A DNA stretch of 64,000 nucleotides from Bacteroidota bacterium (GTDB taxonomy: Bacteria > Bacteroidota > Bacteroidia > UKL13-3): NCBI GenBank assembly GCA_027484685.1, contig JAIXSO010000047.1:186001-250000 (forward strand). Direction: 5' to 3'. The translations under genes and the position numbers were made by a program. Of this stretch, positions 1 to 64,000 are shown piece after piece (position 1 is the first letter of the stretch; every line of letters begins with the position of its first letter). Under the pieces are notes generated by a model. It made no database searches and was not told the DNA's origin. It saw nothing but the letters and a program-made list of their open reading frames with translations.

Positions 1-2093
1 TGTACCTCAATCAATTTACCTCTACCAGACTTATATCTTCGGCAAGCACATTAGAACGCAGAAATAAGCAAAGTAGTATTTCTGTTATATCGCAAGTAAG
101 TGGTAAATCGGTAGGCGATGTTGGGGAGGAGATTAGAGCAAATATTGCTAAAGCGGCTATTCCAAACAATGTTATTCTTTCATACGAAGGCGATTTAGAA
201 CTACAAGACGATTCGTTTGGAAAATTAGGATTGGCTTTACTTACCTCGTTTTTGCTTATTTATCTCATCATGGTATCGCTTTACAACAATTGGAGTTATC
301 CGTTTGTAGTGCTTTTCTCTATTCCAGTCGCTCTTATAGGTGCTTTATTAGCACTCGCTCTTACCGCAAAAAGTCTTAATGTATTTAGCATTTTTGGATT
401 AATTATGATGATGGGTTTAGTTGCTAAAAATGCCATTTTATTGGTTGACAGAACTAACGAAGCGCGAGCCGAAGGCATGAACCTAACAGATGCTATTTTA
501 AATGCAGGGCAAACCAGAATGCGCCCTATTTTGATGACCACCTTAGCAATGGTAATTGGAATGATGCCTATAGCATTTGCAAAAGGTGCAGGGGCTGAAC
601 TTAATAGTGGTATGGCATGGGTATTGATTGGTGGTTTATCAAGCTCTATGTTTTTAACCCTAGTATTTGTTCCTGTAATTTACTATTTGGTGGCAAAAGC
701 ACTACAAAGAGGTGAAAAAAAGAAAGATGATAAACATGGAATGCCCAATATTCAAAAAGTAATTGGTATTTTAATTATTGGTTTGTTTTCATTCAATTCT
801 ACTCAAGCTCAAACATTTCAATTAAGTTTAGAACAAGCACTTCAGATAGGTTTTACAAATAATGTGAATGTTCAAACAGCACAAATAGAACAACTAAAAT
901 CAAAATTTCTAAAACAGGAATCAGCAAGTTACCTGTACCCAAATATTACCGGAGGATTAGGTTACAATAGAAATATAAAACCGCCTGTTTTTTTCTTTCC
1001 ATCTTTTGATGCAGACCCTAATACAGGAACTTTGATTATTAACGATAAAAAATTGGTACCTGTAAATGCAGCTTCTGATAATGTTTATGATTTACGTACA
1101 ACTTTTACAATGCCCATCTATAATCAAAATATTATTAAGGGCTTACAAATAGCTAAACTAAACGAAAAGTTGCAAAATGAAAATTTTATGCTAACAAAAG
1201 TTCAGATTCGCGATGAAATTCAAATAACCTACTTCAATACCTTATTGAAAAAAAAAAAAAAAAAGGTAGCTGAAAAATCAATTGCAAATGCTGAAAGAAA
1301 TCTCTTATTTATAAAATCACAGTTTGAACAAGGCTTGGTTAAAGCCAGCGATACACTTACTGTTCATATCAATGTAGAAAGTATGAAAGCAGGTTTGTTA
1401 AGAACCGAAAATGCCATTAAGCAATCTAAAAACCTATTGAAATACTTGGTTGGTTTACCTATTGAAACAAACATACAACTTACGGACGGTTTATCCTTCA
1501 AAGAAATGATGGAGGAAAGAAAAAGTATAGATTTCATGCTTCGCCCAGAGTTTCGCATCAATAAGTTAAATGCTGACATTGCAAAAAAACAAATTTCAAT
1601 GGAACGCAGTCGCTATTTACCAGACTTGCAATTTATATCTCAATATCAAATATTAACACAAGCAAATGATTTCCAGTTTAGAGATTATAAATACCCACAA
1701 GCATTTTTTGTAGGAATACAATTGAATGTGCCAATATTTGATGGTTTTAGAACCAACTCAAAAGTTCAGTTTGCAAAGGCTCAATTAAGACAAACAGAAA
1801 TTCAACAAACTGATTTGAAAAATAAAATAAACTTAGAAGTTCAAAATGCCATTGATAACCTAAATGAGGCCAAAGCTAATTATGAGCTTCAAAGCAATCT
1901 GATTAAATCAACCCAACAAAACTTGGATTTAGTTACCGACCGTTGGAAGCAAGGTTTGGTGCGATTTATAGAGGTTTCGGAAGCTGAATTGGAATTGATA
2001 AAAGCACAAATTACCCAAACAGGTGCTTTACATCAGTATAAGTTGGCACAAATTGCTTACCAGCGTGCATCAGGGAAAAATTCTAATAACTAA
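1..2093 (+). CDS. RND efflux pump C-terminal part fused in frame to a TolC-like outer-membrane efflux protein (5' partial)
   Basis: The reading frame is open from the left edge, so the N-terminal bulk is missing. Up to about base 700 it encodes the C-terminal transmembrane half of an AcrB/HAE1-type RND transporter, with the conserved NVFSIFGLIMMMGLVAKNAI segment, the DRTNEAR loop and the TRMRPILMTTLAMVIGMMP helices. With no stop codon it continues through a charged linker (EKKKDDK) and a signal-peptide-like stretch at about 741-815 (MPNIQKVIGILIIGLF ending STQAQ) into a TolC/OEP-family protein with two coiled-coil repeats. An ATG at 741 could start a separate TolC protein. As one chain the topology works: RND C-terminus inside, hydrophobic crossing, TolC part outside, and signal peptidase could cut after TQA. 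It probably exports drugs or other small molecules. A run of 17 A at 1248-1264 encodes six lysines. Confidence 0.85.
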   Translation, partial: YLNQFTSTRLISSASTLERRNKQSSISVISQVSGKSVGDVGEEIRANIAKAAIPNNVILSYEGDLELQDDSFGKLGLALLTSFLLIYLIMVSLYNNWSYPFVVLFSIPVALIGALLALALTAKSLNVFSIFGLIMMMGLVAKNAILLVDRTNEARAEGMNLTDAILNAGQTRMRPILMTTLAMVIGMMPIAFAKGAGAELNSGMAWVLIGGLSSSMFLTLVFVPVIYYLVAKALQRGEKKKDDKHGMPNIQKVIGILIIGLFSFNSTQAQTFQLSLEQALQIGFTNNVNVQTAQIEQLKSKFLKQESASYLYPNITGGLGYNRNIKPPVFFFPSFDADPNTGTLIINDKKLVPVNAASDNVYDLRTTFTMPIYNQNIIKGLQIAKLNEKLQNENFMLTKVQIRDEIQITYFNTLLKKKKKKVAEKSIANAERNLLFIKSQFEQGLVKASDTLTVHINVESMKAGLLRTENAIKQSKNLLKYLVGLPIETNIQLTDGLSFKEMMEERKSIDFMLRPEFRINKLNADIAKKQISMERSRYLPDLQFISQYQILTQANDFQFRDYKYPQAFFVGIQLNVPIFDGFRTNSKVQFAKAQLRQTEIQQTDLKNKINLEVQNAIDNLNEAKANYELQSNLIKSTQQNLDLVTDRWKQGLVRFIEVSEAELELIKAQITQTGALHQYKLAQIAYQRASGKNSNN
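1248..1264 (+). repeat. A17 homopolymer inside the TolC-like coding region
   Basis: Seventeen consecutive A bases encode KKKKKK in the TolC-like part. The frame is intact at this length and a change of one base would truncate the protein. This is a plausible slippage (phase-variation) site, but also a common place for sequencing error. Confidence 0.9.
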
Positions 2094-2099
2094 CAAAAA

Positions 2100-2462
2100 A
2101 TGAAAACAATAATTTGTATTTTGCTCAACATAATTTCTGTTTACTGTTTTGCTCAGAAAGATAAAGTGATTGGTAAATGGAAAACCGAAGATAAAACAAT
2201 AGTAGAGGTTATTTTGGTTAAACCCAATGAATATAAAATAAAGCAGATTTCCACACATAACAATGAAGAGCCTTATGATAATGGAAAGTTTATTGGTGAA
2301 TTTACATCAATATCTTCAACTGAATGGAAGGGAATTTTTTTTGATTCAAAAGAACAAAAATCGTATCAAGCTAAGTTTGTGCTCACTAAAGATGGCAAAC
2401 TTTCGATTTCGGTTAAGTGGGGTTTATTAAACTATAAAGAAAATTGGGAAAAAGTAAACTAG
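2100..2462 (+). CDS. Small secreted lipocalin-like hypothetical protein
   Basis: A 120-residue protein with a clear N-terminal signal peptide ending near CFAQ. The mature part begins KVIGKWKTEDKTIVEV, which resembles the opening strand of DUF2147 or lipocalin-like small beta-barrel proteins, but the protein is short and that match is only by eye. It starts 6 bases after the efflux gene and ends just before the LytS-type kinase, so the genes may share a transcript. Function is unknown; it probably sits in the periplasm. Confidence 0.7.
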   Translation: MKTIICILLNIISVYCFAQKDKVIGKWKTEDKTIVEVILVKPNEYKIKQISTHNNEEPYDNGKFIGEFTSISSTEWKGIFFDSKEQKSYQAKFVLTKDGKLSISVKWGLLNYKENWEKVN

Positions 2463-2464
2463 CA

Positions 2465-3538
2465 ATGAAAGAAGTTAAAAATTTAAGTAGGTATATCAAA
2501 TATAGATTATATGGATACCCACTAGTGGCCGTGCTATTATATTTATTATTCGTTTTGATTAACCCTTTAGAAGGTTTTTTTGAATCGTATGATAACTACC
2601 AAGTAGAAGACTACTTTAATGAAATAGGTTATTTAATGCTTTTTACTTTTTTTTCTATAGAAACAGGAATTGGAACCACTCGGTTATTAGATAAATTTAT
2701 TAAGTGGGAAAATAAACCAATACCAAGAATAATATTTCAGCTTTTAGTTCAAATATTAGCGTTAATAATTTTATTTATGGTTATTGCCCAAATTGCCATG
2801 TATTTTACTCCTAGCTTTATTTCTCAGCAAGAAGAATTGCTTGTAAGGCAGGCTATTGTATTAGGTGTTTTAGTTTCCATAATAGTAACAGCATTTTTTA
2901 CAGCCGAACATTTTTTATTGAGTTGGAATGATGCAAAGTTAAAGGCTACATTGTTGGAAAAAAAAGCCTTGGAAGCTGAATTAGCGGCATTGAGAACACA
3001 GATAGATCCACATTTTTTATTTAATAATTTTAGTACACTTACTGCACTTATTGAAGACGATAAAGAAACAGCCATCAATTATTTAGAAAGACTTACAAGT
3101 GTTTATCGTTATTTACTTACGCATAGAAACAAATCATTAGCCACGGTTTTTGACGAATCGCTTTTTGCTCATGCATACATTTATTTATACCAAGTAAGGT
3201 ATGGGAAAAACTTTAATGTAATAATAGATATACATCCAGATTCTTTGCAAAAAAGAATTCCACCATTAACGCTTCAATTACTGATTGAAAATGCTGTAAA
3301 ACATAATACCATATCGGTAAGCGAACCACTATCCATTAAAGTATTTCAGTTGGATAATCAATCTCTGATTGTAGAAAACAACCTTAATCCAAAAACAATT
3401 AAAGAGGAAAGCACAGGTATGGGATTAGAAAATATAAACCAACGATATAAACTTTTAGGCTTTGAGAATGGAATTATGGTAAACAACACGCAGCATACTT
3501 TTCAAGTAATTATTCCACTTATAAAAAATGACGATTAA
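2465..3538 (+). CDS. LytS/YehU-type sensor histidine kinase
   Basis: A membrane histidine kinase of the LytS/YehU (His_kinase, PF06580) type. Four hydrophobic segments fill roughly the first 150 residues. A short coiled coil follows, then the phospho-acceptor box LRTQIDPHFLFNNF with His at about residue 183, the N box LTLQLLIENAVKHN and the G box STGMGLENIN. There is no large extracellular sensor domain, so the signal is probably sensed in the membrane. I start at ATG 2465; a TTG 21 bases upstream is in frame but overlaps the preceding gene. The 3' end overlaps the response regulator by 11 bases, as expected for a two-component pair. The efflux operon upstream is a possible target, by inference only. 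Confidence 0.93.
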   Translation: MKEVKNLSRYIKYRLYGYPLVAVLLYLLFVLINPLEGFFESYDNYQVEDYFNEIGYLMLFTFFSIETGIGTTRLLDKFIKWENKPIPRIIFQLLVQILALIILFMVIAQIAMYFTPSFISQQEELLVRQAIVLGVLVSIIVTAFFTAEHFLLSWNDAKLKATLLEKKALEAELAALRTQIDPHFLFNNFSTLTALIEDDKETAINYLERLTSVYRYLLTHRNKSLATVFDESLFAHAYIYLYQVRYGKNFNVIIDIHPDSLQKRIPPLTLQLLIENAVKHNTISVSEPLSIKVFQLDNQSLIVENNLNPKTIKEESTGMGLENINQRYKLLGFENGIMVNNTQHTFQVIIPLIKNDD

Positions 3539-4289
3539 CTGCTTAATTATAGAAGATGAGATACCTAATGCCAACCGCTTAGAAAAGTTATTAGGACAAA
3601 CAGATTTTGAAGTTACTGTATTGGAAAAAATAGCTACTATAAAAGACACCGTAATATGGCTAAAAAACAATCCAAAACCCGACCTGTTATTATTAGACAT
3701 TCGCCTTTCTGATGGCATTAGTTTTGAAATATTTAAACAAATAGAAATTGATATACCTATTATATTTACTACTGCTTACGATGAGTATGCCATTCAAGCC
3801 TTTAAAGTAAATAGTATTGACTACCTTTTAAAACCTATTCTATTGGCTGAATTAAATACAGCACTTCATAAGTTTACAAAAAAACAAATGGTGAAGCCTG
3901 AAAACGACTTAAGCCATTTATTGAGCCAACTTAAAGTGAATGAGCCAACTTACAGAAATAGGTTTTTGATAACTTTCAGAGAGCAATTTATTCCTATTGA
4001 CGTTAACCAAGTAGCCTATTTTCATTCCCAAAACAAAATCACTTATCTCATCACGCATAAAAATGAGCATTATATTGTTGATTTAACCATGGAACGATTA
4101 GAGGAAGAACTTGACCCCAAACTGTTTTTTCGTGCATCGCGCCAACTGATTATTAAACAAGAAAGTATTCACAAAATAAGCAGTCATTTTAACGGGAAAA
4201 TAAAACTAGAGTTATTACCTCCTTTTGATGCGGAAGTATTGTTAAGTAGAGACAAATCGTCAGCACTAAAAGAATGGTTAAATAATTAA
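3528..4289 (+). CDS. LytTR-family response regulator
   Basis: A 253-residue response regulator. The receiver domain (about 1-120) has the acidic pair E9/D10, phospho-acceptor D57 in LLLLDIRL, the TTAYDEYA switch segment and the lysine in DYLLKPI. The C-terminal half (about 145-250) is a LytTR DNA-binding domain, recognisable from FRASRQLIIKQESI and the GKIKLEL strand. It is the partner of the overlapping LytS-type kinase. These pairs activate transcription by binding tandem repeats upstream of target promoters; I found no obvious target site in the flanking DNA. Confidence 0.95.
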   Translation: MTINCLIIEDEIPNANRLEKLLGQTDFEVTVLEKIATIKDTVIWLKNNPKPDLLLLDIRLSDGISFEIFKQIEIDIPIIFTTAYDEYAIQAFKVNSIDYLLKPILLAELNTALHKFTKKQMVKPENDLSHLLSQLKVNEPTYRNRFLITFREQFIPIDVNQVAYFHSQNKITYLITHKNEHYIVDLTMERLEEELDPKLFFRASRQLIIKQESIHKISSHFNGKIKLELLPPFDAEVLLSRDKSSALKEWLNN

Positions 4290-4485
4290 CTTATTTAAAG
4301 ATTGGATACAAATAATAATTTGATTTTTAATTACTTAATTCATCTGATTGCTAAACTTATTTTAACACCGCCTCTTCTCATTTAGTCATGCCGCAGGCAT
4401 CTCCCTAAATTAACAAAGACCTTTCCATTAACTATTTAAAGATTTTTGATACTTTTATAATTAAATACTAAAAACAAAAACCTTA

Positions 4486-5301
4486 TTAATCATTTAGTTT
4501 AAAAACTATTGGTAAACTAAAGTAGATTCCCTTTTTTTCGCAATCAGATTTTCCTGGAATCCATAATGGCATTTTATTTAATACATAAAGCGCTTCCTCA
4601 TCTAATAATGGTTGTGGTTTTGATAATACAACTATGCTATCAATTTTTCCAGTTTTGGTAATCAAAAATCTTACAAATACCTTTCCTTGTATATTTTCTC
4701 GTTGTGCTTTTTTAGGGTAAATTATGTTATCTGATAAAAACTGCATCAAGGCACTTTCTCCACCTATAAATCTGGGCTTTTCTAAAATAGGTTCATAATC
4801 GGCATTATTAATTTTAGAATCAAAACACTTATCATTTACTAATGTATCATTTTTAAACTTTGCTTTTCGCTTTAATTCACCACTTCTATAATAACTTTTC
4901 AGTTCACCTTGTCTTAAGCCATTGCTATAGGAAGCTTGATACCAAGTTTTACCTTCTTCATAATAAAATTTCCAAATACCTTCTTCTTTATTGTTTTCGA
5001 ATTTACCTTCTATGGCTACATTACCATTTTTGAAAAAATATTTAAAGTCGCCATGTCTAATATTATCGTCTAACGAAGTAAAGTAACCAATCATTTGAAT
5101 TTTATTAGAAACATAATAATCTTCTACCTTATAACCATTTTCCATTTTAGTAGCTATTCTATAAAAATGTACGCTATCTTTAATAGAAGTAACTTGCCAA
5201 TACCTATCATAAAATATGGTATCAAGCCTTAGCTGAGCATTAGTAAATAAAGGTAAACTAATAAATAAGTAAATAACAAATGCCTTGGTATTTTTTTTCA
5301 T
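4486..5301 (-). CDS. Secreted protein with MORN-like repeats and TonB C-terminal domain
   Basis: I chose the ATG at 5301 because it directly precedes a signal peptide (MKKNTKAFVIYLFISLPL ending TNAQ); the frame is open 13 codons further upstream. Mature residues about 75-165 contain repeated YFKNGNVAIEGKF / WKFYYEEGK / YYRSGELKRKAKF motifs typical of MORN/YwqK-type antitoxin-like repeats. The last 90 residues form a TonB-C domain (IYPKKAQRENIQGKVFVRFLI, DEEALYVLNKMPLWIPG). Without a retained membrane anchor it is probably not an energy transducer for a TonB receptor but a periplasmic protein of the large Bacteroidota TonB-C family. It is transcribed alone, convergent with the LytTR gene. Confidence 0.85.
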   Translation of the reverse strand: MKKNTKAFVIYLFISLPLFTNAQLRLDTIFYDRYWQVTSIKDSVHFYRIATKMENGYKVEDYYVSNKIQMIGYFTSLDDNIRHGDFKYFFKNGNVAIEGKFENNKEEGIWKFYYEEGKTWYQASYSNGLRQGELKSYYRSGELKRKAKFKNDTLVNDKCFDSKINNADYEPILEKPRFIGGESALMQFLSDNIIYPKKAQRENIQGKVFVRFLITKTGKIDSIVVLSKPQPLLDEEALYVLNKMPLWIPGKSDCEKKGIYFSLPIVFKLND

Positions 5302-5473
5302 AAAATAAATTTCAGGATTCAATATTAAATTAAAAAACATAAACCCAAAAGCAAGATTTATTAAAGTTGTTTTCTATCATTTCAAAACAACTTTTCTATA
5401 CATGAACACAATCCAATCAAACAAAATATAAACTAAAATTAAACCCAATCAAAAAAATCAACAACTGAAATGT

Positions 5474-5481
5474 TTAACTTT
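5474..5481 (+). promoter_or_regulatory. Bacteroidota-type -7 promoter element for the VOC gene
   Basis: TAACTTTG matches the TAnnTTTG consensus of the primary sigma factor in this phylum, 22 bases before the ATG. No good -33 TTG is visible, so this is a moderate call. Confidence 0.45.
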
Positions 5482-5503
5482 GAAAAGATAAAATAAAATT
5501 ACT

Positions 5504-5899
5504 ATGATAAAATTTGCTTATACCATTTTATATGTTCAAGATGTAGGAAAAACAATAAACTTTTATGAAAAAGCATTTGGCTTTGAAAGGAAATTTATTA
5601 GTCCTGACAATAGTTATGGCGAACTTTTAGTTGGCGAAACTACACTTTCATTTGCTTCAGTAACTTTAGCCAATACTAATTTAGAAGATGGTTTTATAGA
5701 AAGTAGTTTAGCCAATAAACCTTTTGGAATTGAAATTGGTTTTACAACAAATAATGTGGAAGAAACAGTAAAATCGGCTATAAATGCAGGGGCAACAATT
5801 CTTGAAAAACCTACAACTAAATCATGGGGACAAGAAGTGGCTTATGTAAGAGATCCTGATGGATTTTTAATTGAAATTTGCACTCCAATGAGCTCATAA
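5504..5899 (+). CDS. VOC-superfamily (glyoxalase/bleomycin-resistance-like) protein
   Basis: A 131-residue protein with the paired beta-alpha-beta-beta-beta layout of the vicinal-oxygen-chelate fold. The first module is FAYTILYVQDVGKTINFYEKAFGF and the second is IEIGFTTNNVEETVKSAINAGA, ending in the signature YVRDPDGFLIEICTP, whose Glu is the usual metal ligand. Members include glyoxalases, dioxygenases and antibiotic-sequestering proteins, and the sequence alone does not tell which this is. It stands alone with its own promoter. Confidence 0.9.
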   Translation: MIKFAYTILYVQDVGKTINFYEKAFGFERKFISPDNSYGELLVGETTLSFASVTLANTNLEDGFIESSLANKPFGIEIGFTTNNVEETVKSAINAGATILEKPTTKSWGQEVAYVRDPDGFLIEICTPMSS

Positions 5900-5993
5900 T
5901 ATAACCAATAAATAAATAGCTGATAATTTTATAATTGTTTTCAAACTCATTTTAGTAATTAACAAAACCATCACAAAAAAAACAGCATAAACA

Positions 5994-6455
5994 ATGGGAC
6001 TTTTAGATTTTATTTTTGGAAAGCCTACAAAACTTGAAAATGAATTCTTTGGGGTAATGTTATTTCAAAAAAACAAAAAAGTACCTTTAGAAAGTTATTT
6101 TGAATGCAGACGACTATTTATTCCTTCAAAAAAAATAATTGAAATTATTATTAATGGTGACTTAAGCGGTCCAACACGAAAACAAATTAACTTTTTTAAA
6201 AGTATTGAAAATAATTATGCTACGATTATAGAATCAATTATGCCTTTAATTGAAAACGAATTTAGCAATTGGCAAGAAGATTTTAAAATAACCAACTTTC
6301 AAAAGGAGTTTGAACCAATATGTTTAAATATTCCAAATTGTGAAAATGAGCCTATTACTTGGGAAATTGCTTTTGAATCGGAACACGATTTAAACCACAC
6401 ATTTACCTTAACCATGCGCAATTTAGAAGCCATTGATATACTTATTGATGGATAA
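5994..6455 (+). CDS. Hypothetical cytosolic protein
   Basis: A 153-residue protein with no signal peptide or membrane segment, starting at ATG 5994 (MGLLDFIFGKPTKLENEFFG). Two features stand out: an amphipathic middle region (GPTRKQINFFKSIENNYATIIESIMPLIENEF) and a C-terminal beta-rich stretch with the ITWEIAFESEHDLNHTFTLTM pattern. I do not recognise the family. The size and layout are like small immunity-type or DUF proteins that Bacteroidota often carry in series, and a second unrecognised gene follows 94 bases downstream. No toxin gene is adjacent. Confidence 0.65.
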   Translation: MGLLDFIFGKPTKLENEFFGVMLFQKNKKVPLESYFECRRLFIPSKKIIEIIINGDLSGPTRKQINFFKSIENNYATIIESIMPLIENEFSNWQEDFKITNFQKEFEPICLNIPNCENEPITWEIAFESEHDLNHTFTLTMRNLEAIDILIDG

Positions 6456-6549
6456 AGATTTGTATGTTTTGATGGCTAATCCTAAAACTATTAATTAATT
6501 GAAAATAAAACCATTTAACAGATTTAAATACGTTAGCCTACATTTTATA

Positions 6550-7068
6550 ATGACAGATAAACAACAAGAACTTGATGAACTATTATCAATGTTTCACGAT
6601 TTTGATATTTTGTCTTCAGAATTAAATGGTGAAACTTTAGTTTTTGCTATTACTATTCCTTGGGGTTCTATGTGGAAAAAAGACGACTACACTTACACCA
6701 TTAGACTTGAGTTATTGAATTGTACCTATTTTAGTTGTGAATACCACAAAATTAAAAGTAATGAATTAATTAAAATTGGAGATAATCGTTATAAAAGAGA
6801 TACTGAACAAATCACAACCACTAACCCTAACGATTTAAATTATCTTGAGTTGTCAATTCAAGGTAGTACACATATTATACCTGATACTCATGAACTTCAT
6901 TGTATTAGTAGCGCAGAAATTGATTTTGCAAAAATAACTATATCCACCACAAACTACCGCATTTTTGATCAAAACGGAAAAGAAATTACACTTGATACTA
7001 TGAAGAAGTGGGGAACAGAATGGTGGGATAGAATTCAAAAAATGTGGGATAATCAAAGACAGCAATAA
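6550..7068 (+). CDS. Hypothetical cytosolic protein
   Basis: A 172-residue protein if started at ATG 6550; a TTG 51 bases earlier is an alternative. There is no signal peptide or transmembrane segment. It is mixed alpha/beta with an acidic N-terminus (DKQQELDELLSMFHDFDIL) and a Trp-rich C-terminus (KKWGTEWWDRIQKMWDNQ). I do not recognise the family. The N-terminal half (FAITIPWGSMW, YTIRLELLNCTYFSCEY) resembles small single-domain proteins of the immunity or SUKH-like size class, but no partner toxin is nearby, so function is left open. Confidence 0.65.
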   Translation: MTDKQQELDELLSMFHDFDILSSELNGETLVFAITIPWGSMWKKDDYTYTIRLELLNCTYFSCEYHKIKSNELIKIGDNRYKRDTEQITTTNPNDLNYLELSIQGSTHIIPDTHELHCISSAEIDFAKITISTTNYRIFDQNGKEITLDTMKKWGTEWWDRIQKMWDNQRQQ

Positions 7069-7329
7069 CCTGGTTGGAGGAACTGTAGCTATAAATTTAC
7101 ATCATTTCAATAAATCGCGCAAGTCCTGACAAATAAATCGTGTTTATACATTGTGCAGGAAACTCTGCGTAATCGGTGTAATCTGCGGGAAACTTTTGTG
7201 CATATAACAAGCATTTGAAAACATTTGATTGATATAATTATTTTAACATATTGTGTAAGTTTATAATTACCCAAACCATTCACATTTGAACTGTGGTAGC
7301 AATTCTGTTATCACATAAAAAAATTCAAA

Positions 7330-8001
7330 ATGAAAAATAATCAAGAATTGCAATCGGATGTTCAAAATGCCATTAAATGGGAACCATTATTACATGCTGC
7401 CGAAATTGGTGTTACTGCTAAAGATGGAGTAGTATTGCTTACAGGTGTGGTTGATAGCTATGCTAAAAAAATGGAGGCTGAAAATGCCGCTAAAAAAGTT
7501 ATTGGTGTAAAAGCATTGGTAGAAAAAATTGAAATTAAGTTTCCACATACTTTTACCAAAACCAGTTTAGAAATAGCCAATGAAGTGATTGCAGCTTTAA
7601 ATTCAAATTGGTCAGTTCCTAAAGATAAAGTAACTGTAAAAGTAGAAGAAGGTTGGGTAACTTTAGATGGTGAATTACCTTGGAATTACCAAAAAGAAGC
7701 TGCAAAAAGTGCCATTAATTACTTAACGGGAGTAAAAGGTGTAACCAATAATATCAAAATAAAATCTGAAAGTAAAGATGCTATTGAACAAGAAGATGTA
7801 GAAGAAGCAATTGGCCGCAGTTGGTCAGTTGATGATAGCGATATCAATGTTTCTGTATCGGGAACTACTGTAACCTTAACCGGAATGGTAAACTCTTGGT
7901 ATCAAAAAGAAGAAGCTGGCCGCATTGCTTGGAATACTCCTGGCATTTGGCATGTAAACAATGAATTAGAAGTAGATTACTACTACGCATTTATTGATTA
8001 A
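7330..8001 (+). CDS. Three-BON-domain protein (OsmY-like arrangement)
   Basis: A 223-residue protein built of three BON domains at about residues 1-75, 80-150 and 150-223. Each shows the pattern xxV.V.V..G.VTL.G.V....K..AE..A....GV..V.N.I, for example DGVVLLTGVVDSYAKKMEAENAAKKVIGVKALVEKI and TTVTLTGMVNSWYQKEEAGRIAWNTPGIWHVNN. BON domains bind phospholipid or polymer surfaces and are typical of envelope stress proteins such as OsmY. Unlike OsmY there is no signal peptide, so this copy should be cytosolic. It stands alone and ends in a strong terminator. Confidence 0.93.
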   Translation: MKNNQELQSDVQNAIKWEPLLHAAEIGVTAKDGVVLLTGVVDSYAKKMEAENAAKKVIGVKALVEKIEIKFPHTFTKTSLEIANEVIAALNSNWSVPKDKVTVKVEEGWVTLDGELPWNYQKEAAKSAINYLTGVKGVTNNIKIKSESKDAIEQEDVEEAIGRSWSVDDSDINVSVSGTTVTLTGMVNSWYQKEEAGRIAWNTPGIWHVNNELEVDYYYAFID

Positions 8002-8012
8002 CAATAAAAATT

Positions 8013-8047
8013 AAACGATGTATTAAATCAATGCATCGTTTTTTTTA
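8013..8047 (+). terminator. Rho-independent terminator of the BON gene
   Basis: An AAACGATG / CATCGTTT stem with further pairing towards the loop is followed by a T run, 12 bases after the BON stop codon. Confidence 0.8.
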
Positions 8048-8083
8048 TATAACAATGCGCCACATTTTAAGCAAATAAAAAGT

Positions 8084-8091
8084 TACTTTTG
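8084..8091 (+). promoter_or_regulatory. -7 promoter element immediately before mnmE
   Basis: TACTTTTG is an exact TAnnTTTG match that ends only 6 bases before the ATG at 8098. Transcription would start at or within a few bases of the start codon, implying a leaderless or nearly leaderless message. No clear -33 element is visible. Confidence 0.5.
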
Positions 8092-8097
8092 CCACTC

Positions 8098-9516
8098 ATG
8101 AGTAATTATTTAAGAAGCGATTTAAACGATACCATTTGTGCATTGGCAACTCCCGAAGGTATTGGTGCTATTGGTGTTATCAGAATAAGTGGTAGTAATG
8201 CCATTGAGTTGGTAAATAATGTTTTTAAAGGTAAAAACTTAACGCAACAAGCATCGCATACTGCTCATTTTGGTAGAATTATAGAAAACAGTAATACTGA
8301 AAACATCAAAGTAATAGATGAGGTTTTGGCTACTATTTTTGTAGCGCCAAAATCGTATACAGGCGAAAATACGGTAGAAATTAGCTGCCATGGTTCGGCT
8401 TATATTCAACAACAAATACTGCAAACGCTTATCAAACAAGGTGCTCGTTCGGCCAAACCTGGCGAGTTTACCATGCGTGCATTTTTAAATAAAAAATTGG
8501 ATTTAACACAAGCCGAAGCTGTAGCCGATTTAATAGCCAGTAATAGTGAAGCCAGCCATCAAACGGCTATGACCCAAATGCGTGGTGGTTTTTCGAGCCA
8601 AATTTTAGATTTAAGGGAACGTTTGGTAAATTTTGCTTCATTAATTGAGCTAGAATTAGATTTTGGCGAAGAAGATGTGGAGTTTGCCAGCAGGCCGCAA
8701 TTAAAAGATTTGGTGCAAAATATTTTAAACTTAGTGCAATCGTTATTGCAATCATTTAAGTATGGCAATGCTATTAAAAATGGCATTCCAACGGTTATAG
8801 TTGGTAAACCAAATGCGGGTAAATCTACCTTGCTAAATGCTTTGATAAATGATGAAAGAGCCATTGTAAGTTCCATAGCAGGCACCACACGCGATACCAT
8901 TGAAGAAACTTTTATAATTGATGGCATTTTATTTAGGTTAATTGATACCGCAGGTATCAGAAAAAATACCAATGATGCGATTGAAACCATTGGTATAGAA
9001 CGCACTTTTGAAAGTATAAACAAGGCTAGCATTGTAATTTATTTATTTGATGCTAGCACCACCACTAGCGCTGAGTTAGAAACTGAATTAAACACTTTGG
9101 TAAAAAATCAAGCAGTAATTATTCCAGTAGCTAATAAAATAGATTTACTAAACGAAGCCAATAAAACTCAAATTATAGATTCGTTTAACAATATAAATAG
9201 TCTTTACAAACCGCTTTATGTAAGCACCTTACAAAAGGAAAATTTAGCACAATTAAACCAAAAATTGATTGATATAGTAAGAGGTGATGAAGTAAAAAAC
9301 GATGTAATCATTACCAATATGCGCCATTACGAAGCTTTGCTAAATACATCGAATGCGCTGCAAGATGTTTTAACGGGAATGGATTTGCAACAAACGGGAG
9401 ATTTATTAGCGTTTGATATTAGGAAAGCAATTTTCCATTTAGGTGAAATAGTTGGCGATATAACAACTGACGATTTATTAGAAAATATTTTCAGTAAGTT
9501 CTGTATAGGAAAGTAA
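8098..9516 (+). CDS. mnmE: tRNA uridine-5-carboxymethylaminomethyl(34) synthesis GTPase MnmE
   Basis: MnmE, with MnmG, installs the carboxymethylaminomethyl group on the wobble uridine of several tRNAs. The N-terminal formyl-THF-binding domain begins DTICALATPEGIGAIGVIRISG. The inserted G domain shows G1 GKPNAGKST (about residues 236-244), G2 GTTRDT, G3 DTAG and G4 NKID. The protein ends in the conserved CIGK, whose Cys is characteristic of the family. At 472 residues it is of usual length. I start at ATG 8098 (MSNYLRSDLND) instead of the TTG 9 bases upstream. mnmG is not in the window. Confidence 0.98.
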   Translation: MSNYLRSDLNDTICALATPEGIGAIGVIRISGSNAIELVNNVFKGKNLTQQASHTAHFGRIIENSNTENIKVIDEVLATIFVAPKSYTGENTVEISCHGSAYIQQQILQTLIKQGARSAKPGEFTMRAFLNKKLDLTQAEAVADLIASNSEASHQTAMTQMRGGFSSQILDLRERLVNFASLIELELDFGEEDVEFASRPQLKDLVQNILNLVQSLLQSFKYGNAIKNGIPTVIVGKPNAGKSTLLNALINDERAIVSSIAGTTRDTIEETFIIDGILFRLIDTAGIRKNTNDAIETIGIERTFESINKASIVIYLFDASTTTSAELETELNTLVKNQAVIIPVANKIDLLNEANKTQIIDSFNNINSLYKPLYVSTLQKENLAQLNQKLIDIVRGDEVKNDVIITNMRHYEALLNTSNALQDVLTGMDLQQTGDLLAFDIRKAIFHLGEIVGDITTDDLLENIFSKFCIGK

Positions 9517-9704
9517 GGACTCCAAAAAATTACATTTACCTGAATTACTGCAACTTAAAATAAAAACCTTTTTATTATTTCTAATTTAAAGAAGGGCCAT
9601 TTGTATAGAAAAATATGCAGCACACATTAATTTTTATCATATTAGCCCTTTGAATTACACTTTTTTAAAACTTGATTTGTACAAATTAGTTATAACAAAG
9701 TATA

Positions 9705-10877
9705 ATGATGTTTACCAATAGCGAAATTCAATTTGATTTACTAAAAAAGCGAGCCTATAATTTACGTTGGGCTGCTGTTGAAAGTGGTGTAATTCCTTTA
9801 ACCGCTGCTGACCCTGATTTTCCTTGCGCGCCTCAAATTGGTGAAGCTATTGCTAAATATGCTAAAGACAGGTATTTTTCGTATGCACCTGCGGAAGGTT
9901 ATGCTTTTTTTAAAGAAGCAGTTGCCAATTTTCATTTAAACAAACGCAATATAAATGTAAATCCTGATTGGGTATTAGCCGTTGATAGCGCTGCTTTTGG
10001 AATTTATACCATTTGTAAAACATTTTTAAATAAAGATGATGAAGCCATTGTGTTTAATCCGGTAGATTTTTTGTTTAAATACTCGGTAGAAGCAAACCAA
10101 GGTGTGGCCATTACATTTCCTGTTCCGTTAAATCCAGAACTTGAAATTGATTACCAATTATTAGAAAGTTTAATTACGCCTAAAACCAAAATGCTGTGTT
10201 TATGTAATCCATTAAATCCAACAGGAAAGGTTTTTACAGCTAATGAATTAACCATAATTGGAAATATAGCAGTAAAATACAATCTTATCATTTTGTCGGA
10301 TGAAATTTGGAGTGATATTATATTTAAACCTCATGTTTATACCAGTATTGCATCAATAAATAATGAAATAAAAAATCAAACGGTAATTGTAACAGGTTAC
10401 AGTAAATCGTATGGTTTAGCTGGTTTGCGTGTTGGGGCTATTATTGCACCAAATGAAAATTTGTTCCATCAAATTTTAGAAAAATCAGGACATCAATCAA
10501 CCATACACGGTTGTAATGTATTGGCTCAAGTAGCGGCAAGTACTGCCCTTAACGAGTGTGGCGATTGGCTAAATCAATTTGTAACACATCTTACATCAAT
10601 GAGAGATTTATGTGTAGCAGAGCTCAATAAATTAGATGGTTTTGAATGTGTAACTCCACAAGGATGTTACTTGGTTTTTCCTGATATAACTAAAACGGGG
10701 TATTCTGCCCAACAAATGCAAACATTGCTTTTAGAAAAAGCCAAAGTAGCTGTGGTTCCAGGTTTAGGCCAATGGTTTGGCTCACGAGCAGATGGGCACA
10801 TACGCATTAGTTTTGCTACTTCAGAAGAGGTTTTACAAGAGAGTTTTTCACGCATAAATAAAGCATTGAAAGCATAA
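9705..10877 (+). CDS. MalY/PatB-like PLP-dependent aminotransferase (possible C-S lyase)
   Basis: A 390-residue fold-type I PLP enzyme. It shows the substrate-side N-terminus (IPLTAADPDFPCAP), the CNPLNPTGKVF loop, the LSDEIWSDI aspartate segment that contacts the pyridine nitrogen, the PLP lysine in GYSKSYGLAGLRVG, and the C-terminal RISFATSEE arginine region. The AADPDFP opening and SDEIW are typical of MalY/PatB cystathionine beta-lyase-type and related class I/II aminotransferases, so it could be a C-S lyase or an amino-acid transaminase. Its stop codon overlaps the start of the next gene (TAATG), indicating a joint operon with the monooxygenase-thioredoxin fusion. Confidence 0.9.
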   Translation: MMFTNSEIQFDLLKKRAYNLRWAAVESGVIPLTAADPDFPCAPQIGEAIAKYAKDRYFSYAPAEGYAFFKEAVANFHLNKRNINVNPDWVLAVDSAAFGIYTICKTFLNKDDEAIVFNPVDFLFKYSVEANQGVAITFPVPLNPELEIDYQLLESLITPKTKMLCLCNPLNPTGKVFTANELTIIGNIAVKYNLIILSDEIWSDIIFKPHVYTSIASINNEIKNQTVIVTGYSKSYGLAGLRVGAIIAPNENLFHQILEKSGHQSTIHGCNVLAQVAASTALNECGDWLNQFVTHLTSMRDLCVAELNKLDGFECVTPQGCYLVFPDITKTGYSAQQMQTLLLEKAKVAVVPGLGQWFGSRADGHIRISFATSEEVLQESFSRINKALKA

Positions 10878-12814
10878 TGAAAATAGTAATAATTGGTAGT
10901 GGAATTGCAGGATTAACTTTAGGCTCTATTTTGCAAAATAATGACTTTGAAATTAGTATCAATGAACGTAATGAAAACTTAGATACCAAAGGCCATGCTT
11001 TTTTAATGCATCCTGATGCAATGGACGTATTGAATGTAATTGCAAAATACAATCCTGATTACGAAATACCAGGCCAAATTATTGAAAAAATATTGCTTTT
11101 AAGTTTTGATAATAAAGAAATTCAAACTACTGAACTTGATTCATGGATTTGTATGAAAAGAGTAGATGTGATTGATTATTTAGTTTCGTTTATTAAACCT
11201 CAAAACATGCATTATGGAAGAAATTTTTCACATTTTTTATATGAAAATAATAAAGCCATAGCAGCAGTATTTACTAATGGCGAAATAGAATATGGAGATA
11301 TTTTTATTGGAGCTGATGGTGCACATTCAAAAGTAAGAAGCGAAATTTTTGGTGCAATTAATTTTACGCCAGTTCAAGTAAAAGAAATAGTTGGAGTTAT
11401 AAAAAACGAAAAGTTAGCATCGTTATTTCAAAACAGATTTACCAAATATTTATGCAATGATAAAGGTGTGGCTGTTGGGGTTATTCCTTGTTCAAACAAT
11501 GAGTTGGTGTGGTTTATGCAATATGATATTACATTAGAAACAGAACCCATAGAAACTCCTGAGCAACTAAAAAATCATTGTTATAAACTGCTTGATTTAT
11601 TTCCAAACGAAGTAAAACAAGTGCTAGATCACAATGATTTTACCAACAACTATATTTGGCGTTCTACTGATTTTGATTTATTGCCATCATTTAGTAAAAA
11701 CAATATTTTATTAATTGGCGATGCTGCACATTTGGCATTACCATTTACCAGTGCAGGAACTACTAATGCATTAGTAGATGCCAATTTAATGGCTAACTTA
11801 ATTTTGAGCAATAAACCTATTGCTGAAATAAGCAGTGCATTTTACAATGAAAGAGCAAATTTACTTAAAGAACATATTCAATTAGGTAGAGATATAAAAG
11901 ACAAGTTTTTACAAGGCACCAAAGCAGGAATAGTTTTACCTTTAATTTCTAAAACCAAAGAAAAAGAAGTAACCATAAAAAAACCTAAAATCGAAATTTT
12001 GTATTTTACCGATCCTGTTTGTTCAACTTGTTGGTTAGTGCAACCTCAGCTTAGAAAACTGGCTTTGGAATACGGACAATATTTTGAAATAAAATACTAT
12101 ATGGGTGGATTACTGCCAAGTTGGGAAAGTTATAATGGAAGTAAAATAAAAAAACCTAGCGATGCTGCACAACATTGGAAAGAAATGGCCGAAAAATATC
12201 CCATGCCAATATCGCCTGACGTATGGTTAAACTCTCCCCTAGCATCTTCATTTCCGCCTTCTATTGCTATAAAAGCAGCTCAAATTCAAAGTAAAGTAAA
12301 GGCATTTCATTTTCATAGACGAATTAAAGAATTACTTTTTGTAGAAAGTAAAAACATTACCGATATTGAATTATTAATTAAAGTAGCTACTGAAGTGGGT
12401 TTGAATAAAGATTTATTTATTGAAGATTTGAGTAAGGTTGCCGTAAGAAAATTTGAAGATGATTTAGATTTGGCCACTAAACTTAATGTGCAAGTATTAC
12501 CTACATTTATTTTTTCGAACGAGTTAGACGAAAAAATAATATTAAAAGGTTATCAAGAGTTTTACACACTTGAAAAAGCTATTTTAGATTTATATCCTAT
12601 AGCCATAAAAGATGAAAGAAAACGAGACGCGTTGGAACTGTTTAGATTATTTCCTAGTTTAACTACTTTTGAGTTTTCTTTTTTAATGGATATAAGCAAT
12701 GAAGCAGCTAATGAACAATTAACTGAATTGGCTCAAAGGCATATTTTAGTAAGTAAGACCAATAAAACAGGAACTATTTGGAAACAAGTAACAATTGCTG
12801 TTAGCAGCAATTAA
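10877..12814 (+). CDS. Fusion of FAD-dependent monooxygenase and DsbA/SpxH-like thioredoxin-fold domain
   Basis: A 645-residue protein of two parts. Residues 1 to about 365 form an aromatic-hydroxylase-type FAD monooxygenase: the Rossmann GxGxxG in VIIGSGIAGLTLG, the DG-type motif in GADGAHSKVRSEIFG and the GD motif in LLIGDAAHLALPFTSAGTTNA. Residues from about 372 form a DsbA-family (FrnE/YjbH-SpxH-like) thioredoxin-fold domain with ILYFTDPVCSTCWLVQPQLRKL, where CSTC is the CxxC, an inserted helical part and LNVQVLPTFIF with the cis-Pro. A short helical tail (FEFSFLMDISNEAANEQL) resembles a small winged-helix end. Each part is normally its own protein. The operon partner is the aminotransferase upstream. 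Redox coupling between the halves is only inference. Confidence 0.9.
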   Translation: MKIVIIGSGIAGLTLGSILQNNDFEISINERNENLDTKGHAFLMHPDAMDVLNVIAKYNPDYEIPGQIIEKILLLSFDNKEIQTTELDSWICMKRVDVIDYLVSFIKPQNMHYGRNFSHFLYENNKAIAAVFTNGEIEYGDIFIGADGAHSKVRSEIFGAINFTPVQVKEIVGVIKNEKLASLFQNRFTKYLCNDKGVAVGVIPCSNNELVWFMQYDITLETEPIETPEQLKNHCYKLLDLFPNEVKQVLDHNDFTNNYIWRSTDFDLLPSFSKNNILLIGDAAHLALPFTSAGTTNALVDANLMANLILSNKPIAEISSAFYNERANLLKEHIQLGRDIKDKFLQGTKAGIVLPLISKTKEKEVTIKKPKIEILYFTDPVCSTCWLVQPQLRKLALEYGQYFEIKYYMGGLLPSWESYNGSKIKKPSDAAQHWKEMAEKYPMPISPDVWLNSPLASSFPPSIAIKAAQIQSKVKAFHFHRRIKELLFVESKNITDIELLIKVATEVGLNKDLFIEDLSKVAVRKFEDDLDLATKLNVQVLPTFIFSNELDEKIILKGYQEFYTLEKAILDLYPIAIKDERKRDALELFRLFPSLTTFEFSFLMDISNEAANEQLTELAQRHILVSKTNKTGTIWKQVTIAVSSN

Positions 12815-12847
12815 ATATTTAGTATAACTAAAATATTCAATTGATAA

Positions 12848-15800
12848 CTATCTCCTAAAAGTAACTGATTCTGAATTAGTTACTATTTCTCTAATAATAG
12901 AATCCAATTCATTTGCTGAATCTACAAAATGCCTCATTAGCACAATATAATCTTCGTTTGTTGATTGATATTCTTTTAAATGCTCAACCAAACCTAAAAG
13001 CCTAGCCAATGGTGCGCGAACAATATGAGATTGAGTCCATGCTATGTTTTGTAATTTTTTGTTTTGTTCCTCAATGGCTCTAATATACTTAAGCTTTTCA
13101 GTTATATCTACCGAAGCTATTAACTTATATTCTTTGTTGTTAATAATAATTGTACTTCTGTAAATTTCTACATCAATAATTTCGCCCGATTTTTTGATAT
13201 GTCGTTGAATTCCCCTGTAATTATCACCTACTACATCATCCGAAATAACAGATTTTTTAACTTCTTCCAAATCCTCTGCTGGAACTAGTTGGAAAATTTT
13301 CATCCCAAATAATTCTTTTTCAGAATAACCATAATGAGTTAAAGCAGCTCGGTTTACTTGAACAATATTAAATGTTTCAGGGTCGTAAACACACATTGGC
13401 TGTGGGCTATGTAAAAATAGATTACTGTACCTTTTTTCAGATTCTTCTAATTTTATAATCGTTTTTTTCTTTTCTGTAATATCAGTAAAATATACAGAAA
13501 GTCCGTTAGCCGAAGGATAAGCACTTACTTCATACCAACCATCTAATACCTCAGAATAAGCTTCAAAATGTTGGGTTTTATTTTCGTTTATAGCTTTATG
13601 ATAGTTTTTAAAAAATATAGAGTTGCTAGCAGTTTCAAAAACTTTCCAAATATTTTTACCTAAAATTTCATCTTTAGCCTTGCTTAAAAGCTTTTCTGCT
13701 TTATTATTCCAATAAATTACAACTCCTTCATTATCTATTGAAAAAAATGCATCATAAATACTTTCCAATATTAAATTCCGCTCTACATACGAAGCCTTTA
13801 AAGCCAATTCTGCTTGTTTCTTTTCGGTAATATCTCTAGCTGTTTTTGATGCTCCAATAATTTTTCCGTTAACATTGTAAATAGGAGAGACTGTTAATGA
13901 AATATCTATTTCAACTCCATCTTTTCTTTTTCTTTTGGTTTCAAAATGTTCTACATGTTCACCATGTTTAATTTTTTCCAGTATCAAAGGTTCTTCATTT
14001 ATTAACCTTTCTGGAATAATAATTGAAATATGTTTACCAATAACCTCCTCTTTGGTGTAACCAAAAATTCGCTGTGCACCTGGGTTCCAAAGTGTTATAA
14101 TGCCTTCTAAATTTTTACTAATAATGGCATCATCTGACGAGTTTACTATGGAAGCAAATAATGAATCTTGTTCAATAGCTTCTATTTTCTTTAACTCTAG
14201 CTTTCTCTTTTCAGTTATATCACTAGCTGTTACAAAAATACCAATTATATCTCCTGAATCATTATTTGCAGGTTTGTATGCTATTGAAAATATTTTCTCA
14301 TTAACTAATATCTCATCTTCAACTTTTTCTCCATTTAAAACTTTACCATAAACAGATTTAAGTTCATCCAATCTTTCGGTTTGAGCATAGTTTAAAATAG
14401 GTGCACCTTTTTCTATTTGTAAGCCAAATAAATCTAAATAAATACTTTCAAACTGCTTATTAAATGAAACTATTTTAAGTTTTTTATTAATCAGAATAAA
14501 CGATTCTTCTGTATTATCCATCAAAAGTTTCATTTCCTCATCGGCAATTTTTTTCTCGGTTACATCTCTAAAATTATCTACAACTCCATTAATATCTGGA
14601 TCATGCAAAAAATTGGTAATAGTTGCTTCTAACCAACGATAAGAACCATCCTTATGCCGAGTACGCGCAGGTTTACCATAAATCGGTTTACCTGGATTTA
14701 ACATGCTTTGCTCCATTACTAATGAAGCATCAGCTATATCTTCAGGATGCAAAAGTTCATACATGTTTAAACTTATTGCTTCATCTTCATTATAACCTAA
14801 AACATGCTTAATTGAAGGCGATACATAAGAAGCCGTGCCATCTAAATTAAGTATAACTATACCATCAGAACCGTTTTCTACCAAGGTTCTATAATACTTT
14901 TCTTGTTGTAATAATAATGAGTTAGCCTTAATTAATTCAGTAGCATCGCGAGCTACACAAAAAACTAACTTCTCTTTTTCATCCCATTGTGCAGACCAAG
15001 AAAGCGGAATAATAGAGCCATTTTTATGAATAAATGAGTTTTCAAAATTAGTAACCTTAGCTCCATTAATAATTGCTTTAGAGGCTTCCTCAGTTTTCTT
15101 TAAATCTTCTTTGCTTACAAAGTTCGAAAAGTTTTTTCCAATAAATTCTTCTGGCTTATAACCTAATATTTTTTGAACCGAAGTATTTACATTTACAAAA
15201 TCACCATTATCGTTAAAAGTACAAATTATATCTAACGATGAATTCATAATCTTATCCAACTCAGCCTTTGTGTTTTCGAGGGCTAGTAAATTTTCAGTTT
15301 CATCTGTTATGTCTTTTAAGTAACATGCCACACCAAAAATTTCACCACCAACACTTAGCATTGGTGTTAAAGTAATAGTTGAATAAGTTGTTTTTAAATT
15401 AATTGGATTATTAACTTGTTCTTTTACGGTAAATGTTTCACCATTCAAAGTTCTATCGTAATAACTTTTCCATTTATTATATTCATGTTCACCAAAGCTA
15501 ATATTTAAAACGCTTGAACCTACCTGCATTTTTAAACCAAACAAATTATATATGGCTTGTAACCAAGCTTTATTAGCTATAATCAAACAATAATTTTTAT
15601 CAATTGACCAAATTAGATCTGTTGAACTATTTATTAGTGTTTCTTGATTGGTTTGCAGTTTAACCAACGTTTCCTGCTGAGCTTTTATATCAGTAATATC
15701 CTGAAAAACACCAAATAATTTATCAGGATTTCCAAATTCATCTTTAATTAAATTTGCGCGTGAAATAACATGTTTGACTTCGCCTGATTTTAATAAAAAT

Positions 15801-16468
15801 CTTTTTTCAATACTGTATTCAACACCTGTTTTTATTGTATTTTCTAATACTTCGGCTGCTCTTTTTCTATCATCAGGATGAATAATGTTAAAACCTATTT
15901 CAAACGTTATATCAAAACTTTGCGGCTCATATCCACACATTCTGTAAACACCATCTGACCAATTTATTTTTTGTGCCTTTAAATCAAACTCCCAAGTACC
16001 AAATTTTGAAATAACTTCTGCTTTTTCTAATAGCTGCCTACCTTTATCAATTTCAACTACTGATTGTTTAATGGCATTTTTGGTATTTTCAATTGCTGTC
16101 AAATCAGTAAGAGAATGGATGATGTGAGTTAAATTTCCTTCATCATCAGTAATTGGTGTATTATCAACTTGCCAATAAAAGGTATCAATCTCGTTAGTTT
16201 TAGTATTACGAATAAAAAATTTTTGAATAAATGTATCAGGCTTTAATGACAAAACAACCTTATTCAATGATATGGTTAATTGAGTAACAAATTCTGAATT
16301 AAAAACATCTCCTAAAAAAGCCCCTAGAAAACCATTTTCTTTAAAATCTGAATCTTCCTTATTAACAAATGCTAAATAGGAAGTATTTACTTCAACAACT
16401 GGAAATGAAGGTTTAACAGCCTCCACCACTACTAAAGGCTGAGTAATATGATTTACTATTTTAAACAT
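12848..16468 (-). CDS. Nine-PAS-domain sensor protein ending in a HisKA-like segment without an ATPase domain
   Basis: A 1206-residue cytosolic protein without transmembrane segments. About nine consecutive PAS/PAC units can be counted by the recurring xxDITEKK-type PAC endings (SLTDLTAIEN, FQDITDIKA, LKDITDETEN, ARDATELIKA, FRDVTEKKI, ASDITEKRK, ARDITEKKQ, FTDITEKKK, SVDITEKLK). The last 80 residues look like a DHp helix pair (IAWTQSHIVRAPLARLLGLVEHL) with His in the place of the phospho-acceptor, and the protein then stops with no HATPase_c domain. Such truncated kinases recur in Bacteroidota and may signal through partner kinases. No response regulator is adjacent and it is transcribed alone, convergent with the monooxygenase fusion. 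Confidence 0.92.
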   Translation of the reverse strand: MFKIVNHITQPLVVVEAVKPSFPVVEVNTSYLAFVNKEDSDFKENGFLGAFLGDVFNSEFVTQLTISLNKVVLSLKPDTFIQKFFIRNTKTNEIDTFYWQVDNTPITDDEGNLTHIIHSLTDLTAIENTKNAIKQSVVEIDKGRQLLEKAEVISKFGTWEFDLKAQKINWSDGVYRMCGYEPQSFDITFEIGFNIIHPDDRKRAAEVLENTIKTGVEYSIEKRFLLKSGEVKHVISRANLIKDEFGNPDKLFGVFQDITDIKAQQETLVKLQTNQETLINSSTDLIWSIDKNYCLIIANKAWLQAIYNLFGLKMQVGSSVLNISFGEHEYNKWKSYYDRTLNGETFTVKEQVNNPINLKTTYSTITLTPMLSVGGEIFGVACYLKDITDETENLLALENTKAELDKIMNSSLDIICTFNDNGDFVNVNTSVQKILGYKPEEFIGKNFSNFVSKEDLKKTEEASKAIINGAKVTNFENSFIHKNGSIIPLSWSAQWDEKEKLVFCVARDATELIKANSLLLQQEKYYRTLVENGSDGIVILNLDGTASYVSPSIKHVLGYNEDEAISLNMYELLHPEDIADASLVMEQSMLNPGKPIYGKPARTRHKDGSYRWLEATITNFLHDPDINGVVDNFRDVTEKKIADEEMKLLMDNTEESFILINKKLKIVSFNKQFESIYLDLFGLQIEKGAPILNYAQTERLDELKSVYGKVLNGEKVEDEILVNEKIFSIAYKPANNDSGDIIGIFVTASDITEKRKLELKKIEAIEQDSLFASIVNSSDDAIISKNLEGIITLWNPGAQRIFGYTKEEVIGKHISIIIPERLINEEPLILEKIKHGEHVEHFETKRKRKDGVEIDISLTVSPIYNVNGKIIGASKTARDITEKKQAELALKASYVERNLILESIYDAFFSIDNEGVVIYWNNKAEKLLSKAKDEILGKNIWKVFETASNSIFFKNYHKAINENKTQHFEAYSEVLDGWYEVSAYPSANGLSVYFTDITEKKKTIIKLEESEKRYSNLFLHSPQPMCVYDPETFNIVQVNRAALTHYGYSEKELFGMKIFQLVPAEDLEEVKKSVISDDVVGDNYRGIQRHIKKSGEIIDVEIYRSTIIINNKEYKLIASVDITEKLKYIRAIEEQNKKLQNIAWTQSHIVRAPLARLLGLVEHLKEYQSTNEDYIVLMRHFVDSANELDSIIREIVTNSESVTFRR

Positions 16469-16800
16469 TATGAAAACAAATTAATATGTAAAATTATCAT
16501 TATTTGTTACAAAAACAAGACATATTTTAGTGTTATATCAATTTACATTTTACGTCAATTAGGTCAAATATAAAAGAAAGTACTAATTGAAAAATTTTTC
16601 ATTTTTATTTTAGTTATAAAGTATCCTATTTTTTAAATTTTTTCAAAGCACCTAAAATAATAAAACTCTAAATATCAATTACTTAAATTTATAATCAATA
16701 AAAATAATTAAAATAATAATTTTTGTTATCATGCTTTCAAATCAATTTAAAATATACAAAATGTTAATTTTTAAATAAATATCTTTTATGAATAAAATTA
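16469..16800. other. Intergenic AT-rich stretch
   Basis: About 330 bases between divergent genes, very AT-rich. I see no RNA gene, long hairpin or repeat. It must hold the promoters of the PAS protein (minus) and the 137-residue protein (plus), but no exact TAnnTTTG could be assigned. Confidence 0.5.
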
Positions 16801-17214
16801 ATGACTAAATTCGTAGCCTTATTACCAATAATTAAAAATCATTTTATGAGAGACGCTGGAGTTTACACGCAACTTTGGAAAAAATATTTACCTGTTATCA
16901 GACTTTTATTGAAAAAAACTGCTGATAGCGACCAAAAACTTCAAATTTATAAACATGAATTTGTAAGCACTGGGGCTAAAAACAAATTAGGTTATATTTT
17001 TAACTTAGAAATTGTAAATGGTAAAGCTATCAATAAATCAAACACTCTAGCATCATCATTTGATTTATTGAACGTATTAAACGATAACGAATTAACTGCT
17101 GAATGGTTAAAAGGAAAATCGGTTAAAATTAGCGTTAATAAAGCTTGCGAATTAAGTTTACAACTTATAAATAAAACAGAAGAAGTTTCAGCTTTAGAAG
17201 TAGCAACAGCATAG
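16801..17214 (+). CDS. Hypothetical small basic protein
   Basis: A 137-residue protein of unknown family. The N-terminal third is basic and helical (FMRDAGVYTQLWKKYLPVIRLLLKKTADSDQKLQIYKHEF). The middle has a Gly-containing turn and strand (GAKNKLGYIFNLEIVNGKAINKS), and the tail is rich in Ala/Val/Glu. There is no signal peptide. A later ATG at 16846 (MRDAGVY) is an alternative start. It is a single-gene unit closed by a strong terminator, which supports it being real. Confidence 0.65.
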   Translation: MTKFVALLPIIKNHFMRDAGVYTQLWKKYLPVIRLLLKKTADSDQKLQIYKHEFVSTGAKNKLGYIFNLEIVNGKAINKSNTLASSFDLLNVLNDNELTAEWLKGKSVKISVNKACELSLQLINKTEEVSALEVATA

Positions 17215-17237
17215 TTAGTTGAAAAAACTTATATAAA

Positions 17238-17269
17238 AAAGTGATGAATTATTTCATCACTTTTTTTTT
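17238..17269 (+). terminator. Rho-independent terminator
   Basis: A perfect 11-bp stem (AAAGTGATGAA / TTCATCACTTT) with a TTAT loop and nine T, 24 bases after the preceding stop codon. Confidence 0.9.
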
Positions 17270-17354
17270 GTCTTTTAAACTCAACAAAATTCTTAATAAA
17301 TATAAAGTGCAATTAATTAAATAATTTACTTGGTAAATGTTTTATTTGCATCAA

Positions 17355-18479
17355 ATGAAAAAAATTACGCTATCTGTTTGTATTCTATTTTTGTTTTTAA
17401 CTAGCATGGCTCAAAATAAAGCAGTTATAAAAGTTGCTTTACTCATGCCTTTTTGTGCTAAACAAATAAACACCAATCCAAACCATAAAAATGCCGATTT
17501 GGGCAATGCCTGCCGCGAGTATTACCAAGGATTATTAGTAGCTGCCGATAGTTTAAAAAATGCAGGTTACAATATTGATATTACTATTTTTGATACTGAA
17601 CGCGATACAGTTAAATTTAAAAAAATTTTAAATAATGATGCAGTTCAAAATGCTGATTTTATATTAGGTCCTGTAATTAAAGAAGGCCAAATGATGATGC
17701 AAAACTTTAAAAGTAAAAAAAATGCTTTTCATCTTTCGCCTTTATTTACCTTTACCAAAACTAAAATTATTGATCCTAAATCAATTTCAGCTTATCCTGA
17801 TTTAACTTATTATGCCGATTACTTTTTACAATATTTAAAAAACAAAGAAATTACCGGTAACTTAATTATTATTACAGGTAAAGATGCCTCAGATAAAGCA
17901 CTTGCTACTTACTTAAAACAAAGCGTTAAACCCGAAAGTAGTTTAAAAGTTAAAACTTTAGATATAGCTAAAAATCAGGACATTGTTAAACTACTAAATA
18001 GCGATAAAGTAAACAATATTTTTATAGCCTGCGATGATGAGAGCCAAGTAAATGCTACTTTAAAAAACATAGCCGATTCGGCATTAGATTATAAAATTAA
18101 TACTTTTGGTTTACGTAAAATTATAGATTTTAGAAATGTAAATTTAAATGATTGGTTAAGCAGTAATTTACATATTATTACGCCATTTCATGTTAATTAT
18201 GACGATTCATTAACCAAAGCTTTTATTCAAACTTACCGCGATTACTATGAAACAGAACCTACTGAATTTGCTTATGTTGGTTACGATCAATTTATAATGG
18301 CAATAAGCACTTACGCTAAAACCAATGGTACTTTTAAAGATTTAGATAAAATAAAACCTTATAAACTCATTGCTAACCAATACATGCTTAAAGAAAAAGG
18401 TAACAATGCAGGTTTGCAAAATAGTATTTTACATATTTTAAAACTTGAAAACGAAGGTTTAAAAGAAGTAAGTTGGTAA
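17355..18479 (+). CDS. Periplasmic-binding-protein type 1 fold, secreted (LivJ/LpoA-like)
   Basis: A 374-residue secreted protein. I use ATG 17355 because it gives a clean signal peptide (MKKITLSVCILFLFLTSMAQ); an ATG six codons earlier is also open. The mature part has the two-lobe layout of type 1 periplasmic binding proteins: KVALLMPFCAKQ opening, EYYQGLLVAADSLKNAGYNIDITIFDTERD, an inter-lobe FILGPVIKEG, then second-lobe NLIIITGKDASD and EFAYVGYDQFIMAISTYAKT. Bacteroidota carry such stand-alone proteins, often with a LysM domain that is absent here. No ABC transporter is adjacent, so ligand and role are unknown. Confidence 0.85.
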   Translation: MKKITLSVCILFLFLTSMAQNKAVIKVALLMPFCAKQINTNPNHKNADLGNACREYYQGLLVAADSLKNAGYNIDITIFDTERDTVKFKKILNNDAVQNADFILGPVIKEGQMMMQNFKSKKNAFHLSPLFTFTKTKIIDPKSISAYPDLTYYADYFLQYLKNKEITGNLIIITGKDASDKALATYLKQSVKPESSLKVKTLDIAKNQDIVKLLNSDKVNNIFIACDDESQVNATLKNIADSALDYKINTFGLRKIIDFRNVNLNDWLSSNLHIITPFHVNYDDSLTKAFIQTYRDYYETEPTEFAYVGYDQFIMAISTYAKTNGTFKDLDKIKPYKLIANQYMLKEKGNNAGLQNSILHILKLENEGLKEVSW

Positions 18480-18481
18480 TT

Positions 18482-19141
18482 TTAACTTTTAGCTATTGCA
18501 AATATTTGGCTGTTTTCGATTGTAAAACGGCCTCTTTTATTTTGTAACGATGACTTTAACATGGCTAAGGCTACTGTTTTACTTTCAATAGCAGCATATT
18601 TTTTAAAGCTACCAACCATTATTTTTGAAAGTGGCGCAAATATAAATTGCATTATTTTTTCGCCTATTCTAAACTCTTTTCTATTACCTAATAATAGTGA
18701 AGGTCTGAAAATATAATAACTTTCAAAACCGATGCTTGCTATTTTATTTTCAACTTCTCCTTTTACTTTATTATAAAAAACCGCACTTTGTGCATTAGCC
18801 CCTAAAGCTGAAACTATATAAAAATTGGTTGTTCCTTTAACTTTTACCAATTGAGCAAAACTCACACAATATTCATAATCAACCATTTTAAAAGCCTCTT
18901 GCGAACCAGCTGTTCTTATAGTGGTACCTAAACAACAAAATGCATCGGTTGGAATAAAAGGTAGTTCTGTATTGCTTAATTCGTTAAAATTTACCTTTAG
19001 CTGCACCAATTTATTGGACTGAATAGGTAATTCATTTCTAACCAAAACCAATACTTTACTGTACTCATTACTATCAATTAAATTTTGAACCAATTGATTA
19101 CCAATTAAGCCACTAGCACCCACAATTATTGCCGTTTTCAT
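18482..19141 (-). CDS. NAD(P)-binding atypical SDR (HTATIP2/NAD-dependent epimerase-like)
   Basis: A 219-residue single-domain Rossmann protein. The N-terminus TAIIVGASGLIGNQLVQNLI carries the GxxGxxG dinucleotide motif of atypical short-chain dehydrogenases. CLGTTIRTAGSQEAFKMVDYEYC and NFYIVSALGANAQSAVFYNKVKGEVE (Ser..YxxxK-like) match the HTATIP2/YwnB-type group, followed by the YYIFRPSLLLGNRKE motif. Substrate is unknown. It is convergent with the binding-protein gene, whose stop codon lies 3 bases away, and transcribed alone. Confidence 0.9.
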   Translation of the reverse strand: MKTAIIVGASGLIGNQLVQNLIDSNEYSKVLVLVRNELPIQSNKLVQLKVNFNELSNTELPFIPTDAFCCLGTTIRTAGSQEAFKMVDYEYCVSFAQLVKVKGTTNFYIVSALGANAQSAVFYNKVKGEVENKIASIGFESYYIFRPSLLLGNRKEFRIGEKIMQFIFAPLSKIMVGSFKKYAAIESKTVALAMLKSSLQNKRGRFTIENSQIFAIAKS

Positions 19142-19255
19142 AAATTATTGTCCGTTAAAAAATATTTGCAAATAAAACTTAAATATTTAGAAGCATAACA
19201 TAACAAAATATTGAATTGATAATTTATTATTGCATAACAAAAAACTATAAAAAAA

Positions 19256-20050
19256 ATGGCAACTAACCACGAAATAGACTACCGCTTATTTGGTAGCGAA
19301 ATGCAATGTGTAGAAATTGAATTAGATCCAAACGAGACTGTTATGGCTGAGCCTGGCAGTTTTATGATGATGAATGATGGCATTCAAATGCAAACCATTT
19401 TTGGCGATGGAAGCCAAGACAATTCAGGTATTTTAGGTAAATTATTTAGTGCTGGCAAGCGTTTATTAACTGGCGAAAGTTTGTTTATGACTGCTTATAC
19501 CAATATTGGACAAGGTAAAAAACAAGTAACTTTTGCAGCACCATATCCTGGTAAAATTATTCCTTTAGATTTATTGCGCTTAGGTGGCAGAATTGTTTGT
19601 CAAAAAGATTCGTTTTTATGCGCGGCAAAAGGTGTGGCAGTTGGAATTGAATTTCAACGTAAACTTGGTACTGGTTTATTTGGAGGCGAAGGATTTATAA
19701 TGCAAAAACTAGAAGGCGATGGTATGTGCTTTGTACATGCTGGTGGCCATGTAGAAGAACGCGAATTATTTCCTGGCGAAATGTTAAAAATTGATACTGG
19801 TTGTATTGTGGCATTTACAAAAGATGTAGATTACGATATTCAATTTGTAGGTGGAATTAAAAACACCTTATTTGGTGGCGAAGGCATATTTTATGCTACT
19901 TTAAGAGGCCCTGGTAAGGTTTGGATTCAAACATTGCCAATTAGCCGCTTAGCAGGTCGTATTTTGCAGTATGGAACTACTCGAGGTGGTAAAGAACAAG
20001 GAAGCCTTTTAGGTGGTTTAGGTAATTTATTAGATGGTGACGGGTTTTAA
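19256..20050 (+). CDS. TIGR00266/AIM24-family protein
   Basis: A 264-residue protein of the AIM24 (TIGR00266) family. Hallmarks are IDYRLFGSEMQCVEIELDPNETVMAEPGSFMMM at the start, KQVTFAAPYPGKIIPLDL, the glycine-rich GTGLFGGEGFIMQKLEGDG, and FGGEGIFYATLRGPGKVWIQTLP. The fold is a double-stranded beta-helix-like barrel. The yeast relative is mitochondrial; the bacterial function is not established. There is no signal peptide, so it is cytosolic. It is a single-gene unit followed by a terminator. Confidence 0.95.
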   Translation: MATNHEIDYRLFGSEMQCVEIELDPNETVMAEPGSFMMMNDGIQMQTIFGDGSQDNSGILGKLFSAGKRLLTGESLFMTAYTNIGQGKKQVTFAAPYPGKIIPLDLLRLGGRIVCQKDSFLCAAKGVAVGIEFQRKLGTGLFGGEGFIMQKLEGDGMCFVHAGGHVEERELFPGEMLKIDTGCIVAFTKDVDYDIQFVGGIKNTLFGGEGIFYATLRGPGKVWIQTLPISRLAGRILQYGTTRGGKEQGSLLGGLGNLLDGDGF

Positions 20051-20074
20051 TTAACCCCCTTAAATAATAATAAA

Positions 20075-20099
20075 AAGCTGCTCTTTGGCAGCTTTTTTT
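20075..20099 (+). terminator. Rho-independent terminator
   Basis: A 7-bp stem (AAGCTGC / GCAGCTT), 6-base loop and T run after the AIM24-family gene. It may also serve the convergent DUF2490 gene. Confidence 0.8.
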
Positions 20100-20103
20100 A
20101 TGC

Positions 20104-20910
20104 TTAAAAATTATAAACCAATTCGTTGGTAAATGTGTACCAAAGCTTTGAAACGGGCACAATGGGTTCATAATCGTACATGGTTCGTAAGTTTAAGTTA
20201 TACCTTAAGTTTTTGGTGATTTTATACCCAAATCTTCCATGAAAACCTATTCTAGGTAGCGATTCAGCAAAACTGGTTCTTAAAAAATAATACAATCCGC
20301 TATTGATAACTATTTGGTCATTGATAAATTGCTCATAACTAAAATACCAGTTAAATCGTGGATTAAACGTTTCTCTTGGATTGGTGTTGCTGGGTAAATT
20401 TTCGGTTCTTACACCTTCAAAATTCCATTTTTCATATTCAAACATAAAGCCTGCCGCGGTGGCTAAAGTTAGTTTTTCATCTCTGTAAATTCGTTTTCGT
20501 AAATTGGCCGTAATGGCAAATTTTTGTTCTAATCCTCTTGATTCAAGCCATTGGTATTGGGCGTAATACTCCGGATATAAACTGCGCGAAATATCTTGCC
20601 TAAACCTTGCAAATAAATAGCCACCACTTAAAATAGTTTGATTGCCATTGGTTATAATTTGCAAATTATTTGCTACTGTTAAAACATGATGACCTTTTAA
20701 ACGCATGGCAAGTTCAGCCCTGGCTGCAAGTTGGTTAACTGTTTCTTTTTGTGTTTGAGAACTAAAACTGCCCGAAATAGTTCCGGCATAATGTTTTTGA
20801 GTATCTATGGGTATTAAAACAAAACTTTCGGTAAATAAAAATTGTGCATTTATTTTTATAAAACTAAATACCACTAAACTAATGGTAAAAATTGACTTTT
20901 TAATTTTCAT
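20104..20910 (-). CDS. DUF2490-like outer-membrane beta-barrel protein
   Basis: Started at ATG 20910 (MKIKKSIFTISLVVFSFIKINAQF), which gives a normal signal peptide; the frame is open four codons further upstream. The mature protein has alternating hydrophobic/aromatic strands (YLFARFRQDISRSLYPEYYAQYQWLESRGLEQKFAITANLRKRIY) and ends in an aromatic residue (TNELVYNF), as outer-membrane barrels do. The pattern and the about 250-residue size match the DUF2490 group common in this phylum. Function unknown. Confidence 0.8.
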   Translation of the reverse strand: MKIKKSIFTISLVVFSFIKINAQFLFTESFVLIPIDTQKHYAGTISGSFSSQTQKETVNQLAARAELAMRLKGHHVLTVANNLQIITNGNQTILSGGYLFARFRQDISRSLYPEYYAQYQWLESRGLEQKFAITANLRKRIYRDEKLTLATAAGFMFEYEKWNFEGVRTENLPSNTNPRETFNPRFNWYFSYEQFINDQIVINSGLYYFLRTSFAESLPRIGFHGRFGYKITKNLRYNLNLRTMYDYEPIVPVSKLWYTFTNELVYNF

Positions 20911-21123
20911 AAGAAGGCACAAAATTGAAACTTGGCTGTTGGTTTTTAAAATTTAACTCAAAATAATTATGTACTTAGGCTAAATAATTGTCTATTAAAT
21001 TACTATTACTTTACACATAAATGAAGGCTAAAGGCTTAAACTATATTTGATTTAAAAATAAAATAACTTGTTTATGAATTAATTAAGATTACCTTGCGCC
21101 TTCATATTTAATAATTTAATACA

Positions 21124-21318
21124 ATGCAAGAAGGAACAGTGAAGTTTTTTGATGAAACAAAAGGCTTCGGATTTATCACTCCATCAGAAGGACGTGAAGA
21201 CATTTTCGTACATTCATCAGGTTTAATTGATAGAATTCAAGAAAATGACAAAGTACAATTTGAAACAGAAAGAGGAAAAAAAGGTATCAACGCTGTAAGA
21301 GTGCAAGTTACTAGATAA
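21124..21318 (+). CDS. Cold-shock protein (CspA family), copy 1 of 3
   Basis: A 64-residue single cold-shock domain that binds single-stranded RNA/DNA. RNP1 is KGFGFITP and RNP2 is DIFVHSSGL, with the surrounding GTVKFFDETKGFG opening intact. It has its own leader of roughly 100 bases and its own terminator, so it is an independent unit. It differs from copies 2 and 3 mainly at PSEGRED and the C-terminus. Csp proteins melt RNA structure during cold or growth transitions. Confidence 0.97.
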   Translation: MQEGTVKFFDETKGFGFITPSEGREDIFVHSSGLIDRIQENDKVQFETERGKKGINAVRVQVTR

Positions 21319-21340
21319 TATTCTAATTTTAATTCAAAAA

Positions 21341-21369
21341 AAAGCAAGTGTTTGCCACTTGCTTTTTTT
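21341..21369 (+). terminator. Terminator of csp copy 1
   Basis: A perfect 10-bp stem AAAGCAAGTG / CACTTGCTTT with a 5-base loop, ending in a T run. Confidence 0.9.
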
Positions 21370-21408
21370 ATTACAACAATTTATTTTACAATTAATTACA
21401 ACAACACA

Positions 21409-21600
21409 ATGCAAGAAGGAACAGTTAAGTTTTTTAACGAAACAAAAGGATTTGGTTTTATTTCACCAGCTAACGGTGGAGAAGATATTTTCGTACATTC
21501 ATCAGGTTTAATAGACAGAATCAGAGAAAATGACAAAGTAACTTTTGAAGAAGAAAGAGGAAAAAAAGGCATGAACGCAGTACGTGTTCAAGTTGCTTAA
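21409..21600 (+). CDS. Cold-shock protein (CspA family), copy 2 of 3
   Basis: A 63-residue cold-shock domain starting at ATG 21409; the frame is open further upstream but the family always begins at MQEGTVKFF. RNP1 is KGFGFISP and RNP2 is DIFVHSSGL. The leader is only about 40 bases from the preceding terminator, yet the gene has its own terminator. It is very close to copy 3 in both DNA and protein, so it is probably a recent tandem duplicate. Confidence 0.97.
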   Translation: MQEGTVKFFNETKGFGFISPANGGEDIFVHSSGLIDRIRENDKVTFEEERGKKGMNAVRVQVA

Positions 21601-21625
21601 TATTTATTTTTTAAATTCAACCCAA

Positions 21626-21661
21626 AAAAAAGCCTGTAATTTTTTATTACAGGCTTTTTTT
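21626..21661 (+). terminator. Terminator of csp copy 2
   Basis: A 14-bp stem (AAAAAGCCTGTAAT / ATTACAGGCTTTTT) followed by T. Confidence 0.9.
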
Positions 21662-21711
21662 ATTTAAATAGTTTATTATTTTGCCAACCTAATTTTTAAA
21701 ATAATAACATA

Positions 21712-21906
21712 ATGCAAGAAGGAACAGTTAAGTTTTTTAACGAAACAAAAGGATTTGGATTTATTGTACCAACTAATGGCGGAGAAGACATTTTTGTACA
21801 TTCATCAGGCTTAATCGACAAGATTAAAGAAAATGACAAAGTTGAATACGAAAGTGAAAGAGGCAAAAAAGGCTTAAACGCTGTAAACGTAAAAGTAGTT
21901 GGGTAA
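21712..21906 (+). CDS. Cold-shock protein (CspA family), copy 3 of 3
   Basis: A 64-residue cold-shock domain with RNP1 KGFGFIVP and RNP2 DIFVHSSGL. The first twelve codons are identical to copy 2 in nucleotide sequence. It has its own short leader and terminator. Three consecutive copies allow different promoters to drive near-identical chaperones. Confidence 0.97.
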   Translation: MQEGTVKFFNETKGFGFIVPTNGGEDIFVHSSGLIDKIKENDKVEYESERGKKGLNAVNVKVVG

Positions 21907-21927
21907 TATAATATACACTATTTCAAC

Positions 21928-21964
21928 AAAAAGGCTGATAATTTGATTATCAGCCTTTTTTTGT
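21928..21964 (+). terminator. Terminator of csp copy 3
   Basis: A stem of at least 10 bp (AAGGCTGATA / TATCAGCCTT) with an A/T extension and a T run. Confidence 0.9.
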
Positions 21965-21973
21965 GTTTTATGG

Positions 21974-22121
21974 TTCCTTCTTCCGCTTTGGCGGAATCAG
22001 AATGACGTTCCCGAACATTCTGTAACAAACGTCATGCTGACGAAGGAAGCATCTTTACGGGTAAACTAACTACTTATAAAGTTACTTCTTCCGCTTTGGC
22101 GGAATCAGGATGACGTTCCCG
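21974..22121. repeat. REP-like intergenic repeat (two direct copies with an inverted partial copy between)
   Basis: A 37-bp unit (starting CTTCTTCCGCTTTGGCGGAA and ending GATGACGTTCCCG or AATGACGTTCCCG) occurs at 21977-22013 and 22085-22121 with one mismatch. Each contains the hairpin TTCCGC-TTTG-GCGGAA. Between them, 22029-22050 (AACGTCATGCTGACGAAGGA) is a partial inverted copy. It is non-coding DNA between csp copy 3 and the end of alaS, and probably one locus of a genome-wide repeat family. Confidence 0.85.
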
Positions 22122-22164
22122 CACGTTTGAAACGATAAAAACTTGATGTCAATCTTCTTCTCTA

Positions 22165-25100
22165 TTAAACCAACAACTTCGCTTTTTCTATCGCTGCTTG
22201 TAAACCGTTTACATCATTTCCGCCAGCAGTAGCATAAAATGGTTGGCCTCCGCCCCCACCTTTTATTTCTTTGGCTAAATCTTTTACAATATTCCCTGCA
22301 TGTAAACTTTTTTCTTTTACCAAGTTATCGCTGATAATTACACTCAACATTGGTTTTTCGTTTAACACGCAACCCAATACACAGAACAAATTCTCCACTT
22401 CGTTTTTTAGTTGGAATGAAAGGTTTTTCAATTGCTCTGCATTTGAAATGGTGATTAGTAGAATAAGTTGATTGGTTGATTCTTTTGATACGATTTTCCC
22501 TTTCAATTCATTCTTTAAAGCAACTGTTTTTTCATTTTCAAAAACTTCTAACTTCTTCAACAAATCTGCTTTTTCAGTCATTAATTGCTCCACAGATTTT
22601 ACAATATCTTTTGAGTTTAATGTTTTACTTAAGCTATCAACTGTTAACTGCCAACTGTCAACCAATTGTTGAGCTGCATCAGCTGTTATGGCTTCAATCC
22701 TTCGTACACCGGCAGCTACCGCAGCTTCACTTACTATTTTAAATAAACCAATTTGGCCAGTAGCTCTTACGTGCGTTCCTCCGCAAAGTTCGCGGCTGTA
22801 TTTATCATCAAAAGTAATTACACGCACTGAATCGCCATATTTTTCGCCAAAAAGCATCATAGCGCCCATTGTTTGTGCTTCTTCAATAGGTACATTTCTG
22901 CGTTCATCTAAACTGATGTTTTCGCGTATTTTTTGGTTAACAATTTGTTCTACTTGTGCTATTTCTTCTTTGGTCATAGCCGAGAAATGCGAGAAGTCAA
23001 AACGCAAATTATCGTTATTTACCAAACTACCTTTTTGTGCCACATGCATGCCCAAAACTTGGCGCAATGCAGCGTGCAATAAATGCGTAGCAGAATGGTT
23101 ATTTTCGGTTAGTTTGCGTTTAGCAACATCAACCGAAGCAGTAAAGATAGTATTTATATTTTCTGGCAACGATTCTGTAAAATGAATGATTAAATTGTTT
23201 TCTTTTTTGGTATCAATAATGGCAATTTTTTCGTTGGCATTGCTAATAAAACCAGTATCTCCAATTTGCCCCCCACCTTCAGGATAAAAAGGCGTTTGGT
23301 TAAATACCAATTGATAACTTTCTTTTCCTTTGGCTTTTACCTTGCGGTATCTTATAATTTGAATTTCAGCTTCAGTTTGGTCGTAACCAAGGAAAATGGT
23401 TTGTCCGTTATTGTTATCAAAGTTAGACGCATAATTATGCGTCTCTACCCAATCATCGGTAGTTAATTCTGTTGCTTTGCGTGAACGTACTTTTTGTTCT
23501 GCTAATGCGTTTTGGAAACCTTCCTCATCAATACTCCAACCATTCTCATTAGCTATTAATCTTGTCAGATCAATTGGAAAACCAAAGGTATCATACATAA
23601 TGAAACAAAAATTACCATCAAAAGTTAAGTCAATGTTACTAAAGTCTAAGCTATCTAAAAATTTAAGGTTACTTTTTTGATTAATTTCTTTTTTTAAATT
23701 TTCTGATAGCATTAATTGAATTCCAATAGTTCGATAGTCTTCATTAGGTCCACTTCCCATTACTGTTCCGTTATTGTTAAAACTTAAATTTAGTCCATCT
23801 TCAAAAATAAAAGTATTTCCTAAATGGGTTCTACCTTTTTCAAACGAAAGAGAGTTTTTTAGAAAAATTTGAGCTACAGAATTAAAAATTTTTTCATCAA
23901 TATAGGTATATATTTTTGTGTTTCCATTGTCAAGTGTTCTTAAAAAACTTGCTTCCTCTTCTCTAATTACTTTGCTTACAAAATCTTTTTGAGCATGTAA
24001 CTCAGGGAATACAGTTTTAAAGCTATCCGCAATTAACAAAGCCAATTGGCACATAAAAGGTTCTTTAATTTCTAAAAACTGGTATTGGTAACGCACCGCT
24101 CTGCGTAAAATTCTGCGTATTACATAACCTGCACCGTTATTGCTTGGTAATTGTCCATCGGCTATGGCAAAGCTTATGGCACGGATATGATCAGCCATTA
24201 CACGCATGGCAATGTCTTGTTTGCTATCGCTTTTTTGGTATTTTACATTCGAGTGTTTTTCAATAAACTGAATAGTTGGTACAAAAACATCGGTATCGTA
24301 ATTACTGGTTTTACCTTCAATGGCGCGCACCAAACGCTCAAAACCCATTCCTGTGTCTACATGTTGGGCAGGTAGTTTTTCTAAACGAGTATATTTGGCT
24401 AATAAATCATTTTTAATTTTATTGAATTTATCCTGCTCAATTTCTTTTGAAGCCAACTGTTTTCTATAAAAATCTTCTTCATTTTTTAAATCTGTAGAAC
24501 CATTTTCATTCCAAACTCGGTTAAATTCCATGAACACATTGTTCCAAATTTCAATTACTTGCGGATGGTCATTGTTTACCAAAGTTTTTCCATCTACCAA
24601 AGCACGCTCAGCATCTGGGCGTAAGTCAATATGAATTTCAGAGCAAGGACCACAAGGGCCGGTATCGCCCATTTCCCAAAAATTATCTTTTTTATTTCCG
24701 TTTAAAATTCGGTCTTCGGCTATGTATAATTTCCAATTATCAAAGGCTTCTTGGTCAAAAGCTAAACCTTCTTTTGCATCGCCTTCAAAAACCGTAACAT
24801 ACAATCTATCTTTTGGCAGTTTATACACATCAACCAAAAGCTCCCAAGCCCATTCAATGGCTTCTTTTTTAAAATAATCGCCAAAGCTCCAATTGCCCAA
24901 CATTTCAAACATGGTATGGTGGTAAGTATCTACCCCTACTTCTTCCAAATCATTATGTTTTCCGCTTACACGCAAACATTTTTGAGTATCAACCACACGT
25001 TTGTACTTTGGCGTTTCATTGCCCAAAAACCAATCTTTAAATTGGTTCATACCGGCATTGGTAAACATTAAAGTTGGGTCGTTTTTTACTACAATGGGTG

Positions 25101-25173
25101 CCGAAGGAACAATTGTGTGCCCTTTTCCTTCAAAAAATTTTAAAAATTGGTTGCGTATTTCTCCTGATGTCAT
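22165..25173 (-). CDS. alaS: Alanine--tRNA ligase with an internal insertion
   Basis: AlaRS charges tRNA-Ala and edits Ser/Gly mischarging. Visible parts: the class II catalytic core from residue 1 (FLKFFEGKGHTIVPSAPIV, DPTLMFTNAGMNQFK, TYHHTMFEMLGNWSFGDYF, the GCGPCSEIH-like DTGPCGPCSEIHID, GAGYVIRRILRRAVRY); the editing domain with HSATHLLH (about 690) and RELCGGTHV (about 793), supplying the zinc ligands; and the C-terminal DHHA1 domain with KGGGGGQPFYATAGG. The length of 1002 residues exceeds the usual 870-880. The excess lies mostly between RTLDNGN (about 411) and MYDTFGFPIDL (about 524), where relatives have about 30 residues. It is a single gene, divergent from the M23 peptidase. Confidence 0.98.
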   Translation of the reverse strand: MTSGEIRNQFLKFFEGKGHTIVPSAPIVVKNDPTLMFTNAGMNQFKDWFLGNETPKYKRVVDTQKCLRVSGKHNDLEEVGVDTYHHTMFEMLGNWSFGDYFKKEAIEWAWELLVDVYKLPKDRLYVTVFEGDAKEGLAFDQEAFDNWKLYIAEDRILNGNKKDNFWEMGDTGPCGPCSEIHIDLRPDAERALVDGKTLVNNDHPQVIEIWNNVFMEFNRVWNENGSTDLKNEEDFYRKQLASKEIEQDKFNKIKNDLLAKYTRLEKLPAQHVDTGMGFERLVRAIEGKTSNYDTDVFVPTIQFIEKHSNVKYQKSDSKQDIAMRVMADHIRAISFAIADGQLPSNNGAGYVIRRILRRAVRYQYQFLEIKEPFMCQLALLIADSFKTVFPELHAQKDFVSKVIREEEASFLRTLDNGNTKIYTYIDEKIFNSVAQIFLKNSLSFEKGRTHLGNTFIFEDGLNLSFNNNGTVMGSGPNEDYRTIGIQLMLSENLKKEINQKSNLKFLDSLDFSNIDLTFDGNFCFIMYDTFGFPIDLTRLIANENGWSIDEEGFQNALAEQKVRSRKATELTTDDWVETHNYASNFDNNNGQTIFLGYDQTEAEIQIIRYRKVKAKGKESYQLVFNQTPFYPEGGGQIGDTGFISNANEKIAIIDTKKENNLIIHFTESLPENINTIFTASVDVAKRKLTENNHSATHLLHAALRQVLGMHVAQKGSLVNNDNLRFDFSHFSAMTKEEIAQVEQIVNQKIRENISLDERRNVPIEEAQTMGAMMLFGEKYGDSVRVITFDDKYSRELCGGTHVRATGQIGLFKIVSEAAVAAGVRRIEAITADAAQQLVDSWQLTVDSLSKTLNSKDIVKSVEQLMTEKADLLKKLEVFENEKTVALKNELKGKIVSKESTNQLILLITISNAEQLKNLSFQLKNEVENLFCVLGCVLNEKPMLSVIISDNLVKEKSLHAGNIVKDLAKEIKGGGGGQPFYATAGGNDVNGLQAAIEKAKLLV

Positions 25174-25307
25174 GTGAGTTACAAAAATCTATGATGTAAA
25201 TGCTAAAAAATTGGTTTAAATTAATATTTTCGCCTCTTGCTAATTTTAAAATATCAATAGCTGAAACAAGGTTTCAATATAAATATTTTTTATTCATAAC
25301 TAAAAGC

Positions 25308-26273
25308 GTGGCAAAGATAAAATACTTTTACAATCCAAATAAGCTCGACTTTGAAAAAGTTCGCACCAGTTTTACCACGGTAATTTGGCGCGTATTTGGC
25401 TTTTTATCAGCGTCATTGGTATCAGGAGCCATTATTGTATTAGCACTTTATAGTTTTATTGACTCACCAAAAGAAAAAATTTTACAGCGCGAAAATAAGC
25501 AATACAAAGACCAATTACGTAGGTTACAAACACGAGTAAACGAACTAAGTATGGTGCTTGGGGAATTGCAAGATAGAGATGCGCAAATTTATAGAACCAT
25601 TTTTGAGGCTGACCCAATAAGTTTTAAGCCAAAATTTAATCCAAACGATAGAAAATATAAACTAGCCGAAGGTTTTGATGATGCTGAAGTTATAAATGAT
25701 TTAAATAATAAGGTAGAAAACATTACCAGTTTGGTTGCTTTGCAATCTAAATCGTTTGATGAACTAAAAAAATTGGCTGATAGTAAACAAGATTTTTTGG
25801 CTTCAATTCCAGCAATTCAGCCTATTGCCAATAAAGATTTAAAACGTATTGCCTCTGGTTTTGGTTATAGAATTCATCCTATTTATAAAACCACAAAGTT
25901 TCACTCTGGAATTGATTTTACAGCACCAACCAGAACACCTGTGTATGCTACAGGAAATGGAACTGTGAGTTTTGCTAAATACGAAGGTCGCGGTTATGGA
26001 AACCATATTATTATAAACCACGGATTTGGTTATAAAAGTTTATATGGCCATTTAAGTAGTATTGAAGTTTTTGAACGCCAAAAAGTAAAACGTGGAGAAT
26101 TGATTGGTTATGTTGGAAATACAGGAACATCAACTGCACCACATTTACATTACGAAGTAGTAAAAGGAGAGAAAAAAGTAAACCCAATCAATTACTTCTT
26201 TAACGATATAAGCGAAGCCGATTACGAAGCTATTCGTGATATTTCGGCTCGTCCTACCCAATCATTTGATTAA
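25308..26273 (+). CDS. M23-family membrane-anchored metallopeptidase
   Basis: A cell-wall endopeptidase of the LytM/M23 type. I favour the GTG at 25308 because the protein then begins MAKIKYFYNPNKLDFEKV, the usual opening in Bacteroidota relatives; an in-frame ATG at 25200 adds 36 unusual residues. It has one transmembrane helix (LSASLVSGAIIVLALYSF), then a periplasmic coiled coil (KILQRENKQYKDQLRRLQTRVNEL), then the peptidase domain with zinc ligands in HSGIDF and HLHYEV and the loop GYGNHIIINHG. The ligand set is complete, so it should be active on peptidoglycan cross-links. Confidence 0.95.
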   Translation: MAKIKYFYNPNKLDFEKVRTSFTTVIWRVFGFLSASLVSGAIIVLALYSFIDSPKEKILQRENKQYKDQLRRLQTRVNELSMVLGELQDRDAQIYRTIFEADPISFKPKFNPNDRKYKLAEGFDDAEVINDLNNKVENITSLVALQSKSFDELKKLADSKQDFLASIPAIQPIANKDLKRIASGFGYRIHPIYKTTKFHSGIDFTAPTRTPVYATGNGTVSFAKYEGRGYGNHIIINHGFGYKSLYGHLSSIEVFERQKVKRGELIGYVGNTGTSTAPHLHYEVVKGEKKVNPINYFFNDISEADYEAIRDISARPTQSFD

Positions 26274-26423
26274 GGAAATTACCTGATTTATTTTGCAACT
26301 GTCTTTAAATGTACTTTTTGCAAAACACTATGTGCGAAATTTATTTTAATAAAAAATGAAACTAATATTAGTTTTTTCAAAATAATTTACTTTATTTGTT
26401 ATTAGATAAATTTTATAAACGGT

Positions 26424-27056
26424 ATGAAAAACTTATTTTTAGCGTTGGTTTTTGTTACAATCGGCAAGGTTTCAATTGCTACAGATTGTAATTTTCAGTT
26501 AGGTTTTGCAGGTAAAAATAACACTTGGAAAACATTGAACTTTACTGTTTCAAATGGTGTTATTTATGTAGATGTAGATTCAGAAATGGACAGCATTAGC
26601 ATACAGGTTTTAAAAAATAGCGGCTGCACTAACACTTACGAAATCAATTCACATTTATATAACGAAGAAGCCGTTGCTGTAAACAAAAAAGGTGGTGAAA
26701 TAAAAACTACTTCATCAGGTGGATTGCATAAAATATTAATTGTTGGCCCAAATAACAGCGATTGGTATAAAATTTTTGTTAGAGTTACCAAACCAACAAG
26801 TGTTTCAAATGCGTTATCAAGTAACAACTTAAGTATTTATCCAAATCCTGCAACTACTAATTTTTTTGTAGAAAATGCTGCTCAAGTTGAAACAGTTAAA
26901 ATACACGATATTACTGGAGCAGTGGTATTGGTAGTTGAAAATACTTTTAGAAAAGATGTATTGGATATTGATATAGCTAAGTTACCTGCGGGTCAATATT
27001 TCATAGCATTTCATAACGACAAAGTTAAGGTTACTAAAAAAATAGTGAAGTTATAG
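26424..27056 (+). CDS. Secreted protein with T9SS type A sorting domain
   Basis: A 210-residue secreted protein. A signal peptide (MKNLFLALVFVTIGKVSIA) is followed by a 110-residue beta-rich domain with two Cys (TDCNFQ and SGCTNTY) that I do not recognise. From about 130 comes a Por/type IX secretion C-terminal domain (LSIYPNPATTNFFVEN, VKIHDITGAVVLVVEN, LDIDIAKLPAGQYFIAFHNDKVKVTKKIVKL). It should pass the outer membrane through T9SS and be surface-attached or released. It is a single-gene unit with a strong terminator. Confidence 0.92.
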   Translation: MKNLFLALVFVTIGKVSIATDCNFQLGFAGKNNTWKTLNFTVSNGVIYVDVDSEMDSISIQVLKNSGCTNTYEINSHLYNEEAVAVNKKGGEIKTTSSGGLHKILIVGPNNSDWYKIFVRVTKPTSVSNALSSNNLSIYPNPATTNFFVENAAQVETVKIHDITGAVVLVVENTFRKDVLDIDIAKLPAGQYFIAFHNDKVKVTKKIVKL

Positions 27057-27074
27057 TCAATAATTTTAACTCAT

Positions 27075-27112
27075 AAAAAAGCGCTGAATTAAATAATTCA
27101 GCGCTTTTTTTT
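27075..27112 (+). terminator. Strong rho-independent terminator
   Basis: A perfect 16-bp stem centred on GCGCTGAATT / AATTCAGCGC with a 4-base loop and T tract. Confidence 0.92.
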
Positions 27113-27156
27113 ATTTTAGGGTGAAAACACCTAAATATAATAGGCAGACAATTAGA

Positions 27157-27178
27157 GGGCAGACACGTAGGTCTGCCC
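27157..27178. repeat. Short perfect inverted repeat (REP-like)
   Basis: GGGCAGAC-ACGTAG-GTCTGCCC is an 8-bp perfect stem with a 6-base loop, preceded at 27142 by a second GGCAGACA. It has no T run, so it is not a terminator. The sequence is GC-rich against its surroundings. Confidence 0.7.
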
Positions 27179-27205
27179 CAACAGGTCAACCTCAACAGTT
27201 ATCTT

Positions 27206-28534
27206 TTAAGAGGCTTCTTCAATTTTTACTTTAATTTTCTTTAGCTTTTCGTTTTTAACTTTAGCCAATGTATCACGCACTTTTTTACGGTTAATGGCAA
27301 CGTAAGATGAATGATCTAAAATGGTAATTAAACCTAAATCTTCGGTAGTTAAATCGCCTTTTTTCATAAACAAACCTGCTATATCGCCTTTGCTAATTTT
27401 ATCTTTTTTACCTGCACTTACGTAAATACATTCAAAAGTGGGAGGTGCAGGTAATTTCATTTCTTCAGGAAGCGAAATTTCCTTAAAATCTTTCTTATGC
27501 ATATAAATTGGCAAAGTTTCGTCTTCGGCCAAAATTAAATAGGCTTCTCCATCGGCATGCATGCGGGCTGTACGTCCGTTTCTGTGAATAAACTCTTCGT
27601 GGTGAACTGGCATTTGGTAATGTACCACATGTTTAATTTCAGGAATATCTAATCCACGAGCAGCCAAATCGGTAGCAATTAACACATTGCAAGCACCACC
27701 TCTAAATTTAATTAAATTCTTTTCGCGGTCAATTTGTTCTAAATCGCCATGAAATACGCCATGTGCAAAACGGTATTTATCAAGTACACCGCTAATTCTA
27801 TTCACAGCATCTTTATGATTACAAAAAACCAAACAAACCTCTTGGTTAAAACCAGCAATTAAGCGCATTAAGGTTTCTACTTTTTCGGTACTTTCGGTTT
27901 TTACTAAGTTTAACTTCAACTTCGATTCTACTTCTTTATGCTGAAAATCTAATGTTTCCACACTTAAAAAAGGTAAAAACTTAGGCAATTCATCAAGCCT
28001 TGTGGCCGAAGTTAAAATATGGCTTTGGTTTTTATTGAGCGAAAAGAAAATAGTTTTTAACTGTTCATGAAAACCCATTTGTAACGATTTATCAAACTCA
28101 TCTAAAACCACATAATGAATGGTGGAAGGGTCAAACGATTGGCGTTCAATATGATCGGCCAAACGACCGGGTGTTCCAATTATTACCGCAGGCGCTTCGC
28201 TCAAACTATTTTGTTCTATTTTAAACGAATGACCACCATAACAACAAGTTGCCTTGAAGTTGGTCTTCATATTTTTAAAAACTGTTTCTATTTGAATAGC
28301 TAACTCGCGCGAAGGAGTAACAATTAAAGCTTGAACCCCTTTTTTATCGGCTTGTAAAGTATTAAGCACTGGAATTAAAAACGACAGTGTTTTGCCCGAA
28401 CCTGTGGGCGCTATAATCATTAAATTTTTACTAGTTCCTGCTTTTTCTAAAACTGCTAACTGCATATCGTTAAAACTTTCAATAGAAAGATTAGCCAATG
28501 TTTTAGCATGAATTGCATTAAAATTATTTTGCAT
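27206..28534 (-). CDS. DEAD/DEAH-box RNA helicase, DbpA-like
   Basis: A 442-residue superfamily 2 RNA helicase. Motifs: Q motif (SFNDMQLAVL), I APTGSGKT, Ia PSRELAIQ, Ib GTPGR, II DEFD in place of DEAD, III SAT, V ATDLAARGLDIP and VI HRNGRTAR. The last 75 residues (FECIYVSAGKKDKISKGDIAGLFMKKGDLTTEDLGLITILDHSSYVAI) are a DbpA-type C-terminal RNA-binding domain, which in E. coli DbpA docks on 23S rRNA hairpin 92. A role in ribosome assembly is therefore likely. A TAnnTTTG element lies directly before its start codon. Confidence 0.94.
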   Translation of the reverse strand: MQNNFNAIHAKTLANLSIESFNDMQLAVLEKAGTSKNLMIIAPTGSGKTLSFLIPVLNTLQADKKGVQALIVTPSRELAIQIETVFKNMKTNFKATCCYGGHSFKIEQNSLSEAPAVIIGTPGRLADHIERQSFDPSTIHYVVLDEFDKSLQMGFHEQLKTIFFSLNKNQSHILTSATRLDELPKFLPFLSVETLDFQHKEVESKLKLNLVKTESTEKVETLMRLIAGFNQEVCLVFCNHKDAVNRISGVLDKYRFAHGVFHGDLEQIDREKNLIKFRGGACNVLIATDLAARGLDIPEIKHVVHYQMPVHHEEFIHRNGRTARMHADGEAYLILAEDETLPIYMHKKDFKEISLPEEMKLPAPPTFECIYVSAGKKDKISKGDIAGLFMKKGDLTTEDLGLITILDHSSYVAINRKKVRDTLAKVKNEKLKKIKVKIEEAS

Positions 28535-28538
28535 GGTG

Positions 28539-28546
28539 CAAAGGTA
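28539..28546 (-). promoter_or_regulatory. -7 promoter element immediately before the DbpA-like helicase
   Basis: On the minus strand TACCTTTG matches TAnnTTTG exactly and ends 4 bases before the ATG, again implying a leaderless or nearly leaderless transcript. Confidence 0.5.
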
Positions 28547-28637
28547 AGCTAAATAAAAGTTGAATGGTTTATAAAGTTAATTAGTAAGTTAAGAAGTTTT
28601 GATTTAAAAGTGTTGTAGTAATAAATTTAATTAATTA

Positions 28638-29051
28638 TTGTTGTTTAAAAAAATTGCTTTGATAACCATAAATGCTCAAATAGGAACCGATAGTTATACT
28701 ACCCAAATACAATCGGCTAATCATAGTATAATAGCCGATGAGCCAATTGAAGATGGCGGAAAAGACTTAGGCTTTTCGCCTTCCGATTTAATAACTTCAT
28801 CGCTTGCAGCATGCACGGTTATTACTGTTAGGATGTATGCAAACAGAAAAAATTGGCCCGTAGAGAGTATTCATGTAACGGTTAATTTTGAAAGAGATAA
28901 CGAAAAAAATATTTCGAAATTTGAAAGGCAATTAACCATAAATGGCACTTTAACCGAAGAACAAAGAGTAAGATTATTGACCATTGCCAAACAATGCTAT
29001 ATTCATAAAGTACTAACTAACCCCATTGAAATAACCACCCATTTATTATAA
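28638..29051 (+). CDS. OsmC-family peroxiredoxin-like protein
   Basis: A 137-residue OsmC/Ohr-family protein. The signature region GFSPSDLITSSLAACTVITVRMYANRKNWPVESIHVTVNFERD carries the first cysteine (AAC) in the central helix; the second, in AKQCYIHKVL, is the partner in the C-terminal part. Members reduce organic hydroperoxides. No in-frame ATG precedes the conserved start, so translation must use TTG at 28638 or 28641. It is the first gene of a tight operon with the CDGSH protein (6-base gap) and miaA. Confidence 0.92.
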   Translation: MLFKKIALITINAQIGTDSYTTQIQSANHSIIADEPIEDGGKDLGFSPSDLITSSLAACTVITVRMYANRKNWPVESIHVTVNFERDNEKNISKFERQLTINGTLTEEQRVRLLTIAKQCYIHKVLTNPIEITTHLL

Positions 29052-29057
29052 AAAACC

Positions 29058-29480
29058 ATGAAAGAAATTACCAAAACCTACACCAATGATGAAATAACCA
29101 TAGTTTGGAAACCAAATACCTGCATTCATTCACGTATATGTTTTTCAGGATTAGGAAAAGTGTTTAACCCAGCTGAGCGCCCTTGGGTAAAACCAGAAAA
29201 TGCCTCTTCGGAAGAGTTAATGGCGCAAATTGATAAATGTCCTAGTGGTGCTTTAAGTTACTATAAAAATAATGAAGCTAAAACTGAAAATGTGGAAGTG
29301 GAAACCATAGCCGAAGTTTCGGAAAACGGACCATTATTGGTTTATGGAAATTTAAAGGTAAAAAAAAATGATGGAACCATAGAACAAAAAAACAAAGTAA
29401 CTGCTTTTTGTCGTTGTGGAGCCTCTGGTAATAAACCTTACTGCGATGGCAGTCACCGCAAAATTGATTTTAAAGGATAA
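29058..29480 (+). CDS. (4Fe-4S) mono-cluster plus CDGSH iron-sulfur protein
   Basis: A 140-residue protein of two iron-sulfur modules. The N-terminal part has CIHSRICFSGLGKVFNPAERPWV and IDKCPSGALSYY, the Fer4_19/divergent mono-cluster pattern. The C-terminal part is a CDGSH domain, CRCGASGNKPYCDGSH, whose three Cys and one His bind a 2Fe-2S cluster. Both parts are intact. The pairing is a known bacterial architecture linked to redox or iron sensing; the substrate is unknown. It lies 6 bases after OsmC and 8 bases before miaA. Confidence 0.95.
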   Translation: MKEITKTYTNDEITIVWKPNTCIHSRICFSGLGKVFNPAERPWVKPENASSEELMAQIDKCPSGALSYYKNNEAKTENVEVETIAEVSENGPLLVYGNLKVKKNDGTIEQKNKVTAFCRCGASGNKPYCDGSHRKIDFKG

Positions 29481-29488
29481 AAAGTATT

Positions 29489-30382
29489 TTGGAAAATAAA
29501 AAGTACTTAATTAGTATAGTTGGACCAACTGCTGTGGGCAAAACCGCTTTGGCAATTGAATTAGCCAAACATTATAAAACAGTAATTCTTTCGGCTGATA
29601 GCAGGCAATTTTATAAAGAAATAAGCATTGGTACAGCTAAACCAAGCCAAGATGAACTAAACGCAGTAAAACACTATTTTATTGATAATAAAAGCGTTAC
29701 CGAAACCTATTCGGCAGGTGATTTTGAACGCGATGCAATAGATTTATTATCAGAACTTTATAAAAAAAATAATGTGGTAATTTTGGTTGGAGGTAGCGGT
29801 TTATATATCAAAGCATTGTGGGATGGTTTAGATGAAATGCCACCAGTTGATGAAGCATTGAGGCAAGAACTAATCAATAATTTTGAGCAAAATGGTATAA
29901 CCTATTTGCAAGAAAAACTGAAGGAATTAGATGCTGATAAATTACAAAATATGGATGCTCAAAACCCACAAAGGTTAATGAGAGCCATAGAAATTGCTAG
30001 TCAAAATGTGACCTTGAACAAAAATAAACCAAAGCGCCCTTTTGAAGTAATAAAAATTTGTTTGAATAAAGACCGAGAAAAACTTTATGATACCATCAAC
30101 AAACGAGTGGATATGATGATAAACAACGGTTTGTTAAAAGAGTGCGAGCAAATGTTAGATTTCAGAGGTCATTATGCACTAAAAACCGTAGGTTATACTG
30201 AAGTTTTTGAGTTTTTTGATGGCATCCATTCATTGCCAAAGGCTATAGAATTAATTAAACAACATAGCCGTAATTACGCCAAAAGACAAATAACTTGGTT
30301 TAAGCGTGAAGCTGATTTACAGTGGTTTGAACCAAATGAAACCAATGAAATTATTGAATTTATAAATAGTAAAATGGCATAA
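29489..30382 (+). CDS. miaA: tRNA dimethylallyltransferase MiaA
   Basis: MiaA adds the isopentenyl group to A37 of tRNAs reading UNN codons, using DMAPP. The P-loop GPTAVGKT, SADSRQFYKEISIGTAKPS with the catalytic Asp, HYFIDNKSVTETYSAGDFERD, and VGGSGLYIKALWDG are all present. The length of 297 residues is typical. There is no in-frame ATG; the start is TTG at 29489. It is the last gene of the OsmC-CDGSH-miaA operon. Confidence 0.97.
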   Translation: MENKKYLISIVGPTAVGKTALAIELAKHYKTVILSADSRQFYKEISIGTAKPSQDELNAVKHYFIDNKSVTETYSAGDFERDAIDLLSELYKKNNVVILVGGSGLYIKALWDGLDEMPPVDEALRQELINNFEQNGITYLQEKLKELDADKLQNMDAQNPQRLMRAIEIASQNVTLNKNKPKRPFEVIKICLNKDREKLYDTINKRVDMMINNGLLKECEQMLDFRGHYALKTVGYTEVFEFFDGIHSLPKAIELIKQHSRNYAKRQITWFKREADLQWFEPNETNEIIEFINSKMA

Positions 30383-30403
30383 AAAAAATTTGTTATTTTT
30401 TTG

Positions 30404-30411
30404 TACTTTTG
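30404..30411 (+). promoter_or_regulatory. -7 promoter element for terC
   Basis: TACTTTTG matches TAnnTTTG, 34 bases before the terC ATG, in the T-rich gap after miaA. Confidence 0.45.
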
Positions 30412-30445
30412 CGGTTCAAAAAAATAATCCACTTTCTTTTAAACT

Positions 30446-31183
30446 ATGATTGAATTTTTAAGCTCTCCAGAAGCTTGGTTAAGTTTATTTACTTTAACCA
30501 TCTTAGAAATTGTACTTGGTGTAGATAACATCATTTTTATTTCTATCATTACAGGCAAACTTCCTAAAGCACAACAATTAAAGGCAAGAAGAATAGGTTT
30601 ATTTTTAGCCTTATTTATTCGAATAGTGTTATTGGCATTTATTAGTAAAATTGTTCATGATTTGACTGATGATATTATAACGCTTGCAGGCATTGGATTT
30701 AGCTGGAGAGATATTATTTTATTAGCTGGTGGTGTATTTTTGTTATACAAAAGTAGTATTGAAATTTATGAAAAATTAGAGAAAGGTGACCATGAAATTG
30801 ATGGCAAAACAAAGTATAAATCATTTTGGAACGTAGTAATACAAGTAATTGTAATTGATATTGTTTTTTCATTCGATAGCATTTTAACTGCTGTTGCCAT
30901 ATCTGACCATATAGAAATAATGGTTACAGCCGTAATTATTTCAATGATTGTAATGATGATATTTGCTCAAAAAGTGGGTGACTTTATCAACGATAACCCA
31001 TCAATGAAAATTTTAGCTTTGGCTTTCTTATTAATGATTGGTGGCTTGTTAACAGTAGAAGCTTTTGATATTCATGTAGAGAAATCGTATATTTATTTTG
31101 CTTTGGCATTTAGCATATTGGTAGAAATGTTAAACTTACGTTACCGTAAAAATGTAAGTAAAGGTAAATTTAATAATCACTAA
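30446..31183 (+). CDS. TerC/Alx-family integral membrane protein
   Basis: A 245-residue polytopic membrane protein with about seven hydrophobic helices. Family marks are LTILEIVLGVDNIIFISII, the mid-protein VVIQVIVIDIVFSFDSILTAVAISDH, and IHVEKSYIYFALAFSILVEMLNLRYR. The two acidic GVDN and SFDS motifs in membrane helices are the presumed metal path. TerC/Alx proteins export Mn2+ or support tellurite tolerance. folD follows after 16 bases and may be co-transcribed. Confidence 0.94.
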   Translation: MIEFLSSPEAWLSLFTLTILEIVLGVDNIIFISIITGKLPKAQQLKARRIGLFLALFIRIVLLAFISKIVHDLTDDIITLAGIGFSWRDIILLAGGVFLLYKSSIEIYEKLEKGDHEIDGKTKYKSFWNVVIQVIVIDIVFSFDSILTAVAISDHIEIMVTAVIISMIVMMIFAQKVGDFINDNPSMKILALAFLLMIGGLLTVEAFDIHVEKSYIYFALAFSILVEMLNLRYRKNVSKGKFNNH

Positions 31184-31199
31184 TTAAAGCAATTAAACC

Positions 31200-32057
31200 A
31201 TGCAAATTTTAAACGGAAACGAAGTAGCCAAACAAATAAAACTTGAAATAAAAGCGGAAGTAGAACAACTAGTAGCCAATGGTTCAAAAAAACCTCATTT
31301 GGCAGCAATTTTAGTTGGAAACGATGGTGCAAGTATGACCTACGTTGCTGCTAAAGCTAAGGACTGCGAACAAGTTGGTTTTGATTCTACCGTTTTACGT
31401 TTTGATGCTTCCATAACCGAAGCCGAATTGCTAAATGAAGTTGAAAAAATTAATAATAACCCTGAAATTGATGGGCTAATAGTACAATTACCTTTACCAA
31501 AACATATTAATGAAAAAAAGGTAACCGAAACTATTAAGTGGCAAAAAGATGTAGATGGTTTTCATCCATACAATGTAGGTTTAATGTTTAAAGGTTTGCC
31601 TTGTTATTTGCCCGCTACCCCATTTGGAATTATTAAATTATTGGAGCATTACAATATTGAAACTACTGGTAAAAATTGCGTTGTTATTGGTCGCAGTGAT
31701 ATTGTAGGTAAACCAATGAGCGCTTTGATGCTTAATAAAAACTGTACGGTTACTATTTGCCATAGCAAAACGGTAGATATTAACTCGTTTACTCAAAAAG
31801 CAGATATTTTAATAGCGGCAGTTGGTATTCCAAACTACGTTAAAGCCGAAATGGTAAAACAAGGTGCCGTGGTTATTGATGTTGGCATTACCCGTGTTGA
31901 GGATAAAACTGAAAAAGGCTATAAATTAGTAGGTGATGTTGATTTTGAAAATGTATCAAAAGTAGCAGGTTGTATTACTCCTGTTCCTGGTGGTGTTGGC
32001 CCAATGACTCGCGTTGGTTTATTACTAAATACATTGCTTGCTGTAAAAGCTAAGTAA
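31200..32057 (+). CDS. folD: Bifunctional methylenetetrahydrofolate dehydrogenase/cyclohydrolase FolD
   Basis: FolD interconverts 5,10-methylene-THF and 10-formyl-THF using NADP+. Visible are the catalytic Tyr/Lys region ASMTYVAAKAKDCEQVG, the substrate loop DGLIVQLPLPKHI, DVDGFHPYNVG, PATPFGI, the NADP-binding VVIGRSDIVGKPMSALML with TICHSKT, and the C-terminal CITPVPGGVGPMTRVGLL. The length of 285 residues is normal. It provides one-carbon units for purine and formyl-Met synthesis. Confidence 0.98.
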   Translation: MQILNGNEVAKQIKLEIKAEVEQLVANGSKKPHLAAILVGNDGASMTYVAAKAKDCEQVGFDSTVLRFDASITEAELLNEVEKINNNPEIDGLIVQLPLPKHINEKKVTETIKWQKDVDGFHPYNVGLMFKGLPCYLPATPFGIIKLLEHYNIETTGKNCVVIGRSDIVGKPMSALMLNKNCTVTICHSKTVDINSFTQKADILIAAVGIPNYVKAEMVKQGAVVIDVGITRVEDKTEKGYKLVGDVDFENVSKVAGCITPVPGGVGPMTRVGLLLNTLLAVKAK

Positions 32058-32102
32058 TAATTATTATAATTGAATACAAAAAACTTTCAAACTTTTATTT
32101 TC

Positions 32103-33317
32103 ATGAAAAAAATTCTTTGGGCTTTATGCTTTTTTCCTACGTTTTTACGTGCTCAAAATATTCCAAAAATAGGTAACGATACCTTATTAGATATTGCAGC
32201 ATGGAATATTGAGTGGTTTGGCGATGCAACCAATGGCCCTAGTAATGAAACTTTGCAATACAATAACGTAAAAGCAGTTATTACCAAAACCGATATGGAC
32301 GTTTGGGGCTTAGAAGAAATGAGTAATCCAACTTCATTTACGGCTTTAAGCAACGATTTACCGGCTTATGGAAGTGTAAATAGTACTTTTAGTCAAACAC
32401 AAAAAATGTGTTTGTTTTACAAAAAAAGCATGTTCAATTTTATAAATTCAGAACATATTTTGGCTTCCAGTAATTACGATTTTGCTAGTCGCCAACCATT
32501 AATGGTAACACTTGCTACCAAAGGCGATAGTTTAAAAATAGATACCATTTATTTTATAGTAGTTCATTTAAAAGCCAATAGCGATGCCACTGCTGCTGCT
32601 AAATTGGAATCTTATAATCGCAGAAAACGCGCTGCTGATGCTTTAAAAACTTTTATTGAAACTACCTTAGCCAATAAAAAGTACTTTATAATGGGTGATT
32701 GGAATGACAGATTAGATTTTTCTATACACAATGGAACCGATATTACTCCATTTAAGCAATTATTAGATGCAAAATATAACTTTATAACCAAACCCTTAGC
32801 TGATGCAGGAAAACGCAGTTATGCCTTTTCTGATGGATTTATTGACCACATGCTAATTGCGCCAAGAATGGATTCGTTTTATGTTAAACAAAGTGCTGGG
32901 GTTTTGGATAATTTGGGGCAATATATTTCTAATTTTAGCAATAATACCACCGATCATTATCCTATTTACGGTAGATTTTTGATGAATAGAATTAAGTATT
33001 CTACTCCTCTAGATTCTATTCCAAATGATACTTTACCTACAGATACCCTGCCAACTGATACGGTACCAAATACTTCTATTAAAACGTTTAATAATCTAAC
33101 TTTTAGTATTTATCCAAATCCTAATAATGGTTCATTTTTCATTGAGAGTAATAAAATAATAATCGACACCAACGCGGAGATTTACAATAGTTTGGGACAA
33201 CTCGTTTTTAACAAACCTATTGAAAATAAAATAGAAGAAGTCAACCTAAGCAACTTTACATCAGGTATTTACTTTGTAAAAATAAACAGTAATTATTTTA
33301 AAATAATGATTCAATAG
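32103..33317 (+). CDS. Secreted endonuclease/exonuclease/phosphatase-family protein with T9SS sorting domain
   Basis: A 404-residue secreted protein. I start at ATG 32103, which gives the signal peptide MKKILWALCFFPTFLRAQ; a TTG 33 bases upstream is open. Residues about 30-290 are an EEP (DNase I-like) domain: IAAWNIEWFGDA, VWGLEEMSN with the metal-binding Glu, YFIVVHLKAN, FIMGDWNDRLD with catalytic Asp/Asn, and TTDHYPIYGRF with the final Asp-His. A Thr/Pro/Asp linker (DTLPTDTLPTDTVPNT) follows, then a Por/T9SS sorting domain (FSIYPNPNNGSFFIESN to FVKINSNYFKIMIQ). It is probably a surface or released nuclease or phosphodiesterase for phosphate or nucleotide scavenging. Confidence 0.94.
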   Translation: MKKILWALCFFPTFLRAQNIPKIGNDTLLDIAAWNIEWFGDATNGPSNETLQYNNVKAVITKTDMDVWGLEEMSNPTSFTALSNDLPAYGSVNSTFSQTQKMCLFYKKSMFNFINSEHILASSNYDFASRQPLMVTLATKGDSLKIDTIYFIVVHLKANSDATAAAKLESYNRRKRAADALKTFIETTLANKKYFIMGDWNDRLDFSIHNGTDITPFKQLLDAKYNFITKPLADAGKRSYAFSDGFIDHMLIAPRMDSFYVKQSAGVLDNLGQYISNFSNNTTDHYPIYGRFLMNRIKYSTPLDSIPNDTLPTDTLPTDTVPNTSIKTFNNLTFSIYPNPNNGSFFIESNKIIIDTNAEIYNSLGQLVFNKPIENKIEEVNLSNFTSGIYFVKINSNYFKIMIQ

Positions 33318-33347
33318 TTTATTATTGTTTAACTAAATTGTATCTAA

Positions 33348-33449
33348 ATGGATGATTTTACAATGATTTTGATTGTGCTAAGTTGCACTATCCCTACAAT
33401 TGTTGCTGTTATTTTTCACAAAAAACGTGGTAATAAAAAAGACAATTAG
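33348..33449 (+). CDS. Small 33-residue single-membrane-segment protein
   Basis: ATG 33348 opens a 33-codon frame: a short N-terminus MDDFT, a hydrophobic span of about 20 residues (MILIVLSCTIPTIVAVIF) and the basic tail HKKRGNKKDN. Its stop codon lies inside the 5' arm of a strong terminator, and an open frame ending exactly at a terminator supports a real small membrane protein. The family is unknown. It could share the transcript of the EEP gene, which ends 30 bases upstream. Confidence 0.45.
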   Translation: MDDFTMILIVLSCTIPTIVAVIFHKKRGNKKDN

Positions 33450-33471
33450 AACATTCTAATTGTCTTTTTTT
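33438..33471 (+). terminator. Rho-independent terminator
   Basis: A perfect 13-bp stem AAAGACAATTAGA / TCTAATTGTCTTT, ACAT loop and T run, overlapping the stop codon of the 33-residue frame. Confidence 0.92.
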
Positions 33472-33513
33472 ATAATGCTTTATAAGCATTTACAAAACTT
33501 ATTCCAAATAAAA

Positions 33514-33542
33514 AAGGCTCTACAGAAATTCTGTAAAGCCTT
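33514..33542. repeat. Imperfect hairpin before direct repeat A
   Basis: AAGGCT-C-TACAG / CTGTA-A-AGCCTT pairs with one mismatch. It lies directly upstream of the tRNA-end-like repeat at 33551. A hairpin also precedes the second repeat (37921-37945), so the two junctions share the same layout. Confidence 0.6.
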
Positions 33543-33550
33543 GATTTTGT

Positions 33551-33600
33551 TGGTAGCGGGGAACCAGCAAAGTGTTGAACTTTTTTGAGGATTTGAAACT
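33551..33600. repeat. Direct repeat A, tRNA-3'-end-like, left boundary of the Fic/primase-helicase module
   Basis: The sequence TGGTAGCGGGGAACCAGCAA through GTTGAACTTTTTT aligns with 37952-38001 over about 50 bases at roughly two-thirds identity (shared TGGTAG, GCAAA, GAACTTTTT, GATTT). TGGTAGCGGGAAC..GAAC resembles the reverse complement of a tRNA 3' end, but no folding tRNA is present. It may be an old integration (att) site. Confidence 0.5.
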
Positions 33601-33731
33601 ACTTTTGATTTATTAAATTCCCCTTCTCAAAGTACATCTATTTTGTTGTTACTATATTTGATAAAAAAACATACACAGAAAACACCTATTTTTCGATTAC
33701 ATTTGAAAAATATATACAAAATTTTGCAAAA

Positions 33732-34805
33732 ATGAGTCATATAAAATTACTGCCCCCTAGACAAGATATTGAAACCAAAACGATACTTAAAAAGGTAGCA
33801 GAAGCACACCGATATTTAGCCGAACTAAAAGGTGTTGCTTTAAGTATTCCTAATGAAAGCATCTTAATAGATACACTTGTTTTACAGGAAGCTAAAGAAA
33901 GTTCGGCAATTGAGAATATAGTTTCAACATTTGACGAAATATACCAAAGCGATTGGTCAACAGGACATTTTAGTTCGAATGCTGCAAAAGAAGTTCATAG
34001 TTACGCCCGAGCACTAAAACATGGATTCAGCTTGGTAAAAAATGTTGGGTTATTGACCAACAATCATATTTTGGAAATACACGAGATTATTGAACAAAAT
34101 AAAGCAGGCTATAGAAAATTACCTGGAACCAAATTGCTAAATGAGAACACAAAAGAGATTATTTACACTCCTCCCCAAGATTATAATGATATCGTGAACT
34201 TAATGGAAAACTTGCAAGAGTTTATCAATAATGATCAATTATCAGACCTTGATTCGTTAATAAAAATGGTAATTATTCATCATCAATTTGAAAGTATTCA
34301 TCCATTTTATGATGGCAATGGGAGAACAGGCAGAATCATTAATATTCTATATTTGATTAAACAAGATTTATTACAACTTCCAATTCTTTATTTGAGCCGT
34401 TATATTATTCGTAATAAAGGAGATTATTATCGTTTACTACAGGAAGTAAGAGATACTGAAAATTGGGAAAATTGGATCATGTATATGTTAGAAGGAGTTG
34501 TGCAAACTGCAAAAGAAAACATCAAAATAATTATTGGAATAAGAAATGCCATGCAAGAATATAAACAAAGTATTCGTGCTTCACTACCAAAAATTTATAG
34601 CCAAGATTTACTAAATAATATTTTCCGACACCCATACACTAAGATTGAATATATAATGAATGACTTACAACTTAGCAGAGGAACGGCCGTTAGGTATTTG
34701 AGTGAATTAACCTCTTTAAACTTATTAGAAAAACAAAAAACAGGTCGTGATAATTTTTATATCAATAAAGCATTATTTGATTTGCTTGTAAACCAAAAGA
34801 AATAA
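33732..34805 (+). CDS. Class II Fic-domain protein (probable AMP-transferase) with winged-helix C-terminus
   Basis: A 357-residue Fic protein. The N-terminal part carries the inhibitory helix motif S-x-x-x-E-N in ESSAIENI, about residue 57, whose Glu blocks productive ATP binding in class II Fic enzymes. The catalytic core motif is the canonical HPFYDGNGRTGR, with catalytic His and the ATP-anchoring Arg residues all present. The C-terminal 80 residues contain a winged-helix-like segment (YTKIEYIMNDLQLSRGTAVRYLSELTSLNLLEKQ), so target choice or DNA binding may be involved. The flap strand GTKLLNENTKEIIYTPP is visible. Class II Fic proteins AMPylate protein targets. The primase-helicase starts 39 bases downstream, and both lie between repeats A and B. 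Confidence 0.95.
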   Translation: MSHIKLLPPRQDIETKTILKKVAEAHRYLAELKGVALSIPNESILIDTLVLQEAKESSAIENIVSTFDEIYQSDWSTGHFSSNAAKEVHSYARALKHGFSLVKNVGLLTNNHILEIHEIIEQNKAGYRKLPGTKLLNENTKEIIYTPPQDYNDIVNLMENLQEFINNDQLSDLDSLIKMVIIHHQFESIHPFYDGNGRTGRIINILYLIKQDLLQLPILYLSRYIIRNKGDYYRLLQEVRDTENWENWIMYMLEGVVQTAKENIKIIIGIRNAMQEYKQSIRASLPKIYSQDLLNNIFRHPYTKIEYIMNDLQLSRGTAVRYLSELTSLNLLEKQKTGRDNFYINKALFDLLVNQKK

Positions 34806-34844
34806 TCAATTAGTAATCATAAATAATTTAAGTGTAAATCCATT

Positions 34845-37826
34845 TTGATAATCATTTCCGAGCATATTCAACTTTTCAAATCTGTATTTAAAGGCAGAGA
34901 AGATGTGTTTGCAATACGTTGGGAGAAGGGTTCAAAAAGTGGATATATGCCTGCATATTTTTATGACCCATATATGTATAGGTCACATAAAATGAAGGGT
35001 GGTACTTTTCAAAATTTCACAAATAAAACTTATTTAAAACTAACCGACAAAGAAATCACTAAACATTTAAATGGTGAACAATTAATAGGAGTATATCCAA
35101 TGTTACAAGATAATACTTCAACATTTATCGTGGCTGATTTTGACGAATCAAATTGGATTGATGATGCTGTAAAATTTTTAAAAGCATGTAACAATAAAAA
35201 TATTCCTGCATACTTAGAACGTTCACGTTCAGGAAACGGAGGACATGTTTGGATATTCTTTGAGCAGCCTTACCCCGCTCTTCGAAGCCGAAAGATTTTT
35301 ATATCATTACTAGAACAATCAGGTGCATTTTCAGTATTCGATAAGGGTTCAAGTTTTGACCGCTTGTTTCCAAACCAAGATTTTCTTTCAGGCGAAGGAT
35401 TAGGTAATTTAATTGCCTTACCTCTTTTTAAAAATATTTTAGAGCAGGAAAATAGTTGCTTTATTGATGTTGATTCGTTACAACCAATAAAAGAACAGTT
35501 TGAGTTTTTAAAAAGCATAAATAGGATTTCTGTTTCTGAATTAGATAATTTATATGTAACACTGACAACAACTTCCAATTCAAATACCCCAAAACCTACC
35601 AAAGGAAAGTTAATGATTTCATTGAGCAATGAAGTGAAGATTAGCAGAGAAGGAATGACAGCTCCTTTAATTGACTTTTTGAAAGAAGAGATGAACTTCG
35701 CCAATTCAGAATTTTTCATTAAAAAGAAAATAGGCAAAAATACTTTTGGAACAGAACGTTTTTTTTTTTTTTTTTTTGAAACGGAAAACGATATTATTAT
35801 TCCAAGAGGTTTTATTGGAAGGACCATTCGTTTTTGTAGGGAAAACAAAATAGAACATGAATTCGTTGATGGACGAAAGAAACAAAAAACAACCCCATTT
35901 CCATTTAATGCTAAACTTAGAGAACATCAGCGAACAGTTGTAGAATCAATTGCTAAGAAGGATTTAGGAGTAATTGTAGCTCCACCTGGTTCAGGTAAAA
36001 CTATTGTAGCACTAAAAATTATTTCAGATAAACAGCAACCTGCTTTAATAATTGTACATAGGAAACAATTGGTTGAACAATGGGCTGATAGAATTAAAAC
36101 TTTTTTAGGAATTCCCAAAAATGAAATTGGAAAAATTGGGCAAGGGAAAACCAAGATAGGAAAGAAAATCACAATTGCAACTATACAAAGTTTATCAAAG
36201 GGACTCGATAAATGTGAAAATGATAATTTGAAAACTGCTTTTGGAACAATTATCGTTGATGAATGTCATCATATCCCTGCTGAAACATTCAGAAATACAA
36301 TTGCAAAGCTTCAAACATTTTATCTATATGGTTTAACAGCCACTCCGTTCAGAAAATATAATGATGGTAAACTAATTTTTATTCATTTAGGAGAAGTAAT
36401 ATCTGAAATAAAGTCAAGTGAGATTAGTAAAGCACCAAAAACAAAAATTATTGTCAGAAATACTGAACTTAATGTTCCTTTCAATTCTAAAACAGACCAA
36501 TTTGAAATACTTTCAAAAATTCTTATCCACGATTCAACAAGAAATAAATTAATTCTTGTTGATATAATAAACGAATTGAAAGTAGGCAAAAGAGTTGTAA
36601 TTATAACTGAAAGAAAAGAACATATTGATTCTCTAAACCAGTATTTAAAACAATCTTACGAAACCATAACGTTAAGTGGTGATGATTCTGAAAGCAACAG
36701 AACTAATAAATGGAAAATTCTGAAAGCTGGTAATTACCAAATTCTGATTACTACAGGGCAATTCTTTGGCGAAGGTACTGATTTGCAAAATGTAAATTGT
36801 TTATTCCTTGTTTATCCTTTTTCATTTGAGGGGAAGTTAATACAATACATTGGTAGGGTTCAGCGTTCAGAATTAACACCAACTATTTATGATTACCATG
36901 ATATAAAAATTGACTATCTAAATAAATTATTTTTGAAACGAAATACTTTTTACAGAAAAATAGTTAAGCAAGCCACATTATTTGATGAGCCAACTGAAGA
37001 AATTGCACCTACAAAAACAATTATTATTGAACAGCAAATAAAAATACCAATTGAACAACTTGAGTTCCGTTACGGTAGTATTCTATTTAAACACTCGATT
37101 TCTGAATTGAAAACCGAACTTGAGTTTGAAATTGAGAATCTTGAAGTACGACCTGAGTTTGAAGTTTTGAAACCATACTTTGCAAAAGCACTTAAATCAA
37201 AAAATGTAACAATTACTATTCATGCTGAGTTCGAAAATGAAAAACTTATTTCACAATTGGCAACTTCAAGTGATATTGATAAAATAAATCGTGAAGTAAT
37301 TGAAGGTGTAAAATTTACTTTCATTTCCAAGAATATAATTCGAAGACCTTTACATAAAAATGAAAATATTTTAGACCTCAATCAAATTCAAGGAGAAAAA
37401 AACAGTTCACTTTACAGCTCTAGTGAAGAGTTAATAGATGACATTTTGAAGAATACTAACTTCAAACATCACAAACATTTACAATACTTATCAAAACAAC
37501 ACGATAGAAGTATTTTAAAAATTCGTTTTATATTAAGTCCTTTCTCTTTTGTTTTTCTATTATCAGGCAAAGAAGAATTTCACATAGTATTAGAAACTTT
37601 AGACACGGAAGAAGCAACTTACTTGTGGCATTTCACTAAAGACAAGACTATACTTAAAATAAAACTGAAAGAAATTGATGAACAACTTAACATCATTAGA
37701 AACAAAGGCAAGCAAGTTTTCCTTGAAAAGCAACCAACAAATTTTAGTCGTATTTTACATGACTATTCAGATAGCAAAAAAGGATTTATTATTTGGAAGG
37801 GTTTACTTGACCAACAAATAATATAG
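34845..37826 (+). CDS. AEP primase-like domain plus SF2 helicase (TOTE conflict-system type)
   Basis: A 993-residue protein starting with TTG at 34845; no nearby in-frame ATG exists. Residues about 10-210 are an archaeo-eukaryotic-primase-like domain of the kind described in TOTE conflict systems: GVYPMLQDNTSTFIVADFDE with the DxD metal pair near 97, RSGNGGHVWIFF with the catalytic-type His, and FDRLFPNQDFLSGEGLGNLIALP. Residues about 350-710 are a superfamily 2 helicase: APPGSGKT (about 380), DECHH (about 471), TATPF (about 500) and YIGRVQRSE (about 669). The last 270 residues are unrecognised, with no nuclease motif I can see. Six Phe at 306-311 come from a T19 tract. It is probably part of anti-phage or anti-element defence. 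Confidence 0.9.
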   Translation: MIIISEHIQLFKSVFKGREDVFAIRWEKGSKSGYMPAYFYDPYMYRSHKMKGGTFQNFTNKTYLKLTDKEITKHLNGEQLIGVYPMLQDNTSTFIVADFDESNWIDDAVKFLKACNNKNIPAYLERSRSGNGGHVWIFFEQPYPALRSRKIFISLLEQSGAFSVFDKGSSFDRLFPNQDFLSGEGLGNLIALPLFKNILEQENSCFIDVDSLQPIKEQFEFLKSINRISVSELDNLYVTLTTTSNSNTPKPTKGKLMISLSNEVKISREGMTAPLIDFLKEEMNFANSEFFIKKKIGKNTFGTERFFFFFFETENDIIIPRGFIGRTIRFCRENKIEHEFVDGRKKQKTTPFPFNAKLREHQRTVVESIAKKDLGVIVAPPGSGKTIVALKIISDKQQPALIIVHRKQLVEQWADRIKTFLGIPKNEIGKIGQGKTKIGKKITIATIQSLSKGLDKCENDNLKTAFGTIIVDECHHIPAETFRNTIAKLQTFYLYGLTATPFRKYNDGKLIFIHLGEVISEIKSSEISKAPKTKIIVRNTELNVPFNSKTDQFEILSKILIHDSTRNKLILVDIINELKVGKRVVIITERKEHIDSLNQYLKQSYETITLSGDDSESNRTNKWKILKAGNYQILITTGQFFGEGTDLQNVNCLFLVYPFSFEGKLIQYIGRVQRSELTPTIYDYHDIKIDYLNKLFLKRNTFYRKIVKQATLFDEPTEEIAPTKTIIIEQQIKIPIEQLEFRYGSILFKHSISELKTELEFEIENLEVRPEFEVLKPYFAKALKSKNVTITIHAEFENEKLISQLATSSDIDKINREVIEGVKFTFISKNIIRRPLHKNENILDLNQIQGEKNSSLYSSSEELIDDILKNTNFKHHKHLQYLSKQHDRSILKIRFILSPFSFVFLLSGKEEFHIVLETLDTEEATYLWHFTKDKTILKIKLKEIDEQLNIIRNKGKQVFLEKQPTNFSRILHDYSDSKKGFIIWKGLLDQQII
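35759..35777 (+). repeat. T19 homopolymer within the primase-helicase gene
   Basis: Nineteen consecutive T lie between the primase and helicase parts and encode six Phe. The frame is intact at this length. A gain or loss of one base would leave only the primase part. Confidence 0.92.
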
Positions 37827-37920
37827 TAAAAGAAGAAAAAAGTCGAACTTATGAAGATAGCTGATAATATTAGCTTTTGAGGACAATTGCTATAAATTTA
37901 GCCTCTTCCCTTAAACAGAG

Positions 37921-37945
37921 AAAACCCTCGTTTAACAAGGGTTTT
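37921..37945. terminator. Hairpin after the primase-helicase gene
   Basis: AAAACCCT / AGGGTTTT is a perfect 8-bp stem with a 9-base loop, about 95 bases after the stop codon. The T tract is short, so it may be a terminator or part of the module boundary. Confidence 0.55.
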
Positions 37946-37951
37946 CATCAG

Positions 37952-38001
37952 TGGTAGAAGGAAACGGCAAAATGTCGAACTTTTTAGCAGATTTAAAGTC
38001 T
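37952..38001. repeat. Direct repeat B, right boundary of the Fic/primase-helicase module
   Basis: TGGTAGAAGGAAACGGCAAA through TCGAACTTTTT is the partner of 33551-33600, 4.4 kb apart. It lies 45 bases before the surviving 3' end of a di-haem oxidoreductase gene. Confidence 0.5.
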
Positions 38002-38044
38002 GTTTTAAATTTTGATTTATGCTGCTAAAGTTCAAAACAATAAA

Positions 38045-38206
38045 ACAGTAAATGGTCACAATAATTTTTTGCACGATGGAAGAGCTCGCAATTTTACCGA
38101 AGCCATTATGTGGCACGGAGGAGAAGCTGAGGCATCGAAAAATAAATTTGCTAAAATGAATAAGGCTGAACGGAACGCTATTATTAAATTTTTGGAAAGT
38201 TTGTAA
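38045..38206 (+). pseudogene. 3' stump of a di-haem oxidoreductase (DHOR, thiol oxidoreductase/cytochrome c peroxidase-like)
   Basis: About 52 codons with an intact stop encode VNGHNNFLHDGRAR, then FTEAIMWHGGEAEASKNKF and KAERNAIIKFLESL. This is the conserved C-terminus of DHOR-family secreted di-haem proteins, which normally exceed 400 residues. There is no start codon with a signal peptide, no CxxCH haem site, and no 5' part elsewhere in the window. The frame is open back to TTG 38012, but the residues before VNGH are not clearly family-like. The 5' part was evidently replaced by the Fic/primase-helicase segment. Confidence 0.85.
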
Positions 38207-38367
38207 AATAATATAAAATCTGACCCCTTCATTTTGCTTTCCAAATTCACTACTTAGCCAAAATAAATAAAATTTCGTTTTATTAATTATATTTTAGAAT
38301 TATTACATTTTTGTTTTAATAGGATTTTGTTCAAAATAGTAAATGGAGTAATGGCTCATTTATTTTT

Positions 38368-39306
38368 TTATATTAATAAAATAAGATCCATTGATTCTTC
38401 TTCAATCCACTCCCCGTTTGAAATGAGTGTTTTAATTAGAGCGGTTTGCCTTTCTGTAAAATTATTTTTTTCCAAGCCTGAAAAATCTTCTGATTTCCAT
38501 TTACTTTTATGATGCTTAACACCTACAGGAAGTCTTTTAGCATTTTCTGGTGGTTCTATTAATTCTATTTTTTTGTTTTTGGCATTAAAAATCTGTTTGA
38601 CATCAGAATAAATATTAAGTCCAGCATAATCCCAGTCACATAGGTAATAGATTGGTAACTGCAATTTATCCTGCTGTATATCATGTAATGGCTTTGTATT
38701 ATTACCTCCTACATACCATAACTCGATATTGTGTTTCTTATACTCTAAAGGTACTTTAAGGCAATCGAGATTTTCACATAATACTATAACCCTTGGGTTA
38801 GGACAATCTACAACAAACCTCCATTGTTGGTTTTTGGGGTCCTTTTCTGGAAATTCATCAACTTCTAACAAGTGTAAAATAGCATTTTTTAAACTTGGTT
38901 TATTCTCCAAATATTTAGAATTTTCATATTTAAAAACTTGAGCGGAGAATTTTTTTTGAGTTGTAAGATTATTTCTAAGCTCTTCTCTATTATGATAAAT
39001 GAAAACCAATGCTTTTAGATCTTCTTCTGTGAAAGTTTTCTTTGCGTTGTTCTCTATACCAGAGTTTGCAAAAAAATCATCATAGTATTTATAGGTTTTT
39101 AAATAATTATACTCATAAAAATCCGCAAATCTTTTCTTATTAGTAACAATAACAACAGAGTGATTCCCATCTTGGAACTTAATGAGTTTTTTTTGCTTGG
39201 ACAGAACTAAATTAATATACTCATTATTGAGCATTTTTAATTTAGTCTTTCCATTTTCATAGAGCTGATGAAGACCTTTTAAATGCTTCCATTCAATGTT
39301 TTTCAT
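38368..39306 (-). CDS. jetD: Wadjet nuclease subunit JetD (Toprim/DUF2220-type)
   Basis: A 312-residue protein, last gene of the operon. The C-terminal half carries a topoisomerase VI A/Toprim-like metal site: VIVLCENLDCLKVP (Glu) followed by PIYYLCDWDYAGLNIYSDV with the DxD pair, and WIEEESMD near the end. The N-terminal part (WKHLKGLHQLYENGKTK) is helical and fits the DUF3322-like domain of JetD. In known Wadjet systems JetD is the endonuclease that cuts circular plasmid DNA after SMC loop extrusion stalls. The metal residues look complete. It starts 3 bases after the jetC stop codon. Confidence 0.88.
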   Translation of the reverse strand: MKNIEWKHLKGLHQLYENGKTKLKMLNNEYINLVLSKQKKLIKFQDGNHSVVIVTNKKRFADFYEYNYLKTYKYYDDFFANSGIENNAKKTFTEEDLKALVFIYHNREELRNNLTTQKKFSAQVFKYENSKYLENKPSLKNAILHLLEVDEFPEKDPKNQQWRFVVDCPNPRVIVLCENLDCLKVPLEYKKHNIELWYVGGNNTKPLHDIQQDKLQLPIYYLCDWDYAGLNIYSDVKQIFNAKNKKIELIEPPENAKRLPVGVKHHKSKWKSEDFSGLEKNNFTERQTALIKTLISNGEWIEEESMDLILLI

Positions 39307-39309
39307 AAT

Positions 39310-42300
39310 TTATAAATTATTGGATGCTTTTCCAAAAATAGGTATTGGATCATAATTAACTTTTTCATCTTCTCGACTATTGTGAAGCAAGTAAATATTT
39401 TGTTTTTCTACATCAATCTTATTGGGATTAATGGAAAGAGATAACAATTGATAATCATTTGCACGAGCAATTCCGTAAAGCATATCAAAATTACTTCCTA
39501 AACCTTCTGCTTCATCTATAGCCATAAACCGAATAGCTTTAACAAATTTATTTTTTGATTGTTTATTTAATAAAGATAATTTCGCGATACATAGTAAAGC
39601 AATCGCAGCATAAGCCTGACTCGTACTTCCATCATTCTTTTTTCCTTGACTTGTTTTAATTGAAAACTTTACACTATAATAGGATTTTGGATTTAAGAGT
39701 TCTTCAATTTTTGGTTTTAAATTTTTCGAACCACCTGATCTATAAAATGCTTCTAACAACTTTTCTTTTAAAGATGGAAATTTTTCCAAATCATTTGAAA
39801 TTCCTTTTTCTGATTCAAATAATGAATCATCCAAACCTAATTCAAAATCTTTAGTCATATTATCGGTAAAAGTGTTCATCCATCCAGAAGAAAAAGAACC
39901 TTCACTGAAATCCTCTACACTCACTATATGACCTCCCGTTATTTCTTTGTCTCCAGAATTAAGAAAATTATTGATTAATCTAATATCATTTCTTTGGTCA
40001 CTTACTTCATCAGCTACTTCTTCTACAATAACAGCAAGTTTTTGAAGTTTTCGACTATTTAATCTACGGTTTTTGAAGTTAATATCTTTAAGATATTTAC
40101 CTATTTTTTCAATAATTTCTTTTTCCAATATATTAACATCATTAAGAATTTCAGGTGGCAAAATCTCTTCACACAATTGCTGAAAATCTCCAGTATTTTC
40201 AAATCGACTTACATTATTTTTTAAATACTGTCTAACAATAAGATTGTATTCTAAATTATAGGCATTATTGGATGAATCATAACTACTTTTAAGCTCTTCT
40301 ATTATTTGCTGAGTTAACTCTTCTGAAGAATCTGGAATATCCTTTAAAACATCAATATTTTGTGAATATACCCGGTTCTTAATTGAAGTCAGTTCTTCAA
40401 TTCTTTTCTCTAATTTAATAATATCTTCCACTTTTTCATAGTTTAATTTTTCATGAAGATAAATCTTGTTGAACTCCTTGTAGTAATCTTCAGCATTTAA
40501 CATAGCAGAATAAAAATGTTTTTTGTCAAAATTCTCTTTTAAGACAAAAGCATTATTGTTTTTAATATTTTCTATCTCTTGATTAGTCTCTGGTGTTAGG
40601 AAATTTTCATAGTCTCTTTTTAAATTATCTTCGAGGGTTATTAATTGGCTTCTATTGGTATTTAGTTGAGAATATACCTCCTTACTCTGTTTATGAGTTT
40701 CTTCAATGGAGTTCTGAGTATAAAGATTAGAATATTCTATGAAATCTTCGGTATTTAAATCGTACATTTCATGCGTCTCGAGTTGGTCTTCCAAATCTGT
40801 TTGAGTATTCCACGCTTTTAGATATCCATCGGGGTTTTCTAAACTTTCTAAAACATTTTTTAAAATTGTTTTTTCTTTTATAACTTTTTCTAAGCTAGTA
40901 ATATCAATTAGAATATTTGTAGTTTCTTTTTCAAAATATTCCCTTATTTTACTTTTATCTTGGGTATTGAAAATTGGAGAAAAATCCGTTGAAAAAAATT
41001 CAATAACACCGTTGAGATTAAGCCAAAACGCCTTATCTTCACTTTCATATACAACAATATTGTTCAGTAACACTTCTGGAGTAGGGACATATCTTTTGGA
41101 AGAATCAACCGGAGTTTCTATTTTAACACCTTCATTCTGATATTTGCGAATAATTGCTTCCTGATTCAAGTTTAATTTACTTGGTAAATTTAAAGCCCAG
41201 TGAGCCAAAGAATTTTTATCATCAATGTTATTTAAATCTTTGAGTTTATTTTTAAGTTCTAAATCTTTTACTAACTTCTCAAGTTGTTTCTCAATTTGAT
41301 TTACTATATTTTTTTCCTTATACTCTTTGCTTTTGAATACAGTAAGTATATTTTTAGATTTTAAAAGTTCTTCTAATTCTCTTATCTTGTTTATTGTATC
41401 TTTGGATTGATGGTATTTTTTGAACTTTTCTATAATTTCTTCTTGTGAACAATTAAACGCCTCCATCCAGGAAAAGAATTTTTTCCTTTTAGAAACCTTA
41501 GTATCCAATTCGTTTTTGACTTTAATAGCTTCATCCCATTTCGGCTCTATTTTTTCTAACTCTTGTGTTATCCAAGTGATTTTTTCGTAAACATTTTCTT
41601 TCAACAAAGGAAATGATTGTAAACTATAATAATAATCATTTAACAAAGTTTGAAGTTTATTCGAGTTTATGGAAATTTGATTTAAATAGTATTTGTAGGA
41701 AGATTTTAAATATAATATTTGAGCATCTTCTTTTGTGGTTTTTAAATCCAGTAAATTACTAAGTTGAGTCTGTTTGATGGTTAACGACTCTATTTCTTCC
41801 AAATTATTTTCAAATTGTCTTGTGTCTTCTTGTAATTCTTCTACGGTATCATAAAACTTTTTAATTAATTCTTGTTCTTTATCGTCACCAAATAAGAAAG
41901 ATTGTAAACTATGACTTTTACTTACATCTAAAGATTCTCTGGAAAAGGCCTGTATGATTTTAGCATAATTATCTAAAGTTTTACCATTGAGTGAAAGGTC
42001 TATCGGTAAAATATTATTTTTGAATAGTATCTTATGATAATTAGCAGTTTTTTCCCAAGATTCACAAGTAAGGTTTAGGTTATTTTGTATGTGTTCTTTT
42101 AATTCATTAATTGGAAAAATGATGTTGTTCTTTTGAAAATCTTCAACACCCAACAATTTTGAAAATGGAATCAACTGAGTATCCGTATCAAAATCATTTC
42201 CATCTTGAATAATAAACATATTAGAAGTGCCCGAACTCTCTAAATAAATACCTATAACCAAATATTGATTTTCATCCTTTTCAATATTGATAAATGCATA

Positions 42301-42552
42301 TCCCATATCTGTTCCTTTACCCTCGGTTCGCAGTACCATAGTATGAGGTTTTCTTGGTCCAGTACCTTTTGTTGGAGAATGGAATGCTTTTGCTCCCACA
42401 CAAACCAATTGCAGAAGGTCGGAAATCATACTTTTTCCAGCTCCTCCTTCTCCAACAAAATCTGTTCTGAAAGAACTGAATTCATAATCAAAATTTTGAT
42501 GATGAACAATTCCTAAAGTAGATAACCTTTTTATTCTTGGATAGTCTTTCAT
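39310..42552 (-). CDS. jetC: Wadjet SMC-like ATPase JetC
   Basis: A 1080-residue SMC/MukB-like ATPase. Near the N-terminus the Walker A is FVGEGGAGKSMISDLLQL. A long coiled-coil region of about 800 residues follows, with a central hinge-like part. At the C-terminus come the TSQGKKNDGSTSQAYAAIALLCIAKLSLL signature region and Walker B RFMAIDEAEGLGSNFDML, where DE is the ATP-hydrolysing pair. This order and its neighbours match JetC, the loop-extruding motor of Wadjet. Its ATG overlaps the jetB stop by ATGA, indicating coupled translation. Confidence 0.9.
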   Translation of the reverse strand: MKDYPRIKRLSTLGIVHHQNFDYEFSSFRTDFVGEGGAGKSMISDLLQLVCVGAKAFHSPTKGTGPRKPHTMVLRTEGKGTDMGYAFINIEKDENQYLVIGIYLESSGTSNMFIIQDGNDFDTDTQLIPFSKLLGVEDFQKNNIIFPINELKEHIQNNLNLTCESWEKTANYHKILFKNNILPIDLSLNGKTLDNYAKIIQAFSRESLDVSKSHSLQSFLFGDDKEQELIKKFYDTVEELQEDTRQFENNLEEIESLTIKQTQLSNLLDLKTTKEDAQILYLKSSYKYYLNQISINSNKLQTLLNDYYYSLQSFPLLKENVYEKITWITQELEKIEPKWDEAIKVKNELDTKVSKRKKFFSWMEAFNCSQEEIIEKFKKYHQSKDTINKIRELEELLKSKNILTVFKSKEYKEKNIVNQIEKQLEKLVKDLELKNKLKDLNNIDDKNSLAHWALNLPSKLNLNQEAIIRKYQNEGVKIETPVDSSKRYVPTPEVLLNNIVVYESEDKAFWLNLNGVIEFFSTDFSPIFNTQDKSKIREYFEKETTNILIDITSLEKVIKEKTILKNVLESLENPDGYLKAWNTQTDLEDQLETHEMYDLNTEDFIEYSNLYTQNSIEETHKQSKEVYSQLNTNRSQLITLEDNLKRDYENFLTPETNQEIENIKNNNAFVLKENFDKKHFYSAMLNAEDYYKEFNKIYLHEKLNYEKVEDIIKLEKRIEELTSIKNRVYSQNIDVLKDIPDSSEELTQQIIEELKSSYDSSNNAYNLEYNLIVRQYLKNNVSRFENTGDFQQLCEEILPPEILNDVNILEKEIIEKIGKYLKDINFKNRRLNSRKLQKLAVIVEEVADEVSDQRNDIRLINNFLNSGDKEITGGHIVSVEDFSEGSFSSGWMNTFTDNMTKDFELGLDDSLFESEKGISNDLEKFPSLKEKLLEAFYRSGGSKNLKPKIEELLNPKSYYSVKFSIKTSQGKKNDGSTSQAYAAIALLCIAKLSLLNKQSKNKFVKAIRFMAIDEAEGLGSNFDMLYGIARANDYQLLSLSINPNKIDVEKQNIYLLHNSREDEKVNYDPIPIFGKASNNL

Positions 42553-43196
42553 TTTAATTCATTTAAGGTTTCTTCAATATTCAGGATATATTCTTCATAA
42601 ACCTTTATCAGCCTGTCAAAAGCAGGAAGTAAGCCAAATTCATCTTTGCTCAATTCAATCCAGCCAATTTTTCTAAACTCCTCCAATGCTGATTGGATTG
42701 TATTATCTATTGCGTTATCATTAAGATTTCCTGGAGTAATATTTCTTGATTTTGCAATTAGCCTATATATTCCTGGTTTATAGTCTTCATATTCAATTCT
42801 TATTTTTTCTTTTAGCTTTAGAACTGAATCTAAATCTATTTCCTTATCAATATAAATGATTTTATAGATTATAAAACCAATGATTACATATTCACTTTTT
42901 AATGTTTCCCTATGTCGCGGAGATATGTTTCCACGACTATTTCCATAAAAATCTAAAAAAAAATAATTATTTGGTTTTTCACCTCCTTCAGAAAGCTCTA
43001 CATCAAAAAAAATCTGATAATAAAGCTTTAGACTGTCAATGTTCTTATCGATAAAATTAAAATATCGAATTTGATTACCTTGTTTCTGAAAGTGCATTCC
43101 GTCTTTTAAAAGATAATCTATTTCTGCAAAAAATTCTTTTGCGTTTTCTGCATATAAAAAATCACTTACTGTAACTTTGTTATTAACATTTTCCAT
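42549..43196 (-). CDS. jetB: Wadjet subunit JetB (MukE-like, DUF4194-type)
   Basis: A 215-residue helical protein with SDFLYAENAKEFFAEIDYLLKDGMHFQ and a winged-helix-like C-terminal half (ALEEFRKIGWIELSKDEFGLLPAFDRLIKVYEEYI). It sits between jetA and jetC, the place of the MukE-like kite subunit JetB; family assignment rests mainly on position and size. It overlaps jetA by 31 bases and jetC by 4. It should bridge the JetA kleisin and the JetC heads. Confidence 0.82.
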   Translation of the reverse strand: MENVNNKVTVSDFLYAENAKEFFAEIDYLLKDGMHFQKQGNQIRYFNFIDKNIDSLKLYYQIFFDVELSEGGEKPNNYFFLDFYGNSRGNISPRHRETLKSEYVIIGFIIYKIIYIDKEIDLDSVLKLKEKIRIEYEDYKPGIYRLIAKSRNITPGNLNDNAIDNTIQSALEEFRKIGWIELSKDEFGLLPAFDRLIKVYEEYILNIEETLNELK

Positions 43197-44485
43197 AGTG
43201 CAACATTTTTAAATTCATCATTTGTCACAAATGATTTTTCAGTAATTAATCGTAATTTTTCAGGGTTACCGTATATATGTTTTATCAAGTTAAAAAGAAC
43301 CGTTACGGCTATCTGGCTATTGTTCTCCTCTTTTAAAATTCTAAAAAATACATCAGATAAATTAAGTTGGTCTCTCAATGCTATTTCGGATAAAATAAAA
43401 TTTTCCCATTTTCGAATCGTTTCAATTTCCTTAATTTTCGCAAGTACTTTTTCCTTGTTTTCACGAATAACTTTTTCGTTCTGTTTATACTGCTTTCGTT
43501 CTTTTGGTTTAGGTGGAAAAAGTTCCTTATCTCTACTAATTATGGTAAAATACGGTGTAGGTATATGTATGACAGGACATAAAATGTCCTGAGGGAAAAC
43601 AATATTCTTTTTATTGTTCAGTTCACTATTCTTAAGAAGAAATGCAATAAATTTTTCAATTTTGGAATTGAATGCAGGCTTGTTTAAAGTCGAAAAAAGT
43701 TGACGAATTTTAGGCTGAATCCGGTCTAATTTTCGATCAATTGAATTTAATCGATCATTGATATATTTAATAAAGGAATATACCTCAAAAATCAAGCTAT
43801 TAATCTCATTATCAAAATTGTCTTTCTGTTCCAATAAACCTCTCATCGTTTTGGTTTCAGAGTAGGCGGATCGTAATTCTTTAACGTGAGATTGAGATTT
43901 TGTTAATCGTTCTTCGGTTGCTACTAAAACATCAATAAAACTTTGGTTTAGCATATTTGTTTCTTTCTTTAAATCTTCAATTGATAGAGAAATTTGGCGA
44001 TCAAGAAAGTCTATTTGTTCTCTTAAGTCGGGTTCGTATTTTTCAAATTCATCTTCTAACCAAAATCTAAGATCATCAGAGTTTCTCAAACTGTTTGTCA
44101 GATGAATACATATTTTCTGAATTCGGGTTGGATTAAAGGCTCCCTGTAAAGTTTCTTTTGCATGTTTACAAAATTTATATGCATAATCTTTGAAATAGTA
44201 CTTTTGAGTTTGTTGGTCATAATCCAAGAAGTATTCTTGTAAGTTCATTATCTGTTCACTATAAACTTCTTTAGGATAACGCTCTTTGGTTATATAAATT
44301 TGCTCAAATGCTTCATGTAAATCTTTTTCCGTAAATTTACCATCTTCAAAGGTTTTATTTTCAATTTTCTCAAAAATTAGGACAATAGCCAATCCCACCT
44401 CTCTTTCTGGGAAAAGAAGTTTATAAGTTTTATCTTCGTTTAGTATCTTAACGAAGTCAAAGTTTATATTAGCACTTTCACTCAA
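43166..44485 (-). CDS. jetA: Wadjet kleisin-like subunit JetA (MukF-like)
   Basis: A 439-residue mostly helical protein, first gene of the operon. An N-terminal winged-helix-like part (LLFPEREVGLAIVLIFEKIENKTFEDGKFTEKDLHEAF) is followed by helical bundle and coiled-coil segments (LREQIDFLDRQISLSIEDLKKETNMLNQSFIDVLVATEERL), as in kleisins of the MukF type. The start is TTG at 44485 with a stop codon 9 bases upstream and no ATG nearby. I call it JetA from position and layout; the Wadjet subtype (I, II or III) cannot be fixed by eye. Upstream is the non-coding hairpin block. Confidence 0.82.
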   Translation of the reverse strand: MSESANINFDFVKILNEDKTYKLLFPEREVGLAIVLIFEKIENKTFEDGKFTEKDLHEAFEQIYITKERYPKEVYSEQIMNLQEYFLDYDQQTQKYYFKDYAYKFCKHAKETLQGAFNPTRIQKICIHLTNSLRNSDDLRFWLEDEFEKYEPDLREQIDFLDRQISLSIEDLKKETNMLNQSFIDVLVATEERLTKSQSHVKELRSAYSETKTMRGLLEQKDNFDNEINSLIFEVYSFIKYINDRLNSIDRKLDRIQPKIRQLFSTLNKPAFNSKIEKFIAFLLKNSELNNKKNIVFPQDILCPVIHIPTPYFTIISRDKELFPPKPKERKQYKQNEKVIRENKEKVLAKIKEIETIRKWENFILSEIALRDQLNLSDVFFRILKEENNSQIAVTVLFNLIKHIYGNPEKLRLITEKSFVTNDEFKNVALWKMLITKLQ

Positions 44486-44723
44486 ATTTGATTAGTATTA
44501 TTTTTTACATTTACATTTTAGGGACTATTAAGTTTTCTTAAAATCAAAACTTGAAGTAGATAAACACAGTCTCGAATATAATAATAAAATTTCTTAACTA
44601 ATAAAGATTATACACAAATATTCTTTGATATTAAAAGTTAGGAAACTTTTTAATTAATTGTACTTCCAATAAATAAATATAATTTGATATTATTATTTTA
44701 AAATCGGTAAAAAGGTGTTCACT

Positions 44724-45180
44724 GCATCAATACAATACAAAAAGATATGCCAAAGCTATATAACAGTTTTGTTTTGCATACTTTCAAAAACAGACAAAAC
44801 ACTTATATAGCCCTTTCAGGGTTTCACTTTGGCATACTTTTCATTGCATTGATTTCTTTCATCAGTAACCTCCTGCATACTGTATAGAAGCTTTACTCAT
44901 CTTTTGTAATTTGATTCCCTGCTTCGCCCGGGAACAAATTACTTTTAATTTCATTTCAGCATCTATACAGTCTGACGGTTACTATTTTAGGCTCGCCAGC
45001 TTGCAGTTCATGGCTTCGTTTTTGATATGATTTTTGATGATTTTCAAAAATCTCACCAAAACCTCGTGTTTTCAACATAGGTCATTCCCGTACTTCGTAC
45101 TCTTTATATTCCACCATGAACTGCACTCGCTGGTGGCTCGCAACACACCCAACGCAATTGCATTGCATTAGGTTTACCTA
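44724..45180. other. Non-coding block of three long imperfect hairpins plus a small one
   Basis: Hairpin 1 (44726-44853): ATCAATACAAT/ATTGCATTGAT, AAAAG-A-TATGCCAAAG with CTTTGGCATACTTTT (44827-44841), CTATATAA/TTATATAG (44756/44803), GTTTTGT/ACAAAAC. Hairpin 2 (44864-44983): AGTAACC/GGTTACT, ACTGTATAGA/TCTATACAGT (44879/44962), GTAATTTG/CAAATTAC. Hairpin 3 (45002-45125): perfect 12-bp TGCAGTTCATGG/CCATGAACTGCA enclosing an inner GATTTTTGA/TCAAAAATC hairpin. A small TAGG-TTTA-CCTA hairpin follows at 45169. No sizeable reading frame is present. It could be a structured RNA, a mobile-element remnant or a repeat. The rest of 44486-45339 (44486-44720 and 45190-45339) is plain AT-rich DNA. Confidence 0.75.
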
Positions 45181-45339
45181 GACACGCTCAAGGCTGTTTT
45201 ACCTATATTGAGTTAATTTTTACAAAATAAATCAACATCCATTTATTACGTATAAAGCTTTTTTAATAAATCAAATAGAAAAAAACCATATTCACTTTTA
45301 TGGAATTGTTTTTACAAATTGCATCAATAATAATATCAA

Positions 45340-46851
45340 CTAAAACTTAAACTTTTGTAGAAAGAATTTTGGTTTCCAATTAAATGATCCTTCAATATAA
45401 TTATATAAAATCAACTCATTATTTATAGCAAATGATTTCAATGGAACTAAATAACCAAACTTATTACCATTATCAATTACCGAAATATTTTTATTGCCTG
45501 TTTCATTTAATATTTGAAACTTCATTAAATTGATTTTTCCTTTAAAGGTAGAGTAAACATCAGTTGTATATCTTGGTGATTTTTTTATTAGTTGATGGTT
45601 TTTTTCGCTATCAAACATAATGAAATTGATGGAGTTATCGTCTTGATATAATGTAAAAGAAAAATAACCTTTGTTGTATAATTCAGCTGGTGTATAATCG
45701 TATTCAGATTCATCTAATCTTGGAATAATTTGAGACCAAAGCATTTCTCCATTTGGTTTAATACAAACTATTAAAATATCTAAATCTTTTGTAATATATG
45801 ATAATTTGTTATATGTATAGTTTCCATTTTGAACTGATGTGTTTTGTTTAATTACTTTTCTTTGTTGGGTAACTAAAACTATATTTCCAGCTTTGTTAAA
45901 AAAATATCTTTTTAATTCGTGAAAAGGAATGAAAGCACCGATTTTTTCGTTTTCTTTTGTTAGGTAATTATTAGTAAATTCCTTTGTAAATGCTGATTTA
46001 GCAATCTCTGATACGTTTCCCGTTTTAATATCAATAGTGTATAAAAATGTGCCTTTAAAACTATTGCCTTCATCTGAATAAAAACCAGAAAAATAAAACT
46101 TGTTATCTAAAGTGTTTTCAAGTGCATTTAAGGTTAAATAGTTAATTTGAGCTGTATCTATTTTATGATCGAATAATACATTATCTTGTGTGTTAAATAT
46201 TATAGTACGATAATCATTGATGGCTTTACCAATTAATAAATAATTTCCATTTTCAGTTACATATTCATATTTAACTTTAATCTCATTCCATTTATAATTC
46301 AACTGTTGCTTAGTAACTTTTTCTACCTCATATTTTTCGTTCACAATAGTTGATACTAGGTTAATGTTTTTATCGGCATCTAAGTAACCTTTATCTAAAA
46401 ATTCAAATTTTTGCATTTTATTTAGGTAGTATATTTCACAAGTATTTCCCATTGGGGCGCTAAACACATGTTTCCATTCATTTATGGTTAACAAATCTTC
46501 GTTTAAAACAGTAACTAAAAACTCACCATTTTTGGTTGTCATGTTATTAATAAGACCCCATAAGTAAATTTTATCACCAATAATAAATTCTTTTTGTCTG
46601 TAAAATTCAGTGTTAACAATAGGTTTTTGAACCTCCACTGTTTTTTCTAATTCCAATGCATAGTTAAACACAGATATAAAAGTTTTTATATTATCTGTTT
46701 CTAAAAAATAGAATTTACTACCAATTTTACCTAAAAAAATTTGGTATTTACTAACCAATTTTTGAGTAGTACCTTTGGTAATGTTGGGTTGAGCAATACT
46801 ACAATTTACAAAAAGTAAAGCAGTTACAATTATTAAAAATAGTCTTTTCAT
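45340..46851 (-). CDS. Secreted hypothetical protein, beta-propeller-like
   Basis: A 503-residue protein with a signal peptide (MKRLFLIIVTALLFVNCSIAQ). The mature part is a series of beta-strand-rich repeats: FYFLETDNIKTFISVFNYALELE, KIYLWGLINNMTTKNGEFLVTVLNEDLLTINEW, GNYLLIGKAINDYRTIIFNTQDN, KFYFSGFYSDEGNSFKGTFLYTIDIKTG. This looks like a propeller of readout-type blades, but I do not recognise a named family. There is no T9SS tail. It lies downstream of the RHS cluster on the same strand, separated by a structured intergenic region, so it may be independent. Confidence 0.75.
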   Translation of the reverse strand: MKRLFLIIVTALLFVNCSIAQPNITKGTTQKLVSKYQIFLGKIGSKFYFLETDNIKTFISVFNYALELEKTVEVQKPIVNTEFYRQKEFIIGDKIYLWGLINNMTTKNGEFLVTVLNEDLLTINEWKHVFSAPMGNTCEIYYLNKMQKFEFLDKGYLDADKNINLVSTIVNEKYEVEKVTKQQLNYKWNEIKVKYEYVTENGNYLLIGKAINDYRTIIFNTQDNVLFDHKIDTAQINYLTLNALENTLDNKFYFSGFYSDEGNSFKGTFLYTIDIKTGNVSEIAKSAFTKEFTNNYLTKENEKIGAFIPFHELKRYFFNKAGNIVLVTQQRKVIKQNTSVQNGNYTYNKLSYITKDLDILIVCIKPNGEMLWSQIIPRLDESEYDYTPAELYNKGYFSFTLYQDDNSINFIMFDSEKNHQLIKKSPRYTTDVYSTFKGKINLMKFQILNETGNKNISVIDNGNKFGYLVPLKSFAINNELILYNYIEGSFNWKPKFFLQKFKF

Positions 46852-46984
46852 TGTTAATTAGTTTTAGTTGCAAATAAACTAAGTTAATAGTTTTTTTAGC
46901 TAATTTATAATGCTAAATGAGTTTATTATTAAAAGTCTTATTTATTTAAAAAGCTGCTTTACTAAATAGCTAAATCGGTTTTGG

Positions 46985-47200
46985 TTTTAGTTAGAGTTAC
47001 AAACTCTTTTTTCATTTTAAATCCGTAGTCCCTCCGCTTTGGCTTGGCTTCAGACTACTGATAGTAGGGTAATTAGACCTTTTTAATAGTATTGAAACTT
47101 AAAAAGGCCATAGTGGTCACAGCGTTAAATCATTAGTGCAGTTAACTATTTAGCCCATCCGCTAGTGCATGGTGTGCCGTGAACAAGCTAGGCCTTTTGT
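46985..47200. other. Intergenic region with several short inverted repeats
   Basis: Stems at GTAGTC/GACTAC (47025/47053), CTAC/GTAG (47055/47064), CCTTTTTAA/TTAAAAAGG (47078/47099) and TGAACAA/TTGTTCA (47180/47197). The DNA is less AT-rich than its flanks and no frame is apparent. The 46852-46984 part is plain AT-rich and should hold the promoter of the 503-residue protein. Confidence 0.55.
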
Positions 47201-47623
47201 TCACTTTTTTTCAATCCAAAATTTTAGACAATTTACTTTTTCTCTTACCCTCCATTCTTTAACTTTGTCTGGTTGGTAAGGAAACATATTTATACAATCT
47301 TCTTGATTTATGTAGTATAAAATAATATTTGCTTCCCAATCATATTGCCCATTTTGCAACTCGTATTTGAGATACTTTATTAATTCTTCTTTGTTTGAAT
47401 AATTATCAATTTTATCTTTTAATTCTAAATCTGACATATTCATTAAGTTTCTAATTCCTATTACTTCGCCTTTATCATTTCTTATTCTTACATTAAATGA
47501 TATTGAACAATTTAAGGTTGATGGTTTTATACTTTTAAAAATATCATTCACATTATCTTTTGTTTGCACTGACATATTCCAAGTTGCCATCAAAAATGAA
47601 AAAATTAATATTATTGGCTTCAT
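47201..47623 (-). CDS. Small secreted hypothetical protein
   Basis: A 140-residue protein with a probable signal peptide (MKPIILIFSFLMATWNMSVQ). The mature part is DNVNDIFKSIKPSTLNCSISFNVRIRNDKGEVIG, helical NKEELIKYLKYELQNGQYDWEANIILYYINQEDC, and a C-terminal Trp/Lys-rich end. Three Cys are present. Family unknown. It is part of the run of small genes after the RHS toxin-like gene and could be an extra immunity or accessory gene, by position only. Confidence 0.6.
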   Translation of the reverse strand: MKPIILIFSFLMATWNMSVQTKDNVNDIFKSIKPSTLNCSISFNVRIRNDKGEVIGIRNLMNMSDLELKDKIDNYSNKEELIKYLKYELQNGQYDWEANIILYYINQEDCINMFPYQPDKVKEWRVREKVNCLKFWIEKK

Positions 47624-47650
47624 TTGTTACATTTTTTAAATTTACATTAT

Positions 47651-47965
47651 CTAATTTACTCCACCATTTGGTGATGTTGTATCGGCTGGTGTTGTTGCTG
47701 GTGCTGTTGCTGGTGCTGTTGTATCAGTTGGTGGTGTTTCATTTTTCTTTGCATCTTCACCTTGCTTTTTATATGCGTCATATTGTTTGCCATAAACATC
47801 TGATAATTTTTCTTTCTTACCATTTGTATTTATGAAAGCTTTTTCATAACCTAATTTTGCAATTTGTTTTATTAAATCTGCTTTTTTTAATTTCCCTGCC
47901 TTATAATCTGCTATTTGTTTATTAAAGGCTGAAAAATTCGGGTCGTTAATGTGATAATGAATCAA
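47651..47965 (-). CDS. Orphan fragment-like small protein with Thr/Pro/Ala tail
   Basis: A 104-residue frame beginning at TTG 47965, two codons after the stop of the preceding 132-residue gene and in the same frame. The N-terminal 75 residues (IHYHINDPNFSAFNKQIADYKAGKLKKADLIKQI, KAFINTNGKKEKLSDVYGKQY) look like an internal piece of a larger protein. The end is low-complexity (TTAPATAPATTPADTTSP) encoded by a GTTGTTGCTGGTGCT-type repeat on the plus strand. It lacks a signal peptide and a good start codon, so it may be a displaced C-terminal module or a translated readthrough extension. Confidence 0.4.
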   Translation of the reverse strand: MIHYHINDPNFSAFNKQIADYKAGKLKKADLIKQIAKLGYEKAFINTNGKKEKLSDVYGKQYDAYKKQGEDAKKNETPPTDTTAPATAPATTPADTTSPNGGVN

Positions 47966-47971
47966 GTATAT

Positions 47972-48370
47972 TTACTCATATAATCCGTCACCAATATCTT
48001 CCCAGTTATAGTGCTTCCATGTAGTCCTATCGGTTAATACAGATTTTGCTTCCTCTTGCGTGTAATCACGCATCCAATTAAGACGCCCACATGTTCTATC
48101 TTCAACCAATATACCACCGCGTATTTTAATTGAATCGCCCCATCCAATATTTGCTTCAAAATCTAACATTGGATGAAGTGATACAAAACAATTAGGATCT
48201 TCTTCTCGAAATATCTTAATATAACTTTCCTGACTAGGTCTTAATGAATGCACCCATTCGAATACGAGTTTTGTTTTTCCGTCAGGAGAAATCACATAAT
48301 GACGACTATTCAAATTCCAAATTGTGAAAAATACAAAGAATAGGACAATTATAAAAACACCTCTTTTCAT
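47972..48370 (-). CDS. Candidate immunity protein for the RHS toxin (membrane-anchored)
   Basis: A 132-residue protein whose ATG overlaps the RHS stop codon by ATGA, the usual place for an immunity gene. It has an N-terminal hydrophobic anchor (GVFIIVLFFVFFTIWNL), then a beta-rich domain (HYVISPDGKTKLVFEWVHSL, SYIKIFREEDPNCFVSLHP, DSIKIRGGILVEDRTCGRLNW) and the acidic C-terminus WEDIGDGLYE. I do not recognise the family. The role is inferred from position, size and translational coupling. Confidence 0.6.
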   Translation of the reverse strand: MKRGVFIIVLFFVFFTIWNLNSRHYVISPDGKTKLVFEWVHSLRPSQESYIKIFREEDPNCFVSLHPMLDFEANIGWGDSIKIRGGILVEDRTCGRLNWMRDYTQEEAKSVLTDRTTWKHYNWEDIGDGLYE

Positions 48371-51300
48371 TTCACAAACTGATTAAATCCAACTCTTTGT
48401 AAATCTTCAGAAACTTTATCGTCAGCAAATATTGGTCTTGGACCGCTAGATGAGAAACCATTTATCGCATATCCAAGAATCTGTTGGTCAAGAAAATTTA
48501 TTCCCGCCTTTAAAACAAAAAGAAATCCCGTTTTATTGTTATTACTTTGATACGCTCCAAATCCAGACAACCAAATGCTTTCTGATGTTCCTGTCATCGC
48601 CATCGCTCTTCCAGCAAAGAAATTCCCTTGGTCTCGCCTTGTCATTATGATGCTTCCATTATAAAACGAGGCTTCATAAACATAACTCAATCGCTCTTCT
48701 GCGGTCGCCTCATCCCATTTTTTTCCAGTAGATTGTTCAAAACCCCAAGACTTGATATCGTAAATACCTCCATTACCAGCATTTTTTTTATAATGCTCAA
48801 AGGAGCCAGATGAGTTACTTAAAATGTAATTGCCCAAAGTTTTGGTAGCGAGGTATATTTTTGAGAAGGCAAGCATATTAAAGTTGACATGTCCTCTCCA
48901 TTGACCTTCAGGAGTTAAAAAACTGCGTTCTGACAGTGTCTCACCAATTTTAGTGCCTGATTTTTTGTATTCTTCTATTTTACTTTCGTCAAAATTGTCT
49001 ACTGTAACACCATCAACTTTGTATACTCCTTTATCCCCATCAAGTTTACCGCCTACGACATTTCCATTCTTGTCAAGAATAGTTGAGTTTTTACCTTTTC
49101 CAGTTCTGTCAGTGAATACGAGAGGATTACCCTCGGTATAGTTGTATGGGGTATGACTTGGATACTTACAGAAAAGTGGGTCCGTTGACAACCAAACACC
49201 GATCCGTGAGTCATAAATTCTAAACTCAGTGTTGTAACTATTCCCATCTCCTTTTATCTCATTATCCTTCTCAAGACCAGTAAACCCAAACCTATAATCA
49301 CTATTAGGCTCAGTATAACTCCTACCAGCCAAAGGTGCACCGAAAGCACTGTAATCATTTGCACTCACCACATCAGCAGTGTAGCTTGTAACTATACTTG
49401 TAGAGCATACCTGTATTTTCTTATCACTTACCACTACTAAAACATTACCTAAATGGTTACTTAGTTCATAATTTTTACAACCACGTTTTAAGGTAAATAA
49501 TGAAAAACTTTGGGTGGCATAATAATATGCTGTTGTATCCACATTGGTAAAGCTTCCATTGTTTACATCGCTATAAAATTTAACATTTACTAAATTGGTT
49601 TTATTAGCATAAATACCAATCCTGCTGCTGCCATAAACATGCCACTCACTTAAGCTAAAACTATCGCGGTATGCTTTTGAAACATTAAAGTATTTTACCA
49701 AAATATTATCGTAAGTAACTTGGCCAAAATAGGTTTTTATTTTTTCAAAATACTGTTCCATGGTATGGGTAGCTTTAGATTGTTGCCAAACTGCTGCTCT
49801 GCTTCTTAGCTCTGTAACAGCATATTGCACAAAGTTATTTTTTTGATTGGTTTTATACCATTGCAATATAGTATTATTATTAAAAGTGGCAAGTATTACA
49901 CTTTGTAACATACTTTGGTCTGAATTATAAAGCAAATTATACAAGTCTGTTTTGGTATAAAACGTTTTAACTTGGCTTACAAAACTACTATAATTATTTA
50001 AAAAATACTCCCTTACAAAATCTTGTAATATTGGCACTGGCTGTATTTGCAAAACAATATTCATTTTAGTATTACAATCGGTAAAACCTGGCCAATTGGC
50101 ATTAAGCCAATCTCTTACCACAGTAACACTACTATTTGTTTTAATCCAATCAATTGCTTGATTTACATCCGTCCAACTATTTCCACTTAAGCTAACAAAC
50201 ATACTTTCAAATTGACCAGGATCAGACATATACAATGCCATCATATATTCATCAAAATGAGATTCAAGCATAAAGTCCGTAATATCTACCCCACTATTGC
50301 ACAAAATAATTAAAAAAGGCAATATGTTATTATCATGGAAAAGTTGATTATTTACCGCATTAACCAACGTATTTGCATCATATTGGTCAATAATTGCGTT
50401 CATATTATATTCTAAATCAGCATTTACATAGTCAAATAAGTTTAGGTGAGTTAATATGATACCAGCTTTATTACTATCAACCGCATTTTTATATAAACTA
50501 TCAGCTAAGTTATTTGTACTTTGATAGGTATTACTAATAAATCCACCAAATGCACTTACACCAGCTACTTTAATAATGGTATCGTTAATTCCCTTGTACT
50601 TTATACTATCGTAATCAATTATTTTATTGAAATTTCGTTCGTAAGTAGCTAAAATATTTCCTTGTGCATCGCGCACATAATATGTATAAATTTTATAGCT
50701 ATTGGCTAGTTTTGGTATTACTACTTTTAGCACCCTATGTCCATCGGGGGTGTATTGGAAAGCCAAATCAGGTTTAGTACTGGTAACTTTTCTTTTTATA
50801 TTGGTAATTTTTCCATACACATTCCAAGTTATGGTATCTATCTCCTCTGCCTCATCATGTATTAAATTACCAATTGCATCATAAAAATAATTGGTACTAG
50901 TTTGGTTATCTATATCGTCACTATAATTAGTGGCACTTACTCCATCAGTAACTCTTTTTAATTGATTGGTGTTAGCATAATATTCATAACCTAAACTATC
51001 TAATGCTAATTTAGTTGAATTCCCTCTTCTTACTTGGGTAAGAATATTTCCATTTGCATCGTATGTAAATCTATTATGGTAGTCATTCATGGCCGATCCT
51101 GTGTTTCTCCATGCGTTAGTTGAACTATCATAATTGTTCCAAGCATTCATATTTATCAGTCTATTTAACTGATCGTATTTATAAGCATAAGCCATAGGTG
51201 TGTTTCCAAACTTACTTATACTTAAAGCCATCATTCTAATATTTCCATTATATAAATTTGGAGCACTACCAGAAACTGTGCTTCCTCCCAATTTTGCTTC

Positions 51301-54300
51301 AAAATTTGAATTATCCGCAAAATAATTAGCTGAATTATAATCTCCTTGGAAATAGCTTAAAGTAAATCCATAAACATCTTGGGCAAATGAAGCATTTTCA
51401 TTTCCTGATAGGTTTTTATTCCCATCTTTACCCATATCTCTATTTGAATTAGCCGTTGTGGCATTTACCCCCTTAAGCCAACCTTGTATAGTGTAAGCAT
51501 AGTCAACACCTTGCACTTGATGAGAACCTAGTTCGGTTCTGGCCAAAGGCCCATGCAGGTAATAATAGTATTTGGCATCTAAATCTATTACTGTGTTATT
51601 TGGTCCACTATAAACCTCGGTAAGTCTCAAATCTGCATCGTAAGTGTACAGATGATCATATTCGTCAATACTTCCTTTTTGATAAACGACACTGTTTACT
51701 TTTCCACTCAATAAATCATAGTCATAATCCACAGTTTTATAATCTTGTCCCATAGTTTTTAAGCCAGGAACTTCCCTTAATAACCTCTTCACATTGCCAT
51801 GTATATCATAACTATAATGCACTGCATGATCATAAGTAGTGGCATTAAATTCTTTATACGTGCTATAAGCCACTCTGCTTCTTAAATTTTCGGGCTTAAA
51901 TAAAATAGTATCAAGCACATTATTATTTACTTGATCATAATAAGTATTGGTTATTTGTCGCTTATTGGTGCTTGATAACCAAGAGTTCAAATTAGCAGTA
52001 TCTTTTGATACGCCTTGATTCATGGCAGTAGTTTTATAAATTTCGCCCACCTCTTTTATTCGGCCTAAACCATCAAATAAAGTATAACTATAATAATTGG
52101 TTTGCGCCTGTTTAGCATTTTGCGATACAGCCAATCTACCTATAAAATCATAATAGAATTTACTCTCACCTGCATCTGGTGTTTTTTGCCAACTTATCTG
52201 ATTTAAAGTATTGTATCTATAATGTGTTACTAAATTATGAGCAGGAATTTTTAAAATCGAACTTTGATGTGTTCTATAATAATCAACTGAATCAGTAGCC
52301 ACATCATTAAGAGGCGCAATACCAGCAGGAGGTACTGTTTTGACCAAATTTCCTGATTGGTCATAATAATATAAAGTATAATGATATTGTCTTTCATTAT
52401 ATCGCATTTGGAAAGTTTCGGATCCATTTAACCGCAAACATTTAGCATAATAACTGCTTTTAAATGATATTCTTAATGAGTCTGTATATCGCTGCCATGC
52501 ATAATCAGCATTAATTTTCGCAGCAATTCGTATACGCTCCCTACAAGGATCAAAAAGAACAACAGGACTGGTTTGTGTAGCTGGTCTATTGCATAATTTT
52601 AAACAACAATTAATTGATTTTGCCAAATTCCATCCTGTTACTTTACCTGTTAAATAGATGGTATCATATTTTGTAGAATTAATTGTACCTGGTCTTTGAA
52701 CAATGGCATATATTGAAAATGTTTTGATAGTTTGCGTATCGCAGCCAAGGTCATTTCTTAACCTTATTCCAAAAAATTTCCTAATGGTGAGGAAGTTGCC
52801 TCTTTTAAATGGTTCAGCAAAAACTAATTCTATATCTTTAGTATTTGAAACAGAATCAAACATTCTTATATTTAATTTATTATCTGTTAGCGCAATTACT
52901 CTATATTTTAAAGAACTAGGTACATTGCTATTATAAAGCGGAGTTTGATAATATTTTTTGTATTTAGGATACATACGCCACCAAGTTTTAGTAAGCTTAT
53001 TTACCACTACGCCATTATTTAAGGTTTCGGCATTATGTGTAAGTGTATCTAAATAATTTTGAATATATAAAAGTAATGGATCAGGAATATAACAAGTTTC
53101 GCATTGCTTAACTACTATTGGATTATCAGACCCATAACCAAGAGAATTGTTACAAGACATATTTTTTCTATAAGAAGTACTATAAGTCTTGTTTTTTAAG
53201 TACGATTTTATCAAAGTAGGAAGTGCTTCTAATTGATCTTCATTTAATTGACATAAACATCCATTTAGGTCCATAAATTCAAGAATTTCCTTAATAGAGC
53301 TAAATTTTTTAAAGAAAGGTGCTTTATTAAAACTATCATTAACTGCCATTACTACAGAATCTTCATAACGTCTTCCAGCCTCATAAATCTTCATTGTTGA
53401 ATCATACTGCATTTTATATGCAACTTTAAAAGCTGAATCATGGTTATTTCCTGTAGCAGCCAAAACACTTGCATAAACTGATTGATAGTATGGCATATTT
53501 GAGTAATTCGAAAACGATGAATCAGCAAAATGTAATAAGTAAATAGCTGAATCTTGTAAGCTAGCTGCCTTATTTTTCATTCTATTAACAACATCAAAAC
53601 AAGATAACATTGCTTTGTAAGGAGTAGATGTTGATTCGCAAGAATAACATGAAAGCGCTCCAGGAATACTAATATTTTGAGAATTAGGAGGTAGTGCTTC
53701 CATTACAGCTTTTAAATAACTAGCAGACTCACCACTCCAATTTGCATTTGCAGAATAAGAAGAAAAAATAGGTTGATCTCCATTCCAACCAGTTGGCTCT
53801 TGACTTAATTCAAATGCTTTTGCACACATCTGTTTTAAAGTATCAATATTAGTAATATCAAAATTTGTTGAATCCTTAAAATATGCCGCAAATGATTTTG
53901 TTGTATTTGCCGAAGTGGAATCATTTTTATACTTTTCATACCAAGAGAGTATATTGTTACAACCACACACATCAATTTGCCTTTTGCAACTATTATCGCA
54001 TTGCATAAATTCTGGTAAACTTTCCGAAATTGGATTGTTTTGAAGTGCATTACTAAGTATACTAGACCTAGTTGATCCATCTGATGTATTTTTGCGCCAT
54101 TGATTTGGTGCCCAATCTGAAGGTAAAACACAAGGCTCTGGTTCTGCAAAATTAATTGTACTACTTATACCATTTACCGCCCTACAGCAAATTTTAGCTA
54201 ACGTATCAAAACTACTTAACTCATGGTAATTATTATACGCACCAGCAAAATACTGAGACGCGTTTTTTAAATAAGAATAATCTGTTGTTTTTTTAGCTTC

Positions 54301-57300
54301 ATATTCTTTAACAGCTAAAAGTATTTTATCACATCCACATGAGTCCATATTAGCAATAGTGCCACTAGGTGGAGTTGGTGGAGTTGGAGCCATCAGTTTG
54401 TTCAATATTTTTTTTGTATTTGAAACCGACCAAACATTAAATAAATTTTCTTTATGATTCAATTGCTCATAACTAGCAAAATTACTGTTACTAGCAAAAA
54501 CTTCTTGATTTTGATTATTTTCTTCAATAGCACCTTTTACATTTAAAGCATCAAGCAAACTATTAGGATTTAAATTTAATTTCGAAATCAAAACATAATG
54601 ATTATTTTGATTCGATTCCTTAGCAATTAAAACTGGGGATGAATTAATTAGAATATCAAATGGAAAATTACTTTTTGGGGTGTTTTGGTAACCTAGTAAT
54701 AATTTATTGTTTTTATAAACTATATAATAACTTCTATAATTAGCAAATAATGAATCACTATTGATATTATTATTTGTAACTCCCATACAAGCTGCGGCAA
54801 AATCAGCATATTCTTTAAAACTTAAATTAAAATTTAAGCTGTCATTCATAAATTTAGTGAACAATGTTTGCGAAGTCAAAGTATTGAGGCTGAATGTATC
54901 ATAAATATTGTAATACGCTTGGTAAACATTCCTAAACACATCACAACTAATACAAGAGTTGCATTTATATTTTTCTTCATTATCACCTAGATATTTTAGT
55001 AACATATTACCAGGTTTATTGGCTGTTGCTTGGGTACATGGACAATTATTATTTGTGGTTGTTAATGTATCTGAACAAGTTGAAGAGCCACTTTTAAAAG
55101 TATTAACCTGATTACAAGAACAAGTATCAGCAAATGGAGATAATGTAGTAAATAAATTATGACCGTATTTAGGGGGCATTTGAATTAATGTTACATCACA
55201 AATACCAGGCACATAAATATTAGTCGGTGTTAATGCCTTTGTAAGTACATCATTAAACGACTTTAGTTTAACATTTGGATTTGATTGATATACAGGAGCA
55301 ACACTGCTACTACCAAATGGATTATTTAAGTCACAACCTAAACTACAAACTTGAACCAAACTATCCAATATTAATTCCATTTGGACAGAATCTATCGAGC
55401 ATTTTCTTAACTTTTCCCTCCAAACTTCTTTATATGCATAACATGTTGTAAAACAGCTATCTTTTAACTGTTGATTTTGTTGTGTTACCGATGCTGAAAT
55501 ATCATTTGCAGCTGTTTTGGTGGCCTCTGGAAAACGCACTTTATATGGTGCAACAATATTTGAGTTATTACATCCATTATGCTGACGTAAAGAATCCATC
55601 ATTTGCTGTTTAACAGAAAAATAAAACGAACGAAAATACTTCCAATAAGCGTCTTTATAAGCTTTACAATTTTCTATACTATCCTTATATTGTGTTACAC
55701 ATGCTTTTCGAGCAGCTTCATTATTACCCAAGTCATCACAAAATAGAATATTGATTGGAAGTTCTCTTATTGAATATGAAATATCTGTATTATTTGAAAT
55801 AAAATTTGTATTTAACCTATAATCCATGTAGTTCCAAAGAACCGTTCCGCTTCCTGTTGTTTTAAAAAATGGATCGTTTGAAGCAGTTGTACTTGTACTA
55901 ATTGGATTTAAATAACCAGAATCAATAGCCTCTTGATATGTTTCAGTGCTTAAGAAATTCTTGTCAAAATCAAACCCAGATTTATTATCAATACACCACT
56001 GATATTTGCAATATTCTGGATGGTATTGCATCAAATGATCAGCAAATTGAGGTTTCCAGTTTTTAACAAACTGATCAACCGTTAAATCGTGGTATGCTGT
56101 TTTTACGCCATCAACAAGAATAGAATCCCCATTAAAATATACATCATTTTGATAAGAAATATAGGTTGGACTGGTTGGAGCAGAAAGGTAATTGATTCCA
56201 CCTGCCTCATCAGCCACAATGGTATTTAAAGTTTCATCATACTTAAATTTAGCATACTGACCACCTGGACTAACATCTGCTCTAATCACTTCACTGTATA
56301 TAGAACAAGGACTAGGATTTTCATTAGCACACAATTCATCACAAGCTGCCTTGTTTGAATTATACTGTGAAATAAATAAAGTTGTATCAGATGCTGTTAA
56401 AGTATATCCCGCCTTTAACTTATCAGAAGCTTGATTAAATATATAGTTACTTTGAGAACCTAATTTACTAAAGCAGATTGTACAAGTGAATTCACAACCA
56501 CTTGTATCTAAATTATCCAAAGCTTCTAATTCAAATTGTGATTTAGTTTTACATGTTCTGTTATTTAGGAAATCATTTAAATAATATTCATAAGCTTGTT
56601 CATTAACCGTCAACTTTTTAATCAATGTATATGAACCTCTATTCAAATTTACTGTAATAAAGGTATCTGATGGTAAAATCAAGCGTGTATCATTTTTAAA
56701 TAAATATTTATATGAAGTACTACTGCATAAGGTATCTATATTGCCATTACTAATTGTACGCTTTAATACTTTTAATGTATCACCTCCTCCTTGTAGCATT
56801 TGATTTCCACATAAGTTATTGACTAAACTTATTTCTAAATCATAAACACAGTCATAGCAAATACTTTGAGGATTATTACATACGGGAAAATATTTTTCTG
56901 GAATTAAGGAATAATATATCTTATACTCTTTGTCATTATCCTCAGAAACAAATTCGCGTTTAATTGTTAAAGCATTTTCTCTCACAACTGTATCTGTAGG
57001 AGTTATTAAGTTTGCTTTAACATCATTTCTTCCAATATTTGAATTCAAGGAGTCAACATTAGTGGGAGTTAATCCAGATAATGCTGTAGCAATAACTTTA
57101 CCCGATGCATTCATGTATGATACACTTACTTGTCCATTTGGATCAATTACTGTATTCTTTTTGTAATGATTGTAATATCCAACTTCACTTCCAAATAATC
57201 GGTCAAGTTCATTTTGAAATGGTACAGCGTAAAAATATTGTGTTTCATGTCCACTACCTATTTTATGATCTTTACCTACGCCACTTTGTTTTCTCAAACG

Positions 57301-58692
57301 ACCTGTATTGTCATTATAATATACAGTTTGTGTAAAAGGATAGCCGAAAGCTACTGGTACAAAGTCCATTATAGCTGGTTTAGAGATACTAACTATTGCG
57401 TTTGAAGTAGTTAGTGGATTATTTGTTGAGTGATACCTTGCTGATCCAGAGTCCATTCTCATGGAATCTGTTAAGTTTTCACAAATACTCATTTGCTCAA
57501 AATCAGTATAGCTATATCTAACACCATTACTATTTAAATTGAATGCTGGATAATACTTAATAATATTTTGAAAAGCTGGTACAGGTAAAGTATTAATTGC
57601 AGGCCTGCCTTCAAAATCATAAATAGTTTCTGCAACTATAGCCGTTTTATCTGTATTGTTTTTGGTAACCGTTTGCCTACTTCTCATACTACCATCATAG
57701 TAGGTAATAACTTCTTTTTTCCGTCCTTCTTCAGCAAAATCCATTACATACTGCCATCCCAAAGTGCCCTGATGAATTTTAACAGTACTATTTGTATTTA
57801 TTTCAATATACGAACTTTGCTTACCGCTTAAATTTCCAATATCTTCTATTGTCCAATTACCTACTATCCTATGATCAAAGTTTTTACCACCAAAACCAAC
57901 AGCTCTGACTCTAACCAATAAATAGCCTTTGTCAAATATGTTTGTTATTTTATACTTTAAATTTTTAATACTTACCCTTGCTGAATTACTTTTAAAATTA
58001 TAATTCGAATTCGAAGGTGATAATGTATTACTCATTCCACCATTGGTATAAGAGCTGATGAATGTCCACTCAATATCATATTCATCAGTTTGATAAACCA
58101 AGTTATCTGCAATATTTATTTCAACTTCATCTGATAATGACAAATAGTTGATTGAAAAAGTAGGTATTAGGTTTGTATTAAAGTTTGCATAATAACGCTC
58201 TTCCTCTATTTGATTCTCAATGTATAAATACTTTCTATAATTTAAATTCGAAATTGAAAGTATTTTTGTTTCTAAATAACATGCACTATCAATTAAATAG
58301 ATAGCTTTTTCATTATAGCTAAACCCACTATTTTTATTATAATTAACACTCAGAACAGTATCAAACAAATGACTTATTGTTTTTTGCGTATAATATTTTA
58401 TTCTAACCTTGATTGAAAAAGAAAATGTATCAGGAAAACAAGTAGTACTATTTTTTTTGATACCTAAAATTACTTTTCCTTTGGCGGAATATATATTATA
58501 ATTTCCTTTCCATGTTGTATCAGTTGGATAAGTACCAAGAGTTAATAGGTCATTACAAACTGAAATCATTGAATCCACTTGAAGTGAATCTAAATTTTTG
58601 CTTGCGCTAAAAACAGGCAATTTTTTCGCATTTGCTACTTTAAAAGTTATTAATGCTGAAAATAAAATTAGAAAGTAAATTATTCCTCTCAT
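48367..58692 (-). CDS. Giant RHS-repeat protein with C-terminal toxin-like domain (Ntox44-like)
   Basis: A 3441-residue secreted protein with signal peptide MRGIIYFLILFSALITFKVANA. At about 320-370 is the DUF6443-like opening (ITYYDGSMRSRQTVTKNN, YDFEGRPAINTLPVPAF). Residues about 600-2100 are Cys-rich with many CxxC-type motifs (CTICFS, CDELC, CNSCISC, CGCNNI). RHS/YD repeats run from about 2120 to 2730 (YTLYYYDQSGNLVKTVPPAG, RFTYDANGNIL). The RHS-associated core is at about 3131-3194 (RFGFTGLEKDNE, YDSRIGVWLSTDPL, YNYTEGNPLVFTDRTG). The last 245 residues form a distinct domain with YDIKSWGF and RRDQGNFFAGRAMAMTG, resembling polymorphic toxin type 44. The adjacent gene downstream is a candidate immunity protein. 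It is probably a contact or secreted toxin. Confidence 0.92.
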   Translation of the reverse strand: MRGIIYFLILFSALITFKVANAKKLPVFSASKNLDSLQVDSMISVCNDLLTLGTYPTDTTWKGNYNIYSAKGKVILGIKKNSTTCFPDTFSFSIKVRIKYYTQKTISHLFDTVLSVNYNKNSGFSYNEKAIYLIDSACYLETKILSISNLNYRKYLYIENQIEEERYYANFNTNLIPTFSINYLSLSDEVEINIADNLVYQTDEYDIEWTFISSYTNGGMSNTLSPSNSNYNFKSNSARVSIKNLKYKITNIFDKGYLLVRVRAVGFGGKNFDHRIVGNWTIEDIGNLSGKQSSYIEINTNSTVKIHQGTLGWQYVMDFAEEGRKKEVITYYDGSMRSRQTVTKNNTDKTAIVAETIYDFEGRPAINTLPVPAFQNIIKYYPAFNLNSNGVRYSYTDFEQMSICENLTDSMRMDSGSARYHSTNNPLTTSNAIVSISKPAIMDFVPVAFGYPFTQTVYYNDNTGRLRKQSGVGKDHKIGSGHETQYFYAVPFQNELDRLFGSEVGYYNHYKKNTVIDPNGQVSVSYMNASGKVIATALSGLTPTNVDSLNSNIGRNDVKANLITPTDTVVRENALTIKREFVSEDNDKEYKIYYSLIPEKYFPVCNNPQSICYDCVYDLEISLVNNLCGNQMLQGGGDTLKVLKRTISNGNIDTLCSSTSYKYLFKNDTRLILPSDTFITVNLNRGSYTLIKKLTVNEQAYEYYLNDFLNNRTCKTKSQFELEALDNLDTSGCEFTCTICFSKLGSQSNYIFNQASDKLKAGYTLTASDTTLFISQYNSNKAACDELCANENPSPCSIYSEVIRADVSPGGQYAKFKYDETLNTIVADEAGGINYLSAPTSPTYISYQNDVYFNGDSILVDGVKTAYHDLTVDQFVKNWKPQFADHLMQYHPEYCKYQWCIDNKSGFDFDKNFLSTETYQEAIDSGYLNPISTSTTASNDPFFKTTGSGTVLWNYMDYRLNTNFISNNTDISYSIRELPINILFCDDLGNNEAARKACVTQYKDSIENCKAYKDAYWKYFRSFYFSVKQQMMDSLRQHNGCNNSNIVAPYKVRFPEATKTAANDISASVTQQNQQLKDSCFTTCYAYKEVWREKLRKCSIDSVQMELILDSLVQVCSLGCDLNNPFGSSSVAPVYQSNPNVKLKSFNDVLTKALTPTNIYVPGICDVTLIQMPPKYGHNLFTTLSPFADTCSCNQVNTFKSGSSTCSDTLTTTNNNCPCTQATANKPGNMLLKYLGDNEEKYKCNSCISCDVFRNVYQAYYNIYDTFSLNTLTSQTLFTKFMNDSLNFNLSFKEYADFAAACMGVTNNNINSDSLFANYRSYYIVYKNNKLLLGYQNTPKSNFPFDILINSSPVLIAKESNQNNHYVLISKLNLNPNSLLDALNVKGAIEENNQNQEVFASNSNFASYEQLNHKENLFNVWSVSNTKKILNKLMAPTPPTPPSGTIANMDSCGCDKILLAVKEYEAKKTTDYSYLKNASQYFAGAYNNYHELSSFDTLAKICCRAVNGISSTINFAEPEPCVLPSDWAPNQWRKNTSDGSTRSSILSNALQNNPISESLPEFMQCDNSCKRQIDVCGCNNILSWYEKYKNDSTSANTTKSFAAYFKDSTNFDITNIDTLKQMCAKAFELSQEPTGWNGDQPIFSSYSANANWSGESASYLKAVMEALPPNSQNISIPGALSCYSCESTSTPYKAMLSCFDVVNRMKNKAASLQDSAIYLLHFADSSFSNYSNMPYYQSVYASVLAATGNNHDSAFKVAYKMQYDSTMKIYEAGRRYEDSVVMAVNDSFNKAPFFKKFSSIKEILEFMDLNGCLCQLNEDQLEALPTLIKSYLKNKTYSTSYRKNMSCNNSLGYGSDNPIVVKQCETCYIPDPLLLYIQNYLDTLTHNAETLNNGVVVNKLTKTWWRMYPKYKKYYQTPLYNSNVPSSLKYRVIALTDNKLNIRMFDSVSNTKDIELVFAEPFKRGNFLTIRKFFGIRLRNDLGCDTQTIKTFSIYAIVQRPGTINSTKYDTIYLTGKVTGWNLAKSINCCLKLCNRPATQTSPVVLFDPCRERIRIAAKINADYAWQRYTDSLRISFKSSYYAKCLRLNGSETFQMRYNERQYHYTLYYYDQSGNLVKTVPPAGIAPLNDVATDSVDYYRTHQSSILKIPAHNLVTHYRYNTLNQISWQKTPDAGESKFYYDFIGRLAVSQNAKQAQTNYYSYTLFDGLGRIKEVGEIYKTTAMNQGVSKDTANLNSWLSSTNKRQITNTYYDQVNNNVLDTILFKPENLRSRVAYSTYKEFNATTYDHAVHYSYDIHGNVKRLLREVPGLKTMGQDYKTVDYDYDLLSGKVNSVVYQKGSIDEYDHLYTYDADLRLTEVYSGPNNTVIDLDAKYYYYLHGPLARTELGSHQVQGVDYAYTIQGWLKGVNATTANSNRDMGKDGNKNLSGNENASFAQDVYGFTLSYFQGDYNSANYFADNSNFEAKLGGSTVSGSAPNLYNGNIRMMALSISKFGNTPMAYAYKYDQLNRLINMNAWNNYDSSTNAWRNTGSAMNDYHNRFTYDANGNILTQVRRGNSTKLALDSLGYEYYANTNQLKRVTDGVSATNYSDDIDNQTSTNYFYDAIGNLIHDEAEEIDTITWNVYGKITNIKRKVTSTKPDLAFQYTPDGHRVLKVVIPKLANSYKIYTYYVRDAQGNILATYERNFNKIIDYDSIKYKGINDTIIKVAGVSAFGGFISNTYQSTNNLADSLYKNAVDSNKAGIILTHLNLFDYVNADLEYNMNAIIDQYDANTLVNAVNNQLFHDNNILPFLIILCNSGVDITDFMLESHFDEYMMALYMSDPGQFESMFVSLSGNSWTDVNQAIDWIKTNSSVTVVRDWLNANWPGFTDCNTKMNIVLQIQPVPILQDFVREYFLNNYSSFVSQVKTFYTKTDLYNLLYNSDQSMLQSVILATFNNNTILQWYKTNQKNNFVQYAVTELRSRAAVWQQSKATHTMEQYFEKIKTYFGQVTYDNILVKYFNVSKAYRDSFSLSEWHVYGSSRIGIYANKTNLVNVKFYSDVNNGSFTNVDTTAYYYATQSFSLFTLKRGCKNYELSNHLGNVLVVVSDKKIQVCSTSIVTSYTADVVSANDYSAFGAPLAGRSYTEPNSDYRFGFTGLEKDNEIKGDGNSYNTEFRIYDSRIGVWLSTDPLFCKYPSHTPYNYTEGNPLVFTDRTGKGKNSTILDKNGNVVGGKLDGDKGVYKVDGVTVDNFDESKIEEYKKSGTKIGETLSERSFLTPEGQWRGHVNFNMLAFSKIYLATKTLGNYILSNSSGSFEHYKKNAGNGGIYDIKSWGFEQSTGKKWDEATAEERLSYVYEASFYNGSIIMTRRDQGNFFAGRAMAMTGTSESIWLSGFGAYQSNNNKTGFLFVLKAGINFLDQQILGYAINGFSSSGPRPIFADDKVSEDLQRVGFNQFVK

Positions 58693-59462
58693 GACTTCTT
58701 ATTTTTAATATTTGAAAAATCAATTAATTTATAGTCTGTTGATAAAGTTCCTTTTTCAGCTTTACCATTATTAAATTTTATATAGGAACTAAAGTCAAAT
58801 TTTTTCAAATCAGGCTTAGTTAAAAGATCGAATTGTTTGTAGTCTATTATTAATTTAGGCTTCTGTTTTCTATCAAAGTTTTTATCATTTTTTTGAAAAG
58901 GAAATAAACCAAATAGTTTTTCTAATGGGATATTGTAATATATCTCAATCCTTTTGGGCGTGTAATTAGAGATATCATATGTAAAATCTGCAAAAGAAAT
59001 GGTGTGCTCTTTTAACTTTGGTGTTATACGCCAAGTTTTTAAATTATCAGAAGTGGAAATTAATCTTGTATCATAAGCTAAACCTAACAAGGAATCTAGT
59101 AACATTTTTTCAAAAGGATTTTCAACGTATTTATTAGTCTTATTTCCTTTGTTTAATATCAAAGTCTTCTCTTTATGGTTAATTGCTAAGTAATAGTTAG
59201 AATTAGCATATGCTTCAGATAAACCTGCCCTATAGTAAATATATCTATCAAAGACGGAAAATGAAATTTCCTGTTTATCTAATGGTGTAATTGAATTGTA
59301 AGAATTAAAAAAAGTAATAGATAATTGCGCCTCATATTTTCTTCCCCGCAACTGTTTTGTTATTTTTTGTATTGCAGTTGCATATGTTTCTGTCGAATTA
59401 TCAGATTTAAAAGAGGTTATAGTTAAACAAACCAAGCCTAAACAAAAAATGGAGTATCGCAT
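58689..59462 (-). CDS. Secreted LolA-like hypothetical protein
   Basis: A 257-residue protein from the ATG at 59462 (MRYSIFCLGLVCLTITSF); the frame is open six codons further. The mature part (TYATAIQKITKQLRGRKYEAQLSITFFNSYNSITPLDKQEISFSVFDRYIYYRAG, LILNKGNKTNKYVENPFEKMLLDSLL, TPKRIEIYYNIP) has the strand pattern of LolA/outer-membrane-lipoprotein-carrier-like proteins, by eye only. It overlaps the RHS start by ATGA and follows the large upstream gene by about 2 bases, so the three are one operon. It may help export or process the RHS protein. Confidence 0.7.
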   Translation of the reverse strand: MRYSIFCLGLVCLTITSFKSDNSTETYATAIQKITKQLRGRKYEAQLSITFFNSYNSITPLDKQEISFSVFDRYIYYRAGLSEAYANSNYYLAINHKEKTLILNKGNKTNKYVENPFEKMLLDSLLGLAYDTRLISTSDNLKTWRITPKLKEHTISFADFTYDISNYTPKRIEIYYNIPLEKLFGLFPFQKNDKNFDRKQKPKLIIDYKQFDLLTKPDLKKFDFSSYIKFNNGKAEKGTLSTDYKLIDFSNIKNKKS

Positions 59463-59482
59463 TATCAATTTACTAATCATAA

Positions 59483-62400
59483 TTAATTATTTTTTTTGAA
59501 ACTACTTCTAACTTCTTTAATTGTCATTATACCCCTTTCAGTTTCCTTTTTTATTCTTGCTAAATTTCCTTCTTCATCATATTCATAAAAGGTTGCATAG
59601 TTATTTTCATCTAATTCAGCCACTAATCGATGGTTTTTATCATAAACATAACTTTTCATTAATCCATCAATTGGGTAAACTCTAAAATCATCAAAATAAG
59701 TTGCCGAATCTCCAGCATTTTCAAAACCTATGTTCATTCTCACTATTCCGTTTGGAATTGTAAACTCTTCACTAATTCGCTGCCAACCTTCAATAATTTT
59801 CCCTTTGGGTTTAATATTTAGCTCACTATTTGAAGTTAATGTTTTAAATGACAACTTTATAGAGGCATTTGAATAATCTGAAACTTTAGGATCTTTTCCA
59901 ACCTTAACCCAAGCACTTATAATGTATTTTCCTGGGTCAGGGCTAAATGTTCCAAAAATATTCGTTGTGTCTAAATTAAATTTATTAGTTCCATTATCAA
60001 TCGTTTTATCATTAGGGAGATATTGAACCTGAAAAGATTGATTTCCTTTATAACTTGAAACACCAGTATGAGAAACAGAATCATTATTGAAGCCATTGTC
60101 TCTATAAAAATATTGTGGAGAGATAAATCTAGCCCTATATTTATAATTATTGGATCCACAAATTGGATAATGATCTTCATATGGTCCTTCTTCAAAATTT
60201 TCAGCAATAATATTTCTATGTTTAATATTTTGTCCTACAGCTATTGGCATATGAGTTATTCCTGAATAAACTACACTACTGTATTGTTCTAAAGGATTTT
60301 TACTTTCTGCTTCATTACCTGTTAAATGATATTTTGTTATTTCTTTAGTAAACTGCCAATTAGAACTTGGATTGGCTTGCCATTTATTACTACCATAATT
60401 CCAATAATGAGTATAATTTTTAAAAGACCCATCTTTTCTAATATTTGTATTAACTGAATTATTTTCAGTTAATCTGCTTTCTAGGTAAACTTTATTTTTA
60501 TATGGTTTCCAATTGTTAACCAAATTTTTTCTAAAAGGGTTAACGTTATCCGATTTATATATTGTGTAGTCACATAATCGAATTTCTGAGCCCAAAGGCA
60601 ATATTTGAACCTCAATTTTACTATCATCTGTAAAATTAAGGAAACCAAAATTAGAATTATTAACATCAAAAGTTCCTTCGAATGTTAACGAAGTAATTTC
60701 TTTCTGAAGAATTTCATTTACTAAATTTGAATCCTCTTCAAACAATAAAGTTACTCCATAATTTAATCGTATATTATCATAATCAACTAATTTATTATTA
60801 AAAGTTCCTCCAATTAAATTATAAGAAATATTTATTAATTTTTTTTCAGGGGATGTGCCTGATCCAAAAACCACACTTCTATAAAAACCATTTGTAGCTA
60901 AACCACAACTGTCAGCATATTTTCTATAAATGGACTTGAAATATGTAGAATCGCTGTTTGCTAATTCAATCAATGAACTATATTGGTCATTTCCAGCCCC
61001 AAAAGGACATGGCATTGGACTGCATAAAACTGTCTTTTTGTTATCTTTCATCAAAATTTGATTAGTTGATAGCAAATATTTCATAATTTCTATAGTTTCA
61101 TCATAAATATTAAGAGAATTACACTTTGTTTCAAAACATCCATACATTGGCCAATTATCCTTATATTCATTGACACTTGTTTGTAGTATTTTTGTGTTTG
61201 TATTATGAACCAAATGATTGTTAACTATCGGATTTTCAATCGAAACAACCTGAGAAACAGGTAAACTTTGCATATTTTTACGACCAGAAGTTATCACCCT
61301 AATAGTATAAGAATTTGTTGTATTCGGAAAATTATAAATATTTCCATTCAGATCCAATAATACATATTTATTATCTGGAGTTTTATAAACCCATTGATGA
61401 GAACTACCTGTTGAATATTTTAATTCTACTTCATCACCAGTTACTAAGTAATTAGATGGATCTTCAGTACTTCCATTAACTTTTAGCTTAAAGTTATCAT
61501 AAGTAGCATTTTCAGCATTTATGGTAAATATAGCCCCGGTATTTTTATATGCAGGTCCCATATTTTCATACACCCAATGAGCTGGATAAGTACTGTTATA
61601 AGTGTAATCATTAAATTCATTTTCAGTTTTCGTTAACAAAACGTCACCTGTCTCTGAATCAAAAAGAATGTTCTCAGTATGTAATTCTGCACTATTCTCA
61701 AATACGGTGGTAGATTTTAAAATTCCATACTTATTTACAACCTTCATAAGAACAGCAGATCTAAATAAGGTGCTTTCATTACTAAGGTCAGGTAACCCTG
61801 TTGGAATAGGAATGGGAAAAATGCCAATAGAGAAAACATCTAAATTAACTTGAACACCACCACTTTCGCTTCTAAAAGTTGACTCACGTGTATCTGCAAA
61901 AAGTTCTGCATCAACTCCCACTATAGCATCATACACAACATTATTGGGCGAAATAACAGGAACTTTATTATTTAAACTTTTGGTAACATTATCTGCAAAA
62001 TATTCATAACTAACTCCAGAAAAAGCTTCAGAAGAATTGTACTCGTTAATTTTATCTGCTGAAAAATTCCATACTGCTTTAGGTTTTCCATGCATATCAT
62101 TCAACTCAACCATATAACCCTGTGAAGCAGTTAACCTATCATCAACTTGAGATTTAAAAATATCCCAGATCCAATTAGGTCTCACTTGTTGCACTTGTAT
62201 ATCTGTTCTACTCGTTTTAGTTGGAAAATCTTGAGCTGTATAAAATTCATGAACCACCTTCCCTGTTTTATTTGCTGCAACATTGTTTTGGTCTGGTGAA
62301 ATACTCTTTACCGTTACCCTGCTATAACCGACACCTGCTGCTGGAAAATATGTTTCTCCAAATGGTTCTTCAGAAAAATATTCTTCATCAGGAATTCCTT

Positions 62401-64000
62401 TTTGTTCTTCTGAGTAATAGACAGGTTTTTTAAAAGGATTCTCTTCATTTCCTAAAAGAGGTTCATAGCTGGCTACGCCACTAGATATTACTTTATCAAC
62501 TCCATTCTCTTTTTCAATTTTTGTATATTCAAATACTTGTCCGTAAGTTTTTGAACTTGCATTTCCTGTTGGCTCCATAGTATTCCATTCATCTGAAAGT
62601 ACTAATTTTTTCACTCTGCACCCACCTCCATATTTAAAACCATTTAAATTATTTAAACGTATCCATGTTTTATTAACATTTATTTCCGAAGCATAAGCAG
62701 CATTTCTTAACTTTTTGTTCGCATCTTGAAAACTGCTTATTACATCTGGAATAAAACCTACAATTGTTTTAACAATACTTATTGCACTTTGAGCAAAACC
62801 ATTTCCCTTTTTCATTAAATTGGCACCAGGGTTTATTAAGTAAGGCATATTTAACCTAGTAAACTGCCAAGAAGATTTAGCAATCGGGTTTGTTAAGTCA
62901 TCTACTTCGTCCGAAACCTTAACTTTTTCTATTTTTACCCAACCAACTTTGATTCCATTTTTGATTACAATACCAGCATCAATGGGTTTGGCATAACCTT
63001 TTATTGGCTCATATGAACTATTTACATCTAAAATATTTCTATAGTTAGCATAATCAAGTTCTTTATTGTCCAAATTAACCATAGCATTATAATACAAATC
63101 CGTTTGATTGGCTAAAGCCATTTTTTTAAAATAATCATCACTTAAGCTTTGGTCTTGAAGTTGAACAAAGATTAAATCATTAGTTGTGTAAGTATTTTGA
63201 AATGAATTATTCTTTACATATAGTTTGTTAGAAGGATTATCACTTATACTAGACCCTAATCCAAGTACTTGATACATTTGCATAGCTTTCTTATCTTGAA
63301 CATAAGCATAATCGTCAGATTCGTAAGAAACGGTTATTTTACCACCAGTTGGAAGTCCAATTTCTGTTAAATTCCATGCTTGTGTATATTTATCAGCAGA
63401 ATCTTTATTTTGTTCAACATATGGAAACTCTGACGTTAAAGGCTTTGTAAAATCATTACAAGTTGCATTTTCATTATGCTTAAAATTACCCCAACGATCA
63501 TATCCTTTTAAATTATATGAATAATTAGTAGAAGTATAATTATAACCAAAATTATAAACATTATATTTTCCTTTTGATGAATTACCATAGGTAAAATAAA
63601 TTTTTTCTAAAGTTAATTTACCATTTTGAGCACCTGATACATTTTTGTCTATATTGTTATCTATTCCTGGGCATAATTTATAGTTGTAAACAAAATAAAC
63701 ACTTTTAATAGGAGGGCCATCAAGATTTGATTTCGAAAAAAGTTTGATACTATCTAATTTATAAGAAACTAACTGATTATTTAATCCACCATGAATACCT
63801 AATGTACCATATCCATCTTTACGAGCACTGACATAGAATTTTGCTATATGATTTCTACCCTCTATTGAACTTACATGCCAAATTTCTTTTTCTCCATAAA
63901 TGATTGAGGCGTTATCATCATAATTGTCATTATAATAACCTCTATTATAACTTGCTTTATCTTGTTCATAAGGCACTCTCCATTTGTAGGCATCATGGTA
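59483..64000 (-). CDS. Giant RHS-associated secreted protein (5' partial)
   Basis: The frame is open to the right edge of the window, where it reads YHDAYKWRVPYEQDK, so the true start lies outside; the visible part is about 1505 residues. The content is beta-rich: RWGNFKHNENATCNDF, GLPTGGKITVSYESDDYAYVQDKKAM, KTWIRLNNLNGFKYGGGCRVKKLVLSDEW, FDSETGDVLLTKTENEFND, a carbohydrate-binding-like segment near the end (SVSHTGVSSYKGNQSFQVQYLP, YIISAWVKVG, YFDDFRVYPIDGLMKSYVYD) and a final YD-type unit NYATFYEYDEEGNLARIKKETERG. Such proteins accompany RHS giants in Bacteroidota. It is the first visible gene of the RHS operon. Role unknown. Confidence 0.85.
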   Translation of the reverse strand, partial: YHDAYKWRVPYEQDKASYNRGYYNDNYDDNASIIYGEKEIWHVSSIEGRNHIAKFYVSARKDGYGTLGIHGGLNNQLVSYKLDSIKLFSKSNLDGPPIKSVYFVYNYKLCPGIDNNIDKNVSGAQNGKLTLEKIYFTYGNSSKGKYNVYNFGYNYTSTNYSYNLKGYDRWGNFKHNENATCNDFTKPLTSEFPYVEQNKDSADKYTQAWNLTEIGLPTGGKITVSYESDDYAYVQDKKAMQMYQVLGLGSSISDNPSNKLYVKNNSFQNTYTTNDLIFVQLQDQSLSDDYFKKMALANQTDLYYNAMVNLDNKELDYANYRNILDVNSSYEPIKGYAKPIDAGIVIKNGIKVGWVKIEKVKVSDEVDDLTNPIAKSSWQFTRLNMPYLINPGANLMKKGNGFAQSAISIVKTIVGFIPDVISSFQDANKKLRNAAYASEINVNKTWIRLNNLNGFKYGGGCRVKKLVLSDEWNTMEPTGNASSKTYGQVFEYTKIEKENGVDKVISSGVASYEPLLGNEENPFKKPVYYSEEQKGIPDEEYFSEEPFGETYFPAAGVGYSRVTVKSISPDQNNVAANKTGKVVHEFYTAQDFPTKTSRTDIQVQQVRPNWIWDIFKSQVDDRLTASQGYMVELNDMHGKPKAVWNFSADKINEYNSSEAFSGVSYEYFADNVTKSLNNKVPVISPNNVVYDAIVGVDAELFADTRESTFRSESGGVQVNLDVFSIGIFPIPIPTGLPDLSNESTLFRSAVLMKVVNKYGILKSTTVFENSAELHTENILFDSETGDVLLTKTENEFNDYTYNSTYPAHWVYENMGPAYKNTGAIFTINAENATYDNFKLKVNGSTEDPSNYLVTGDEVELKYSTGSSHQWVYKTPDNKYVLLDLNGNIYNFPNTTNSYTIRVITSGRKNMQSLPVSQVVSIENPIVNNHLVHNTNTKILQTSVNEYKDNWPMYGCFETKCNSLNIYDETIEIMKYLLSTNQILMKDNKKTVLCSPMPCPFGAGNDQYSSLIELANSDSTYFKSIYRKYADSCGLATNGFYRSVVFGSGTSPEKKLINISYNLIGGTFNNKLVDYDNIRLNYGVTLLFEEDSNLVNEILQKEITSLTFEGTFDVNNSNFGFLNFTDDSKIEVQILPLGSEIRLCDYTIYKSDNVNPFRKNLVNNWKPYKNKVYLESRLTENNSVNTNIRKDGSFKNYTHYWNYGSNKWQANPSSNWQFTKEITKYHLTGNEAESKNPLEQYSSVVYSGITHMPIAVGQNIKHRNIIAENFEEGPYEDHYPICGSNNYKYRARFISPQYFYRDNGFNNDSVSHTGVSSYKGNQSFQVQYLPNDKTIDNGTNKFNLDTTNIFGTFSPDPGKYIISAWVKVGKDPKVSDYSNASIKLSFKTLTSNSELNIKPKGKIIEGWQRISEEFTIPNGIVRMNIGFENAGDSATYFDDFRVYPIDGLMKSYVYDKNHRLVAELDENNYATFYEYDEEGNLARIKKETERGIMTIKEVRSSFKKNN

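What the first reader, a model, noticed from the sequence alone, without database searches (positions are those of the whole stretch)
44724..45180. Three consecutive long hairpins in non-coding DNA upstream of Wadjet
Paired segments of 7-15 bp nest over 120-130 bases each, three times in a row, with few interruptions and no coding potential. The base composition is richer in GC than its surroundings. Candidates are a structured RNA transcribed with or against jetA, a decayed non-autonomous mobile element, or a cruciform region relevant to an SMC system that senses DNA topology.
Basis: partly seen in the sequence, partly recalled or inferred. Interest (0 to 1): 0.65.

Follow-up and report, generated by a model that had tools for sequence, protein, structure and literature searches.

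The report
New large folded RNA-like element
The three hairpins are parts of one roughly 500-base folded element that recurs in Bacteroidota, often beside bacterial defence and toxin genes, matches no family in the RNA catalogue searched, and is not tied to the Wadjet-like system next to it here.

Summary
The three hairpins are sub-domains of one ~0.5-kb element on the minus strand, 44706-45204, whose ends pair (GGTAAA/TTTACC). I aligned 19 full-length copies: the window's, others from unnamed relatives, Solitalea, Anaerophaga and further Bacteroidota. A structure derived from 7 copies is 84.7% paired on 8 others (500 shuffles: at most 75.9%), with 49 pairs changed on both sides (at most 36). 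GU exceeds AC, and unpaired bases are A-rich. Rfam has no match to it. In 8 of 19 a DUF6943 gene faces the 5' end, usually across a slot with varying cargo (a CBASS operon in one); 3 of 19 lie within about 1.1 kb of tandem tyrosine recombinases. No homologue of the Wadjet-like genes lies in the stretches around the other 18 copies. Best reading: a new family of large structured RNA carried by cargo islands. No promoter consensus sits at the 5' end (0 of 21), so a folded single-stranded DNA recombination element remains the main rival.

The parts
44706..45204 (-). full-length folded element; 5' end AGGTAAAACAGCC at 45204, 3' end TTTACC at 44706 (the alignment used 44708-45204)
   Evidence: alignment with 18 other full-length copies, covariation
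45197..45204 (-). 5' strand of the closing stem (AGGTAAAA)
   Evidence: pairs with TTTACC at 44706-44711; GGTAAA/TTTACC in 16 of 19 copies, GGGAAA or GGAAAA with TTTTCC in the other 3
44706..44711 (-). 3' strand of the closing stem (TTTACC)
45130..45204 (-). conserved 5' domain: AGGTAAAACAGCCTTGAGCGTG, a variable stem-loop, GCGAGCC (models R2, R3)
   Evidence: compensatory changes
38368..44485 (-). four-gene SMC (Wadjet-like) operon on the 3' side; neighbour, not part of the element
   Evidence: MukB and MksE Pfam hits
45340..46851 (-). 503-aa gene about 135 bp before the element's 5' end; neighbour
   Evidence: a 55% identical protein lies beside a 3'-end fragment of the element in L036

Best explanation
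The block is one copy of an undescribed family of large (0.47-0.84 kb) folded elements of Bacteroidota, most likely acting as RNA. Shown: ends that pair with each other, a multi-branched fold kept by compensatory changes, stretches of invariant bases, and recurrence beside defence, toxin-antitoxin and RHS toxin genes, in many cases facing a DUF6943 gene across a slot whose cargo differs between loci. Inferred: the minus strand is transcribed (by read-through or island transcription, since no promoter consensus abuts it), folds into a compact multi-domain RNA, probably as an RNP or RNA multimer, and travels with the islands. The DUF6943 protein is the first candidate partner; a role in helping cargo establish itself or move is a guess.
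For: Covariation: 1439 of 1630 ungapped cells paired (88%; slid partners 36-43%), 65 of 112 pairs with changes on both sides, 15 non-redundant rows of 19. Cross-validation: 84.7% and 83.1% paired on held-out copies against shuffle maxima of 75.9% and 74.6%; 49 and 63 both-side pairs against at most 36 and 42. Strand: element strand lower in MFE in 19 of 19; GU 87 against AC 19. Unpaired columns A 37%, G 29%, T 20%, C 14%, as in structured RNAs (recalled). A single TTTACC-type end in the 750 nt after the start in 7 of 7 copies. No Rfam match to the element. DUF6943: 7 of 12 element-positive against 19 of 383 other genomes, Fisher p 1.5e-6, not corrected for relatedness.
Against: No transcript data. 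TAnnTTTG (Bacteroidota -7 promoter element, recalled) lies within 20 nt of the 5' end in 0 of 21 copies and within 80 nt in 2 of 21. No consistent terminator or shared 5' flank seen by eye. The strand evidence is soft: G-rich strands fold better anyway, z-scores favour the element strand in 11 of 12 with RNA and 9 of 12 with DNA parameters (12 rough shuffles each), and the folding program counts GU but not AC as a pair. DNA parameters also fold the element strand better by MFE in 12 of 12, so RNA and single-stranded DNA are not separated. The window's genome has no DUF6943 hit, so that partner is not obligatory; 4 of the 7 genomes with both come from one family. Multiple and broken copies also fit a mobile DNA unit.
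Confidence: 0.57

Rival explanations
1. It is a recombination element that acts as folded single-stranded DNA, integron-like: tandem tyrosine recombinases recognise the folded strand and exchange gene cassettes (defence, toxin-immunity) beside it.
For: Tandem orthologous tyrosine recombinases plus an ATPase-like protein lie within about 1.1 kb of full-length copies in L129, L133 and L090 (3 of 19); related recombinase pairs lie within a few kb of fragments of the element in L031, L036, L077. Slot with varying cargo and fixed orientation; no gene in it in L027, L127, L079 and a CBASS operon in L132. 5'-only and 3'-only fragments, several at cassette junctions. No promoter at the 5' end.
Against: 16 of 19 copies have no such pair in the stretch examined (one of them, L123, has a single weak recombinase match about 6.5 kb away). 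Integron integrase family over its cut-off in 0 of 40 genomes. attC-type boxes not seen by eye. A 500-nt multi-branched fold with many conserved bases is more than a recombination site needs.
Confidence: 0.25
2. It is a non-autonomous transposable element (MITE-like) whose folding is a by-product of its ends and internal repeats.
For: Two full-length and one truncated copy in Solitalea longa, two full-length in G002 and G109; Solitalea copies 91-96% identical at unrelated loci; CAGGTAAA/TTTACCTG terminal repeats in L026, L027 and L088.
Against: No target-site duplication seen by eye in the Solitalea copies; a multi-branched fold with cross-validated compensatory change is not expected of a MITE; I saw at most two full-length copies in any one genome.
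Confidence: 0.1
3. It is a regulatory leader or topological (cruciform) site of the Wadjet-like operon.
For: It lies about 220 bp before the first gene, on the same strand.
Against: No SMC-operon homologue in the stretches around the other 18 full-length copies; JetC in 9 of 97 genomes and in none of the 9 genus relatives, of which G002 and G003 clearly carry the element's 5' domain.
Confidence: 0.03

Closest known systems
Large ornate bacterial RNAs OLE, ROOL, GOLLD
   Same: Size of several hundred nt, elaborate covarying fold, sporadic distribution; ROOL and GOLLD are encoded in phages and prophages and have no known function (PMC12286853, passages read).
   Different: No covariance-model match; Bacteroidota only so far; defence-cargo context rather than phage tRNA islands; the exact 5' motif was found in none of the viral contigs scanned.
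Integron attC sites and gene-cassette arrays
   Same: Strand-specific folded element at the border of varying cargo, sometimes near tyrosine recombinases.
   Different: Several times larger and multi-branched, no attC boxes seen, no integron integrase over cut-off; two recombinases plus an ATPase-like protein instead of IntI.
rAID (recombinase-associated acquired interbacterial defence) arrays of Bacteroidales
   Same: Tyrosine recombinase, immunity-gene cargo and conserved intergenic sequence motifs (PMC12247911, passages read).
   Different: The rAID intergenic motif was not in hand to compare; neighbours here include CBASS, OLD, HipA-like and other genes.
Flavo-1 RNA (RF01705)
   Same: Bacteroidota RNA; in L026 it begins about 130 bp after the element, and in L144 it follows a similar folded stretch (by eye; no R3 hit).
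   Different: Separate 76-nt family; the element itself does not match it.
HEARO / omega RNA
   Same: Large structured RNA with sharp ends carried by mobile DNA (recalled).
   Different: No HEARO match at the element; IscB or TnpB genes were not searched for specifically, none was among the neighbours scanned by Pfam.

Membership tests
Any Rfam 15 family | covariance-model score at or above gathering | tested here: not met
   window at gathering and at E up to 10, 14 further loci at E up to 1: no match inside the element except chance-level ones far below gathering
Large structured RNA (as a kind) | fold supported by compensatory change | tested here: met
Large structured RNA (as a kind) | transcribed | not testable with these tools
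   no expression data; no promoter consensus at the 5' end
OLE / ROOL / GOLLD | match to the family's covariance model | tested here: not met
Integron attC | integron integrase in the genome | tested here: not met
   TIGR02249: 0 of 40 genomes over the cut-off; sub-threshold hits in all 40 and in all 14 controls
Integron attC | R'/R'' core boxes (GTTRRRY / RYYYAAC, recalled) at the ends | tested here: not met
   by eye: ends are GGTAAA/TTTACC in 16 of 19 copies, GGGAAA or GGAAAA with TTTTCC in 3
Integron-like cassette site (works like) | recombination shown at the site | not testable with these tools
   only neighbourhood evidence
Group II intron | group II covariance-model match (domain V) | tested here: not met
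   no match in the window element
rAID intergenic motif | sequence relation to rAID intergenic repeats | not tested
   no reference sequence in hand
Wadjet-linked element | always beside Wadjet | tested here: not met

The most novel reading that the evidence does not exclude
The element is the RNA (or folded-strand) core of an unrecognised Bacteroidota cargo-exchange system: a DUF6943/DUF6266 island with a fixed slot, tandem tyrosine recombinases supplied by some copies, and a large structured nucleic acid marking one side of the slot, through which CBASS, Wadjet-like, OLD, RHS and TA modules are traded.
Probability: 0.22. Interest if true: 0.92.

Novelty: new variant of a known kind. Interest (0 to 1): 0.73.

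Why it matters
Very large, well-conserved structured nucleic acids are rare and several are functional puzzles. This one has a cross-validated fold, defined ends, hosts in culture (Solitalea, Anaerophaga) and a recurring protein neighbour (DUF6943), so its transcription, partner and effect can be tested directly. Its place beside exchangeable defence modules also gives a handle on how Bacteroidota build such islands, and the 5'-end covariance model may serve as a probe for new defence genes.

Tried and rejected
Integron: no integrase over cut-off, no attC boxes by eye. Known RNA: no Rfam match to the element; above gathering I saw only Flavo-1 outside the element and a hit exactly at the threshold to STnc370 elsewhere in the window. 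Plasmid or phage origin: window element against plasmids and phages, the L088 and L129 copies against plasmids, L124 against phages: no match. Viral contigs: two motifs gave 0; a third gave 6 contigs, none matched by model R3, judged chance. RNA gene with a promoter at its 5' end: not supported (0 of 21). Two separate repeat families: my first reading from the BLAST pieces, dropped when R1 and R2 hits fell in one unit of the same spacing in three loci (the two R1 hits in G002 are weak, E 0.001 and 0.02). Defence enrichment against random loci was not tested, and at most a few neighbours per copy were scanned, so '10 of 19' has no control. Window z-scores near DUF6943 were only moderate: a window under -4 in 12 of 20 loci within 3 kb upstream against 5 of 19 in a zone 4.5-7.5 kb away, 17 of 192 against 6 of 181 windows, rough 2-mer shuffles. 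Rows dropped before counts: L132 from the fold (middle poorly aligned), L089, L093 and L027 as near duplicates; the same four. Solved structures: no credible match for the three SMC-operon proteins searched.

Full report
What is there. The intergenic stretch 44486-45339 lies between the stop of a 503-aa gene (45340-46851, minus) and the start of a four-gene SMC operon (38368-44485, minus; MukB and MksE by Pfam, the outer two genes unmatched). Within it 44724-45180 folds far better than chance on both strands (z -9.6 and -10.0), is richer in GC than its flanks, and contains the nested inverted repeats described. Rfam has no match at gathering, and at E up to 10 only chance-level hits far below it.

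From hairpins to one element. BLAST of the block found four other places in the window's own genome and six in three of nine genus relatives, each matching only the first hairpin or the right-hand tail. Covariance models of the two ends (R1 and R2), searched over 10 genus genomes, fell together in the same order, strand and spacing (about 490 nt) in the window and at two loci of G002 (R1 weakly there: E 0.001 and 0.02). The alignment of these three shows one unit from AGGTAAAACAGCC to TTTACC.

How widespread. An exact scan of a 21-base 5' motif over the genome collection (84,980 species by its description) gave 11 stretches, all in records of Bacteroidota: Solitalea longa (three), Solitalea agri, Anaerophaga thermohalophila, and MAGs labelled Bacteroidetes (four), Emticicia and Chitinophaga. 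Model searches gave 6 of 64 genomes in the family at E up to 0.001 (R2), 9 of the 64 genomes of the order (R3) and 12 of 395 drawn from the class (R3), both at E up to 1e-4; these counts include broken copies (G020 has a 5' fragment only). Strict filters also missed copies: of L151, L152 and L153, seen later, that of G234 (L153) left its genome counted as negative. The phage and plasmid records and viral contigs gave none (six contigs dismissed).

Structure. Nineteen full-length copies of 468-840 nt were aligned by MAFFT without structure; the window copy is 37-55% identical to four others compared, gaps counted. The RNAalifold structure of 18 of them (L132 left out) has 112 pairs. On 15 non-redundant rows 1352 Watson-Crick and 87 GU cells out of 1630 ungapped are paired (88%), 19 are AC and 172 others; sliding the partner by 1-3 columns gives 36-43%. 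Sixty-five pairs show changes on both sides. To avoid circularity the structure was derived from 7 copies and tested on 8 others and the reverse: 84.7% and 83.1% paired against shuffle maxima of 75.9% and 74.6%, with 49 and 63 both-side pairs against maxima of 36 and 42, over 500 shuffles each. The element strand has the lower MFE in 19 of 19 with RNA parameters and in 12 of 12 tested with DNA parameters; z-scores favour it in 11 of 12 and 9 of 12, and G-richness alone explains part of this. Unpaired columns are A-rich and C-poor (A 0.37, G 0.29, T 0.20, C 0.14). Conserved stretches include GGTAAAACAGCCTTGAGCGTG, GCGAGCC, GCGAGTG, ACACAAGGG, ATGACA, GCAGGCGAGC, GGAACACC and TTTACC.

Neighbourhood. 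No homologue of the four SMC-operon genes lies in the stretches (4.4-18 kb) around the other 18 full-length copies; JetC was found in 9 of 97 genomes and in none of the 9 genus relatives. At most a few neighbours per copy were scanned by Pfam or PADLOC. Defence or toxin-antitoxin-type genes lie near 10 of 19 copies: the SMC operon (window), a ThiF-E2-JAB protein with an AAA/TPR protein (L088), YoeB (L090), an OLD nuclease and PDDEXK_7 (L094/L123), Fic (L096), HTH plus M78 peptidase (L124), HipA-like (L127), MmeI-like and dynamin/LeoBC-like (L128), a CBASS operon with cyclase, E1-E2, JAB and NucC (L132) and YhcG (L133). RHS-type toxin genes lie near L026, L126, L129 and L133, mostly recognised by eye from the RHS core; on the window copy's 5' side the RHS_repeat hit is 21.6 bits against a cut-off of 22 and lies 14 kb off. 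No random-locus control was made.

The DUF6943 slot. In L026, L027, L094/L123, L124, L125, L127, L128 and L132 (8 of 19), and at partial or unverified copies L028, L079, L091 and L092, a DUF6943 gene, usually with DUF6266-like (name recalled, no Pfam hit) and short membrane-protein genes, faces the element's 5' end and is read away from it. Between them is a varying slot: no gene in L127, L079 and L027 (L027 holds another structured stretch there), a 132-aa gene in L026, a UDG-like gene in L092, an MmeI-like protein in L128, CBASS in L132. In the class sample 7 of 12 element-positive and 19 of 383 element-negative genomes have DUF6943 (one-sided Fisher p 1.5e-6; the two calls are taken to hold the same 395 genomes, and 4 of the 7 are of one family). 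Of the 32 DUF6943 matches 20 further loci were fetched: three hold the element by model R3 and reading (L151, L152, L153; E 5e-5, 0.015, 0.003) and three diverged forms by eye (L142, L146, L149). A strongly folded window lies within 3 kb upstream in 12 of 20, against 5 of 19 in a far zone. The window's own genome has no DUF6943 hit, so the link is frequent, not obligatory.

Recombinases. L129, L133 and L090 carry two tandem tyrosine recombinases, orthologous between the loci (recA 40-50%, recB 31-37% identity), with a 540-570-aa protein bearing a GxxGxGKT motif (cut by the contig end in L090), convergent with the element at 0.05 to about 1.1 kb. More distant pairs lie in L031, L036 and L077, near fragments of the element in RHS cassette arrays of the window's genus. 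The other 16 full-length copies have no such pair in the stretch held; L123 has one weak match. The L031 pair is not an integron integrase by the curated cut-off.

Interpretation. Shown: a new family of large folded elements with conserved ends, fold and bases, often in cargo islands of Bacteroidota. That it works as RNA is inferred from GU over AC, A-rich unpaired positions, strand preference and complexity. The lack of a promoter consensus at the 5' end (0 of 21), multiple and broken copies and the recombinases keep a folded-DNA recombination element alive.

Literature. Searches for DUF6943, DUF6266 and DUF5675 returned no paper on such islands (two phage papers mention DUF5675; listings only); the phrase 'Flavo-1 RNA' gave none; searches for large-RNA or integron-like work gave listings in which I saw no matching description, and candidate-RNA sets outside Rfam were not compared. 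Within these searches the element appears undescribed. OLE, ROOL and GOLLD are from passages of PMC12286853, rAID from passages of PMC12247911, the motif table from passages of PMC2864571. HEARO, attC boxes, Wadjet gene order, the Bacteroidota promoter consensus and the RNA composition rule are recalled.

Noticed in passing
L027:4773-5500, L026:6359-7083, L092:1392-2075, L028:905-1827: A second, different conserved structured non-coding stretch ('module A') directly upstream of DUF6943 genes, ending near AAATTTACCTTCCAAAAGCACATGGG.
   Followed up: partly
L129:5973-9572, L133:10256-13775, L090:1-2783: Module of two tandem tyrosine recombinases plus a 540-570-aa GKT-motif protein without a Pfam family, near the element.
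   Followed up: partly
L026:8386-8457 and L144:7761-7833: Flavo-1 RNA (RF01705) begins about 130 bp after an element in L026 and follows a similar folded stretch in L144, which may bear on what Flavo-1 is.
   Followed up: no
L031, L035, L077: RHS-core toxin genes each followed by a putative immunity gene, in arrays, with repeated hairpins and terminator-like CCGCTTTAGCC..GGCTAAAGCGG sequences between cassettes.
   Followed up: partly
L029:7710-9276 and L134:8853-9600: Element 5' end and a 3'-end-like sequence present but separated by genes, as if cargo sat inside the element.
   Followed up: no
L127:3273-7824: Two copies of the DUF6266-like, membrane-protein, DUF6943 cluster in inverted arrangement.
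   Followed up: no
L123:10709-11047, L129:10066-10305, L131:9227-9472, L079 about 2573: Short proteins with a TKADAG motif in these islands; the L123 one has no Pfam family.
   Followed up: no
window 33732-37826: Fic protein followed by a TOTE-type primase-helicase near the SMC operon: a further possible conflict locus.
   Followed up: no
window 20066-20134: Hit to the enterobacterial sRNA STnc370 exactly at its gathering score in a Bacteroidota genome, probably a chance hairpin.
   Followed up: no
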